From Spisula solida (lineage: Eukaryota > Mollusca > Bivalvia > Venerida > Mactridae), in contig OX365948.1 of assembly GCA_947247005.1 (NCBI GenBank), positions 1,984,001 to 2,048,000 of the forward strand: DNA of 64,000 bases. The letters run 5' to 3'. The stretch's first letter is position 1, and each line of letters starts with the position of its first letter. Of this stretch, positions 1 to 64,000 are shown piece by piece. The position numbers and the translations under genes are program-made. The notes below the pieces were generated by a model that worked only from the letters and a program-made list of their open reading frames with translations, was not told the origin of the DNA and did not search any database.

Positions 1-539
1 AGAAGATACAAACAAATACACACATTGGACATACAGAACTATGCACCTGTCCCCGATCTCCCGTAGCATATCAAGTAGAAATATCATCTCAAATTGAGAT
101 TTTGCTATAATCAGAGTCGGAATTAGATATAAATACAGCACCTGAAATTGTAACTGTAATAAACTAAGAATAACATTTCTTATAAGTAATGCTAATTGTG
201 AGTCCATCCTCGTATGAAAATGAACACAAAGATACAATAGATGAGATCTTGCTCAGATAGAAATACTTAGGGAGATCGGGGTCTTGTTACTGTTTTATCA
301 CAGCACTTACAAAAACCGTAAACTTTAAACTACTGTTTTATTATTGAACAACTGCAAGTTGGGGACAGATATGGCTTACGGGCGTTCATTATATGAATCA
401 TTTTCAGTATTGCAGATTCCTTTACAATAATTTGGCGATGTAAATAATGCAAACGAATTTGAGCGTAAGTTTATGCTTTTCTTAAGTGTTTTTATAAAAC
501 AGTTAATAGATCTACCATATCTAACAATTGATATTACAG

Positions 540-745
540 GATCTGACATGGGTATTCACTCGGCAATATCAGGACTTGAAGGTTTAGATGAGACATTTGA
601 TGAAGACTCTCAGACTGCGTGGGTACCCGAGTATATAGAAGCTAGAAATACACTCGATCAGATGACAAATTCGTCCTATATGGTAGTAGGTAGTTTTAGA
701 GGAAACATTTACTTCAGCCGTATAAATGTCCCAGAATTTACTTAA
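540..745 (+). CDS. Possible exon of an unrecognised gene
   Basis: An open frame follows a reasonable splice acceptor (ATATTACAG ending at 539) and runs to a TAA at 743-745. The translation is acidic and coding-like (EGLDETFDEDSQTAWVPEY) and has no family I recognise. It may be a terminal exon, or the true donor may lie inside it, for example at the GTAGTA or GTAGTT around 680-690. It is on the same strand as the two coding-like segments at 1.6-2.1 and 2.4-2.9 kb and could belong to the same gene. The extent and the link are inference. Confidence 0.3.
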
Positions 746-1632
746 ATATGGTACTACTTGCAGTCCATGCCCATACTAAAAGTGTTGACTCAGTCATTTA
801 GCTTTTTCGCGTTTTAAACATAAAGTAGTTCATAGATTTTGTAGAGATGTTATATTATGTTAGGTCATGTGATCGCTTCTCTTGGCACACTCTCAGCTTG
901 TTCACTGTCAGTTATATAATAGGACAATCATATCAGTAGTGAACTCAATTACATCATGTACATAGTTAAACCATTGGACACTGCGATCATACACTGATCT
1001 AGAGGACACGGAACCCTGGATATTTTACAATAACGTGGTTAAATGATATTCAAGAGTTTTAAGATGCCTAGAGGGGCTGGCCCCAATTCCACGAAAAAAC
1101 TTAAGTAAATGCTCAGCCGAGTCTGCTATTTTAAAAACCTATTTTGTGGGTATAATGACTCAAATGTATATACTACTAGTATATATTGCTTCATCTCAGT
1201 CAAGATGCCAGTTTTACAGAGCAATACAATCATATAAAGTCCGATTTTTGCGATAAATAGTGTTTAACGTTATAAACATCTAAAGTAAAAAGCTCTAGTA
1301 CAAGGTTCATTATTGTCCATTACTGTTAGATTTCCATGAGCATTTCATACATAAATCACCTACTTTATTATAAATTGGCAAAAAAACACAGTTTCTGGTC
1401 ACATGATCAATCTACATCACAAGACTCAGCTGAGCAATAACTTGAGTTGTTTTCGAGGAAGTGGGCCTGATCCGGACAGCTCTCTAAGAAAAATAGCTTG
1501 TGAGATCCCCTTGAGCTAGCGGGGCCTTCCTGAGATAAAATAGGGGTCCGCTCGATTTTTTAAATTGAATTCGGTTGAATTTGATATATGGGACCTGATG
1601 AGACCTACCTGATGTACGTTCATTTGTTTCAG

Positions 1633-2100
1633 GATTACGAATTTACGGCTCAAACTATGATAAACAAACATGACACATTAGTCCAACCTGGTGATGATCG
1701 TCCGTACTTTGAACTGATGCAGTTCAGAATGGCCAAATCAGCTTACAATGCAACAGCAATGATAGCACGGAAAATGGCGTCTGGGATGACACGTAACTCG
1801 ACAAAAATGGTTGCAGCAGACGACGCATGCATGGTGTCCGGATCTATGGAATATTTATCACATGCGTTGAGTATGCTGGACCCAGAAATGGGATACAATC
1901 AAAACTACGGGATGATGGAGGTGGCAGATATTGTTGGAAACTTAACAAGGATTGCACTGAGCATGCGTCACTTTTACCCACACTTCGTTTGCTTGGAACG
2001 GACCCTTAGAAGACTAATGGGGTACCTAGAGCGATGGGAAAATGCTACTTACGACGAAAGGCAGATGATGGACATGGATTGGTTGTTTGACTCAGATCAG
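1633..2100 (+). CDS. Probable internal exon, unknown protein
   Basis: This 468-nt open stretch is flanked by TTGTTTCAG (ending at 1632) and GTATTG (from 2101), so it reads as a phase 0-0 internal exon of 156 codons. The predicted segment is methionine-rich and mixed in charge, starts DYEFTAQTMINKHDT and ends DMDWLFDSDQ, and shows no transmembrane segment or recognised motif. Its base composition is richer in GC than the surrounding DNA, which favours real coding sequence. A next exon could start at 2420 in the matching phase. Function unknown; a species-restricted or rapidly evolving gene is possible. Confidence 0.5.
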
Positions 2101-2419
2101 GTATTGTCGGCAAATGATAGATTTTTTTCATGATAACAATGTCTCTTGGGTTTGGAAGAACGGTTTACCATCTGAAATACATGTATATGCTCAACCAAAC
2201 TCCAAAAGTGCGTCTACAATTATAAATGCAAACCCCGTCGGTTATCTAAAATAGATGTATTGTCAAGCTAAAATATGGAGATAAAGAAAACCGGTCCACA
2301 TACATAATTATTACCGTTTCTGTCTTTTCCAAAAAGGACGGGTTAATGTTTGTTTTGTGATATCGTGATGCAAACTAGATACCAGTATACAAACTGTTAT
2401 TGAACATTTGGTTTTGAAG

Positions 2420-2917
2420 GTTGGAGACGCAAATCGTGCAGGCGACAACAGAATACAGTACAGCGGATGTGGTGCGAAACTGAACCATTGTTTAAAGAAA
2501 TTTCAAACAATTTGTCATGCAATGGAACCAATGAAACCTGTTGCAAGCTTAGAGGAAGTGAGAGTCGATGTATGTAGGGTTAGATTGTTGAAGCAGAAAG
2601 CCAAGGAACAGTACAGAATACTTGGTCTCCAGAAACTGAAGGAAAATATGATGAATGGGGACATGCGTGGTATGCTTGTACTGGATGATATTATATTGAA
2701 TGTATTGAAACTAAATCAAACTTTTAGGCATTGGTTACTCTTGAATGTGAACATTGACGACTTATTTACTGTTAGGGACAGCAGGTCCTGGCTACTAGCA
2801 GCAAGTTCAGGAACACTAAATATACACATCCGTCAAACTGTTTATATGGTCCGTATCACAACATATTTTAGCAAGCATGTTAATCTGTCACTTATAGTGA
2901 TCATGAATGTCAAATAA
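2420..2917 (+). CDS. Probable exon, unknown protein, 3' part uncertain
   Basis: The open frame begins after an AG (GGTTTTGAAG ending at 2419) in phase 0, matching the donor phase at 2100. The first about 110 codons look coding: a Lys/Arg-rich helical region (VRLLKQKAKEQYRILGLQKL), then an acidic-hydrophobic segment (LVLDDIILNVLKLNQTF). After about 2760 the translation becomes less protein-like, so the exon may end earlier, for instance at the weak donor AGCAG/GTCC near 2781. The stop at 2915-2917 may be intronic. No family recognised. Confidence 0.4.
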   Translation, partial: VGDANRAGDNRIQYSGCGAKLNHCLKKFQTICHAMEPMKPVASLEEVRVDVCRVRLLKQKAKEQYRILGLQKLKENMMNGDMRGMLVLDDIILNVLKLNQTFRHWLLLNVNIDDLFTVRDSRSWLLAASSGTLNIHIRQTVYMVRITTYFSKHVNLSLIVIMNVK

Positions 2918-4144
2918 ACATCGCCATAATATAGTACGTGTATCTCCGTAGTAATTAAAGAGAAAACAGATAAATTTTAATTTTCTCTTAAGCCATTTAT
3001 CATGCTGCTGCATAGTGTATTGTTTCGAAAAAAATAGTTACAAATTAAAATTAATATGCCCGTATATGTCGGGGTGTATGTCACTCACTTTAGGGACAGC
3101 GTAAGTTACCAACTAGTATCGTTACATTGATTTTAGTGATACGACACACCGTTATGTTGGCTTTTTATAAGCTAATACAAAATTACAAATGTATAAACAA
3201 CAACCATTCTATCATTTTCAGACTATTGTCGTAACGATCCAATTGCCCCGCAAACAGGTCCATTGACACTCTGGAAAATGGGTTTGTATTTCAATAACGT
3301 TTTACTTGAATCTGACGACAAAAAGAGGCATATTTTTGTGTGTTTTTTTCAGTCTGGAAATGGAAAAAATGCGCCATTTCTTTGTAGGCGCAAAGAAACT
3401 GGCACATAGAAAGTGCTTTCCTACCTATATATACAATGTAAATACCATTGCAAAAGAAAACTGGATTTTAAACAGTGAACTTGCCATTTTATCAAACTTC
3501 TCATTACTCGCATTCACAACCTGCAATTAAGGTTCTTAAAAAACAAGATAAAACTTTGGTTTCTTGGCATGTTACGATTTAATCATTATTAATCGATTAA
3601 TTATGTACGTTTTGCCTTGATCAATCATTCTAACACGATATGCGGATTAATCCATTAAACATAGAGCAGACCAAGCCATGTATTATTACCGCAATAAAAC
3701 ATGGTATCAAATTGGCTGTTACTATTTACGCCTCGTATCACGTGAACGTAAACTTTATTAATAAAAACTTTAACGGACCCGACTCCGACCGCGTGTTGCA
3801 CGAGTATCGAGTGCTACAGCTACGAAGCATTTTTAGAAACTCCAATAAACTCTCGAAATTAAGATTCATGAAAACTTCTGATAATCAATTCATTTATATT
3901 TTCATTTCATGAAATAGATACACTACCCTACTCGTGTTATTGAAATTGTTTCAATGTTTAAAATGTGTTATTTCCTTCAGAAAATTACGGAGGTCGTTTT
4001 CATTAAGGAGGGAGATAATTGTACCAACTAATAAGCCACTCAATTTCAGCATGGAATTATGTTAAATGTCAAATGGGTGAACATGGAATGCGCGCAGTTA
4101 AATAGTGCGGGATATTATCGTGTTTAGAATCGAAATAAAAACTC
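2918..4144. other. AT-rich stretch, no gene seen
   Basis: Short open frames occur by chance in this AT-rich DNA, but none has coding-like composition or splice context. No repeat structure was recognised. Confidence 0.5.
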
Positions 4145-4267
4145 TGTTCTTGTATTTTGTCGGTGAATAAAACACGGGCACTCGTTTGGTTACGGAAAAT
4201 TAAATCCGAATAATTTCCGCATCCGAACTCCTGCCCATGTTTTATTCACCGACAAAATACGGGAACA
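4145..4267. repeat. Foldback (MITE-like hairpin)
   Basis: Two arms of about 35 bp, around TATTTTGTCGGTGAATAAAA on the left and its complement on the right, enclose a short loop. It resembles the other small foldbacks of this window in size and design, but its sequence is not the same. Confidence 0.75.
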
Positions 4268-4769
4268 GATTGTTATTTCTTAAACTTAAATTATTTACAC
4301 TGATTCCGACCACTAAGGTTACTCAAAAAACACGCTGTAGATTCTTCAGTGCCCACCAAAAATCAGTATACTGTAAATAATTGTTGCAAAATTAAACTTT
4401 GTTAAATTATTCAATATCTGTTTACCAGATGGTCACAATTATACTAGTTTCATAAACTACAGTTACTAAATGAGTCAAAATAGAAACAGAAACAAAGATG
4501 AAGATGTTCGGAACTAAAATAACCATGTGATCAAACAGGCTGAATTTTCCATCTTTTTGTGACGAAGTTACCTTTCTAGAGGGACAAAGAAACTTCAGAT
4601 TTAGCACTTAGGGTACCAATTAATGTATGACCTTTCCATTTAATAAACAAAAATGTTTATTTTCTACTACTATACTGTTGCTTTACAGTTCTGCAAATTA
4701 TTATTACAGGCTAGTAAGTGGGCAAATAACATTTGTATACTTAATTTTAGTGGGTAGTGTAGATACTGC

Positions 4770-5300
4770 AAATGGCTTGAATTTGAAAAGAGACACTTCA
4801 CAAAAAGTGTTTCGCATTGAAAAAGAGCAACTTTTTACTGAAAAATAATGAATTCGTCTTTTATGAAGTCGTTCTGTATATTCTGCAAGAATTATTGATC
4901 AAAGCTCACAATTTTATCGATGCATTATTTTGAAATGAGCAATACATACATTCATGATTCAACACAATTATAACAAGCTACAAGCATACATGAGAACATT
5001 AGTTCTCATAATTATACACATAGAGAAGCAATATGAGAGATGTAGATTATAGAATACGTGGATCAAAATATCCATAATCAAATGGCATCGGGACAAATTC
5101 CGTCCACTACTAAAAAGATACACGGTAGATGGACTAGATTCCAGATACTGCGAATGGCTTGAATTTAAGAAGAAAGTGTTGCCATATGAAAATGAGACCA
5201 ATACTTGCTGAAAAATAATTAATTCGTCTTTTATGAAAGTGCTCTGTATAAACTGCAAGACAATTTATAAAAGCTCACAATTTTATCATTGCATTATTTT
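4770..5300. repeat. Diverged direct duplication, about 380 bp offset
   Basis: The segment 4770-4934 recurs at 5148-5300 with substitutions. Shared blocks include AATGGCTTGAATTT, CTGAAAAATAAT, AATTCGTCTTTTATGAA and AAAGCTCACAATTTTATC. It is a local duplication with no coding potential seen. Confidence 0.7.
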
Positions 5301-5427
5301 AGTTGCTATAGTGACCGACAGCCATTTACTGTCCAACATCAAATCAGGTCCGCGGAGTGTCCTAGTCCACATATACAGTTTATTAGTTATATATAGGAGA
5401 TATTTTGCGGACCCGTCGACATAAACT

Positions 5428-5601
5428 ATGCCTATTCCATGTATTCCAGTGGATGAACTATTTGGACAAGGTCACACTCAAGTCGTGTACAGAGGTACCC
5501 CAACACTGGACAACCATGGCGTCATGTGGAGAAAGGTGGCTGTATGTTCGTGTGACATGTGTAACCACAATAATCATACCAACATGTACCAAGGGCCGTA
5601 A
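5428..5601 (+). CDS. Small coding-like ORF, 57 aa, unrecognised
   Basis: ATG at 5428 to TAA at 5599-5601, with an in-frame stop shortly upstream. The translation is more protein-like than neighbouring frames (VDELFGQGHTQVVYRGTPTL, then a Cys/His cluster CSCDMCNHNNH). It could be an isolated exon or a gene fragment; the overlapping plus-strand frame of 102 codons is less convincing. No flanking splice site decides the boundaries and no family is recognised. Confidence 0.3.
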   Translation: MPIPCIPVDELFGQGHTQVVYRGTPTLDNHGVMWRKVAVCSCDMCNHNNHTNMYQGP

Positions 5602-7308
5602 CCAGGGACAACACCATCAGAAATCCGTACTGTATTTTAACACTAGAATAACAAACCAACTCAACGTACTCGAGTTATCTATATCATGTTATATTAAGCA
5701 TATGTACCACTGAGGAATTCCCCATCATACACATGTATCCCCAAAAGTACATGTTAGTGAATAGTCAGGGTCATAAACCTTCGAAGGGATGTTGTATCGG
5801 TATAGTTGTACCGTGGTGTTGTCTAATTAGAATCAATTTCAGTGGTTAAATTGTCCTTGTTTGATATCCGGTACTATGATCATCATGTTCTATCATGTTT
5901 CTTAGTATTTTGATCAGAAAACTACAAAGAATAACATTTAATTAGTGAAGTGTGTTTGGTTGTTTGGTGTACTGTTGTTTTATTTCGTTCAGTGTTTGTT
6001 CTATAATTATGTTTAGATTCTGTGTAGATTCATATTGTGGGCAAACTATTACTTTGTTGCAAGTCCTCGAATCGTTTCCAAATTTTTGATTAACCAAGTG
6101 TTCAGTCATGGTTAACAGCCGACATAAGACTTAACCTGTTTTCATTTGTGGTTATCGGTCGTTTAAATGGAGAGCCCCAATGCTTTGATTATTTCTCAGA
6201 GTACGGTTATAATTACACCCAAAATACTCCACTTTACACAGGGGTGTTTAATGGGCTCTGTTGAGTCAATGAGCTGTGGCTGACATCACAGGCCGAATGT
6301 AGCAGCCAACAAGCAACACAATGATCAGGTATTACAGTCGGCTGGACGGTGTCATGTCTGAAAGAAGATTTTAAGGTGGTACCTTTTCATGGAATTAAAT
6401 ATGAATCAATATTTATTGTTCTTATGCAAGCATCTACCAGCTTCTGAACATGCGAAGGACACATATGTCATAGGCGAACACAAGGTTCAATTCAGGAAAT
6501 CTAATCCTCATCTTTCCGTCCACACTCAACTAGCTGACAGCTAGGTGTCCAATTCTCTCGTACAGGTGCATTGTGCAATAAAATTAATGTATTTCTTAAT
6601 GTAAATGTTTATGATAGATATATATTCATTTAACCATTTATGTATATTGTTCTAATGCATTTTAATAAACTCATAGAAATAAACGTGCTATCATGTAAGT
6701 GTGTTAGTAAGCTTACTTTAATACCATGTGTTGTAAATGGAAATTTAGTCAGAGACTTTCATATTTACAACATATCAAGTTGTACACGGGCAAAGAATCA
6801 AAGAATACCCAACCTCATTAAAATCATATCCTAACATGTGCTTCATTCCTTAAAGCTGTTAGAGATCTGACAACACTACACTATATTCTTCATATGATCT
6901 TTGGTGACCCCGTGTATGGTCTTTGATACAGATAACATCAAAGTACTGATCTATGCATACGCTATATGTTCTACACAATGATCTTTGAACAGACTGATCG
7001 AAGCCAACGCATTGATGTCTTACAATACTGTGACAATCGCCCATACTTTCATTATTTACAGTGTATAAATACAAGCCATTACTACAGGGTACAGTGATAC
7101 GCTCATGCCTTGGTCAAAGTAAAACATGTATTCATAAGGCATTTCATAATATCTTTTTTTAATAAAATACAGTCCGGCGTATCGGTCACGACCACCTTCA
7201 GGAACAGCAACGTTGTTATTGTTTACAGGTTAAATATTGTTGAAAATGGTCTGATATGAGATACAGTAAAAACTGTTGGTAGTCTTGCAGACAGGTTTTT
7301 GATTACTC
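5602..7308. other. No gene recognised
   Basis: Non-coding in appearance. A segment near 6810-6835 (CATTAAAATCATATCCTAAC) resembles the arm of the foldback at 7309-7409 and a site near 14350, suggesting remnants of the same repeat family. Confidence 0.45.
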
Positions 7309-7409
7309 AATCTCATTAAAATCCGACCCTTATAATGCTTTACTACTTTCCGCTGATACAACAGCGTAAATGAATGGAGCAAATGTTAGGGTCTGATTTT
7401 AATGGGATC
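7309..7409. repeat. Short foldback
   Basis: Arms AATCTCATTAAAATCCGACC and, on the other side, its near complement (CTGATTTTAATGGGAT) bracket about 50 bp. Similar arm sequences recur near 6815 and 14350. Confidence 0.6.
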
Positions 7410-8599
7410 GATTGCTGAAACTAGGTCATTCAGCTTTTTGACAGCTGAGACTTGGGCAGTTCATTTTCTCATTCAGTTATATGTTGGGCATTGTGCCGTG
7501 TAATAGTGGTATGTGATGTTTTCATGATTTCTGTGCTCGGCTGGTTAATTTGAGCGCTGCCTTTTCTGACTGAATATCTATCTTTTTGAATGCAAACGCA
7601 GGAGGTCATTTTAGGGTCTGTATACCAATATATTTCCCACCAATAAGTTTGACAATGCTCCCAATCTGACCACAATCTCTCAAAGCATCTCAATCCGAGC
7701 TAAATCTTGGATCAAATATTATCTTATATGTTTGAATTTTTTTTCCGAGTTAAAAAATATATAATTAAACAGAAACATTGTTCTGAGTGTATTACAGTAA
7801 AATTTCATGACCTCTATACTCTGGTTCGAGTTAAACCACATTTTGAGATGAGATGTGTACTTGAAATGCTTCAGATCAGATCTAAGTCAACAGTCAAAAA
7901 GAAAAGCAGATTTTGTTATGGTTAATTTATTAGTATTTATCAAAATATAGTTTAATTATGCAAATGAATGATCAATTCAATATACCGCAGGCAAATCTCC
8001 AATAAACATCCAAAACAATGTACAGTAATATGGTTGCTATGGTGAACTGGTCAGACACAGAATAGTGAATAATATATGAGCAAGTTACAAATATAGAATA
8101 AACATTGTGGCAATGAAATTAACAAAATCTATGACAAACACAACCAATGCCTTACATGATACCCTAGTATAGATATACATGTAATTCTAATAATGCATTA
8201 AAAGGGGTGTAAATAACATTTTATGAAAAACAAGTTACCATTTGGAAACCTGAAGTGAAATAATACCTATGGAAACCAGTTTTTCAAAGAAGATCTCTAT
8301 AGCATTTGATCTTAAAGTAAATATGGGCGACATATTTGTTATCACAAGGAGGTCTACATTTTTGTATTAGATTTGATACTAACAGGGCATTCGTGCTTAA
8401 AGACAAAAGTTTTTCTTTGGGTGGTCACCTTGACCAAATTAACAGGAATAATGCACTGACCATGACCAAAAGGTCTAAGGACCATAGACCAAAGTTCTGT
8501 TAAGGTATTGAGCAGAAAAAACAGAAGGTGTGCTGGGCTGGTTCAGGAGCTATTCTTTTGTGTTATCTAGGCCCTGGCTGCATGGTTTGACCTTTTTAG

Positions 8600-9900
8600 C
8601 AGTATTCGTAGAATAAGGGGAGCTATTGCAGTCACCCGAGCGTCGGCATCGGCGTAACACTTTTGTTAAAGTTTAGGTACAGGTTTTTTAACCTCTTATA
8701 TTCTCTAAGTCCTTTGAGATATTGCTTTCATTCTTTGCATACTTGTTTGCCATCATGTCCCCAACCCATATGCAGGAGTAGGTAAGTCTATCAGGCATTT
8801 TGTTGAAATTATGCCTTTTTTATACTTAGTGCAAATAGTGCAAATGTTAAAGTTTAGGTACAGGTTTTTTAGCCTCTAATATCTTCATAGTGCATTGACA
8901 TATTGCTTTGATACTTTGCATACTTGTTCACCATCATGACCCCAACCCATACACAGGGGTAGGTAACTCTATTAAGCATTTTGGTGGAATTATGCCCCCT
9001 TTTTTCAACTTAGTGCAAATGTTAAAGTTTAGGTACAGGTTTTTTTACCTCAAATATTTTCAAAGTGCATTCACATATTGCTTTGCATACTTGTTCTCCA
9101 TCATGACCCCAACCCCTAAACAGGGGTGGATAACTCTATCGAGCATTTTGTTGAAATTAGGCCCCCTTTTGGACTTGGAAATGCATATGTTAAAGTTTAG
9201 GTACAGGTTTTTTAGCCTCTAATATCTTCATAGTGCATTGTCATATTGCTTTAATACTTTGCATACTTGTTCACCATCATGACCCCAACCCATACACAGG
9301 GGTAGGTAACTCTATTAAGCATTTTGGTGGAATTATGCCCCCTTTTTTCAACTTTGTGCAAATGTTAAAGTTTAGGTACAGGTTTTTTTACCTCAAACAT
9401 TTTCGAAGTGCATTCACATATTGCTTTGCATACTTGTTCTCCATCATGACCCCAACCCCTTAACAGGGGTGGATAACTCTATCGAGAATTTTGTTGAAAT
9501 TATGCCCCCTTTTTTCAACTTCCTGCAAATGTTAAAGTTTAGATACAGGTTTTTTAGCCTCTAATATTTTCATAGTGCATTGACATATTGCTATGCATAT
9601 TTGTTCTCCATCATGACCCCAACCCCTACACAGGGGTAGGTAACTCTATCAAGCATTTTGTAGAAATTATGACCCCTGTTTGACTTGGAAATGCAAATGT
9701 TAAAGTTTAGGTACAGGTGTTTTTACCTCTAATATCTTCAAAATGCATTGATATATTGCTTTGATACTTTGCATACTTAGAAGCCCCAACCACTACACAG
9801 TTAAGGGTAATGCATTTTGTTTTGAATATATAATGATTGAACTATCCTAGCATGGCGCCGCGAATAGTGGAGCGCGCTGTTCGTGGACAGCTCTTGTTAT
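8600..9900 (+). mobile_element. Hairpin-ended repeat element with about 170-bp internal array
   Basis: Seven imperfect copies of a unit containing GTTTAGGTACAGGTTTTTT recur near 8670, 8849, 9023, 9190, 9368, 9535 and 9700. Each also carries TTTGCATACTTGTTC and CATCATGACCCCAACCC. The array is preceded by a G+C-rich leader (AGTCACCCGAGCGTCGGC) and followed by GGCGCCGCGAATAGTGGAGC, which look like element ends. The plus-strand frames at 8908-9463 follow the repeat unit and are not genes. The design recalls non-autonomous Helitron-like or Pearl elements of bivalves; that assignment is inference. Confidence 0.65.
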
Positions 9901-10539
9901 GAAAGCAGTTGGTCATACGATGCTGTCATGGGTTTATATTAAAGGGTCTGTAGACAATGTTAGATGACTTGAATTAATTGTGTCAAGTTCAATCCACACA
10001 GCAGTTGGTGACATACATGTACATAGTTAATGGTACAAGTACTGGCATAACCATCTTCAGGAACAAGAAGATACCTCACGGTTCATATTGGGCACAAATT
10101 ATCCAACAAACCTATTTTATGAGGTTCGAAAGATCGATAGATGATTTTATTTCCTCACTTTTCGAAGCACATAAACAAAATAATTTTATTATTATATAAT
10201 GTACAAACATTCAAACTTATAACATACAATAAATTATCCTGCATTAATGATATTAAGCCTATCACTTATAAAAAAGTTACATTTAATGACAATGCGATTT
10301 TAATGACAATGAGTTGACATAAAACATATGATGTAAAGCCTTGTGTTTCAGAGTTCTAACTCTGCTATGGCTTTGATAGTATAACTAGAATTGTGTCCAT
10401 GAGACACGGATGCCCCCATTATAGCATATATCCTTTCAAATGGGGAAGGAGAGGGGCATAGCAGTTTGAAGTAATATCATTATTCAATTTCTTTAACCTT
10501 GTGGACTATAATTCCATTAAAAATATCAAAGGCCATCAT

Positions 10540-11425
10540 AATTAAATTAGAAGTAACAATAGGCCTTAATTCTGGTAAGAATCAACACAACAAAAATTCC
10601 ATCCTTTATGGTCACCTATACATTGAGGTTGTTCATCTGTAAAAGTTTATGTAGAGTTCAACACACAAGATTTTCACTATAGGGTATATGGTAAAAGTAA
10701 CAAAGGGCCATAACTCTGTTCAAAATTGACACAGCGAAAATTCCATCCCTTACGGTCATCTATACATTAAGGTTGTTCATCTGTGAAAGTTTAAAGAAAT
10801 TCCACCCAGTAGTTTATAAGAAGTTCAACCAACGAGATTTTCATTATAGGGTATAAAGTAAAAGTAACAAAGGGCCATAACTCTGGTCAAAATTGATGCA
10901 GCAAAAATTCCATCCTTTAAGATTATCTATACATTGAGGTTGTACATCTGTGAAAGTTTGAAGAAATTCACCCAGTAGTTTATGAGGAGTTCAACACACA
11001 AGATTTTTCACTATAGGGTATATAGTAAAAGTAACAAAGGGCCATAACTCTGGTCAAAATTGACACAGCGAAATTTCCATCCTCAATCTATACATTGAGG
11101 TTGTTCATCTGTAAAAGTTTGAAGAAATTCCACCCAGTAGTTTATGAGGAGTTCAACACACAAGATTTGTGTTACGTACAGACGTACGGACGGACAGACA
11201 GACGTACTCATGAGACGGTATTTGTGGGGTTTTCTTTTGTTGTTTCTTTTGTTTGGTTGCAACCCACTAGTAGCATTTTGCACCCCACAAGTGACGGAAT
11301 GAATGGAATCTAAAAATAGCCTATTGTTCCAGACCCCACAACTACCGGTGCATTCGTACGGACGTACGGAGAGCACCAATGCTAAATGCCCCCCACTTAT
11401 AAATAAGTGTGGGGGCACAAAAAGG
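10540..11425 (+). repeat. Dispersed repeat with about 175-bp tandem units
   Basis: Four units share TAAAAGTAACAAAGGGCCATA, ATTCCATCC and CTATACATTGAGGTTGTTCATCTG, then a GACGGACAGACAGACG tract near 11190. The right part has a small hairpin (CACTTATAAATAAGTG) and ends near GTGGGGGCACAAAAA. It lies just downstream of the PIGW stop codon. Confidence 0.65.
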
Positions 11426-11554
11426 GCCATAATTTTCAATATGATCAAGCAAAGGTTATATAATTAAGTTAATGGAGTGTGTTAATTTCTGTTTCACAAC
11501 TTGATTAAATAATATATATTTAGTATCGGATGCAATATCTATATTGTATTCATA

Positions 11555-14500
11555 TCACCAAAACTTTAAAGATATTTTATGCTTGTATAAAAAGTAGGTC
11601 ACTGCAGAAAGCACGAACATGTACACTGTTAATATAACCATAGCAACAAAGTCAGACTGGTATATTGTTTTAACACACATATTCACACAACCAGTCAATA
11701 AGTTAGCAAACAGGAAGTAGAAGAGTCCATTATAATTCACAGCAGATATGAGATCACATGTATCTTGTGTTGAAATCTTGTCTTTATCAGGGCTTTCTTT
11801 CAGTGTTTCTAAAAAGCAAAGAAACTTTTATCATATTTGTCTTCACAAAACTTGTAAATTTGTTCTCATAAAAAATTATCTGAGTGTACCCTTTATAGAG
11901 AAGGTTGTGCAGCGGTCATGTTTAGTCGCAACGGATATGACGTTACAGGAACTGGTATCGGTGTTTACTATTACAACTGTAGACAAGAGGGCCATTGGCC
12001 CTATAGCGCTCACCTGATGACTAGCAGTTTAGGCAGAATCAGTGACCTGGTGACCTAGTGACCTAGTTTTTGGCCCCAGATGACCCAGTTGTGAACTGGA
12101 CCTAGATTTCATAAAGCCACACATTGTGGTCAAGTGTTATTAATATCACATAAAAAATATTACCTCTAGAGTGTAAACAAGGTTTTTCTTTGATGTGACC
12201 TTGTGACCTAGTTTTTGACCACAAATGACCCATTTACAAACTTGACCTAGATTTTATACAAACAAACATTGTGACTAAGTTTCATATAGATTAGGTAAAG
12301 CAGGTCACCTCTAGAGTGTTAACAGGGTTTTTCTTTAATGTGACCTTGTGACCTAGTTTTTGACCCAAGATGACCCAGTTGCAAACTTGACCTAAATTTC
12401 ATGAAAACACATATTGTGACCATGTTTTATTCTAATTACATCATAAATATGACCTCTAGGGTGTTAACAAGGTTTTTCTTTGATTTGACCTGGTGACCTA
12501 GTTTTTGACCCCAGATGACTCAATTATGAACTTGACCTAGATTACATAGCGACATAAATTTTGGCCAAGTTTCATTAAGATTGTGTCATAAAAGTGACCT
12601 CTAGAGTGTAAACAAGGTTTTTTCTTTGATGTGACCTAGTGACCTAGATTTTGACCCCAGATGACCCAATTTCGAACTTGACCTAGATTATATAGTGACA
12701 TACATTGTGAACAAGTTTCATTAAGATTATGTCAAAAATGTGACCTCTAGAGTGTAAACAAGGTTTTTCTTTGATGTGACCTAAGTTTTGACCCCATATG
12801 ACCCAGTTACGAACTTGACCTAGATTTCATAGAGACAAACATTGTGACCAAGTTTAAAAAAGATTAAGTGAAAATTATGACCTCTAGAGTGTTAACAGTC
12901 CAATTGTTGACGGCGCACGACGGACAAAAGGGTGATCGCAATAGCTCACCTTGAGCACTTGGTGCTCAGGTGAGCTAAATAAAAGCTCCGCGAGTCGCAT
13001 GTGTCGCCTGACGACATGCACATTTGTCATGGAAAACTATCCACTATTGGGCTACATATCGACTCACAAGAGTTCTCTAATCATCTGAACTATAAACGAC
13101 AAAGTGATGCTCTGGACAAAAAAATGGCACAGCAAGAAACATGCATACCTATCTTGTAGTCATTAATACTTATGGTGACAAAGTTATGCCACGGACAAGA
13201 AATGCTTATAAAATCAATCAAAGGGACAAAAATAAAAAATGGCACAAGGTAGAGTTACGATTCTTGTGTACTGCACTTGGACTTTTGGTAAGAAACATGC
13301 ATACCAAATTTCAAGTCATTCAACCTCTTGGTGACAAAGTTATCCGCCGGACAAGAAATGCTCAAAATTAAATCAATCTAAGGAAAATAATTCAAAAACG
13401 ATGCAAGGCAGAGTTATGGTTCTTGCGCACTGCACTTCGGCTTATTGCAAGAAACATGCAAACCAAATCTTGAGTCATTTGAACTTAAGGTGACAAAGTT
13501 ATGCTCCGGTAAGAAATGCTCTAATAAAATCAATCAAAGGGAAATAATTAAAAAACTATGACAGGTAGAGTTATGGTTCTTGTGCACTGCACTTCGGCTT
13601 ATTGTAAGAAACATGCATACCAAATCTTGAGTCATTTGAATTTAAGGTGACAAAGTTATGCTCCGGACAAGAAATGCTCTAATAAAATCAATCAAAGGGA
13701 AATAATTCAAAAACTATGACAGGTAGAGTTATGGTTCTTGCGCACTGCACTTCGGCTTATTGCAAGAAACATGCAAACCAAATCTTGAGTCATTTGAACT
13801 TAAGGTGACAAAGTTATGCTCCGGTAAGAAATGCTCTAATAAAATCAATCAAAGGGAAATAATTAAAAAACTATGACAGGTAGAGTTATGGTTCTTGTGC
13901 ACTGCACTTCGGCTTATTGTAAGAAACATGCATACCAAATCTTGAGTCATTTGAACTTAAGGTGACAAAGTTATGCTCCGGACAAGAAATGCTCTAATAA
14001 AATCAATCAAAGGGAAATAATTCAAAAACTATGACAGGTAGAGTTATGGTTCTTGCGCACTGCACTTCGGCTTATTGTAAGAAACATGCATACCAAATAT
14101 TGAGTCATTTTAACGTAAGGTGACAAAGTTATGCTCCGGACAAGCAATTTGTGACGCCGCCGCCAAAGTAACACCTATATGTCGCCTTTTCAGGCGACAC
14201 AAAAACTGGGTACCAGCTTTCGCAACGTCTTATCCGTTGCAGCTAAACATGGCCACTGCACAACCTGTTTTCTATATAAGGTACAGTCAGATAAATTTGA
14301 TTCAGATAATTTTAAACCAAGTGCCTTTGATTCCTGCCACATCAATCTGATTAAAATCATATCCTCAAACCCGCTACGCATCAGGATCTGACGGCGACAC
14401 ATTAAAGGTCACCTCAGGCGACCTTTCCCATTAGCCAATCGGCGCCTTGCTTTCACAATTCTGAAAGCGATTTGTTCTTTTTATAAATACGGTAGTTATC

Positions 14501-17500
14501 ACGAACACATGCATCTTACGTGCCTTCGTTCTGATCACCTCGGTCTTTATGGATTGCAATATTTACCGGAGACAAACGGAAACGGCCGAGCTTTCATGAT
14601 TGATAATCAACAGTGCGTTTTCATCAAATTATCAGTACTACAAATTCTACATTGGTCAAATTAATCAGGATTACTAAAAAAAGTAGACTAAAGTTGAGGA
14701 AAACTGTCTTATATGTAATTTACTGTTTATTAATACGACCGAAGTACCGATGTAACAAGCTATATGATTGGCTGAATTATAAATAGATTTAAATTGGCGA
14801 TAGTGGAAATTCCGATTTCTGTAAATACACACTCGTATAGCGTCGTCATCAGATCTACCGGTTGGGAAGATCAAGTACTTTAGTCAGATTGCTGCCACAT
14901 TATTCTCAAACATCAATCACAAAAAAGTACAGGTTTTCTGTCAATTTCAATTATATAATTGTGAAGTAAAATCAGTATTCCCGAATTGACCTGGGATTCT
15001 GGCACCTATAAATAACTACAGGGTGTTGCATAATATCTGGATCCAATACAAACAAATGCCATGAGAAAATGCTGGATGACATGTGATTTTTTCACATACC
15101 AATGAAAAGCTATCATTATCAAGTTTTATTCAATGTACATATTCAACATGTAAAAGTTATTATGCATGGCATTCGGTTGTTATGAGGACAGATATTAAGA
15201 AACATTTGCATGTACGGTCGTGTGACAGAGTGGTAAAGGCAAAGTTCTGTTTTTGGAGTCAGAATCCAGAAGGAATCCATTCTGACATGGCTGCTTTGTG
15301 ACTTATCAGTTAAACAACAACAGTGTTGAGCTTACCAGTATGGTTCCTGGCAATCAGGAATACAAGTAAGTTTGGTAAATGTGCACAGAAGGAGGATGTC
15401 TCATAAGCCTAATAGGCTTGCTGTTACCATAGTGTATATAATATTGTACTAAATCAACGTTGCACACATATATACATACCTTTCTGCTGTGCTACAGTTG
15501 ACATGTAATGCAGATAGAATACCACAATGTCTAACAGCAGAAATACGAGCAGTAATAAACTGTTAAACGCCAACTAGAAAACACAATGAAACAATACCAT
15601 TAACAGAATGAAAACTCTCAATGTTAATGAGTAGTGATACTAAATTAGAAGGGTCGTTCACAAAATATACAGAATTATGCTCTGAAATGTTAACGACTTT
15701 TTTCACATATAACTGTTAAAGCCACATTATCTCTCCCGAGACCTTTTTTTCCGATCATCCAGTAAATAGACTAATTACAAGAAATTAAGATATTTTTCAC
15801 AAATGACCAATAATTGGTGACAGGATGTTAAATGTATCTGTGGAAATAGTATGCCAAAAATCACATTTAAATAAAATGTATGGATGACTAGAGGTTGTAT
15901 TTTCTTCCATCTTCTGATGTTTTCCAACTTTGGGACTCAACTAAAGTGCTCCAAATCCATGGCTCTTCAAAGAAGTTACCAAATTATTGCTTTTTGGAAA
16001 TAGCTGTTTAAGGCCAAAAGTGACTTTAACACACAGAAAGAGCCAGAGCTGAAAAAATATTATTGTTTATAGTCTGAAAGCAGCCAATTTCTTTCAAGAA
16101 AACAAACACCCACCATTAACAAGGAAACAAACATCCACCATTAACAAAGCAATACTTGGACTGACCCTAAATCAAGTCATACTCCTTGACACATGATGGG
16201 GATTGTGTATACTGTAAAATCATTTAATTTCAATAGAACAAAATTTCATTGTTTTGGTAAAAAATGATTATTTTGTGAGGGTGTAATTTCAAGGATTTCA
16301 TACTTCATGAAAAATAGCAATGTCAAAATTCACACAAATTATCTGAATGTATACACACCATCCATAGTAGATAGGAAAGATTAGCAAAACGTCGAGATAT
16401 TGGTTCCACATATTTCTCGCTACAATAAAGTAGAATCCAGCATCCAGCAGTCACAAATACCAGACTGATACATAATATGATCCATTCTTTAACTGTCTCC
16501 CTGAAATACATGTATAATCTTGCTGAACCAATTATGCTGGTATCATACAAGGATGATAAACTGGTTTTCTAATATGTATAATCTTACTGAAACAATAATA
16601 CTGATAAGTTGGTTTCTGAGGCCACTTATTTTTTAGACCAATAGAAAGGCTGTGTTCATAGACAAGCCGAAAAGTTCTTACTGAAGAAATAGTGAATATG
16701 TACCTGTGTTTTATCATAGTTCGGATTTAGCACGAGTGATTTGATGTACGCATCTGAACAAGTGGCCATGTTTTATATTAGATAAAACAAAGGTACATTT
16801 TCATTATTACGATTCTTACATAGCCTATATTCTGCATTTTATATAATAAATGATGTGCTATTTTCTTGCTCAGAACGCTACCAAGTTATTTGCCGTAGGT
16901 GTGTTTTAACGGTTATTTATGCACATCTTGGTTTCCTTTATGTGTATAATACTATTTATTTAATGCTATCTGATGAGATATGGAGTTCTATCAGTGAAAT
17001 AAAACCTATATCAGTCACTGGTTATCACCTACAATGTGACTGATATAAGCTCCCCCCCCGCACAGGGACTACTTTAATTTACCAAAATCTCAACACTAAA
17101 ATGTCTGTTACTTTTTTATTACTGAACGGAAACATGTCATGTGGGGGTTTTTATTCTTAGTTAGACCATTTCCTACAAGTTGGTGTATGATTTAATGCAA
17201 AATTCTCAAAAAAGTCATTTTCACCTATTCACCATAATCCAAGATGGCGGATTTTGAAGTGAAAAATATGAATGGAATAACATATTCATACGTAGCCTAA
17301 CCTCAGTGGTAATTTGGCATAAATAGTACCAGTTTTTGACACCATAAAAGCATTAAATAAATATAATATTTGTTTGTTTTGATTGAATATGGTTAATATC
17401 TCATCTTGTAGTGATAAAATTTTAATATTTTCACTCGTGCTACGCGCTCTTGAAAATATTGAATTTTATCACTACACGGTGAGATATAAACCATATTCAA

Positions 17501-20500
17501 TCAAAACAAACAAATATCCTCTATATAGGTGAAACGACTGGTTGTGTTAGAAATACATTTGAAATATATGTCCAGTATAATGAGTATATTATCATGGTAA
17601 ACAAGCACTCACCTCTGTTTCATAATGAGTTTTCCTAATTGAATTCCCATAATATAAATACTGAGATAACCGAAGCATGAGTATAAACCTTCTCTGTTCG
17701 CATCAATGATATCAACTCTTCCACCTTTCCCATCAGCTCCCTTAATCAAGTAATCAGTCAATCCATCATATGTCAAGTTATGCTAAAAAAAAGTATATTC
17801 AATAATTTACTTGACAGAAGCAGATATTCAAAGTCATGTCTAACTGAATAAATGACATTCAACTTTAGTATAGATTTACTATTAGCGATAGCATTTCCTT
17901 CAAACATAGACAACTCAGTCTGAATATGCAGACACTGGGTGATCCAGACATGGAACTATCTTTATACAAGTGCTAAACAGTGAGATACACCAACCTGTCA
18001 GCCAACCAGAGATTGAACATGTCACCTCCATTTTGAGATGACCTGTTGGTGACTGGCCGGCAAGTTTAATAATGGTTATCATTTGCTTTAATAGGTGCCT
18101 GGCATTGAGGGGTAAAGGTTAGGTGAAATCATACCAGTTAGTCAATTGGCTCTAAAAAAGGGTGACTCTGCAAGGGAATGAAAAACTTGAGTGTTCTTAC
18201 ATGACCAATGATTTTGCCTATATAGACAAAAAGCAAAAATAGCATTGTATAATTAGGAAATAGATCGCTGCTTTGCGTGATATACCGGTGAATAGATAAC
18301 GGTTTAGAGTTCATATGCATAGGAATTAATCACGAAAGCTACGAAAGAAAATTACCCAAAACGTCCCGCTCTACGGCGACGTCACAATTCATGACGTCAT
18401 GAAATAAACAAGACGTAAATTTCATTGATAAAAATCGCAAATTATACACGGGAGATAAATTAAACAGCCGAAAATCCTACCGTGATATACCGTTTATTAG
18501 ATAACGCTACAGCTCTATACGTTTACATGGAGCAAAATACAGACAGTGTTAGAATGTTTGATATACCGATGAAAGTAGGGGTGTACCGATGCATCAAAAT
18601 ATCGATACATTGCGATCCAGAGTGGCACGATAGTATGGATCGATAGTAAAAGTCTCGATCCAATAAATATTGCCGATAATTAGCTCAACTATCGATAGTT
18701 ACGATAGTTTCTTTTTTATTAATAAAGTTTTTTATTCATTTAAAACATCTTCCATTCTCGTTTAAACAAACTAATTGTAAATAATCACATGCATCAAAAC
18801 TGTCACAAAGGACCAATATCGCAAAAGTTCATGTTCTATTTCAGTCCAATTCATTCAAATCATTTCCACAAATAGTAGATTAGTATGTTGTACAACTAAG
18901 TGATATCGTACACAGTGCAAATTTAAATTTACAAGTTAATCTCTGGTTTTCGAATCTTGTCAATAACTATTGCAATAGTATCGTGAGAGTTTCTAGCAAT
19001 ACAATAGTATTGCAATAGTACTTTCAACAATAGCATAGTATTGCGATAGTCAAAAATGGACTCAATAGTCACCCCTAGATGAAAGTGATGTCACATCATT
19101 CAGGTATTCCATTTATGACATCATACCAGTAAGCAAGTAAAGTAAGCAACATACTCTTACAAAGTAACACTGGCTTAATATATAATTGCTCACTTTTGCG
19201 AACAAACATTTTGGAATCAAAATCAAATATTCAAAAGCCGTAGTATACCTTTTGTTTAACAATTAATCAATTCTTACCGGTCAGAACTCCAAACAGTTGT
19301 ATAAAAGCCGTTAAACTACGTTTCTTATTTATTTCTTAACTTACCTGATAAGCAGCCATGATTAACACACCAGCAACCTTCCACATCTTGGGAGATATTC
19401 CACAAAATAAGACGGTACATGCTATCTAAAATACATAGTATATCAGAAACAAGACTGCGTTCAATAAACGCTTATGCCCCCATGGAAGCCTAGTCCATAA
19501 AAAAAGCTAAGTTAATCAGGGGCCATAATTCTGTTAAAACGTTGGATAGGGTTACATGGCTTTGACAATGTAAGGGGCCTATGATGGTAAACAAGTATGT
19601 CAAGTTTGAAGACAATGCCTTGATGTAAGACGAAATTTGGGTTAACAAGAATTGGACGCTTAATAAGTCTAAGTCCAAAATTAGGTCAATGTGAAGGTCA
19701 AAATGAGGTTGGGTGATATAGGTGTGTGGAGAATGATCAAATACAACATCCATGCAAGTATGAAAGCTTTGTAGCAAGCCATGTTAATGCTAGAAGAAAA
19801 GGTCAATTTGGGTTAAGCAAGAATTTGGCCCTGCAATAAGTCTAAGTCCAAAATTAGGTCAAGGTGAATGTCAAAATGGGGTCAGGTGATACAGGCGTGT
19901 GGAGAGTGTTCATATACAACATCCATGCAAGTATAGAAGCTTTGTAGCAAGCCATAATGATGCTAGAAGAAACCGTCAATTTGGGTTTATCAGACAGATG
20001 AACGAACAGACGGACAGGTGAATCACTATATGCCTCTCGATCTGTCGATATGGGGGCATAAAAATAGTAGTCATATAAACAACAACTTTTGATGATGTCA
20101 CATAAACTGATGTCTATTTTCATTCTCGACTTGTTCAGAATAGCAGAATGAAGAGATTTTATATATATACACTGAAACTTTTCTAAATGTTAAAGATGCA
20201 AAATGTCAGTCACTCCAATGACAGAAATTTACTGTCAGACATACCCCTTTATTTAGTGCCAGATGAACACAGTTAACGGTAAGATGTTCATTAGTCCACA
20301 GGAATCAGTCATATTCTCTATATATGGCCCAAAACACTATCCAACACCCCACTTGAAGAGATAATAGATAGGTATAGGATACAGTGTTTTGGGCCAAAAA
20401 TGAAAATATCAGGTTCTAAGGAGATGATAGTTAACTGCAGGTCAATGGCCCAGGGTGAAGCTAATGGCCCAGGGTGAAGCTAATGGCCCAGGGTGAAGCT

Positions 20501-23500
20501 AATGGCCCAGGGTGAAGCTAATGGCCCAGGGTGAAGCTAATGGCCCAGGGTGAAGCTAATGGCCCAGGGTGAAGCTAATGGCCCAGGGTGAAGCTAATGG
20601 CCCAGGGTGAAGCTAATGGCCCAGGGTGAAGCTATTCTAAGTATGTAAAAGTAGAGAAGAATTATGAGTATAGGACAATATTACAGTCATCCTTTCAAGT
20701 TGCGCACTAGAATGAAGCATTGTTCATTGGGATGCATTACGGTTCACAGCTTAAGATAAGCAGCTGTTTTGACTCGCATGACCACTATCACAATAGTTTG
20801 CATCTATAGTGGGATTCAAACCTATACTGAAAGGCATCATCACCTAGCAATGCTAAGTTTTAACGCATTACACCACTTGCAAATCGCAAAAACCCCACTT
20901 ATAGGTGTAAAAGTTCACTGTAGAGTGGACTCATTTTAAAACACCTTAAAATAATATGTTCACAGTAAGTACCTTGACAACAGCGAGGGTAAAGAAGAAG
21001 TTCCAATGTACACCATATTCTGTCACATGTTCCTGATAGTCAGCTGACTTCACTGCGAGAACTCTCAACATTCCAATCACTATCAATGGCATCGATGATT
21101 TAACAGACTTCAAAATTGATGTCCCGGCCCTGTAAACATAATCCATGCAAGATTAGTTATATATTATACATATGATTTCAAAACGCTATTTAAATTTATA
21201 CTAAACTATAAAAATTATTAGTTAAACAAATAGTTAAAAATGCAATTTGAATTATACAAAACTACATGTATAAAAAATATTAATTATTCATACGGTTAAG
21301 AAAGCTATTTGAATTTGCTCAGTATTATAAAACATATATCAATTATTTGAAATACCATAAATATGTGAGTGGCCCTATGTTCAATAGCTTGGTCACCAAC
21401 ATTCTCTATATATCATACTTTTCATGACACGATCACATTCTTCCAAATTCAAAAAGGCTGGTTAAAGTATTAGCCAGCATAAATGTCCACACTTGATATT
21501 GATATTAAATGTAAAAAATAATCATGTTGATGCTTAGGAAATTGACAACTCAAACATTAAATGTTTCGTACAATGAACTGGTTCATAATTTATAAAGTTT
21601 TAAATGACATGGATAGCGTTAGAGAAAGCAGAGTAATATTTTGGGGTATAGTAAAGATGGTTAAATTGTAAGACTTTCTACGAGCTAATCAAGGTGCATA
21701 CTCAAGTTGAATAGAGGCAGAAAATGTGTAATACTAACAACTATATCCTCAAAGACATTATGAAAACTTATGACTTACAAACCTGTCAGAAGAAACAATT
21801 CCCCTTGCCTCTGGGGACACTACAGCGTTAGTAATTAAAAATCCACCAACTCCTACATCCATCAAACCAGTACCATATGTCTCTACCTTGGCAAAATATC
21901 TCGGAAATATTTTAAAGTCTACAGCAAGAATGGAGAAAGCTGTTATGACATTAGCATAGGCTCTATAGTAGTTAATATAAGGTCTTCGGTTCCCCATCTC
22001 CACAGACGAGAATGTGATATGTTCGCAGGCTGTTTTCACACTGTTCTGTTGCATTTTAACATTGAAGAGAAATATCAGTGCCACTAAACCACAAATGAGA
22101 GATTCAATTGGGTAGTAGCCTAATGTTGACATCATCAGTTGTAGAGGCAATATAACGGCTGTAAAATCTATGAGAAGCATCATCCTGTAATACCAAATAA
22201 AGAGCAGCTGAAAGATCTCCCAGTGGAAGAATTGTATAAGTTAAGTTCCCTTCTAAAACTACATTTGTATTTATGTGAATACCAGTAAATTAAATCAATG
22301 GGAATATGTGCCCAGGCCCTTCACCAGAAATGTTTTAAGGCGCTGGGGTAATGCTGGAATTTGTGCTAAAGGAGATCGACAATAATGGCTAAAATGTTTT
22401 AGAAGAAAAAACTGCATGTTTTTCCATAATTGAAAATTAAAGACTGGTTTAAGCACTTTTTATATAATCAAGACCATAATCTCTCCAATAACAAAATAAT
22501 GACCCAAAATATTGATTTAAAGACCCCATACTAGGATTTAAGGCACTGGGGGAAAGCCTGGTGCCAATTTAGGGGCTCAAACCACAACCATGTAACAACA
22601 ACAACAATTTCGAACTGATTGGACGGTCCCTTGCTATGATTTACTTGTAGATAAGCCAACAATACAAGTTTTCGCACCTTTCATTGAATGTTGAAATCCA
22701 TTGTTCGATTGTATTGATTTGTAGTCGAACCTGACCCAAGACATGATGATATTCTGTGGTTCACAGCTTTATACTTGTATATAAATATGCTAGTTAATAA
22801 GAAACCTTGCACATGTGAACACTTGAAGAGTTTGTAGGAGATAAGTCAGATTTCATGTCAATTTGGTCTAACTATATTGTTTCATTATTGTAATGAATAA
22901 TAATACAAAAAGGCAGTGGCTAGCCGTCCAGCACCGGACGACTAGACAGCGAAATTATTCGTGGTAATAAACTACGAATTCATTTTGTGACCGGCCGTGT
23001 ATCTCCCTATATTGTCCGCCATATTGGAAAAGAGGTGTCACAAACATAGCTAATATGGCAATTAATTATTTTTCATTCGCAGTTTTAATGGCACATATAT
23101 ATATACAAAACTATACAATTTACTATTGTAAATTTTATTTTTTATTTTGAATACAATATGCAATAGGGCCTACCATGATACGATTCATAAACGGCAACTT
23201 TGTTTTCACGCTATTATAACCAGTGATATTCCAAACTGTCAATTACCTAACAGAGCAATTTCATTTTTTCAGCATGAAGTAATATACTTTCCCCATCCTC
23301 ATAATACTGTAATTGAAACACTCTATGTTCCCTTACTACTTCTAGCTCTATTTCTAATGCCATTTTTCTAGCCATTGAACGTAGGGTTTGCTAGCAGGGC
23401 TCGACACTAACACTGGTCCGCTGGTCCGAGACCAGTGAAAATCCAGAAGGACCAGTGAAAATTCTGGAGGACCAGTAACTGTCCTATTTACAAATTTGGC

Positions 23501-24141
23501 GCTTTTGCCCTGTCAGACCAGTGGCCAAAAAAGTTAGTGTCTAGGCCTGGCTAGTCGTCCGATGTCGGACGACTAATTTCGCTGTCTAGTCGTCCAGTGC
23601 CGGACGGCTAGCTACTGCCATACAAAAAATATAGACCTATATTAGTTGTACACATTAATTATACAATATACACACACGATTTGTACGTATACACGTACCG
23701 ACATCAGTTCAAACTCATACCCATGCATATTCTTGGATACTATAGATGCCTCAAACACCCTAGATCAAGTAGATGACTCGAACTATTTTCCAGGTCTGAA
23801 CGTAGTTCGAGGCATCAAAGTTCTACTGTATCAGCTTATAAGCCCAGCCCACTATTTTGTCGTTAGGATCTATCAAACGCTTGCTTTTATTAAAAGTTGT
23901 GATCAGCATAAATGTTTGAAATGTGGTTTGATTGTACTTGTACCAACTGCATTATTGGTTATTTAATTTAAATACCTTACCATAAATTGTTCTTGAATTT
24001 CTCCAACCCTGGAATGACAACAAAACACACATCTCTGATATAAACTGGCAACAGACAGGCTATCCCTGTTAAGGCTATATGAGCCACCGTCGTTCCATTG
24101 TTGTCACTGACAAACGCTTCGTGCTCTTGTTTGTATCCCAT
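11555..24141 (-). CDS. PIGW: PIGW: GPI-anchor inositol acyltransferase, 8 coding exons, 486 aa
   Basis: PIGW/GWT1 transfers an acyl chain from acyl-CoA to the inositol of glucosaminyl-PI in the ER membrane, an early step of GPI-anchor synthesis. Coding exons, in order: 24141-23981, 22184-21783, 21129-20973, 19425-19345, 17782-17613, 16500-16359, 15573-15480 and 11808-11555. All junctions are GT/AG and all phases agree, giving 1461 nt (486 aa plus TGA), close to the roughly 500 aa of vertebrate PIGW. Family landmarks: an N-terminal [15 protein letters not shown]; exon 2 [15 protein letters not shown] and [13 protein letters not shown]; exon 3 [16 protein letters not shown]; exon 5 ANREG; exon 6 ISRRFANL; and a C-terminus ending KFW. 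Many hydrophobic segments fit a multipass protein. The exon 2 donor is AG/GTTTGT rather than the nearby GTAAGT, because only the former keeps the frame. Introns carry many repeats. REX1BD starts head to head. Confidence 0.95.
12018..12978 (+). repeat. About 155-bp tandem array in PIGW intron 7
   Basis: About six units share GTGACCTAGTTTTTGACC, GAACTTGACCTAGATTTCAT and GACCTCTAGAGTGT with AACAAGGTTTTTCTTTGATG. The array ends in GACGGCGCACGACGGACAAA and a hairpin-like AGCTCACCTTGAGC...GCTCAGGTGAGCT. It abuts a second element at 12979. Confidence 0.75.
12979..14205 (-). mobile_element. Repeat element with about 180-bp internal array, copy 1
   Basis: Bounded by AAAAGCTCCGCGAGTCGCAT on the left and by GTGACGCCGCCGCCAAAGTA then the palindrome TGTCGCCTTTTCAGGCGACA on the right. 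Inside are six or seven units of about 180 bp (CATTTGAACTTAAGGTGACA, then TTATGCTCCGG). The same element in opposite orientation occupies 62894-63650. No transposase is encoded, so it is non-autonomous. Helitron-like/Pearl affinity is possible but not shown. Confidence 0.75.
14210..15479. other. Non-coding intron 7 sequence of PIGW
   Basis: Includes GACGGCGACACATTAAAGGTCACC near 14390-14430, which resembles the neighbouring element's palindrome. A weak tRNA-like string lies at about 15222-15275. No exon is predicted here, since exons 7 and 8 join in phase across the intron. Confidence 0.5.
17366..17518. repeat. Foldback in PIGW intron 5
   Basis: Arms of about 65 bp (ATATTTGTTTGTTTTGATTG on the left, its complement on the right) flank CACTCGTGCTACGCGCTCTTG. 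It has the form of a small MITE hairpin. Confidence 0.75.
18230..19170 (+). repeat. Dispersed repeat, copy 1, split by a hAT MITE
   Basis: Segments such as CTACGGCGACGTCACAATTC, AACAAGACGTAAATTTCATT, CGGGAGATAAAT and ACCGTGATATACCGTTTAT recur in the same order at 31460-32015. The MITE at 18576-19077 interrupts this copy. It lies in PIGW intron 4. Confidence 0.7.
18576..19077. mobile_element. hAT-type MITE with 8-bp target duplication
   Basis: Termini TAGGGGTG and CACCCCTA are exact complements, and both flanks carry GATGAAAG (18568-18575 and 19078-19085). An 8-bp duplication and these terminal bases fit hAT elements. The 502-bp interior is AT-rich with ATCGAT and ATTGCAATAGTA motifs and encodes no transposase. 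It is inserted into the dispersed repeat at 18230-19170. Confidence 0.85.
19472..20061. mobile_element. Repeat element with TTATGCCCCCAT inverted ends
   Basis: A perfect 12-bp inverted terminus (TTATGCCCCCAT at 19472, ATGGGGGCATAA at 20050) encloses about two imperfect copies of a 170-bp unit (AAGTCTAAGTCCAAAATTAG, ACAACATCCATGCAAGTAT) and a GACAGATGAACGAACAGACG tract. It lies in PIGW intron 3. The minus-strand frames across it are repeat-derived. Confidence 0.7.
20444..20633 (+). repeat. 19-bp minisatellite, about 10 copies
   Basis: The unit AATGGCCCAGGGTGAAGCT is repeated about ten times with essentially no divergence, indicating recent expansion. It lies in PIGW intron 3. Confidence 0.97.
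22912..23619. mobile_element. DNA element with 44-bp inverted ends and 9-bp target duplication
   Basis: Starts GGCAGTGGCTAGCCGTCC and ends with the near-perfect complement, about 44 bp each side. Each terminus also contains a short palindrome (CGTCC...GGACG). Both flanks carry ATACAAAAA (22903-22911 and 23620-23628). The 708-bp interior has no transposase and contains a nested 155-bp element. A 9-bp duplication is compatible with Mutator-like elements, though the superfamily is not settled by the sequence. Located in PIGW intron 1. Confidence 0.85.
23395..23549. mobile_element. Nested 155-bp MITE
   Basis: Termini CAGGGCTCGACACTAAC and the complement of CAGGCCTAGACACTAAC, flanked by GCTAG on both sides (23390-23394 and 23550-23554). 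The inside repeats GGACCAGTGAAAAT. It is inserted in the element at 22912-23619. Confidence 0.75.
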
Positions 24142-25158
24142 ATTTCATTAATACTTTACCAACAAGTCATGTCAAAACATGGAGGCTGACATCTTGGATT
24201 CACAACGAGGTCAAAACAAACCACTCGGAATTTTCGGCTTCGTTCGTAGATGTAAATGTAAACAATCGACTGCAAGTCTAAATTGTCGAATAATAAGGTA
24301 TTACATTAATCTTTTTATTCCAATTACTAAAAGCAATTCATTAGATTTAATCATAAATGTACATATGTTGCTCGTTTAACTTTACATTAATAGTCATGGA
24401 AAATGCAAAATCATTTTGACATTCGTCATCGGGTGATTTCGTACTCATCTGTTCTTTTAATGGTCTTCTTTATTACAAACTTGATATTTAAAGAATATCA
24501 TTATTTTTTGGCGATCTTATTTAATTCAGATATCACTCAATAACTCTATATTATTGATTTGTATACATGTGTAATTACATTTGAGATGGTCCAACTTAAG
24601 TGACGCTCTGTGAGTCTGTCAAGCGAATGCAGGAATGTTTGCTGATGACGCTAATATTATATCTCACAGTCACAATAAACTCCATGTCAGACAGCCTATC
24701 CCTTCAGGAAGACCTTGCCAGCCTTGAAGCCTGGGAAAACACCTGGTCCATAGAGTTTAATCCGGACAAATGTGAAATACTATGCATCTCCAGAAAGAAA
24801 CATCCAACAACTTTCCCTTACAAACTCCACAACACTGAAAAAAAACTTGTGATGAAGCATAATATTTAAATTGGTCAAAACACATTAATAATATAACATC
24901 TAAAGCAACTTCCTCTCTTCGTTTCATACAACATAATATAAAAACTGCCAACAGAAATGTAAAAAGTGCTGCCTACAACACATACATCCGCCCACAACTT
25001 GAGTATTGTTCTAACATCTGGCATCCCTGTCAAAAAAATCTGACAAATTAAAAATCCCACATCTGGTACACTTTTTCTCATGGATTAAAATTATTTTCTT
25101 CAATACACTTTTATTCTTAATCATTTCTGGTTTCCAGTTGTCATATAAAGTGGTGAAG
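24142..25158. promoter_or_regulatory. Head-to-head PIGW / REX1BD upstream region
   Basis: The two start codons are about 1 kb apart and divergent. A possible noncoding first exon of REX1BD ends at a donor AAG/GTATTA at 24297 and could join an acceptor TTTCCAG at 25137. That leaves very little space before the PIGW start and suggests a shared promoter. Nothing like a TATA box was recognised. The frame at 24179-24379 is not supported as coding. Confidence 0.4.
24630..25060 (+). pseudogene. Decayed non-LTR reverse transcriptase fragment
   Basis: Reads the FADDAN catalytic box, then LQEDLASLEAWENTWSIEFN and NPDKCEILCISRKKH, then, after a frame change near 24870, INNITSKATSSLRF and YIRPQLEYCSNIWHP. 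These are the C-terminal part of the RT domain and the segment after it in CR1/Jockey-like elements. Both ends are missing. Confidence 0.8.
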
Positions 25159-28100
25159 ATGGGAGAGTTGTCATCGTCAGGAGAGACACAGACAGACAGT
25201 TCAAGTTATGCTGCTGATGGTACACCTAAACAACTGCTTTCTAGATTCTACGCTTTACAGGAGGAAAGGGTGCAAACATATCATATGTTTGAGGAGTAAG
25301 GATCAATTTGTTTAATTATCTATCATGTTATCTAAATGAACTTGACACACTTGTATCATCAGTCAACAGTACTATTAAAGCAGGTCACCTTACTCAAGGA
25401 TATTTTTGTAAGGACTCGAGTATCGACACTTTTTAAATTTAGAAATTTTGGTTAAAGATTTTAATAAAATCACATATTTAGTTTACTTTCCATGCAATGA
25501 AAAATGGCAACCTTACTTATTATCATTTATAGTAAACAGCAACATAACTCTAGGATGATTTTATAAGGAGTATAGAGATTTTTACTTTGATGTTTTGATT
25601 CAAGTTTTTCATAATTTCTTATTTCATTAATACATGTACATGTAAACATTTGTATTGGCAAAAGTATTTACTAGTTATAACTAGAAATTTATACATGTGT
25701 ATAATATTATAACTATCAACATTACACTTCAGGAGTACATAACCTTACAGTGACAGATGTTTTTCCCTCTTCAGTAGATGCCCACATGGCATTGAAGAGT
25801 ATTTCGTTAAAGTTGAAGTTTTTACCTCAATCTAATCCTTTCTTTTTTTCTGTTTCAGAGGCTTTCAGGCATATCTGAAGGGTGCTCCAAATTACAACTT
25901 TCCATTATACAGACAACTAGTTCATGAAATCACAGATACCTTTAACAAGATCTCTAAAGATGTACTCACCATAAAAACAAAGTTTGCAGAACAAAACAAT
26001 TTTATCCCAATATCAGAGATCATTGATAAGATACAAAAGGCTGAGCAGAAGAAACTCGAACTTGTAAGTTTCCTACATAACAACTCTTGAGATTTTGTAT
26101 CAATTCCTTAGTTTGCATTGAAATTTCTTTGTCTATGTATTCTTCTTGGCATTTAGGGAAAGACATACTTTGGTCAAGTTTTGAGAAAGTATTGTATTTT
26201 ATTACGTAAGTAATGTTATCTTCTATGGGAGAACAATTAAATCACAAATTGGAAAATTGTTCTCCAACATGTATGATAACAAATGTATGGCTTAAATTTG
26301 TTATATCTGACCAGAGTTGGGGTAATCCAATTACTCAAATGCAAGTAATCAGATGTATTTGATTACTACCGCAAATCTGATTACATATATTGTAATTTGA
26401 TTGATTACAAGGCCAGTAATCATGAAAAATTACAATTACTTGCTAAATTACTCAAATATATTGATAAGTCAACTGAATCAATAAATTTAATAAGTATGCT
26501 CTAGACTTAACTTGTACAGCCTTCCATTTCACTGACAGGTAGTGCTGTATGACAATGTTTTTCACACTTTGTTGTGACACTTAAGATGACATTGATACTG
26601 ATATTATATAAGTATAGGATAGAACATGAGTAGGTGTTGTATATGGGATTTATAACTCCCAGTGAAACGAGGAGTTATAACCCCATATCAACACCTATGA
26701 GCCGTTCTATCTGACTTAGACTATAGATAAATAATCTTTGCCTATAAATCGACCAGTACATAGGGTATGATAAACTATTTAAGTACTGGTGAAATATGTT
26801 AAGTGTTGCATGATGCATATATAGATCTAAGTGGCGAAATTAAGCTATTTACAGTAAAACCTCAATAATGAAATTCCTTCTTCTTCTTCTTCTTCCGTAT
26901 ACTGAGCTGGGCACTTGATAGGCGTAATTAGCTCAACTTTATATGCATGGTGATGGTGTACAGAGTCAAAAATTTAAAATAGTCCAAAACTGATTAAAAC
27001 TATATACATGTACACAGCACTGATGTCTACTCATGTAGTCGGGTCTTGAAGGCGTCTAAACTTGGCGCCGAGACCGTCGAAGCTAGGAGGAGGTTCCATT
27101 CAGGCACAGTCCTCACAAAGAATGTGCTGGCGAGGGTCTGGTCATGGACCCTTTCCTGGTAAAGGCGGTGTTGGCCACGTGTCCTGGCATCACTCTTTTT
27201 AAAGTATGCGTCTGCTGTGATGTCTATAAGCCCATTCTGTATTTTGTACATCATGCACAGCCTGCTTTGTCTACGGCGACTCTCAAGGGACTCCCATTTC
27301 AGGTCTTTTAGCATATTCGAGACGCATCCTGGGGTCGTTGTTGAGTAGTCGTTGTGGACAAATCGGGCTGCTCGGCGTTGTACTTGTTCAAGCCTCATGA
27401 TGTGGTTGGCTTGGGTAGGATCCCATACCGTGGCCGCATTCTCAATGATGGGACGAACCATGGCTTTGTAGGAGGCTTCCTTGACTGGTGGCGTGCACTC
27501 CTTGATGTTTCGTCTCAGGAAACCTAGAGTCCTGTGTGCCTTTGAGGTTATGCTGTTGATGTGGGAGTCCCAGGAAAGGTTGTTTGTCAGGGTCACACCA
27601 AGATACTTGCTGGCATCAACAATTTCAAGGGTGTGGCCGTGTAGTATGTAGTGGGTGTTAATTGTGTCACGTCCTCTTGGCACTATGCGGATGACGGAAC
27701 ATTTGGCAGCGTTGAAGCTCATCTGCCACTGTCTTTCCCACTCTTCTAATGCAGTAAGGTCTTTCTGTAGCCTCGCTCTGTCATTGTCGTTCTGCACAAC
27801 CCTGAATAGCATGCTGTCGTCAGCAAATAGCTTGGATGATGAGGATGTAATCATGTCTGGCAAGTCGTTGATATATGCTAGAAATAGCAAAGGGCCAAGG
27901 ACAGTACCCTGAGGAACTCCAGATAGTACGCCGGCTGTTTCTGACTTGGTGCCATCCAGAACTACCTGCTGTGTCCTGTTGGATAGGAATGACTGTATCC
28001 ATGTTTTGATGTTTCCTCTCACTCCATAGAAGTCTAGCTTGTGTAGTAAGCGTGAGTGGGGGACTTTGTCGAATGCCTTAGCAAAGTCTAGCAGTATTAC

Positions 28101-31100
28101 ATCAACCTGTTGTTTCTTCGCCAGATCGGAGGCAATTTCATGGATTGTTGTCAGTAATTGGGTTTCACATGATCTTCTTTTGCGGAATCCATGTTGATTG
28201 TCTTTCAAGATCTTGTGTTGGTCGAAATGTGACATGATGTTACTGTGTACAATATGTTCTAGTAGTTTGCAGGAAATTGATGTTAAGGAAACTGGGCGAT
28301 AGTTGGCAGGTTGATGGCGATCTCCTTTTTTGAAGATTGGTACTACTGTTGCTTCACGCCAATCCTGAGGGACTTCTCCGGAGTCGAGGGATTGTTGAAA
28401 GATCTTGGTAAGTGCAGGTGATATTTCGTTCGCTGCCGCCTTAAGTATGAATGGTGGAACTTGGTCTGGACCTGCAGCTTTATGAGTGTTGAGATTCATG
28501 ATAAGCTTATGTACCCCTTTCCAGTTTACAGTTATGTTGTTCATGGATGGTGTGTTGCTGGGCCCCTTGTCTGGTAGGTTTGAGGTATCTTCCTTCGTGA
28601 AGACCGATACAAATTGGTCATTCAGGATGTTGGCTTTCGCAGATTTATCACTCTGCAAGAAGCCATCCTTGTTCTTCAGTGGTGCGACGCCTGAAGATTC
28701 TTGGCCTTTGCTTTTCACATAGCTCCAGAACTTCTTGGAATTGTCCTTGTAGTTGTCGCTGACTGTGGTTTGAAGATAGTCTCTGTTGGCTCTTCTAACA
28801 AGAAATTTGACTTCATGTTGTAGTTTCTTATATCTGTCAAGGTCTTTCTTCTTTCTTGTGAGTTTTGATTTCTTATAAGCTCGTTGTTTACGTCTGATTG
28901 ATCTTTTGATGTCGGTATTCATCCAGGGGTTGGTGTAGCGTGATGTAGAGAGCTTTGATGGGACTCATTTTCTATTGAAGAACATATGGTGTCCTTAAAG
29001 ATGGTCCAGGATTCTTGGGACTGTAAAAAACTTAATGTTGAGTGATTGCATCATTCTATCAAAGAGCAAATAGAGGAAAACGGAACGAAAAATGGTTAAT
29101 TCTGAGCCAATCTTATTAAAGAGGTGGTCTTCATATAGGTACAATTTTACTGTGAATTTGAGGTTGAATAATGTGCAAGTCAGTGGACAGAAAGTAGTGG
29201 TCTTTATTTTGAGGTAGTCTTGAAGGTGAGGTCTTCATTTGTAACTTATGGGTTGTGATAGAATGAAAGTCATATACTTTAATCACAAGACACCATTGGA
29301 ACCCCTACAATTTGTTTTAATCGTTAGTTGGTTTTAAGTTCTACTCTGTGAAAACGATGTCTTAAAAGAGAGGGGTAATCTTAACGTAATTATTGAAGAC
29401 ACAATAGTACAGAACAACCTCTGTAGAGGGAAACCCTTTGTGAGTTGCAAATATTGGTCATTGTTTAGAAGTTGTTGCCCTACAGAATTTACAAATGTAT
29501 ATACATGTAATAACTTCAAGTAACTTTGAAGGTTTTGTTATACAGAGGTTGTTGCACTACATAGGTCCGCTAGAGAGGTCGTACTGTAGTCATAGAAGCT
29601 ACCACAGCATTCACCCTCTACTGATAATGTTGTCAGCACTCAGCAGAGATGTTGGCAATGCCTTAATTGGTTAATTATCTATCAAAAATGTTGTCTCAGA
29701 TTATGACAGTAATAATGAACAAATGTAGAAAGGTTCGATATGCATGTACATGTATTCTAATTCTAGTTTTGCATCCACATTTTCTGTGCTAAATGCATGA
29801 ATACATTATTATATATAACTATGCTCAATTATTTTGCTTGGTCTACTATAGTATATAGTGTTGAGTCAATTACATTACAATGTGTAATTTTTATATTACA
29901 ATTTCATTACAATGTGTAAGCTATTTACAATTTCATTACAATGTGTTGAGTCAATTTCATTACAATGTGTAAACTCTATATTACAATTTCATTACAATGT
30001 GTAAGCTTATTACAATTTCATTACAATGTGTAAGCTTATTACAATTTCATTACAATGCGTTGAGTCAATTTAATTACTATGTGTAAACTTGTAATGATTT
30101 CATTACAATGCATTGAGTCAATTTCATTACAATGTATAAACTTATTACAATTTCATTACAATGCTCTGAGTCAATTTCATTACAATGCTTTGAGTCAATT
30201 TCATTACAATGTGTAAACTTATTACAATTTCATTGGTTACCCAAAAGAATTACTAAGGTAAAGCTAACATGTTGCCTCAAACTACCTCTTTCTTTTATAA
30301 AACAATTGCTATATTTTTTCAGACGGCTAAAGTACAATTATGTAGACAGAAGCAGCAGGATGAGTTGAGTGAAACAACAGAGTGTGAAACAGAGGAAGTC
30401 AAACAAAGGTATGTTACAGTTACAACTTACACCATTCTTATCCTAGTACTAATACTCAAAACTCAACAGTATCTACCAATCAACTTTCTTGTCTCTTCCC
30501 TCGAGAGTCCTCTACTCATTCCAGTCTGAGTCCTCTACTCATTCCAGTCTGAGTCCTCTACTCATTCCAGTCTGAGTCCTCTACTCATTCCAGTCTGAGT
30601 CCTCTACTCATTCCAATCTGAGTCCTCTACTCATTCCAGTCTGAGTCCTCTAATCATTCCAGTCTGAGTCCTCTACTCATTCCAGTCTGAGTCCTCTACT
30701 CATTCCAGTCTGAGTCCTCTACTCATTCCAGTCTGAGTCCTCTACTCATTCCAGTCTGAGTCCTCTACTCATTCCAGTCTGAGTCCTCTACTCATTCCAG
30801 TCTGTGTCCTCTAATCATTCCAGTCTGAGTCCTCTACTCATTCCAGTCTGAGTCCTCTACTCATTCCAGTCTGAGTCCTCTACTCATTCCAGTCTGAGTC
30901 CTCTACTCATTCCAGTCCTCTACTCATTCCAGTCTGAGTCCTCTAATCATTCCAGTCTGAGTCCTCTACTCATTCCAGTCTGAGTCCTCTACTCATTCCA
31001 GTCTGAGTCCTCTAATCACTCCAGTCTTAAGATTTTTTACCAATCATTACCCTTATTGAATGAAGTTTACTAATTCCAGGTGAAAATTCTTGTGGTCTGC

Positions 31101-32931
31101 TTATAAATACATGTAGAGCATGACCAGATAAATATAATTGCTAAATTTTGATCTAGAATTCTGTATGCCAAGGAAAATATTTAATTTCGGTACAGTAAAA
31201 CATTGAAATGTTTCTGTATAGTGACTATAGTCACATATGTATCATACTTTTAAACATCTAACAGACAATAATGTATGGTTTAACTAAGTAATCTCTGCAG
31301 TGGTGCAAGATCAGTACCTAACCATCAGTAGGGGTATGCCTAATGGACAAATTGTAGGATGATTCTGAAACAATAAATTTCAGCCTGTCTGTTCAAAGAA
31401 CACGGGTTGGTTGTAATGCACTCACCTCATCATTGGTGAAAGTTTTTATTTAGGAAATAGATCACAGACAAACCGTGATCTATTCACTGGTGTATCACGC
31501 AAAACTGCGATCTATTTGCATTCTAACACGTGTAATGTATGCACTATATGGACTAATTTATTTGCGGAGTTGATGAGTTATTTTCATGTTGCTACAGACA
31601 ACTTTCGCTGTTCACAGTATTCAATGTCCGCCCCTGGAATTTTAAGCTTTACTATTCCCTTTATTTGTCATCAAACTGAAGTTTATTTAACGCCAAATTC
31701 AAATTACGTACTTCACGTTTACGCATATAAATTGATACATGCAATGACCTTTTTCATAGAATATCAATTTAACCAAAGAAATAAACAGAAACGCTACAAA
31801 AAGAAAATTAGCAAAACGTCACGCTCTAAGGCAACGTCACAGTTCATGATGACATAAAAATTATAATAAACAAGACGTAAATTTCATTGAAAAAAATCGC
31901 TAAATATACGCGGGAGATAAATTTAACAGCTGAAATTCTACCGTGATATACCGTTTATTTGATCACAATACAGCTGTATGCGTTGACATGGGGTAACCTA
32001 CAGACAGTGTTAAAATGAAGTTTATTGCATGAACAACACAATTAATGTTTTCTTTGCTATTGTATTAAACTTACAGTATTTCGTCGGCTTAGGATTATTT
32101 TGAGCTATCTACAAAAATCATTTTTTCAGATAATTACACCCCTGGATTCCTAATATGATGAGCTATCTAATGCACCCATTGTTTTCAAAATGGAAGCATT
32201 CGTTACGAAGTTTGCGCGTCACAGCTTGCGCTAACTCAACATTTCACACTCAAAAGTAAGGGTTATTCTGAGCTATGTACGTGAGATAGCGCACTATAAT
32301 CCTAACAAATGTTGAACAACCAATCAAAAAGAAGCATTTTGTCACGTGATTTGACACAGAAGTTCTTAAAATGACGTCATTCCTTGTAGATAGCTCAAAA
32401 TAGACATGAAAACGATCAGCAATGAATGAAACAGTTTCGCTTAAAACCTTCATATTTCAAGTGCTATCTCCTGATAGCTCAGTATAATACTAAAGAAAAT
32501 CAAAATATTGTTACACTTTATGAGCTTTCTCTAAAATGCTTTTTCAATTTTAGAATGAACTGTTGCTCATGCGGTATTAACATCCACGGTGAAGGTAGCT
32601 TATTCTAGTACAAATAATATTTTTATTTCTTGCAAATCAACCAATGTTGAGTGAGATTATCACATCTGAATCTTTGAAGCACGATTTCTCGAAAAGTGAA
32701 ATTGTGTAGTTAGCACAAGACAATACTGAGGGGACGATTTGTTGTATTTTCACATAGCCCATACTTTATATATTCAGTTTATCAGAGAACAGAGATTATC
32801 TGGTGGAACAAATGGAAGAATTGAAATATGAATCCGAAGATATATACACAGCCGAGTGTGAGCCCGAGACATCAGACACAGCCGAGTGTGAGCCACAAAC
32901 TTCAGATTCTACATTATCTGCAGATAGATAA
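25159..32931 (+). CDS. REX1BD: REX1BD-like protein (required for excision 1-B domain), 4 coding exons, 193 aa
   Basis: Coding exons 25159-25295, 25859-26063, 30323-30408 and 32778-32931 join in consistent phases (582 nt, stop TAA at 32929-32931). The core matches the REX1-B/C19orf60 family: RFYALQEERVQTYHMFEEG, then YLKGAPNYNFPLYRQLVHEI and FNKISKDVL, then a helical Lys/Glu-rich region and a C-terminal EQMEELKYESED. The tail has two copies of TAECEP...TSD. In Chlamydomonas REX1 is linked to DNA repair; the animal function is unclear. The acceptor of the last exon is TATTCAG at 32777 rather than ATCAG eight bases later, because only the first keeps the frame. A noncoding 5' exon is likely, given TTTCCAG at 25131-25137. 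Introns 2 and 3 hold a LINE and several arrays. Confidence 0.88.
26617..26711. repeat. Foldback in REX1BD intron 2
   Basis: Arms around AGATAGAAC...TAGGTGTTG and ATATGGG with their complements, plus an inner hairpin GAGTTATAA, form a near-perfect palindrome of about 95 bp. Confidence 0.75.
26878..29025 (-). mobile_element. 5'-truncated CR1/Jockey-like non-LTR retrotransposon
   Basis: The element runs antisense in REX1BD intron 2. Its 3' end is a GAA-repeat tail (TTC repeats at 26878-26895 on the plus strand), typical of CR1/Jockey-type elements. The 5' side breaks off around 29025, before the endonuclease domain. A frame change near 28970 separates a short upstream coding remnant (ESWTIFKDTICSSIE) from the long ORF. 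No clear target-site duplication was found. Confidence 0.85.
27027..28922 (-). CDS. Non-LTR retrotransposon reverse transcriptase, long ORF, 631 aa
   Basis: An uninterrupted RT ORF with the expected motif order: NYRPVSLTSISCKLLEHIV, then LLDFAKAFDKVPHSRLL, GVPQGTVLGPLLFL, the catalytic KLFADDSMLF, then NAAKCSVI and SKYLGVTL. The C-terminal domain carries RLEQVQRRAARFV. The frame remains open upstream of the ATG (RYTNPWMN) until a stop near 28970, so this ATG is not the natural start. The endonuclease domain is absent and the element is not autonomous. The uninterrupted frame suggests fairly recent insertion. Confidence 0.92.
   Translation of the reverse strand: MNTDIKRSIRRKQRAYKKSKLTRKKKDLDRYKKLQHEVKFLVRRANRDYLQTTVSDNYKDNSKKFWSYVKSKGQESSGVAPLKNKDGFLQSDKSAKANILNDQFVSVFTKEDTSNLPDKGPSNTPSMNNITVNWKGVHKLIMNLNTHKAAGPDQVPPFILKAAANEISPALTKIFQQSLDSGEVPQDWREATVVPIFKKGDRHQPANYRPVSLTSISCKLLEHIVHSNIMSHFDQHKILKDNQHGFRKRRSCETQLLTTIHEIASDLAKKQQVDVILLDFAKAFDKVPHSRLLHKLDFYGVRGNIKTWIQSFLSNRTQQVVLDGTKSETAGVLSGVPQGTVLGPLLFLAYINDLPDMITSSSSKLFADDSMLFRVVQNDNDRARLQKDLTALEEWERQWQMSFNAAKCSVIRIVPRGRDTINTHYILHGHTLEIVDASKYLGVTLTNNLSWDSHINSITSKAHRTLGFLRRNIKECTPPVKEASYKAMVRPIIENAATVWDPTQANHIMRLEQVQRRAARFVHNDYSTTTPGCVSNMLKDLKWESLESRRRQSRLCMMYKIQNGLIDITADAYFKKSDARTRGQHRLYQERVHDQTLASTFFVRTVPEWNLLLASTVSAPSLDAFKTRLHE
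29090..29590 (+). repeat. Decayed DNA-element fragment (GAGGT repeats)
   Basis: Repeated GAGGTGGTCTTC / GAGGTAGTCTTG motifs, ACAACCTCTGTAGAGG and a right edge CCGCTAGAGAGGTCGTACTG resemble the end of a MITE family. A similar motif (CAGTATAACCTCCGTAGAGC) occurs at 53747. Confidence 0.45.
29865..30235 (+). repeat. AT-rich tandem array in REX1BD intron 2
   Basis: Units of about 25-30 bp built on TTACAATTTCATTACAATG, alternating with GTGTAAACTTA or GAGTCAA linkers. The array ends less than 100 bp before exon 3. Confidence 0.9.
30505..31027 (+). repeat. 23-bp minisatellite, about 22 copies
   Basis: The unit begins GAGTCCTCTACTCATTCCAG and is 23 bp long, with a few variants (TCTAATCATT) and one shortened unit near 30910. 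It starts 97 bp after the donor of REX1BD exon 3. Confidence 0.97.
31460..32015 (+). repeat. Dispersed repeat, copy 2
   Basis: Shares ordered blocks with 18230-18560: ACGTCACAGTTCATGA, AACAAGACGTAAATTTCATT, CGGGAGATAAAT and TACCGTGATATACCGTTTAT. It lies in REX1BD intron 3 in the same plus orientation. The 113-codon frame within it is not a gene. Confidence 0.7.
32085..32500. repeat. Inverted TGAGCTATC motifs in REX1BD intron 3
   Basis: GGATTATTTTGAGCTATCTAC near 32091 is answered by GTAGATAGCTCAAAATA near 32385. Further copies of GAGCTAT/ATAGCTC lie at 32160, 32268 and 32475. Likely a decayed foldback. Confidence 0.5.
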
Positions 32932-33183
32932 CACACAATCACTCAACCAATGTAGCTGCTATGTGTTCCATGTTAAATTGGTGGATTAACGCTTTCATAA
33001 TAATTATGTGCTTGCTAGACACAGAATAGTGCAGACTTTAATAGCAAAGCACACTATTGTGGCTGTAACTTTACAATGACGCGGTTTGTTTCCAAGAAAT
33101 TTCAGGCAACACAAAAATGACATTGTAATGAATATCATATTTGAGTATACTGAATTGGTGCAAAGTTCATTTTAAATACTCTA

Positions 33184-33525
33184 GTCCCAACAATATGATG
33201 TCGGTATAATGAATGTCCCAACAATATGATGTCGGTATAATGAATGTCCCAACAATATGATGTCGGTATAATGAATGTCCCAACAATATGATGTCGGTAT
33301 AATGAATGTCCCAACAATATGATGTCGGTATAATGAATGTCCCAACAATATGATGTCGGTATAATGAATGTCCCAACAATATGATGTCGGTATAATGAAT
33401 GTCCCAACAATATGATGTCGGTATAATGAATGTCCCAACAATATGATGTCGGTATAATGAATGTCCCAACAATATGATGTCGGTATAATGAATGTCCCAA
33501 CAATATGATGTCGGTATAATGAATT
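33184..33525 (+). repeat. 31-bp minisatellite, 11 copies
   Basis: The unit begins GTCCCAACAATATGATGTCG and is 31 bp long, essentially invariant. Since 31 is not a multiple of three and the unit has no minus-strand stop, it generates long spurious minus-strand frames. It lies 250 bp after the REX1BD stop. Confidence 0.97.
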
Positions 33526-33529
33526 TGTC

Positions 33530-34109
33530 AGTTTATTGGGTGTCGTTATATCGAGACCCGACTGTATTCGAGTTTGTTATATTAAAAAATGTATTAACTT
33601 ACCGGACTTAATTTGTCTCAAGCCGAGTTTACCATAATTGTGTTAGCAACTTGGCACTACATGTAATTCTATACTACAATATTTTTAGCTCATCTGTCGT
33701 AGTGGCAAGGTGAGCTTTTGTGATGACTCTTCATCCAACGTCAGGCCATGCACCAACAGCGTTCTTGTCTGTATGATAGTGGTTTCCCTGCCACAGAATT
33801 TTTTTCCCAACAGTTTGACTTGGTTCCCTTCTTCAACTGACCATTGCCAACTTTATAATAAGAGTAACTGCCCCTGAAAGGGCTAAAATGGCTATTTGGT
33901 CTTGTCTGCATGCTAGATGTTTGATTTATGATTTCGTTGTAACCATTCTTACATCACCATATGAAACATGTGCTTGGTCATGGGCAGATCCTGCAATTTT
34001 TCTCGGCGGGCTTCCTACCTGCTCTTTTTTCTCAGAAAATTTTAATGGTCTTGACTAATAACTTCGTCCAGGGGTCCTACAGTTATTTTAAAGCATACAT
34101 CAAGCTTTT
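33530..34109. other. Repeat remnants, no gene
   Basis: GTCGTTATATCGAGACCCGAC near 33542 looks like a DNA-element end. TTTTAGCTCATCTGTCG and AAGGTGAGCTTTTGTGATGA near 33685-33725 resemble the AGCTCACC ends of the 12.0-13.0 kb array. No coding sequence. Confidence 0.45.
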
Positions 34110-34230
34110 TTGGCCTCTGTAGCTCAGTGGCTAGCGTGCTTGCTGTCTAATCTGGCGACCTGGGTGGAGGCACACATATGCCTCCCATATTTCAGCAGAC
34201 AGCCGACTGGCAAATAAAGGCTATGCTCAG
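34110..34230 (+). repeat. tRNA-derived SINE fragment
   Basis: GGCCTCTGTAGCTCAGTGGC then TAGCGTGC matches the 5' half of a tRNA with an A-box, followed by GACCTGGGT in place of a full B-box. The downstream GCAAATAAAGGCTATGCTC recurs near 36200, so the tail is repeated. Truncated; not a functional tRNA. Confidence 0.5.
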
Positions 34231-34480
34231 TACTTATATGTTGTCACTCGATCATTTACGTATTAGTAAATTATTTTGTAAAACACTTCTCAAAAACTAT
34301 CGAAGGTATTCATTTGAATGCTTGTTCACTATCACAAGGGCAATGCATTACAACAAAGAACATGAGCATGTGATGTACATTTCAAAACTAACTTGCCCTG
34401 GCTTTAATTTACAACTTAGAAAGAAATGATGGTCATTTTTCTCATAATAATTAAATTTCTCTAGGACTATCAAAGATGTG

Positions 34481-35774
34481 GAGCCCGTTACCCAACCAAG
34501 CCGCTTCCAAAAGGCGCTATCGAGCGCTTTCCTACGTCTATGCAACGACTAGCTACCAGCGAGCAGTGCTTGCCGATAGCATACTGTATAGCGGGTATAT
34601 TTCACGGGGGGTTAATTTTCGCTATATTCGCGGTCAACATTGATAGCGCGAAATCTAAACCCCGCAAAATATTCACCTGGTAAATATACAAATTTCACAA
34701 AGGCAGACAATTCATGAGTAAAAATATGTGATGGAGCAATAAGAAATAAAACAACGTTGACCCAATCACTTTGCAAGAAGTACTTGGGTTTAGCAAAATA
34801 CGGCAATAACATAACGACTTATAATAAATCACAAATACAATTCGAAATTAGACTCTTGTAAAAATGTATTTAAACACTATGCATTTGTATCAAATATCAA
34901 ACGTCATGTTTTCTCAACGTTAAAAGGTGTTAAGCAAGTACATCAAACTTGTTAAATTTAACGATTTTGTTTGCAAAATGTGTAAATGTTTGCTGAAAAA
35001 GTATTTGTTTGTTTTCATTTTCTAATGATCTTTAACTCGGCTATCAAACAAACCGTTCAAAATAACAGTCGAAACGAGCGATTATCAATAATCTTACTGT
35101 GTAATTTGTAAATTCCGTAAATCGTTTACGAATCATCAAATTTGGGAAAGAAGAAGCATACGCCCTTATATTATGTTATACCGGTGGGGAGTATAAGTAA
35201 ATCATGGACAGGGGGTCTAAATAGTATTATAAATACGGCTGACTTATTATTAGACCCTGTATACCAAAGAGTTTCCTTGTGTGCCCCAACAAGATCAAAC
35301 GCTTTAAATAACTCAGGCACAATGGCGTTATATATTCCTGCATATGTTTAATTAATAATTCATTATGGACTATGAAAGCATTATGGGATTGTGAAACGTA
35401 CGTATGTTCGCAATTAATCGACAATTAATGAACAATTTAATCGTCATTACACACGGATTTCTTACAATATTGAATTTAAGTCAGGGTCGTTTGCGCGAAA
35501 TCAAGACACCGTGAATTCAAAAGGATCCAGATAACGCGAATAATGGACCCCGTGAAATATACCCGCTATACAGTACTGTTTCTTGACACTTTGCTAGGCA
35601 AGCGCTACCGAAGCGGCCCGTTGCTTAAGAAAGCGATTGATAGCGCTTTGCTACGAAACGGTTTGCTATCCGCGAGCACTCACTGGTAGCATATAATTTT
35701 CAGCTTTTTAGTAGGCCGTTTCCTAGCATAGTGCTATCGAGCGCTCGGTAGCGGTTTGGTTAGGCAACAGGCTC
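34481..35774. mobile_element. Outer foldback element rich in GCGCT motifs
   Basis: The left edge GAGCCCGTTACCCAACCAAG and the right edge, complement of GAGCCTGTTGCCTAACCAAA, are imperfect inverted ends with further GCGCTATCGAGCGC-type palindromes inside. The MITE at 34584-35573 is inserted in it. A related GGTAGCGCTTTGCTTAGGC fragment lies at 46775-46795. Confidence 0.65.
34584..35573. mobile_element. TA-flanked MITE nested in the foldback
   Basis: Inverted ends CTGTATAGCGGGTATATTTC, extending through CACGGGG (about 27 bp), are exact complements and are flanked by TA on both sides. This fits Tc1/mariner-type insertion. The 990-bp interior is AT-rich without a transposase. Confidence 0.8.
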
Positions 35775-37740
35775 ATGGTCTAGAACGATGAGAGACTTAA
35801 ATTAACTTGATGACCAATGTAGAAAATCTGTCAACAAAAGTAATCAACAACTGTATTTTATTCTTATGTTGATTTTAACTAGACATCCTTGACTACACGC
35901 TCAAGGCAAGAATAAGTATTTCCATGCCACTGAATGCTTCAACGCAAGGTCACAGCTTTATCTGAAACCAACTCAACTGCCTGGGAAACAGTAGTCAGTT
36001 TTAGGCCAAAACGAGTCATTGGAGACTGATGATACTCCTCAGTAGGCGTTTGTCACAAACAGATACTTCTAAAAAATATGAGTTATGGTTTTTTGGCACT
36101 GCACTATAACTGAATGAGATTTATTTAACTATGAAGTTTCAACTTGATAAAAGCACACAGGTAGAGGCACACATATATGCCTGCCAAATAAATAATATGG
36201 CAAATAAAGGCTATGCTCGGCACAAGTATAGAATGTGTAAATGATGGATTTAATCATCTACACTGGTAGCTACATATTTTATTATTCATAGTAATCCCAA
36301 TACATTGCTTCTCTGTTTCATGATGATCCAAGAAGTGTACAGTTTCATATGGTTCCGACGAAACGCATAACGAATGCAATGCTCCCGACAATGTGAGCTC
36401 TGAGCATTACATGGGTTTCTACACTGCTAAAAATAATTCAAGGAACACTTGCAATTTTGCTACTTTTGTTAATATCTAAGGTCAGGGAATAAGCCTAGTC
36501 TAATACATGTAATTCAATGTTTATCATGTTTGTATAGGATTTTAAGACTAATGTTGGTTACTGGGGTGTCCCTTGGGCTCCGTACCTTTGATTTGCTATG
36601 CTACCATATCCTTTGGCTATTTTCATTATTAAATGTGTTACAATTTTAATAATGCAAAATTTAAACTGGACAGTTATTTTTTATTTTCTTCGGTTTAATG
36701 TAGCTATGCTGAATACCATTGTCAACAAGTAATTAAGAATTGCAAGCAATACAGAAGTCCCCTACCGGTTTGAGGCCATTTTCTGTTTCTGTTGCCATAG
36801 CAACCACAATTTTTGTCAGAATCAAAATATTTTTAGACGTGCATAATCCCCTTATTGCCCCCTATCCACATACCAAGTTTCATAAGCCTAGCTTGGAAAT
36901 TGTTTAGTTATGTCAGGATCCAGATTTTACTGGTATTTATTCATTCATGGCAAATATAACTCTAAATTTTATGGTGTTCCATTAACTTCTTTGAGCAGTT
37001 GTTCCATCAGACCAACATGCATGAAAAATTCAGGAATCGTCTGTAGTTAGTGAACCTCGGGAAAGTTCAGGAATCGTCTGTAGTTAGTGAACCTCGGGAA
37101 AGTTCAGGAAAATACTTTGTTGGAAAAGCCAGGTTGAGTATGTGTTGTATAAATCTGTGTGAATTGCTCGTCACAATGTGTGGCACCAAAAAAATTCTTA
37201 TTCTGGAGGTCCTTTATGGACTTCCTTACATTCCAAACTGGTTTCCTCCTGGAATAGTCCTAAGGAAATGTGTACACAATTCATCTGTTTATGTAGTATA
37301 TCTGAAGCCAGCACACAATTATTCTGAGTCAACGATTTGTTTCGTGGATAACTACTAATCACCAAGCTTCTGGCTCCCACAACCACTAATTAGTTATCGA
37401 TCTCAACATGACCACAAACTTCTCATCAGCATGTACTTAGTACACAAGATGGATAATGAACTCCTGGGATTCTGGGACCTGAACTTTCATCCCTATTCAA
37501 TTGACTAGTATACGCTATAGCAGTGCAATTTATTTCCTTCATGAACATCCGTCAGAAATCTTGCCCAACCTGTTGTGTCTACAGACAGGGATACATGCTG
37601 AATATACCCCTCAGAACCTATTGTGTGGGAGTATAGCAAAGGTTTAACCAGGCAACTTGGTATCATTCAAACTCACGACCATAGTATGAGTTGTAGAACC
37701 ACCTTCAACCACAAAGCTTCTCACTTGGAAGATATATAAT
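35775..37740. other. Intergenic, no convincing gene
   Basis: Holds a repeat tail near 36150-36225 like that at 34165-34225, and a tandem duplication of about 37 bp (AGTTAGTGAACCTCGGGAAA) at 37028-37104. The plus frame at 37050-37358 begins inside this duplication and has no splice or family support. Confidence 0.45.
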
Positions 37741-37771
37741 ACAATAAAACAAATCATTTACCAAAAAGCTT

Positions 37772-37948
37772 TTTATTTTTAAAGATAAATGAATCAAGGC
37801 AAGGGTAAGAATTAAAATTGTTCATCGCCTTCAACTCAATTATCTATGACGTAAATACAGTAATGATTTCACATACTAACAAACTCTGGCACCAACTTAT
37901 TTCCTCGATACTTGTGATAGTAAACCAATACAGAATTACAAATTTATT
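37772..37948 (-). terminator. Candidate BTF3 polyadenylation signals
   Basis: AATAAA on the minus strand at 37948-37943 and again at 37777-37772, 250-430 bp after the BTF3 stop. Either would give a 3'UTR of ordinary length. Which is used cannot be told. Confidence 0.4.
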
Positions 37949-38201
37949 TAATCTCTGGAGAAGTTATAAACAAAATAATTTGGGAAAATTATCAACATTA
38001 AAAATTTCTGATTAATTTAAGCACATTTGTTCCAATATGTAAGTTATAAAAGTTATAAAAACTACAAACTCAAGGGGGGAGTATTTTATAGACACACAAG
38101 AGAAAGTATCACTTAATTTAATTTACACACAAGACTCTCTCAACTCGATTGCAGTCATGTAAACAAAGATACAAAATATGTAAATGATAATGATTCAAAT
38201 T

Positions 38202-41200
38202 CTAGTCTCCTTCGCCTTTTGAAGCTTCGTCAAAGTTTTCTACCAGATCTGAAAATAGAACCATGCTCATGTTTAACGTTGAGTATTATAGTTAATTTAA
38301 GCACAATCAATAATGTGAAATTGACTATGATTTTAAGATTGTTTAAACATTCAGCGAAGCTGACTGGAAAGTCTGTAATCACAACAACCTTATAAAACAT
38401 TTAGCCAACTAATGACTAGTTGAATTCCTATCTACTGTAATCACAATGTTGACCTACCAGGCAATGATGATTTCATTAAACAGTCAACAAGCAGTGAACT
38501 AATACATCAAACTACTGACTGAAGCCATGAGAATACTACACATCATCATGTAACAGGTTTACATCAAATTGGCCCAAGTTTAAAGGTATACATACAGACA
38601 ACCTGTGCTATCAGAATATTTAGCCGCTTGGAAATTTTCATTACATATCAAATGGTAATTCCAAGTTATCATCATTTTACAGGTTAATACCAAATTTAAA
38701 GGAGACAAAATCGGGTACTAACAGTTCAACACAATGCAGGAATAAAGACATTCACAACCTGTGCTATCAGAATATTTAGCCGCTTGGAAATTTTCATTAC
38801 ACATCAAATGGTAATTCCAAGTTATCATCATTTTACAGGTTAACACTGAATTTAAAGGAGACAAAATCCAATCGGATATGAATCAATCAACACATCCCAA
38901 GAATATAGACAACCTGGACTATCAGAATATTTAGCCGCTTGGAAATTTTCATTACACATCAAATGGTAATTCCAAGTTATCATCATTTTTCAGGTTAACA
39001 CTAAATTATACAAACTTTAAAAAGTAGCCAAATAGAATCTGATAAGAATCATTCAACAGGGATTCTACTGAGGCATAATGATGCAATAGAGTTCCATTAG
39101 AACACAACCCTACACATAAACTGTTTTAAACATTGTTCTTTTGTTATAATTTAGCACATGAAATTTCAAATAAACATAACTACCATCAAATAACATTTAA
39201 TTTATGCAGAAAAGTACCTGTGAAATCAGAATATTTAGCCGCTTGGAAATTTTCATTACACATCAAATGGTAATTCCAAGTTATCATCATTTTACAGGTT
39301 AATGCCAAAATTTATTTGCTTCAAAGAGCCAAAATTCGATATGAATTGATCAACACATCCCAAGAATATAGACAACCTGAACAATCAGAATATTTAGCCG
39401 CTTGGAAATTTTCATTACACATCAAATGGTAATTCCAAGTTATCATCATTTTACAGGTTAACACCAAATTTAAAGGAGACAAAATCGGGTACTAACAGTT
39501 CAACACAATGCAGGAATAAAGACATTCACAACCTGTGCTATCAGAATATTTAGCCGCTTGGAAATTTTCATGACATATCAAATGGTAATTCCAAGTTATC
39601 ATCATTTTACAGGTTACACTGAATTTAAAGGAGACAAAATCGAATCGGATATGAAACATTCAACACATCACAAGAATATAGACAACCTGGACAATCAGAA
39701 TATTTAGCCGCTTGGAAATTTTCATGACATATCAAATGGTAATTCCAAGTTATCATCATTTTACAGGTTAACACCAAATTTAAAGGAGACAAAATCGGGT
39801 ACTAACAGTTCAACACAATGCAGGAATAAAGACATTCACAACCTGTGCTATCAGAATACTTAGCCGCTTGGAAATTTTCATGACATATCAAATGGTAATT
39901 CCAAGTTATCATCATTTTACAGGTTACACTGAATTTAAAGGAGACAAAATCGAATCGGATATGAAACATTCAACACATCACAAGAATATAGACAACCTGG
40001 ACAATCAGAATATTTAGCCGCTTGGAAATTTTCATGACATATCAAATGGTAATTCCAAGTTATCATCATTTTACAGGTTAACACTGAATTTAAAGGAGAC
40101 AGAATCGAATCGGATATGAAGCATTCAACACATCACAAGAATATAGACAACCTGGACAATCAGAATATTTAGCCGCTTGGAAATTTTCATGACATATCAA
40201 ATGGTAATTCCAAGTTATCATCATTTTACAGGTTAACACTGAATTTAAAGGAGACAAAATCGAATCGGACATGAAGCATTCAACACATCACAAGAATATA
40301 GACAACCTGGACAATCAGAATATTTAGCCGCTTGGAAATTTTCATTACACATCAAATGGTAATTCCAAGTTATCATCATTTTACAGGTTAATGCCAAATT
40401 TACAGGAGACAAAACAGTTTCGAACTGTTTAACACAATGCAGGAATAAATGAATTCACAACCTGTGCTATCAGAATATTTAGCCGCTTGGAAATTTTCAT
40501 TACACATCAAATGGTAATTCCAAGTTATCATCATTACACAAGTTTAAACCACACTGAATACACAAAGAAATACATAAGAACATCACCCACCTTCTGTGTT
40601 AAATATCTCAATTCCACAAGAGGGATAACTTTAATTCTATGATATGAGATTTGCACAAAGCAATTAGGACCTTGTATGCTTCAAACTTAGCTATTTAGTA
40701 CCAGATTGAATTCAATCAAAGAAGACAAGAATGATGAGAACAGAAGCTGTTTAAGCAGCTTGGATATATGCATCTGGGGCCAAATGGTAATCGTGTATTT
40801 CGAGGTTAAGCTCGTAACAACAATTAATTTAACAACAAATTATTCAACATTTAAACCTGTTTTCAATTGTCATGATCATTTAATTAAACAAATATTTTAT
40901 CAACAGTCTGCTCGACCAGGAACGTTTTGAACAAAGCAATAAACAACACAACAAAAACGTTTAGTTAATTTACAAGATCACAACGAAATTTGAAACCCAC
41001 AAACTTCACTAGACAGTAACAACTTAAATCCTCATCAGCAATTCCAAGAAAAGATGTACACAAGAACATAAACTAGTCAACAAACATACAAGTATTTCAA
41101 CACATCCAGCGTTTTAATATCATTAATATGACTATTCTAGGAATGTCAAAATGGCGCATATAAATACAACTTTTTTACAAACCATCACCCATATTTGTAG

Positions 41201-44200
41201 TTTTCCTAGCAATATATTCATAGTTTCTAACAGCAAATCAAGTATTAGGCTAAATGCAATATGTTGAATTGCACAATTAAATTGCTATTAAGCAGTAATA
41301 TTTAAATTCCTTAAAATAGCAATATGTTGTTGTTGCACAAAAATACTGTTACAATATATAGGTCAACCTACCAGGAACATCGTCATCATCATCAATATCG
41401 TCTGTGTTTGCTTTAGTGGAATCACCACCACCTAAAATAAATACATCAACATTTATATATAAGAAAGGCAAACAATCAAACAACAAGGCTGGCACAGTGA
41501 TCTATCAACAAAGCAAAAAACAAAAGTGAGTCACATTTATCTAATTTTCTCAGACAGTGGGGACAACCAATCATGCCATGGCGAAGGACACTGAACACTA
41601 AATTACAGAAGATTAATAAGATGACCTGGAGGGAAGCCAAGCATGTGGCATTAGACAGAGTCTGGAGGCGAGCTGAGGTAGAGCATGTGGTTTTAGACAG
41701 AGTCTCCTGGCGAGCTCTACCTCCATGTGGCTTTAGACAGAGTCTGGTGGCGAGCTGAGGTAGAAGCTCCATGTCCCCGAAGGGATGAAGAAGATTTAAG
41801 ATGTATCCTAATTTTTCTAATCAGAGCTAATTAACTGCTATGATGGAAGTACACAAAAAATTATTAACATAGAATAGTATGATTCTGTCAGACTTAAACA
41901 AAATTTAAGCGACAGCATCATGATGTTCCTCATGGAATCACCATTTATAATGAACACAAGGGACAAATGAAACTTCTTAACTTACTAGGAAATAGCCAAT
42001 AGTAAGTTAGTGATACTTATATACACTGTAATACAGACAACATTGCTAGCATCTCAGTATGAAACCAATATCATAACATAGTAACAAACTTCCTACATAT
42101 ATATGTGGTTTATGAAAGAACACATGGAGATACATAACCTGATCAACAATAAATAACACTTCTAGAACTAGGCAACAAATGTACATGCATTAAATCCCCC
42201 ACCATATTCACTGTACATGCATTAAGTCCCCCACCATATTCACTGTAACAGTGTTTCTGGTCTTTCTGGAGCCGATTGTCTCAATGTTACATGGTAGTAT
42301 CCCCGACACTCTGTGCTTTTCAGTTCCAAAAGAGAATTATAATGTTTTCATAGGGCTCTGACGAAACTACCAATGTTATGCTCTGACAGAACTCAGGACA
42401 CAACATCCGAGTTCTGCCAGAGCATAACATCGTTTTCAGTTCCGCCTGAGCCCTAAGAAAACAGTACGATTCTCAGATGGAACTTACAAGCAGTGTGTAT
42501 GGAAAACTACCATGTTTTAACACTGACAGCATGTGTAATATTTTTAGTCACATATAAAAAATATTAAACAAGCAACTCTATGTCCAAGAGCCCATTACTG
42601 ATAGTTTGTGACTACAATGTGCCAGAAGATTCCTTTGTTATAGACATATAACCCCCGTACTCCTATAACCCCACTGCAAAGCTTTTTACCTCATTATATA
42701 AGATTTTAATTATATTTTTCAGCAAACGTGGCTCCATGATAGTTTGTTTTGCTGCCCATACTTACGGAAATACTCACCACCTGCAACGGTAGATGCAAGT
42801 TTCTTTAAACTACTCAAACTTTCTGCACCAAGTTGATTTAAGATTCCTGGCAGCATCTCGGATATTTCTGTCAATTCACAAGACATAAATTCATGAAAAA
42901 AAAACATTCAAACAGCTTAGAATTTGTTAATTTTACAATATATGGCTTGACTTCATTGAAATGAACAATTTTATCATACACATACATTTCACATGCGCTA
43001 CAGATCTAAGATCTCATTGGGGGGGGGGGGGGGGGGGGGGACTGAACTGAAAATCGGGAAAATCATATGCGAAGGACCATAAATTTGCCAAAGAAGAGGC
43101 CTTTAAAAACATTGTTTCCATATACATCTTGATTTAATTGACCATAAATTTGCCAAATCTTGTTATTTTCATCAAATAACTTTTATTTTGGTCAGAAATC
43201 ACAGCTCATTTAGGAACAGATAAATCCGGAATTCAGGATAAATCCGGAATATTGACACCCCTGAAGATCTGTCAACAAGTGTTCTATCATAAACTTGCAA
43301 TATCAGATAAAATAGCCGCTTGGGTATTTTCATAACAACTCAAATGGTAATTCCAAGTTATCATCACATATGCAAGTTTTACTATGGAACATGCAAAACT
43401 GGGTTTCATGAAATTTGATTATTTTAAAATCATTTTAACTGAACCGTACACCTAGAAGGATGTTTATCTTATACCACTAAAAAGAGAAACAAATTAAAGT
43501 ATCAATTAAGGAGAATTGAAACTACTCCATACTCCCTCAATAAAAGTGAATTGATTTCCTTTATAGTCTATACATAGTTATTGTGAAAGTTACTTCAAGT
43601 CAAGTCAAAATTTATTTATTGTCGGAAATTTGGTACAAACAAAATAACATAAGCTATGTATAGCTTTTGTCCGACAAACAATTGATTCAAGTCAGAATCA
43701 ATAATAACTTGTCCTAAACCACCAGGCAAATGCTAATTTCGCAGACTATAGTCCAGAGAATTTGACCTTCTATTAGCATAATTTAACAGCTGATATATGG
43801 TCTATAAAGCGGGAAACATTATGAAGACGCTCGAGATGTAATACCAACACAAATCTAAAGGATCGACACTGCATGATTTGCTAGCAGAAATTTATATATT
43901 GAACGCAAGAACCTTGTAATATATTCATGCATAAAGGTCAGGATCATGTCAAATTCTCCATACTACACAATCTGTAGCAATAGTTTAAAAACTTCATACT
44001 ATAATTTAGGTAGATTCTTAAACAAAAGTTCTTATAACTAAGTTTTATCACTCACGTTTATTTTCTGCATGACCACTAATAGCAAATGTATTTGCAGCTA
44101 GGGAAGCTTGAACTTTAGGATTGTTGAAATGTATCACTTGACCATCATCTTTAATCATATTAACCTACAACACAATAAAAGTTCTACATTAAATGGAATC

Positions 44201-47155
44201 AGATTTAGTAAAGAACTTACTGCAATACTGCAACCTAGAATGATACATTAAAATTCCTAATAACATAATAAGCTAACAAACAAAATATGTACACAAGACA
44301 AGAATTTAAAGTTTTAACATAATTTTTAAAATATCCAAGCAGAGAACTGATGATCTAAAGCTTGGTCAATGAAGTAGGAATGATGAATGTTGAAACTTCC
44401 ATACATGGCCTAGGTAGCAACATGCATGCAAAACTTTAATAAACAAAATATGATACTGACACCAGACTGACAGGTCGAGTGTAACAGCCCATTGTCTTAT
44501 CAAACTGCTACCATAAAGCTATTGTGCACTTGCAACGTCTAGATGCAACGACACACTACTGGCAAGCAGATTATGTTTATACAAAATGTATCAACAAGCG
44601 CTTCTCGATAACATACATGTCTCAGCACATAGTTTTGTGAGCACTTTTCTTGTGCAACGGATTTACTGTACAACAGTTGGCTATTATCGAGAGCTTACAG
44701 GAAGCCAATTAATTTTTCTGGTATTATTTTGTTATAGAGCATAGAGTCACTGACCTCAAACTGTTTTCCTGATTTTTGAAAACTACTAACCTCCTCGATT
44801 CCAGGAATATTATTTACAGATAACTTTTTTAATGAACTCTGCAATTTTTTATCATCAGTGGTTGCAGTTCTGTGGACGACCTTCTTCTTTCTTCTAGCAG
44901 TACCCTGCAACAAGAAGCAAACAATTATAATTGATCATCTATAGAAGCAAAATACTTTCCGAAAGACTTCCATTAGTGAAAAAGTACACTGTACAATAGT
45001 TCTGTCTAAACTGCACAAGTGTGAAACATTTGAAATATTGCCAATCAAATCTAATCCAGGCATCGCGAAAACCGTCGGTCCTGACCGACAAAAAATGCTT
45101 TGGTCCGGCAAAATTTGACTGAATGTCGGACCGCTGGTCCGACGGAGATTTTAAGTCTGGACGGCGATATTCCCACATCGTAGTTGAAGATTATTGTAAA
45201 GAATGTAACACGAATGTATTTTCGTAAAACCTCGTCGAGATTCAATAAGATATCCCTCCGAAATCGTCAAAAATGTAAAATAATTCAGCGAAATGAAGGT
45301 CGCGAAAACTGATTATTTTTGGATGCGGATAAAACCCGTAGTACACGGTACGGATTCCGGAATGTTCGCGATTTTTTTTCTGAATATATTTTTATTTTGA
45401 CGATTTCCGAGGGGGCTTTTTAACACGAAAAAACGTGATTTAGTTTAAAGATGTTTGATATTAAATGGTAAAATGAAAATAACATTTCTCTTGACAGAAA
45501 GTCCTGTCTGATATATGCTCATTGAATGGGCTGAATGAGCCCATTGTGAAAAGGCAAACTATCTAATTAGGCCTATTTGAAAACACTTGTTAACTGTGTG
45601 TTAAAGCTAACAATGCATTTCTAAATAATTTACCACTGAATAATTTAAGAAGAACATGCATTATCTATACATCTCTTTTCATTTTTTCGGACTGACAAAT
45701 GTTCGTTCGGACTGACAATTTTTTTGTTTCTGTCAGTCCGAATGACTGACAGGTTTTTAAAGTTTTCGGGAAGCCTGCTAATCCCAGAGCATCAAGTTCA
45801 ACAATTGTTTAATGTATATTATCAGTCATGGCGAAAGCCGTCGGACCATCGGACATGGCCGACGAGCGTCCATTTCGGGCCGACGAATCTCTGTAGTTCG
45901 TCAGTCCAAAAAGTCCGACGATATCGCCGCCAAAATCGTCAAATTAATCGCCGAAAATTTGTGTTGGTAAGTGATTATCACGAGTATTTGTTTCTCACGC
46001 GCACCTTGCAGAACGGTGTCGATATAAACATTTCACCTGAAGATTGAAAGGTGAACGATTTTCGTGAAGTTTTCGATAGTGCTCGTCAATTTTCAAAATT
46101 AGCGTGTTTGAGAAGTTAAAATACCATAAAAATGCCACTCCTGGTAAAGCCTTAAAGCGTCCTTCTACCAATAATGATGATACAGTCAACAAAAAAATAT
46201 TAGAACGGCAATTTCAAATGCTATGGATGCAAAATCTTGAATGGCTTGTCTATGACAAGAACCTGAACATAATGACATGCAGCATTTGTGTTCAATCATA
46301 TCCTTCAAGCACTGAAACACATTCAAATCTAAAACATTCTAACAAATTCATAACTGGAAGTAGTAACAAAATTTCCTCAGTGATAGACTATCAAGAAGGG
46401 CCTTCCCATCAAATTCAAAAAGCTGTTTCTGGATTAAACGCAAGATTCAGTTCTGCAGAAGATAATAACAACTCAAAGGCTGGCCAAGCCCTGCAGTAGG
46501 GGGGCGCATGTCATACCCTTTTGTCAATATTTTCCAAGTTTTTTTCTCGGTCTGACGGATTCTCATTCGGTCTGACAGATCCTGTGAGCCCGTCAGACCG
46601 AATGTCCTACTGAGTCCAAAATCCTTTCGCCATGACTGTATTATATATGACTAAAAAGTAACGATATTGATATGGAGACTGTTAATATGGGCGAGCGCTA
46701 CGTAGTGCTTTCCACGGGAGGTAATCCCTGCCTTCTACATTTAATTGAACGGGAGGTAACTGAATAAAGGCGCTTGGTAGCGCTTTGCTTAGGCAACGGA
46801 CCCATAATAACTTGAAATTATATGGCCAATCATATTTTCCTGGTAGTAAATGTAGTTTTGTCTAACCCAACTCGATAATTGAAGTGAGGCCATGGACCCG
46901 ATGCAAGTCTACCAGTATTGTGCCCACAGCCTATATCACCACAAATGGCGCCACAGGCATGAAAAGAAAGTTTCACACCATTACCTTCTTTGCCCACACC
47001 ATAAATGTTGAGGATTTTCTTGTTATATTTATTTTGACAACAAGAATAGGTTTCAGTAAAGAATGTGATCTTGCAAATACAGATAGTGTACATACCTTGC
47101 CACCTATCCGTACTTGCTCTTGGAGCTGCTTTAATTTTTCTGGATTCATTATCAT
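38202..47155 (-). CDS. BTF3: BTF3 / NAC beta subunit, 6 coding exons, 159 aa
   Basis: BTF3 pairs with NAC alpha as the nascent polypeptide-associated complex, which binds ribosomes near the exit tunnel and shields new chains from mis-targeting. Coding exons: 47155-47096, 44904-44791, 44164-44056, 42867-42778, 41431-41372 and 38248-38202, all GT/AG and in phase (480 nt). Landmarks: [17 protein letters not shown], the ribosome-binding RRKKKVVHR, the NAC domain [17 protein letters not shown] and [30 protein letters not shown], an acidic [20 protein letters not shown] and the end SKGEGD. The length equals the short human isoform within a few residues. ATG 47155 directly follows an acceptor TTGTAG/GC, so a noncoding 5' exon lies upstream, perhaps near the TGACG-containing sequence at 47650-47730. 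Exon 4 has two in-phase donors 3 nt apart. Introns 3 and 5 host snoRNAs; intron 1 hosts two DNA elements. Confidence 0.95.
38600..38685 (-). ncRNA. C/D box snoRNA, copy 1 of array (SNORD65/snR77-like)
   Basis: On the host strand the 86-nt unit opens with AACCTGT and closes with ACAGGTT (7-bp terminal stem). Box C is ATGATGA and box D is CTGA. Between them is AACTTGGAATTACCATTTGA, whose TGGAATTACC is complementary to conserved 18S GGUAAUUCCA, followed by a D'-like TTGA. It is the most 3' copy in the transcript. Confidence 0.85.
38756..38841 (-). ncRNA. C/D box snoRNA, copy 2 of array
   Basis: Same stem (AACCTGT/ACAGGTT), boxes and guide as copy 1. The C' segment reads GATGTGTAATGAA. Flanked upstream by the type A spacer (CAACACAATGCAGGAATAAA). 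Confidence 0.85.
38911..38996 (-). ncRNA. C/D box snoRNA, copy 3 of array
   Basis: Terminal stem AACCTG/CAGGTT (6 bp), box C ATGATGA, box D CTGA, guide unchanged. Type B flank with AGAATATAGAC. A 305-bp gap, twice the normal period, separates it from copy 4. Confidence 0.83.
39216..39300 (-). ncRNA. C/D box snoRNA, copy 4 of array
   Basis: Stem ACCTGT/ACAGGT, with the outermost pair lost. Box C, guide and box D are intact (the D-side flank reads CTGATTTCACAGGT). Its plus-strand right flank is unlike both spacer types, consistent with the disturbed gap beside it. Confidence 0.82.
39374..39459 (-). ncRNA. C/D box snoRNA, copy 5 of array
   Basis: Stem AACCTG/CAGGTT; after box D the unit reads CTGATTGTTCAGGTT. 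Boxes and 18S-complementary guide are intact. Type B flank. Confidence 0.84.
39530..39615 (-). ncRNA. C/D box snoRNA, copy 6 of array
   Basis: Type A flank and 7-bp stem. The C' segment reads GATATGTCATGAA, a variant shared by copies 6-10 that marks a recently amplified block. Boxes C and D and guide are unchanged. Confidence 0.85.
39684..39769 (-). ncRNA. C/D box snoRNA, copy 7 of array
   Basis: Type B flank, stem AACCTG/CAGGTT, C' variant GATATGTCATGAA. Forms an A-B dimer of about 310 bp with copy 6. Confidence 0.85.
39840..39925 (-). ncRNA. C/D box snoRNA, copy 8 of array
   Basis: Type A flank, as copy 6, with one change near box D (AAGTATTCTGA instead of AAATATTCTGA). Boxes, guide and stem intact. 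The A-B dimer with copy 9 repeats the copy 6-7 dimer almost exactly. Confidence 0.85.
39994..40079 (-). ncRNA. C/D box snoRNA, copy 9 of array
   Basis: Type B flank, stem AACCTG/CAGGTT, C' variant GATATGTCATGAA, boxes and guide intact. Confidence 0.85.
40149..40234 (-). ncRNA. C/D box snoRNA, copy 10 of array
   Basis: Nearly identical to copy 9, including the type B flank; the spacer differs by a few bases. All boxes and the guide are intact. Confidence 0.85.
40304..40389 (-). ncRNA. C/D box snoRNA, copy 11 of array
   Basis: Type B flank, but the C' segment returns to GATGTGTAATGAA. Boxes and guide are intact; stem AACCTG/CAGGTT. Confidence 0.85.
40459..40544 (-). ncRNA. C/D box snoRNA, copy 12 of array (first transcribed)
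   Basis: The 5' arm of the stem has diverged to AACTTGTG but still pairs with CACAGGTT through a G-U pair. Box C (ATGATGA), guide and box D (CTGA) are kept. It is the copy nearest exon 5 of BTF3. Confidence 0.83.
41640..41775. repeat. Three imperfect 42-bp units in BTF3 intron 4
   Basis: TTAGACAGAGTCT recurs at about 41651, 41692 and 41732, followed by GGCGAGCT and a GAGGTAGAGC or inverted CTCTACCTC segment. Local repeat; the overlapping frames on both strands are not genes. Confidence 0.7.
42323..42483. repeat. Foldback in BTF3 intron 4
   Basis: Arms of about 70 bp (GTTCCAAAAGAGAAT...TAGGGCTC and TGTTATGCTCTG with complements) around a short loop. MITE-like hairpin. Confidence 0.8.
43019..43040 (+). 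repeat. Homopolymer of about 22 G
   Basis: An uninterrupted G run in BTF3 intron 3, so C-rich in the transcript. Length may be an assembly estimate. A shorter G run lies at 53551-53560. Confidence 0.9.
43291..43379 (-). ncRNA. C/D box snoRNA, diverged 13th copy in BTF3 intron 3
   Basis: The terminal stem is AAACTTGCA/TGCAAGTTT, different from the array copies yet fully paired on both sides, which is compensatory change. Box C is GTGATGA and box D CTGA. The guide AACTTGGAATTACCATTTGA is identical to the array and CCAAGCGGCTA is kept, while bases next to box D and in the apical loop differ. The pattern supports a functional RNA and an old paralogue of the array. Confidence 0.87.
45057..45777. 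mobile_element. CAG-terminated DNA element A, 6-bp target duplication
   Basis: Ends CAGGCATCGCGAAAAC and the complement of CAGGCTTCCCGAAAAC, flanked by CTAATC on both sides (45051-45056, 45778-45783). The first about 300 bp match the left part of element C at 57759. The 721-bp element has no transposase; conserved minus-strand frames in its left arm are most likely chance. In BTF3 intron 1. Confidence 0.85.
45823..46638. mobile_element. CAG-terminated DNA element B with ZNF-like ORF, 6-bp target duplication
   Basis: Perfect 15-bp inverted ends CAGTCATGGCGAAAG, flanked by TATTAT on both sides (45817-45822, 46639-46644). The left end aligns with element A (CAGKCATSGCGAAARCCGTCGG), so they are one superfamily. 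It carries the plus-strand frame at 46104-46499. It lies 45 bp from element A. Confidence 0.88.
46104..46499 (+). pseudogene. ZNF862/hAT-like N-terminal fragment inside element B
   Basis: 131 codons including [20 protein letters not shown] then [13 protein letters not shown] and [10 protein letters not shown]. The order of an aromatic-rich WL.YD segment, CxxC and HxxxKH resembles the TTF-type zinc finger at the start of ZNF862-like and hAT-type transposase proteins. The catalytic part is missing; the frame ends at TAG 46497-46499. It may be a captured gene fragment or the remains of the element's own transposase. Confidence 0.5.
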
Positions 47156-48073
47156 GCCTACAAGAGAAATAGATTTAATGTTCTGTAATTAACTCAGTGA
47201 AGAAAGCTATTTGAATTGTCATCTTCTAACAATTTATTTTCAGTAATTTACAACTGAGAAATGGACATATTCCTATGATGAATAGCCAGCATATTCGAGT
47301 TTGATCTTGCTTTATATTGAACATGAAAAAACACATCTAGGTGATTTTAGATCAATTTATCATGTACAGTTTATGTTGCATTACGACCAATTTCAACGCC
47401 ACAGTCGTGCATCTCTTGAAGCCGACAACTTAACAAATCATAAGGATCACATGAAACTGAAAATACCAAATATGAACAAAACACATGGGCAAAAATCATG
47501 CACTATTTTCGAAGTTACAAGTACATCATCGCCATAGTCATGAATTCGAATGAATAAAATATATATGGTTTACAAGAAGGACATAGTATAAAAGGTCAAT
47601 GTTGAGTAGAAAACATATTAAACATGATTTTCTTCATACTAACTCGCTAACCCACGAGGTATGTTATGGCCGCCGTAAAAAGGACATAAACGTCACGACT
47701 TTTTGCGTACTAGTGTTTCGGCAATCGTAAATGGGGATAATTTTTAACAAATGATAAATTTCTGTTAGAATTAATTAATATTTAAAGAGAATCAGTTATA
47801 ATTATAAAATATTGCCCTCTATTAAAAAAACTTACTTTTCGAAAACATTTAGAGATTAAGTAAAACAAACCTACACCATTCCCTACTAGATGAAGCCTGT
47901 CAGCAGTTCTTTCCCTTTTGTAATCTAAAAAGGATAACAAAATAGTCTGGACTAGAAATGGCATTTTTTCAAGAACCTTGCTTTGAGGTATATAGTTTTT
48001 TTTCTCTTTTGATTATGATTTAGCACACATTCACTGTATAAAATCAGGTGGGTACATCGGGATTACCCTTGGT
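47156..48073. other. BTF3 upstream region
   Basis: Should contain the noncoding first exon and promoter of BTF3. The best candidate is 47650-47730, where the minus strand reads GTGACGTTT then CCTTTTTACGGCGGCC, a CRE-like half site followed by a pyrimidine tract. No other gene is seen. Confidence 0.35.
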
Positions 48074-48440
48074 CAACTTTTTTTATTGGCGTTAATTGAT
48101 CTAATGGTCAAACGGCCTAATATACCTGAAATATAACACATTTTAAAGGTTAAAACGCATCAGTTAAACTCACTGTATCATGAAGTTATGTTTATTTCTT
48201 GTACAAATTGATCGAAAATGATATACAGTACTTGTTTGCAACAAATTAAGTACTGTAACATATGTTTCTCTTACTGATCGTGGTATTTTACGTTACCAAA
48301 GTGCATTTTGTTACAAGGTATATTTGTATTTTCTCATTACTAATCTGTTTTACTATTACAATGTATCTTATTATCATTTATATATACATGTAATCCTTTA
48401 GAACATATTGGTACCTGATTACGTTTTGGACACAGAGGAT

Positions 48441-48576
48441 ATTACATGAGTGTCTTTTCATATTGAATTTATTAAACGAGTTGAATAAAATAATAAAATG
48501 CAAGGCTCTGCCGAGCATTTTATCGATTTTATTCAACGAGTTTAATAAATCCAATGTGGAAAGTCACAAATGTAAT
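48441..48576. repeat. Foldback
   Basis: Arms of about 60 bp (ATTACATGAGTGTC...TTTATTAAACGAGTTGAATA with complements) around GCAAGGCTCTGCCGAGC. MITE-like hairpin inside the 4.1-kb block. Confidence 0.8.
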
Positions 48577-49359
48577 GTTCTTTTTATCATATGTTAGCCA
48601 TTTCTAGCCGAAACATAAAAATAGCTACTTATTTTCACTATAATAAAAGCGCAACTTTGACGACGTCGCCTATACTTTGAGTGACGTCACGTCAAGGCTT
48701 TATTACACTAGTGTACTATCAAAAATAAATAATGGCTTTATTACGCTGCCGCGACGTCAAACATATGATAAATCACTATAATATATGAAACCTCCGTAAC
48801 CACTATACACATTTCATTGAAACAACCAAATACGAAACGACACCAATAATTGTATTGTATTATCAAACAATAATGTAATTTCCTTAAGGTAATACCAAAC
48901 AGAACTCAAGCAAATGAGAATATTCCGATACATTTATACTGATTTGTAATGTCCGTTACTGTGATAATTATTCATATAATTATTAAGAAAAATACCCAAC
49001 AATTGTCAAAACTGCCGTTCAAAATCTTTATCTTCATGTTGCACTAATTTCAATGAATGGTTACTACATGCATACTGCCTTTGACTTCTCCTTATTACAA
49101 CCAATACCTCCATTACATGAACAGAATATTTATTACACAAAGAAATGGGATACATTTTTGTATGTGTTTTATATTTAGTACTTGTTTTCAAAACATTGAT
49201 CAACGTAATTTTGGTTTTTCTTACTAGTTGCGCTAATTTTCGTTACCAAAGTTCATTTAGTTATGTACAGCAAGATTTGAATTTTCTCGTAAATGTTTGT
49301 TTGACTGATACACTTTATCTGTTTGTGTTTTGTATTATCCTTTGAATACATTTTTACTT

Positions 49360-50140
49360 GTTTAAGCCTTGCTCCAACTGAGGAATTCCTCATCGCCAAT
49401 GTAGGATTACACTTAGTTTCTCCCGATGTTTTTGCACAAACTTCTCTGGATCTCCTGATTGTCATATGGAGTACATCCCTGAGACAGTGGAACCGATGTA
49501 GACCATCGGGAACACATCGGATGTTCTCCCGGTGCCTCCCAGTACCAAATCTACCCCCTACCTATGAATCATCCTTGATAAATGCTAGGAAATATTCGAG
49601 GAATAAATCTCAAGACCGTGAATGTGTCACCGAAATATCGCCAACTGTTCGTAAAAGCTTTGAATATTCCCGAAGATTTCTGACACTTGAGCGAAGCATC
49701 CCCGATCATTCCGCGAGGCTATGTGTCTTTCGGGATGCTTCCCCGAGATATTCGCGTCATGACATTGCCGGTACATTAGGTAAAATTCAATCCATGCATT
49801 GAAATATACCGATATACTATGATGTCACTAAATGTCTCAAGACTTCCCGAAGCTCCCCGAAAAACCTAAGGGAGCTTCCATAAGACATCGGGGAACCTGT
49901 TCTTAACGACTTCAGAAGCTCCGAATTACCATCAGGGGAATATCCCCGACGCAGTGGGACAGACGCATAACGTCGGGAACACATCGGGAGTTCTCCCGAT
50001 GCCTCTTGATTCCCCCACCCCGATTCATCGCGATTCCTCCCGATATAACCAAATGTCTCATGACTTCCCGAATCTTCATAAAGACCACGAGGAATCTGTT
50101 CCCGAAGATGAATAATTTCCATCGGGATTACATCGCAGAG
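49360..50140 (+). repeat. CCCGA-rich degenerate repeat tract
   Basis: CCCGA and CCCCGA are strongly over-represented on one strand. CATCGGGAACACATCGG with GTTCTCCCGGTGCCTC near 49504 recurs near 49972 as GTCGGGAACACATCGGGAGT, and TGTCTCAAGACTTCCCGAA recurs near 49831 and 50050. The composition contrasts sharply with the AT-rich flanks. The 159-codon plus frame and the minus frame here follow the repeat. Confidence 0.6.
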
Positions 50141-52268
50141 GCAACAGCAGTTATAACAAAACCTCCGTTACCATCCTTACTAAACACATTTTAATAACAC
50201 ATAGCATATAATTATTTCATTTTGAAACAACAAATATGTTTCCCAAACTTTGTGTTGTATGGAAATCACACAAGTCATATAAAATAGTCTCGTTACTGTT
50301 ACTTTTATTTCTCATTCTCACAGAGAACAACAAAGTAATTTGTGATAACATAACTGCATCTAAATCCAGATACTGAAATTGAGGAAAGTATTAAACGCGT
50401 CTGGGCTGGTCATGGCAAAATTATTGAGTCACTATCTGAATTCCATCACAATGTTTTGGTTATATAGGTTGGTAAAACTAACGTATCATCTTCAAAGTTA
50501 CACACTTTTCTGCCAACTATCGAGGAGTTAATTTAAATCTTAATCATGCACATATGGTGCCATGGAGTATTGCTGGCTGAAAATAAGGACCAACATACTT
50601 TATTATATCAAAATGCTCACGGGGCAGTTGCCTTGTTCATAATATAATGTTGTCACGGTGTAAAATAAAGCATCATGTTTACATGTGCCTATAATCCTGC
50701 AATTGTTATGGCATTCAATTACCTGGTATTGCTAGAGATTATTGATACATTCAAACTAATCTACTAGTAGTTTCTTTATTACCTGGCAAATAATTGCTGA
50801 AAACTAGCTAGCACAATACACATACATACACAAAATATCATAGGAACCGGTACGTCACTATGGATACATCGGCCTCATACAGACATTTAACATATCTAAT
50901 CATTGGTGGGCATAATTCAATGGGAATGGCAAACAGAAGAATTTTCAAATATAGTTGTTCACTGTTTTGATATTCGCGTTATTTGAACTTATGAAATATA
51001 TGCGTTAAACACAATACTCTTACATACTTATAGCATTCGACTCTACAACCCATGCCTGGTAATTAGCAAACATTTACAGCCCTACAAATCCGAATTTGAA
51101 AATTGAAATTCTATTTTCAATATAAAAAGAGTGAAAAATTCAGGGTGTGAAAACCTGAAATTCAATTTTCAACCGAAGTTTGATTTAAAAAAAACACATA
51201 AAGTCAAGCCTGATTATTGTATCTTTGTACATTTGAACCAACACCTAAGCAGTTAGTAATATTACGAACGCACAAACGTTAGGAAGGGATTATGGTTGCC
51301 CGGCTCGATGTCTGGTGAGTATGCGAAAGTGGTTCAAACCTTGTCTAATAACAACGATCATGTTCAGTGTGAGTCAATTTGAAAAAAAAACCGTGTACCT
51401 ACATATTTCTGTTATTATACATTTCTTCTGTATATTTCATATATATGGAACACCGTTCCCATTTGCTGTGCTTGCTATGGTGGTATTGAATGTAATATGG
51501 GGAAACAATCCAACGCCAATTTTCAAGCAGTAAACATGCAAGGAATATAGCGCAATATGTACAGAATAAAAATTGAAAGACAACAATGACATTTGGGTTA
51601 TCCATTATACTTTTAGGAATGACTATTACAGTAACGGACGTTTCATTTCAGTATAAATGTATTAGAAGAATCATGATTGCGTGTCAAAATTAATTATATG
51701 TGCTTTTCCTTTTTGGGAATAACATTAATGCTTCAGATTACAACAAATAGGTGTGTCATTTGTTATTCGTTAGTTTTGTGCAACTTTATATGGTAGTAAC
51801 GGAGGTTTCTTTTATCGTAGTGATGTCCAAAACGTGATCATGTACCAATATATTCTAAAGAAAAATATATAAAACACAAACTGATGCATTTAAATAGTAA
51901 AACAGATTAGTAATGAGAAAAAACAAATTTGCATTGTAACCAAATGCAACTTGGTAACGTAAAATACCACGATAGGTAAGAGAAACATATGTTACAGTAA
52001 TCAATTTGTTGCTAAAAAGTACTGTATATCATTTTCGATCAATTTGTACAAGAAATAAACATAACTTCATGATACAGTGAGTTTAACTGATGCGTTTTAA
52101 CCTGTAAAAGGTGTTATATTTCAGGTATATTAGGCCGTTTGACCATTAGATCAATAAACGTCAATAAAAAAAGTTGCTTTTCTCCGACGTTTCTAATGTA
52201 AGATAGGCCCGTTGCTAATGTAAGATTTAGAGGCTAATTAAATACACGACACACCCAGGTAGGGAGGC

Positions 52269-52345
52269 GATAATCCGCCCGGAATATGAATAATCACATT
52301 GAGGGATTCAGCTCGAGGGTGATTATTCATTCCGGGCGGATTATC
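52269..52345. repeat. Foldback
   Basis: Arms GATAATCCGCCCGGAATATG and GGTGATTATTCAT...GGGCGGATTATC form a near-perfect hairpin of 77 bp. Confidence 0.8.
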
Positions 52346-52519
52346 AACTTCCGGCCAGGCTCTGAAGTGTATTAAAGTCTTTAATACAATTGTTCGTTAT
52401 CATCCTATAAATGACGTTTTTTGGCGGGCTACGTTTTGCAACAGAAAGAGCCATATGGAAAAATAATATAACGCTCATGCTAATTGATAAAAACTTATAT
52501 TAAGCTCGTTTGATAAAAA

Positions 52520-52625
52520 GGACATATCTAAGGTGATGCTGTTTGCTGATGATACAGCCTTGTACCTGGCTGTTACTGCCGTGCAGGACTCTAACATCCT
52601 CCAGGATGTCCTTGATAGGGACATA
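52520..52625 (+). pseudogene. Short non-LTR reverse transcriptase fragment
   Basis: Reads KVMLFADDTALYLAVTAVQD then SNILQDVLDRD: the catalytic FADD box and the following segment. Only about 35 codons are retained. A GTT microsatellite follows at 52674-52691. Confidence 0.75.
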
Positions 52626-52699
52626 GCGGCCGGGAAAATCCCCATTAACGATTACATGCGAAAAACACTTGATTGTTGTTGTTGTTGTTGTAGTTTTGC

Positions 52700-54600
52700 A
52701 TTGGCTATGGCCTATATTTTTTTGACAAACCGAATGCAGAATAATGATTCGGTAGACTGAATTTCACGTCCCACTTCCGGTAGTGTCAAGTTCTTGCTCA
52801 AGATTTGAGAACCAATCTTGTTTAATTAATTTTTTTTCCAATATGAAATTGAAATACAGTTCCACTCTTTTAATAACATTTCGGCATATAAGCCTGATTC
52901 AAATCATGACAATACTTATTATTGAAAAAATATATTTCTTATTTAATCCAACGTAAAAACAATATGGCGACGTCGGAAATAACGTCAGATCATTTAACGT
53001 GACGTCATCGCACGTTAACGCGACGTCGTCGCACGACATAGCGCGCCAACTTGTGAATAAATTGTTCAATTGAAATTAAATAGCAAATAAAAGACAAGTG
53101 TAAAACTATAATAACTAGATATAGGGCATATCTGTTCAACCCGTCTCCTAGATCGGAAAACACTATTTTCTAAGTATTTGTTCGCCTGGTCTTCTATGTG
53201 GTGCTGCCTGGCAGATAATTTCACTGTTATTTTCACTGAAAAAACTCCATAATCTATTGAAAGCAAATAATAAAGTGACATAGATCAGTGAATCAAACAC
53301 AAGTGATCCCCTAAATCATGATCATTCAAACGCTTTACAATCATTTGTTAAAGCGTCTGATGATACAGATCAGGAGTAATTATTGCCTGGATACCAACAG
53401 GGTGCCCATTTTATTGCACTCGCTTCCGTTATATGTAATATACAAAGTCTGTTATCACAAAATATCGATCCCTAGCCAGATCGATTGGTAATATTTTAAG
53501 GATTTTAACATTTTTGGGATGTATAAAATGGTCAATGCTAGGCCAACTGGGGGGGGGGGGCACGGGCCCCCTGTTCCTCCCCCCGTGGGTGGACCTGGGC
53601 CTGGTTTGATGTCCTTATTCTTCTTTCAGTTTCATTATTCATCTTTCAAACAGTCTTAATTTGCAATAAAATAAAAACATTTTGGTCCTTTTTAATGTTT
53701 TTTATAGTCATTATCATTCATATAGAATAAAGAAGGAATGGGAAATACAGTATAACCTCCGTAGAGCGACATCCGGCGGAGACAGAAAAAACTGCCGCTC
53801 TGCGGAGGTGTCGCTCTGTAGAGGTCGATTGTTTTAGAATGTCGTTCATAGACTTATCGAGTGTACGTAATCACGGTAATCTTAAATTGATGTTGTTTGT
53901 TTGTGATTAAGTGCATAAAATTAGATCTATTCGTAGCCGCGCGATATGATTCTGGCGATTATTTAATTAACATCGTTGATTAGATACAAAAAAGCGTACA
54001 ATTCACGGGTTTAGTATTTATAGCTATTAAACGCAACTCTCAACATTATAAACTGAATCCATATTATTTTACGCACATGCCATCAATTGAATTGTTTACC
54101 TTCAAAGTGTTAAAATATATACAAATGTAGTCGTTACACTGTCAGGTCGTTTACTATTTAAATAAAAATCACATCATCCGTGTGCGAACGGCTTCGTTTA
54201 GGAAAATGAATTATCTTTCCAATGATGTATTATGTAAGATTAAAACAAAATTGGGTCCTTTATTTATGTTTTTGAAAAAAATACCATTATTTCTTTCAAT
54301 TGTTTACCGATACAGAATACGTAATAACCCTGTTAATTGTTTTATTGGCGTTTCCGCTGCGATCCTCTCAGCATGCGGTGTTATTATACATTCGCCTGGA
54401 AGGTTATAAAACCGATATATAGTTCACGTTTGCTAGATTACGATTTTTAGATCGAAGATTCTGTATTATATGGGTTGGTTTAATTCGCGTTAATAAAAAA
54501 TGGTTACAGCTGCGGACAATATTCATGTACATGTATATATTATTTACCTTTGTATTTACCTTTGTAGACCGGTCATGAATAAGCTGGTAGCTTGTGTTGA
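52700..54600. other. Intergenic, no gene seen
   Basis: Contains a G run at 53551-53560 and a MITE-like end CAGTATAACCTCCGTAGAGC at 53747-53830 with CCGCTCTGCGGAGG. ACGTCATCGCACGTTAACGC near 53005 is a local repeat. No coding sequence is supported. Confidence 0.45.
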
Positions 54601-56895
54601 CCAATTGACGAGAATCACTACTATATCCATTGCATGTGTGGTTATGTACATTGTTAAAACTTATAGTCAAATTTATTGGATTTATGTTTCCAGGCTTTAT
54701 TTAACGAGTTCTTGAAAATGTTCACGTTCTTACTCTGTACGCACTCATCTGGTAGATCGTTCCAATTACTGGTTGTTCTGGTGACAAAGTTGTTCATACG
54801 GCTCTTATAGTTATGATGTCTTTTATTCAATTTCATATTATGTCCCCTAGTGTTTGCATTGGTATTCACAGAAATAGAGTTCAAATGCACCATGTCAAAA
54901 TTATTCATAATTTTGTATAATTGCAGAACATCGGCCCTTTCCCTTCTATATATTAATGTTGGTAGTCCTAGACTGATTAGAGATCTTTGTAATCCATATG
55001 TGCAATTTCTTTTACAAGACGTGTAGCCCGTCGTTGAACTTGTTCAACCGCGACAATGTGCTTGTTAATCCACGGTGACCATATTACTGTAGCATATTCT
55101 AACTGCGGTCTTATAAGTGATTTGTATAGTATAAGAAACATGCTCCTGTCCATATATTCAAAACTTCTCTTAATAAGGCCCAGTTTCTGATTGGCTTTGT
55201 TCACAATCTGGATAATATGCTCGTTGAATTTTAGTTGACAATCAAATGTTACTCCAATGTCTTTTTCACTTTCAACTTGGACTATTTCATTACTTGACAT
55301 GTTATATTTATGTTTGGGGTTTTTACGACCCAAATGCATAGATTTACATTTTCCAGCGTTAAAACGCAATAACCATGTGTCTGACCACTCTGACAGATTG
55401 TCTAAATCTTCCTGAATAAGATTACAGTCCCCAGGTCCCTCAATGTTCCTATAAAGTTTGGTGTCATCCGCGAATAATTTTACTGTAGATTTGACAACAT
55501 TCGGAAGATCGTTTATAAACACTAAGAAAAGGATCGGGCCTAACACTGATCCTTGTGGAATACCGCTTGCAACATCTACCTTGCTGGATAGAGCATTACC
55601 AACTCTGACACATTGTTTTCTTCCAGATAGAAAGTTCCGAATCCATTTTAATATATTCCCACGTATCCCATAACTGTGTAGTTTGTTTAGTAATCGTTCG
55701 TGAGGAACAGTGTCGAACGCTTTCGCGAAATCCAAATAAATCGCGTCAATGCATCCACCGTTGTCTAATATTTCAAACCAATCATCAGTAACTTCAAGAA
55801 GCTGTGTAACATAAGAATGTTTCGATCTAAAACCGTGTTGATGCGTTACAAATAGGTTGTTGAATTCCATATGGTGCACGATGTAATCTCGTAATATTGA
55901 TTCAAAAACTTTACAGACAATACTAGTCAAACTAACTGGCCTGTAATTTTCTGCTTTTTGCTTATTTCCTTTCTTAAATAGCGGAACTACAACTGCCGAT
56001 TTCCATTCCATTGGTAACTGACCAGTTTGTAACGACTTGTTGAATAACTTGGATAGATACGATCCCAGAATTTCAGAATTATCCTTCAGTATTTTCGGAT
56101 GAACTTGGTCCTCCCCAGGAGATTTCGATGAATTCAATTTGAGCAGTTTTTTCACTACAATTTCTTGTGTCACGACAACGTCCAATAGCTCAGTTAAGAA
56201 TACACGATCCTCAAGGGTTGGTACTGATTCACAGTTTTCATGAACAAATACGCTACTAAAGAATTTATTGAATATGTCCGCCTTTTTTAGATTGTCATCT
56301 GTCAATGTTCCATCATCACACAACAAGTCGCCGATAGATCCTTTTGACTTTGTTTGGGAACTAATATACTTCCAAAACGATTTTGGATCGTCTTTAAAGT
56401 TATCCACTAATTTTTTTCCAAAGTTTTTCTTTGCATTCCTGCAAGCACCAGTCACCATGTTTCGTTTCAATGTATAATTTTTAAAGTTTTCATCATTCTT
56501 ACAGAATGAATATTTCTTGAATGCAGCTTTTTTTGCATTAATGATTTTCAACGCATGTTGTGTCATCCATGATTTTTTCTTTTCAGATTTCGAACTAGTT
56601 ACCGGTATGCATTCATCAACCACTTTACGAATGTTGTTCTTGAAAAGATTCCACATATCCTCAGTTGAAGCATCATCTGCGGTGTTCCAATCATAGTTAG
56701 AAAATAATTGATCCATTTTATTAGTGTCCGCTTTGTGATAAGCATATCTAACAGGTTTTACAGATACATCATCCGGGTTGTAACATTTAACATAAAATGA
56801 TAGCATAACATGGTCGCTCTTTCCAAGAGGGCTTAAGTGCTCTATGTTGTCAATCATTGATTCATCATTGGAAATTACTAAGAATTATGAATGAT
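54600..56895 (-). mobile_element. 5'-truncated non-LTR retrotransposon, second family
   Basis: Retains the last segment of the endonuclease domain (LVISNDESMIDN then LSPLGKSDHVML), the whole RT domain and the C-terminal region. It is cut at the 5' end near 56895, where an in-frame stop appears. The sequence differs clearly from the element at 26.9-29.0 kb. No tail or target duplication could be fixed. Confidence 0.82.
54654..56890 (-). pseudogene. Reverse transcriptase ORF with one frameshift
   Basis: A 626-codon frame (56857-54977) with NYRPVSLTSIVCKVFESIL, YLDFAKAFDTVPHERLL, GIPQGSVLGPILFL, the catalytic KLFADDTKLY and VEQVQRRATRLV. A 1-nt indel near 54985 shifts the frame, and the homologous C-terminus continues in the next frame (SLGLPTLIYRRERADVLQLY through TTSNWNDLPDECV) to 54654. 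A single lesion suggests a fairly young copy. Confidence 0.88.
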
Positions 56896-57119
56896 ATGTT
56901 TAAGTACTAGTAAGTAGTTGTATGTGAAGATGTATCATTTGTTGAAGTAACTGCATTTAATAAGTCTAGAGTTATTCTACCTATTATATATTGTAGTAAA
57001 ATTAACAAGAACTAACTAAATCAATAGGTCTTAAACTATATTTTTAATTTTTGCAATGCAAATCAGTAAATCAAGTTACACATTGAGTGTAGCACGATAA
57101 CGGTTTTATGATCACGGAT

Positions 57120-57280
57120 CAAGTTGGCTGTCAATCACTTAACAACATTTGGACGCTTAAAACAGATGGTTGCTTGATACGGATACATGAGTCAATCTGG
57201 CTGTATTCAATCATATAACAACATTGGACGCTTAAAACAGATGGTTGCCTAATAGTAATACGGATACACGGCTCCCCGTT
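57120..57280. repeat. Direct duplication upstream of NASP
   Basis: GGACGCTTAAAACAGATGGT with AACAACATT before it occurs at 57141-57173 and again at 57217-57248; ATACGGATACA follows both. It lies about 130-250 bp upstream of the NASP start codon and could contribute to its promoter. Confidence 0.7.
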
Positions 57281-57349
57281 GACTGTCAATCATGAACACA
57301 CAGTATGGTATAGACTTTTTAGCGTCAGTTTCATTGTTGACATATTTAC

Positions 57350-57358
57350 GGCGCGAAA
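57350..57358 (+). promoter_or_regulatory. E2F-like site upstream of NASP
   Basis: GGCGCGAAA lies 17 bp before the NASP ATG. E2F sites drive S-phase expression, which fits a histone chaperone; the match is by sequence only. Confidence 0.5.
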
Positions 57359-57374
57359 AGTGCACGAAATTTTC

Positions 57375-60300
57375 ATGAAAATTGCCGATATGGATTCAGA
57401 AGGGACCAGCACGTCGACGGATAAAGACAGGTTAGAGCATTAAGTGTAAAACAATATTTTATTGTATTATTAGCCACATTTTCCTGCTTACCCTTTGTCC
57501 AAACTTTACACAGCTAATAATTGTGTAAGTGTTATAGTAGTCGGATGGGGAATTGTTTATGATAAATCGTTACTGTTGATACTGTACTGCCCATTTCGTT
57601 CGTATGTTCTTTCACCTTCCATTGCAAGGAGTCTTGTTGTTTTTGTCCACTGAGTCTTCTACAACTCTTTGCAACATGATTCTTAAAATCTTTGTTTTTG
57701 TTTGATGACCAAATGTTAGCATTTAAAAACAATACCTAAATTAAAATATCTTTGTTACCAGGTATCGCGAAAACCGTCGGTCCTGACCGACAAAAAATGC
57801 TTTGGTCCGGCAAAATTTAACTGAATGTGGGACTGTTGGACCGACGGAGATTTTGAGTCTGGACGGTGATATTCCCACATCGTAGTTGAAGATTATTGTA
57901 AAGAATGTAACACAAATGTATTTTCGTAAATCCTCGTCGAGATGCAATAAGAAATCCCTCCGAAATCGTCAAAAATGTAACAATTTACAGCGGAATGAAG
58001 GTCGCGAAAACTGATTATATTTTGGATGCGGATAAAACCTTGGGCATGTTCGTAGCGTCTGTTCCGCACACTGTGCGGGATGTTCTACTCCGAACAACTT
58101 ACGAACAAAACGGAACTGTCCTGCACAGTGTGCCGAATGTTCTACTCCAAACACCTTACGAACAAAACGGAACAGAAAGTAAAATGTTTAAGACGACCAA
58201 AATTGTAGTTGCAGCCGTAATATTGGAGAAAAAATATGCATAACGATATATTTGAATGTGACTGTTTGTCCGCAATGCCCCATAATTGGAAAATAAATTT
58301 ATTATATTCTATTTTATGACACAAGCGACCATTGTTCTTGCTGTAATCACGTGACTGTTCTGGCTGCACCACCTCTGTGGCGGGCACAGAAAGAACATGT
58401 TCTGAATAGTGTTCCGGTTTGTTCGTAAGTGTGTTCCACTGTCCGGAATGTGCGGAACAGCGTTCCGAACAGGCCCCTGTAGTACATGGTACGGGTTACG
58501 GAATTTCGCAACTGAATATTTTTATGTTTTGACGATTTGATGGGGCTTCGATATGTAATGGTAAAATGAAAATAACCAAAATATTTTGTTTAAATTATAG
58601 GTCAAATCATAGAAAAACCTTGTGCAGTCACCAGAGGTTACAATTTTATTTTAATCTTAACGAAACTTTGTCACAATGATCATGTCAACAAAATCTAGGC
58701 CAAGTTCGATTTTGGGTCATCTGGGGTAAAAAACAAGGTCACAATGTCAATTGACATTTTCCTGAGGGTCATGGATTCAAACCCCACTGGAACCATAATT
58801 TTTATTTTTTTATTTTTATTTTTTTTAAGTATTTAGGTATTGTTTTGTCTTTATACCATTTATTTGTACAGTTATATGGAGGAAAATATTTTTTCCAATA
58901 TATTTTGTTTAAATTATAGGTCAGATCATAGAAAAACTGTGTAGTCACCAGAGGTCACAATTTCGACTTAATCTTTATGAAATTTGGTCCTAATGATCAT
59001 CTCAACACAATTTAGTATAAGTTTGATATTAACAGGGATCGGCACAGATCCAAATTTTGTGACTTCTCCCTCCAGAGCAAATAGGGAGAAGTTTTCAGAT
59101 ACAGGGAGAAGTGAGGAGACATCTATTAGTGGTGGTCGTGAAATAAACTTAATTTAGTTTAAATGTATTATATTTAGTTTAATAACAAAGTTTAATTAAA
59201 TTTAATTTTTACATTATGTTGTCTAAGTAAATAAACTAAAAAGATATGCATTATGGAAGAATCTAGTCCTACAAAGGATACTCTACATACTCATTTTTAA
59301 ACTAAAGAAAAGTACTCAATAGGGTTCTGGTCTAACAACACTGGTAAAGGTAATCTGTTGTCATTAGCAACTTTAGTTTTCACACCTTCCCTACACACAA
59401 GTTTAATTATACACATGGGAGTATTCTGACTATTCTCTACAGTAAATTATTTTTATTGCCGATAGTAACACTGAACAAATTATATCAAAAGCATCTTTAA
59501 CATTGATCCACAATCAAAGTCGATTGCAATTTAGTGGTACCGGTAATTGCTTAATTACTCATTTGAAGAATGTACATGTACTGTTTACAAGTGATTTTCA
59601 CGCCTGTGTTAATTATAGGACCCACCGGTAAACAAAACGAAAATAGAATGGCAGGCCTACTGATAACATCGGACACTGACTAATTGACAGGATTAACACC
59701 CCATGTGGTCAGCAAAAAACATAGTGACACTTAAGAAGGTGTTAGTTAGTTTCAATTGGTAATATATTGGTTCATTACAATCCATGACCATGAAATGTTG
59801 TCTGTAATCCAAAAATCGTGTGTCGCCGTTCTCAAAATTCAAGGCGCCTTGAATTTCGCCCTGAAGTGCTAATTAAGCGACATGAGGCTTATTAAGGCGA
59901 GTTCTTCGCCCAGATCGCCCTCTGTGCCGATCCCTGATTAATTAAGTCATCTGGGGTCAAAAGCTGGGTAACATGGTCAAATCATAAACTTGCAATAGAG
60001 GCTGAATTTCCTTAAATCTTATTCAGAACATGTGTAGGGTCACCATAGGTGTGTGTATGCACTAGTACGACAGGTGAGCAACCTAGGGCCCTTTGGGCCC
60101 TCTTGTCTATACATCTCTTCATTTTTTCATGACTGACAGGTTTTTAAAGTTTTTGCGAAGCCTGTGTTACACAGATGAAGCTATCCGCATGACTGCGTGC
60201 CAATTATTTTCCTTATCCGCATGCCACGATGATCGATATGTTCTAACTAACTTATTCTGTATTTTGATTGGCCAATGGAATTGGCCCTGACAAGACAGCA

Positions 60301-62528
60301 AAATTATGATTAAATGTTGCACTTATCCTGTACAGGAGATATTACCGGACAGAAATCGCATAGAAAGCTTCCCCTGAAGTTAAAAAATCGATTTTTTTGT
60401 CAGAATTTAGTCAGAACATCTACCTGTGTTCAAGGCTTCAAGCTCTTTGCTAAAAATAGATTTCCCAAGTATGGCGTCACTTAAACAACCTAATATTGGG
60501 ACCCAAACAGGGGCAATTTTGGAGCTTTTTCAATGACCTACAGTAGGTATAATCAGACAAGTCTTTTTCGATGGATATTTAGAAAAATGACCAAAAATGT
60601 TAAGAATAGGGTTCGTACTTAACACTTATGCAAAAATATTTATGATTTCCGTAATAACAACTCGTGACTCAGTTTCCTGCCAGGGGGGCGTCCTGTGAGA
60701 GGTTAAAATTTACACCGTTTGCCGACCAAAAATCGAATAAAATGATTAAAAAACGACCCGAAGTCAATGTTCCCACACATATTTAAGTTGGGGGTATGAA
60801 ATTATGAAATAAATTAAAAGCAGAGGAACAGATAAGGCTTTAGGCAAATGGGTATTTTACTCCCAAATTTTGATTTGGGTTTTAACAAATTTAATTTTAA
60901 TTGGGTATTTTAAAAAACTAATTGGGTAATTGGTCTAATTTTTCACTATTACATCATTTTCTATTTGCTTTTTCTTACCCCCTCCTCTCAAATCTATTGG
61001 GTTTTTAAGAAAATTAATTGGGTAATTACCCAAATACGCAGCTTATCTGTAGCTCTGTAAAGCTTCAAAGAACTTGGCCTCGAATTTCAAGGACCGTGGC
61101 GCTAGTCAAGAGTCCATTTTGCGAAACAGTCGGGGGCCCCTTTTCATTGTAAAATCTTGATAAAGAGAGTTCTGGTAGCTGTAATGTATTAGCCTGGTTT
61201 TGAATATTTACTTTGGTACTAATCTATCAGTGCCTGTCGTCCTTGGGTTGTTTTATTTCGACCAGGTACGGTCTCTGTTTTCAGTTTGTTACTGAAACCG
61301 TAATCCGCGCTATATTATGAAGACGAGGCTAGAATGGTGGAATGGTTATTGCACCGTTGCTTTACGAGCGTGATTCAACGTTTATAATTAAGAAAATAAG
61401 TAACCCGTCTACAGTACAGTGTTAACCTTCTTGACTGTCACTAGAAACACCCACTATCAACCAATCGACAGCTTACAAATGTTTTATTTATAGCAGTAGA
61501 ACAACAAATGCGAAATTACCGACTTTGGTCAGTTTTCGTCCCACGAATTTTCGTACGCGCAATCTCGCACAGAGTTCGAAACTTTTACATGAAATTGAGT
61601 TTCATTGCGTGATTTACGTAAGATTTTACGTGAGTGGGAACACTGCAAAGTCTTTCAGATTGATGGGCAAGATATGAAAAAATGTTACTCAACTGATATC
61701 CGAGAAAAAATTGTCAATAATGCTGAAATTAGAGCTTGACGAAAAAAATACTTTTTTAAAAAATAAGTTTCAGTAGGCGCAGTGAATCGATCGTGAGACC
61801 TTCACTACTATACAGTACTATTTACTGTACTTGTTAACCACTCGGCCATCGTCTCAACATATAATTTTTTTATTCTTATTCATTTTACTGATATTTATTT
61901 ATAAAATCAATCAAGCATATGCTCACTTTCGCACATGCACGCCCCATTGTTTTCCTCAGCATTGCTTATGTCAACAACGCAGCGGCGGACAATATTTGCG
62001 ATGAATAAGTAATGCTTCGTCTATCTTGAATATTTTATTCTACCAGATCCTTTTACTCACAATTCTGAGTGATTTGATACAAAGATCAATGAATTATTCA
62101 ACTAAATAAAGCGTCTGGACCACTTGTACAGTAATATCTTCTGTCTGGTATTATCTCCCTTGCCAGTACAGAACGGCGCTTGCCAGTACAGAACGGCAAT
62201 TTCATTAGCTCAAAATGTAGGCTTTATTCTTAGAATATATTAGTCAGCATGTGCGTTAGATTTTAATGACCTTTGACATGGTCAAATTTATGACTAATGG
62301 GGGGCATCCATGTCCTATACTGACCTATGAACATAATTGTAGTTGGGCTTTGATTTTAATTTACTTGGAATATGACATAGGATTCATGTAACTGCAATGA
62401 ACATTTTTTCTTGTCAGAATGGAGGCTTGTGAGTCAGCTGTGAACATCATTGCCCAAGGCAAGAGGAATATGGTGTGTGGAGAAATTCCAACAGCAGTCA
62501 ATCAGTTCCAGGAAGCATGTCAGTTATT
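57375..62528 (+). CDS. NASP: NASP histone chaperone, first two coding exons (partial)
   Basis: NASP is a nuclear TPR (SHNi-TPR family) chaperone that binds histones H3-H4 and maintains the soluble pool. Exon 1 (57375-57430) starts MKIADMDSEGTSTSTDKDR and ends in phase 2 at AG/GTTAGA. Exon 2 (62418-62528), after TTCTTGTCAG, supplies the missing base and continues MEACESAVNIIAQGKRNMV, then GEIPTAVNQFQEACQLL, and ends in phase 2 before GTAAGT. The second part is the first TPR helix pair of the family. The join is supported by phase, strand and the short acidic N-terminus usual in NASP. Further exons must lie beyond 64000. Intron 1 (about 5 kb) contains element C. The exon 1 assignment is less certain than exon 2. 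Confidence 0.8.
57759..60164. mobile_element. CAG-terminated DNA element C with nested insertions, 6-bp target duplication
   Basis: Left end CAGGTATCGCGAAAACC and right end complement of CAGGCTTCGCAAAAACTTT, flanked by TGTTAC on both sides (57753-57758, 60165-60170). Its left about 270 bp match element A closely. The middle is replaced by other repeats: a MITE at about 58040-58478, and 58590-60105 with a repeated ATTTTGTTTAAATTATAGGT segment and a GGGCCCTTTGGGCCCTCTTG end. In NASP intron 1. Confidence 0.82.
58040..58478. mobile_element. MITE nested in element C
   Basis: Absent from element A, which reads straight from GATAAAACC to GTAGTAC. Imperfect inverted ends: GGGCATGTTCGTAGCG with TCTGTTCCGCACA on the left, and the complement of GGGGCCTGTTCGGAACG with CTGTTCCGCACA on the right. 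Confidence 0.7.
60171..62417. other. NASP intron 1, 3' part
   Basis: No exon or conserved coding segment was recognised. TTGGGTATTTT/TTGGGTAATT motifs recur at 60850-61030. Confidence 0.4.
61777..61857 (-). repeat. tRNA-like sequence (Ser/Leu type 5' half)
   Basis: The minus strand reads GACGATGGCCGAGTGGTTAA, a good tRNA-Ser/Leu A-box region, then a perfect hairpin TACAGTA/TACTGTA, and a weak B-box GATCGATTC. Acceptor and T stems do not pair, so this is a pseudo-tRNA or a SINE head. Confidence 0.4.
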
Positions 62529-62893
62529 GTAAGTACTTGAATTTTTAGCTCGACTATTCGAAGAAAAAGTTGAGCTATTGTCATGACAGGATCATGTGCG
62601 TTAGTGAAGTTTATTGTCAGTCATTTTCTCTTGAAGACTTATCAAAGGTATCAACTTGAAACTCAAAATACTTACCAGTGATTTTTTTCCTTCTTTGTTT
62701 GCTACCGATAAACGGTACCTTCCCAATTTGATAAAGGCTATAATTTTCCCAAATTTGAAGGGAGAAATTTCCAATGAACATTTAGAAAAAAACAGTTTCA
62801 AAATCAGACATAAAATGACAAGTTATGAACATTTTTGACAAGAGGTAAAGCATAAAAGTTTACAGAAACCAGTAAACAGTCACTTGTAATCTC

Positions 62894-63650
62894 TTTTTGT
62901 GTCGCCTGAAAAGGCGACATATAGGTGTTACTTTGGCGGCGGCGTCACAAATTGCTTGTCCGGAGCATAACTTTGTCACCTTAAGTTCAAATGACTCAAG
63001 ATTTGGTATACATGTTTCTTACAATAAGCCGAAGTGCAGTGCACAAGAACCATAACTCTACCTGTCATAGTTTTTGAATTATTTCCCTTTGATTGATTTT
63101 ATTAGAGCATTTCTTGTCCGGAGCATAACTTTGTCACCTTAAGTTCAAATGACTCAAGATTTGGTATGCATGTTTCTTGCAATAAGCCGAAGTGCAGTGC
63201 GCAAGAACCGTAACTGCCTTGCATCGTTTTTGAATTATTTCCCTTAGATTGATTTAATTTGAGCATTTCTTGTCCGGCGGATAACTTTGTCACCAAGAGG
63301 TTGAATGACTTGAAATTTGGTATGCATGTTTCTTACCAAAAGTCCAAGTGCAGTACACAAGAATCGTAACTCTACCTTGTGCCATTTTTGATTTTTGTCC
63401 CTTTGATTGATTTTATTAGAGCATTTCTTGTCCGTGGCATAACTTTGTCACCATAAGTATTAATGACTCCAAGATAGGTATGGTATGCATGTTTCTTGCT
63501 GTGACATTTTTTTGTCCAGAGCATCACTTTGTCGTTTTTAGTTCAGATGACTAGAGAACTCTTGTGAGTCGATATGTAGCCCAATAGTGGATAGTTTTCC
63601 ATGACAAATGTGCATGTCGTCAGGCGACACATGCGACTCGCGGAGCTTTT
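62894..63650 (+). mobile_element. Repeat element with about 180-bp internal array, copy 2
   Basis: Same element as 12979-14205 in opposite orientation: it opens with TGTCGCCTGAAAAGGCGACA and TACTTTGGCGGCGGCGTCAC, has four units with TTGTCCGGAGCATAACTTTG, and closes with TGCGACTCGCGGAGCTTTT. It lies in NASP intron 2. Fewer units than copy 1 shows array length variation. Confidence 0.78.
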
Positions 63651-64000
63651 ATTCTGTTTTTATTTGGCCTTTCTGCTTTATGAAAATTCCCAATTTCAAG
63701 TTGTCACGACGCGAAAATTCCCAATCTGACCGGACCCGGACCCTTTCCCAAAGAAGCGAAAAAAATCGCTGCTTACTAACCATCACAGGGGGAGTCCATA
63801 CTGACAAGACTGGTAACCCTGTGAACTATATTTATAAGTTATATGTCCTTGCTACTCTTAGAATTTACACTCTCAGATGTGCACGGGTAATGTCAAGTAT
63901 GAAAAAGTGGAGCGTCCAGCACTCGTAGGCAATGCTCTTGTTTCCTATATTATTATTATATCTAGACTAGTGAAATCTTTTTATAAACAGGGGTGTCAAT
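63651..64000. other. Window end, no gene recognised
   Basis: Contains a plus frame ending at 63928 that starts inside the element at 62894-63650. No NASP exon 3 was recognised here. Confidence 0.4.

Follow-up and report, generated by a model that had tools for sequence, protein, structure and literature searches.

The last intron of the BTF3 gene in this bivalve holds a twelve-copy array of box C/D snoRNA units, which very probably arose by tandem amplification of one ancient snR77/SNORD65-type snoRNA on the coding strand of the host. The window, by which we mean the whole 64,000-nt stretch that was analysed (C5:1984001-2048000, on a contig of a 932-Mb genome in 36 contigs), contains BTF3 on the minus strand, and both the host gene and the placement in its last intron turned out as originally predicted. 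The encoded protein has a NAC domain (E 4.4e-26), and among the best 120 of 5220 protein matches the best named one is BTF3 of Mya arenaria at 92% identity, with Ruditapes and Dreissena also near the top. The intron (38249..41371, minus strand, 3123 nt) has GT...AG limits and separates a penultimate exon of 20 residues (41372..41431, minus strand, with limits inferred by splice-site reading) from the coding part of the last exon (38205..38248, minus strand, 15 residues, the first G of its first codon coming from the preceding exon). From the 5' splice site to the start of the first unit are 827 nt, and from the end of the last unit to the 3' splice site 351 nt.

Twelve intact units of 86 nt each occupy 38600..40544, all on the host (minus) strand, in agreement with the predicted number, size and orientation. 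Boxes and stem were located in B1 (40459..40544), B2 (40304..40389), B3 (40149..40234), B4 (39994..40079), B5 (39840..39925), B6 (39684..39769), B7 (39530..39615), B8 (39374..39459), B9 (39215..39300), B10 (38911..38996), B11 (38756..38841) and B12 (38600..38685). Box C (ATGATGA) and box D (CTGA), claimed for every unit, were recovered by our scan in 12 of 12, always at a C-to-D distance of 61, and the claimed closing stem of 6-7 Watson-Crick pairs is present in each; B1 has the stem arm AACTTGTG where the others have AACCTGTA. With a diverged copy from an earlier intron included, all 13 BTF3 copies have a box C of the form RUGAUGA and a box D CUGA near their ends, joined by a terminal stem of 6-9 Watson-Crick pairs. 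Two details of the original prediction needed correction. Its spacing of about 155 bp holds for 10 of the 11 intervals between box C starts (154-159 bp), but it did not mention one interval of 304 bp; the long spacer behind B9, of 218 nt, is matched by one in a second array in RPS19. Its invariant internal segment does exist but exceeds the claimed 20 nt, as unit positions 10-39 (30 nt) and 45-66 (22 nt) are the same in 12 of 12 units.

Scanning both strands of the window for box C, box D and a stem of at least 5 Watson-Crick pairs gave 14 C/D matches on the host strand, 13 of them inside BTF3, and 0 on the opposite strand; the 54.8 kb of window DNA outside BTF3 contributed a single match. Markov controls (n=30) produced a mean of 0.47 matches and a maximum of 3. 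The predicted box C/D snoRNA reading survives the tests made. Single-strand folding of four units was only mildly better than that of shuffles (z -1.1 to -3.5). Two further features of the units were discarded: splice-site-like ends (GTAAAA...CAG), judged by eye, were dropped because the diverged copy fails to keep them, and an internal hairpin CTTGG/CCAAG has five invariant outer pairs and two inner pairs that are broken in the diverged copy, with no covariation.

That diverged copy, Bi4 (43292..43378, minus strand), lies in an earlier BTF3 intron, and the genome-search match to it spans 43366-43301. It keeps the D' guide, D', the C' region, the CCAAGCGGCTA block and box D, while its box C reads GTGATGA and its loop, linkers and closing stem differ from those of the array units. 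Compared with the array stem AACCTGTA/ACAGGTT, the Bi4 stem AACTTGCA/TGCAAGTT carries both-side changes at 2 of its 7 pairs. The covariation is modest, as two both-side pairs were reached by 21 of 500 shuffles, the percentage paired by 56 of 500 and the covariation score by 24 of 500, and both compensated pairs stem from one sequence, Bi4 itself.

Judged by its sequence, the unit, to which the original prediction gave no name, is of the snR77/SNORD65 type. No Rfam family reached its gathering score in the window; the best match at a lax threshold was snoR77Y (RF01178, clan CL00057), at 23.7 bits against a threshold of 52 (E 0.3), and in that alignment UGGAAUUACC is identical to the consensus and in register with the D' region. 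A genome search with RF00571, which carries the name SNORD65, gave 0 matches at E<=0.001, its 14 controls being silent too. Because the family models score below their curated thresholds, we call the unit snR77/SNORD65-type and not an Rfam member. Its D' guide, TGGAATTACC, has the register of the snR77/snoR77Y/SNORD65 clan, which directs 18S Um578 in yeast and Um627 in human, and the clan's guide is thus recognised from UGGAAUUACC in the snoR77Y register together with the published clan targets. In the available text of PMC3511168, on the snoRNAs of the last eukaryotic common ancestor, one table row joins AtsnoR77Y (Um580), HBII-135 (Um627) and snR77 (Um578), and HBII-135 (RF00571) and snR77 are assigned to clan CL00057. 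A table in the available part of PMC8817022 gives the same methylation sites with Dictyostelium added, and in an excerpt of PMC2780460 the Neurospora counterpart figures among the D' guides.

SSU_rRNA_eukarya was found in the 18S locus of the host genome. The host 18S contains the target site, with 76 of 76 nt around it identical to the 18S stretch that served as the query. The antisense element pairs over 10 nt with GGTAATTCCA of the animal's own 18S, and the fifth base upstream of D' falls opposite the U at SSU position 602, which is the U* in GCGGU*AAUUCC. The 10-nt match alone is weak, since a match at least as long turns up in 151 of 2000 shuffled units; against the 20-nt core by itself, 9 nt is attained in 13 of 20000 shuffles. 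Within the second invariant block, GCGGCU pairs with 18S AGCCGC, which lies directly 5' of the D' guide target; together the two elements span 16 contiguous nt of 18S. Extra pairing beside the guide target occurs in C/D snoRNAs, and no convincing separate rRNA target was found for the D-side guide in the 18S and 14 kb downstream, which fits a role of GCGGCU as such extra pairing.

The original prediction treated the BTF3 array as an isolated case, and this did not hold: a second array in RPS19, the Bi4 copy and arrays in RPL7A and RPS12 accompany it. A genome search with the unit returned at least 26 matches (the 12 array units, Bi4 and 13 copies on C4), and one with Bi4 returned 23, in the BTF3 and RPS19 loci only; these genome-wide DNA match counts are lower bounds. 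On C4, a single 4.7-kb intron of RPS19, a gene identified by Ribosomal_S19e (E 7e-24) and exon reading, carries the copies in sense orientation; 10 of them are intact and 3 decayed. Within these lower bounds, the matches all lie sense to one of two genes, in two introns of BTF3 and a single intron of RPS19; the many gene-independent copies expected of a satellite or mobile repeat, and with them a satellite widespread outside BTF3, were not seen. A scan of viral contigs for the unit gave 0 matches. SNORD57-type RNAs occupy C4:54757024-54762827, in the RPS19 array intron and the next one. At C4:54758037 in the array intron, SNORD57 (RF00274) just passes its threshold of 47 with 47.3 bits. Weaker matches lie at 54757249, 54761362 and 54757024 (E 0.14) in the same intron, and the next intron has one weaker SNORD57-type match at C4:54762763. 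Genome-wide at E<=0.001 there are 2 SNORD57 matches, both in the RPS19 locus.

When the BTF3 and RPS19 loci were compared, the best 40 of 74 local matches followed the arrays, their spacers and near flanks, and the far ends of all 74 were at Bi4 and C4:54763275. From this pattern we infer that array DNA, beyond the RNA alone, was copied between BTF3 and RPS19 and that the snoRNA parts then stayed alike. Divergence between the loci is 4.8% substitutions for intact units, as against 26.6% with 18.2% gaps for short spacers (10 BTF3 and 10 RPS19 short spacers, with the 3 longer spacers left out), which argues that the RNA is constrained and not the repeat; including the 3 decayed RPS19 copies brings the unit difference to 5.8% with 2.3% gaps. 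Among the 22 intact array units there are 0 variable columns in box C, the D' guide, D', the C' region, CCAAGCGGCTA and box D, and the variation falls in the linkers, the loop and some stem columns; units B3-B7, for instance, have a loop variant. The earlier preference for function over satellite is upheld by these kept boxes and guide, the varying spacers and the few genomic places. Inside the BTF3 array, divergence is 4.6% for units and 18.6% with 11% gaps for the 10 short spacers. Recent unequal exchange is indicated by the 100% identity of the B4 and B6 blocks, each a unit with its spacer, and by the alternation of two spacer classes; sameness within the array could partly reflect recent homogenisation.

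Comparable clusters lie in other translation genes. A SNORD36 genome search gave 3 copies on C17, and RPL7A (C17:34885800-34898880), identified by Ribosomal_L7Ae at two exons and by 171 aa of joined exons against 60S ribosomal protein L7a (E 4.3e-80), has on its host strand 18 C/D candidates in one 8.5-kb intron and 9 in the next, from several families, with 0 scan matches on the opposite strand. SNORD36 scores above its Rfam threshold (in the preceding intron), SNORD81- and SNORD12-type members score below, and the other families are unnamed. The SNORD36 copies lie at C17:34884983-34885467 and 34906896-34906975, one of them inverted and about 22 kb off, which suggests that part of the host locus was duplicated in inverse orientation. 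RPS12, on the minus strand of C5 and identified by its match to 40S ribosomal protein S12 at E 6e-49, has 19 candidates on the host strand of its last intron (C5:57677609-57682115) and 0 on the opposite strand. Among them, SNORD100-type units (5 Rfam matches below threshold, best E 4.6e-5) are mixed with a family that RPS12 (11 copies by motif) has in common with RPL7A (5). Intron limits in these two genes are exon reading frames and not transcripts, and candidates there are defined by boxes and stem. Stems of four RPL7A/RPS12 families show some both-side changes in three, and the paired cells do not beat shuffles, of which 197, 609, 331 and 2000 of 2000 reach the observed value.

Arrays are present in four of the five genes read (BTF3, RPS19, RPL7A and RPS12, but not NSA2, where 10 kb gave 0 C/D scan matches), a proportion that is not an unbiased sample because BTF3 was given, RPS19 was reached by homology, RPL7A by snoRNA search and RPS12 by a chosen family search. 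Genes like RPS12 are snoRNA hosts in other animals, which was part of the reason for choosing it. A SNORD27 genome search gave 0 matches, with its controls silent too. The genome contains further loci, namely three of L7Ae and a second of S8e.

We propose that each unit would bind the C/D core proteins to form a snoRNP, either in the nascent intron or once it has been excised, and that this snoRNP would methylate the U of GCGGU*AAUUCC in 18S (Um627 in human numbering), aided by pairing of GCGGCU with the adjacent AGCCGC. Extra copies would raise the dose of the guide, and they would have multiplied through unequal crossing-over, with array DNA passing between BTF3 and RPS19. The account of splicing, debranching and trimming from both ends fits one snoRNA per intron; for a 12-copy intron, and others of up to 19 units, end-trimming alone would be insufficient if the inner units are used. 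In the least certain step of the scheme, units may be cut apart within the intron by an endonuclease and trimmed by exonucleases to the snoRNP ends, which we propose because end-trimming alone frees the outermost ends only. According to the accessible sections of PMC11028025, animal introns that host snoRNAs predominantly hold a single one, and trimming stops at the snoRNP ends. RNase III/DROSHA is a candidate for cutting between units, by analogy with RNase III cleavage of another mixed snoRNA arrangement in fission yeast, possibly by DROSHA in human, as given in the part of PMC12508059 at hand. When all 11 BTF3 spacers were folded, no RNase III-like hairpin common to them was found.

It is also conceivable, although we consider it rather unlikely, that the intron gives long snoRNP-capped RNAs in the style of sno-lncRNAs, or only one or two stable units, with most copies being passengers. 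Two snoRNAs in one intron can, through trimming, leave a snoRNA-ended lncRNA (PMC11028025, in its available text), and this possibility would also suit BTF3 spacers that share no hairpin pointing to RNase III-like cutting and the decay of 3 of 13 RPS19 copies, which implies that single copies are dispensable. Passengers should decay, however, and yet none of the 12 BTF3 units has lost a box or the guide, and the constraint seen between the loci is far stronger on intact units than on short spacers.

A different fate for the RNA itself, in which the snoRNA left its rRNA duty to act on another RNA with the CCAAGCGGCTA block as a new guide, strikes us as improbable. The invariance of CCAAGCGGCTA in 23 of 23 intact units though its flanks change, the lack of a convincing separate rRNA target in the 18S and 14 kb downstream, and the orphan status of the large mammalian tandem arrays SNORD113-116 (PMC11028025, same text) would all be expected of it; the D' guide, however, is equally invariant and fits 18S, and GCGGCU is accounted for as extra pairing beside the D' target. 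We rejected, as very improbable indeed, a satellite or mobile repeat with chance C/D-like boxes kept alike by gene conversion. The array's tandem layout, alternating spacer classes, identical blocks and presence with its spacers in two genes resemble such a repeat, but genome-wide the unit was found in three places (a lower bound), always sense to the host gene, and conservation is confined to the snoRNA parts, with a known clan's guide in register.

As an amplified C/D guide, the unit shares with the snR77/snoR77Y/SNORD65 clan the D' guide UGGAAUUACC in register, the C/D boxes and the 18S target site, and differs in its 12 + 1 + 13 copies in BTF3 and RPS19 and in scoring below the model thresholds. 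Huang in 2004 reportedly described H/ACA snoRNA clusters in Drosophila introns, and Liang in 2002 intronic snoRNA clusters in rice; likened by the titles of these papers alone, both have several snoRNAs per intron. Mammalian SNORD113/114 and SNORD115/116 likewise consist of many near-identical tandem C/D copies, but these are orphan guides that lie in repeated introns within imprinted lncRNA genes (PMC11028025, as far as its available text goes), whereas the BTF3 array has many copies of an rRNA guide in one protein-coding intron. Two-snoRNA introns and sno-lncRNAs, covered in the same available text (PMC11028025), also exceed one snoRNA per intron, with two units as against the 9-19 here. In the portions available, PMC2656528 describes single-intron snoRNA clusters in plants and a pair in Plasmodium, and PMC3412847 describes sponge snoRNAs duplicated into neighbouring introns and a single snoRNA in the last RPS19 intron.

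Searches limited to open-access papers listed nothing that we recognised as large C/D arrays inside single protein-coding introns of an animal, molluscs included. What appears to be new is the occurrence of multi-copy C/D arrays inside single protein-coding introns, with families common to different hosts. We suggest, tentatively, that this bivalve lineage has broken the one-snoRNA-per-intron habit, with clusters of 9-19 C/D units of one or a few guides in single introns of translation genes (BTF3, RPS19, RPL7A, RPS12), with families common to hosts (the snR77-type in BTF3 and RPS19, another in RPL7A and RPS12) and with a release by intron-internal cutting that is undescribed for such animal arrays, so that guide dosage would become an evolvable copy-number trait. 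The arrays make intron-internal snoRNA release in animals, and the tuning of rRNA methylation by guide copy number, open to test, and the mixed clusters and common families show guide RNAs moving between translation genes.

The window also contains repeats of other kinds: perfect tandem repeats of 31 bp x 11.0 at 33184-33524 and of 19 bp x 10.1 at 20444-20634 (each with 100% matches), and tandem repeats of about 158 bp at 13132-14148 and 62951-63497, whose consensus units look reverse-complementary.
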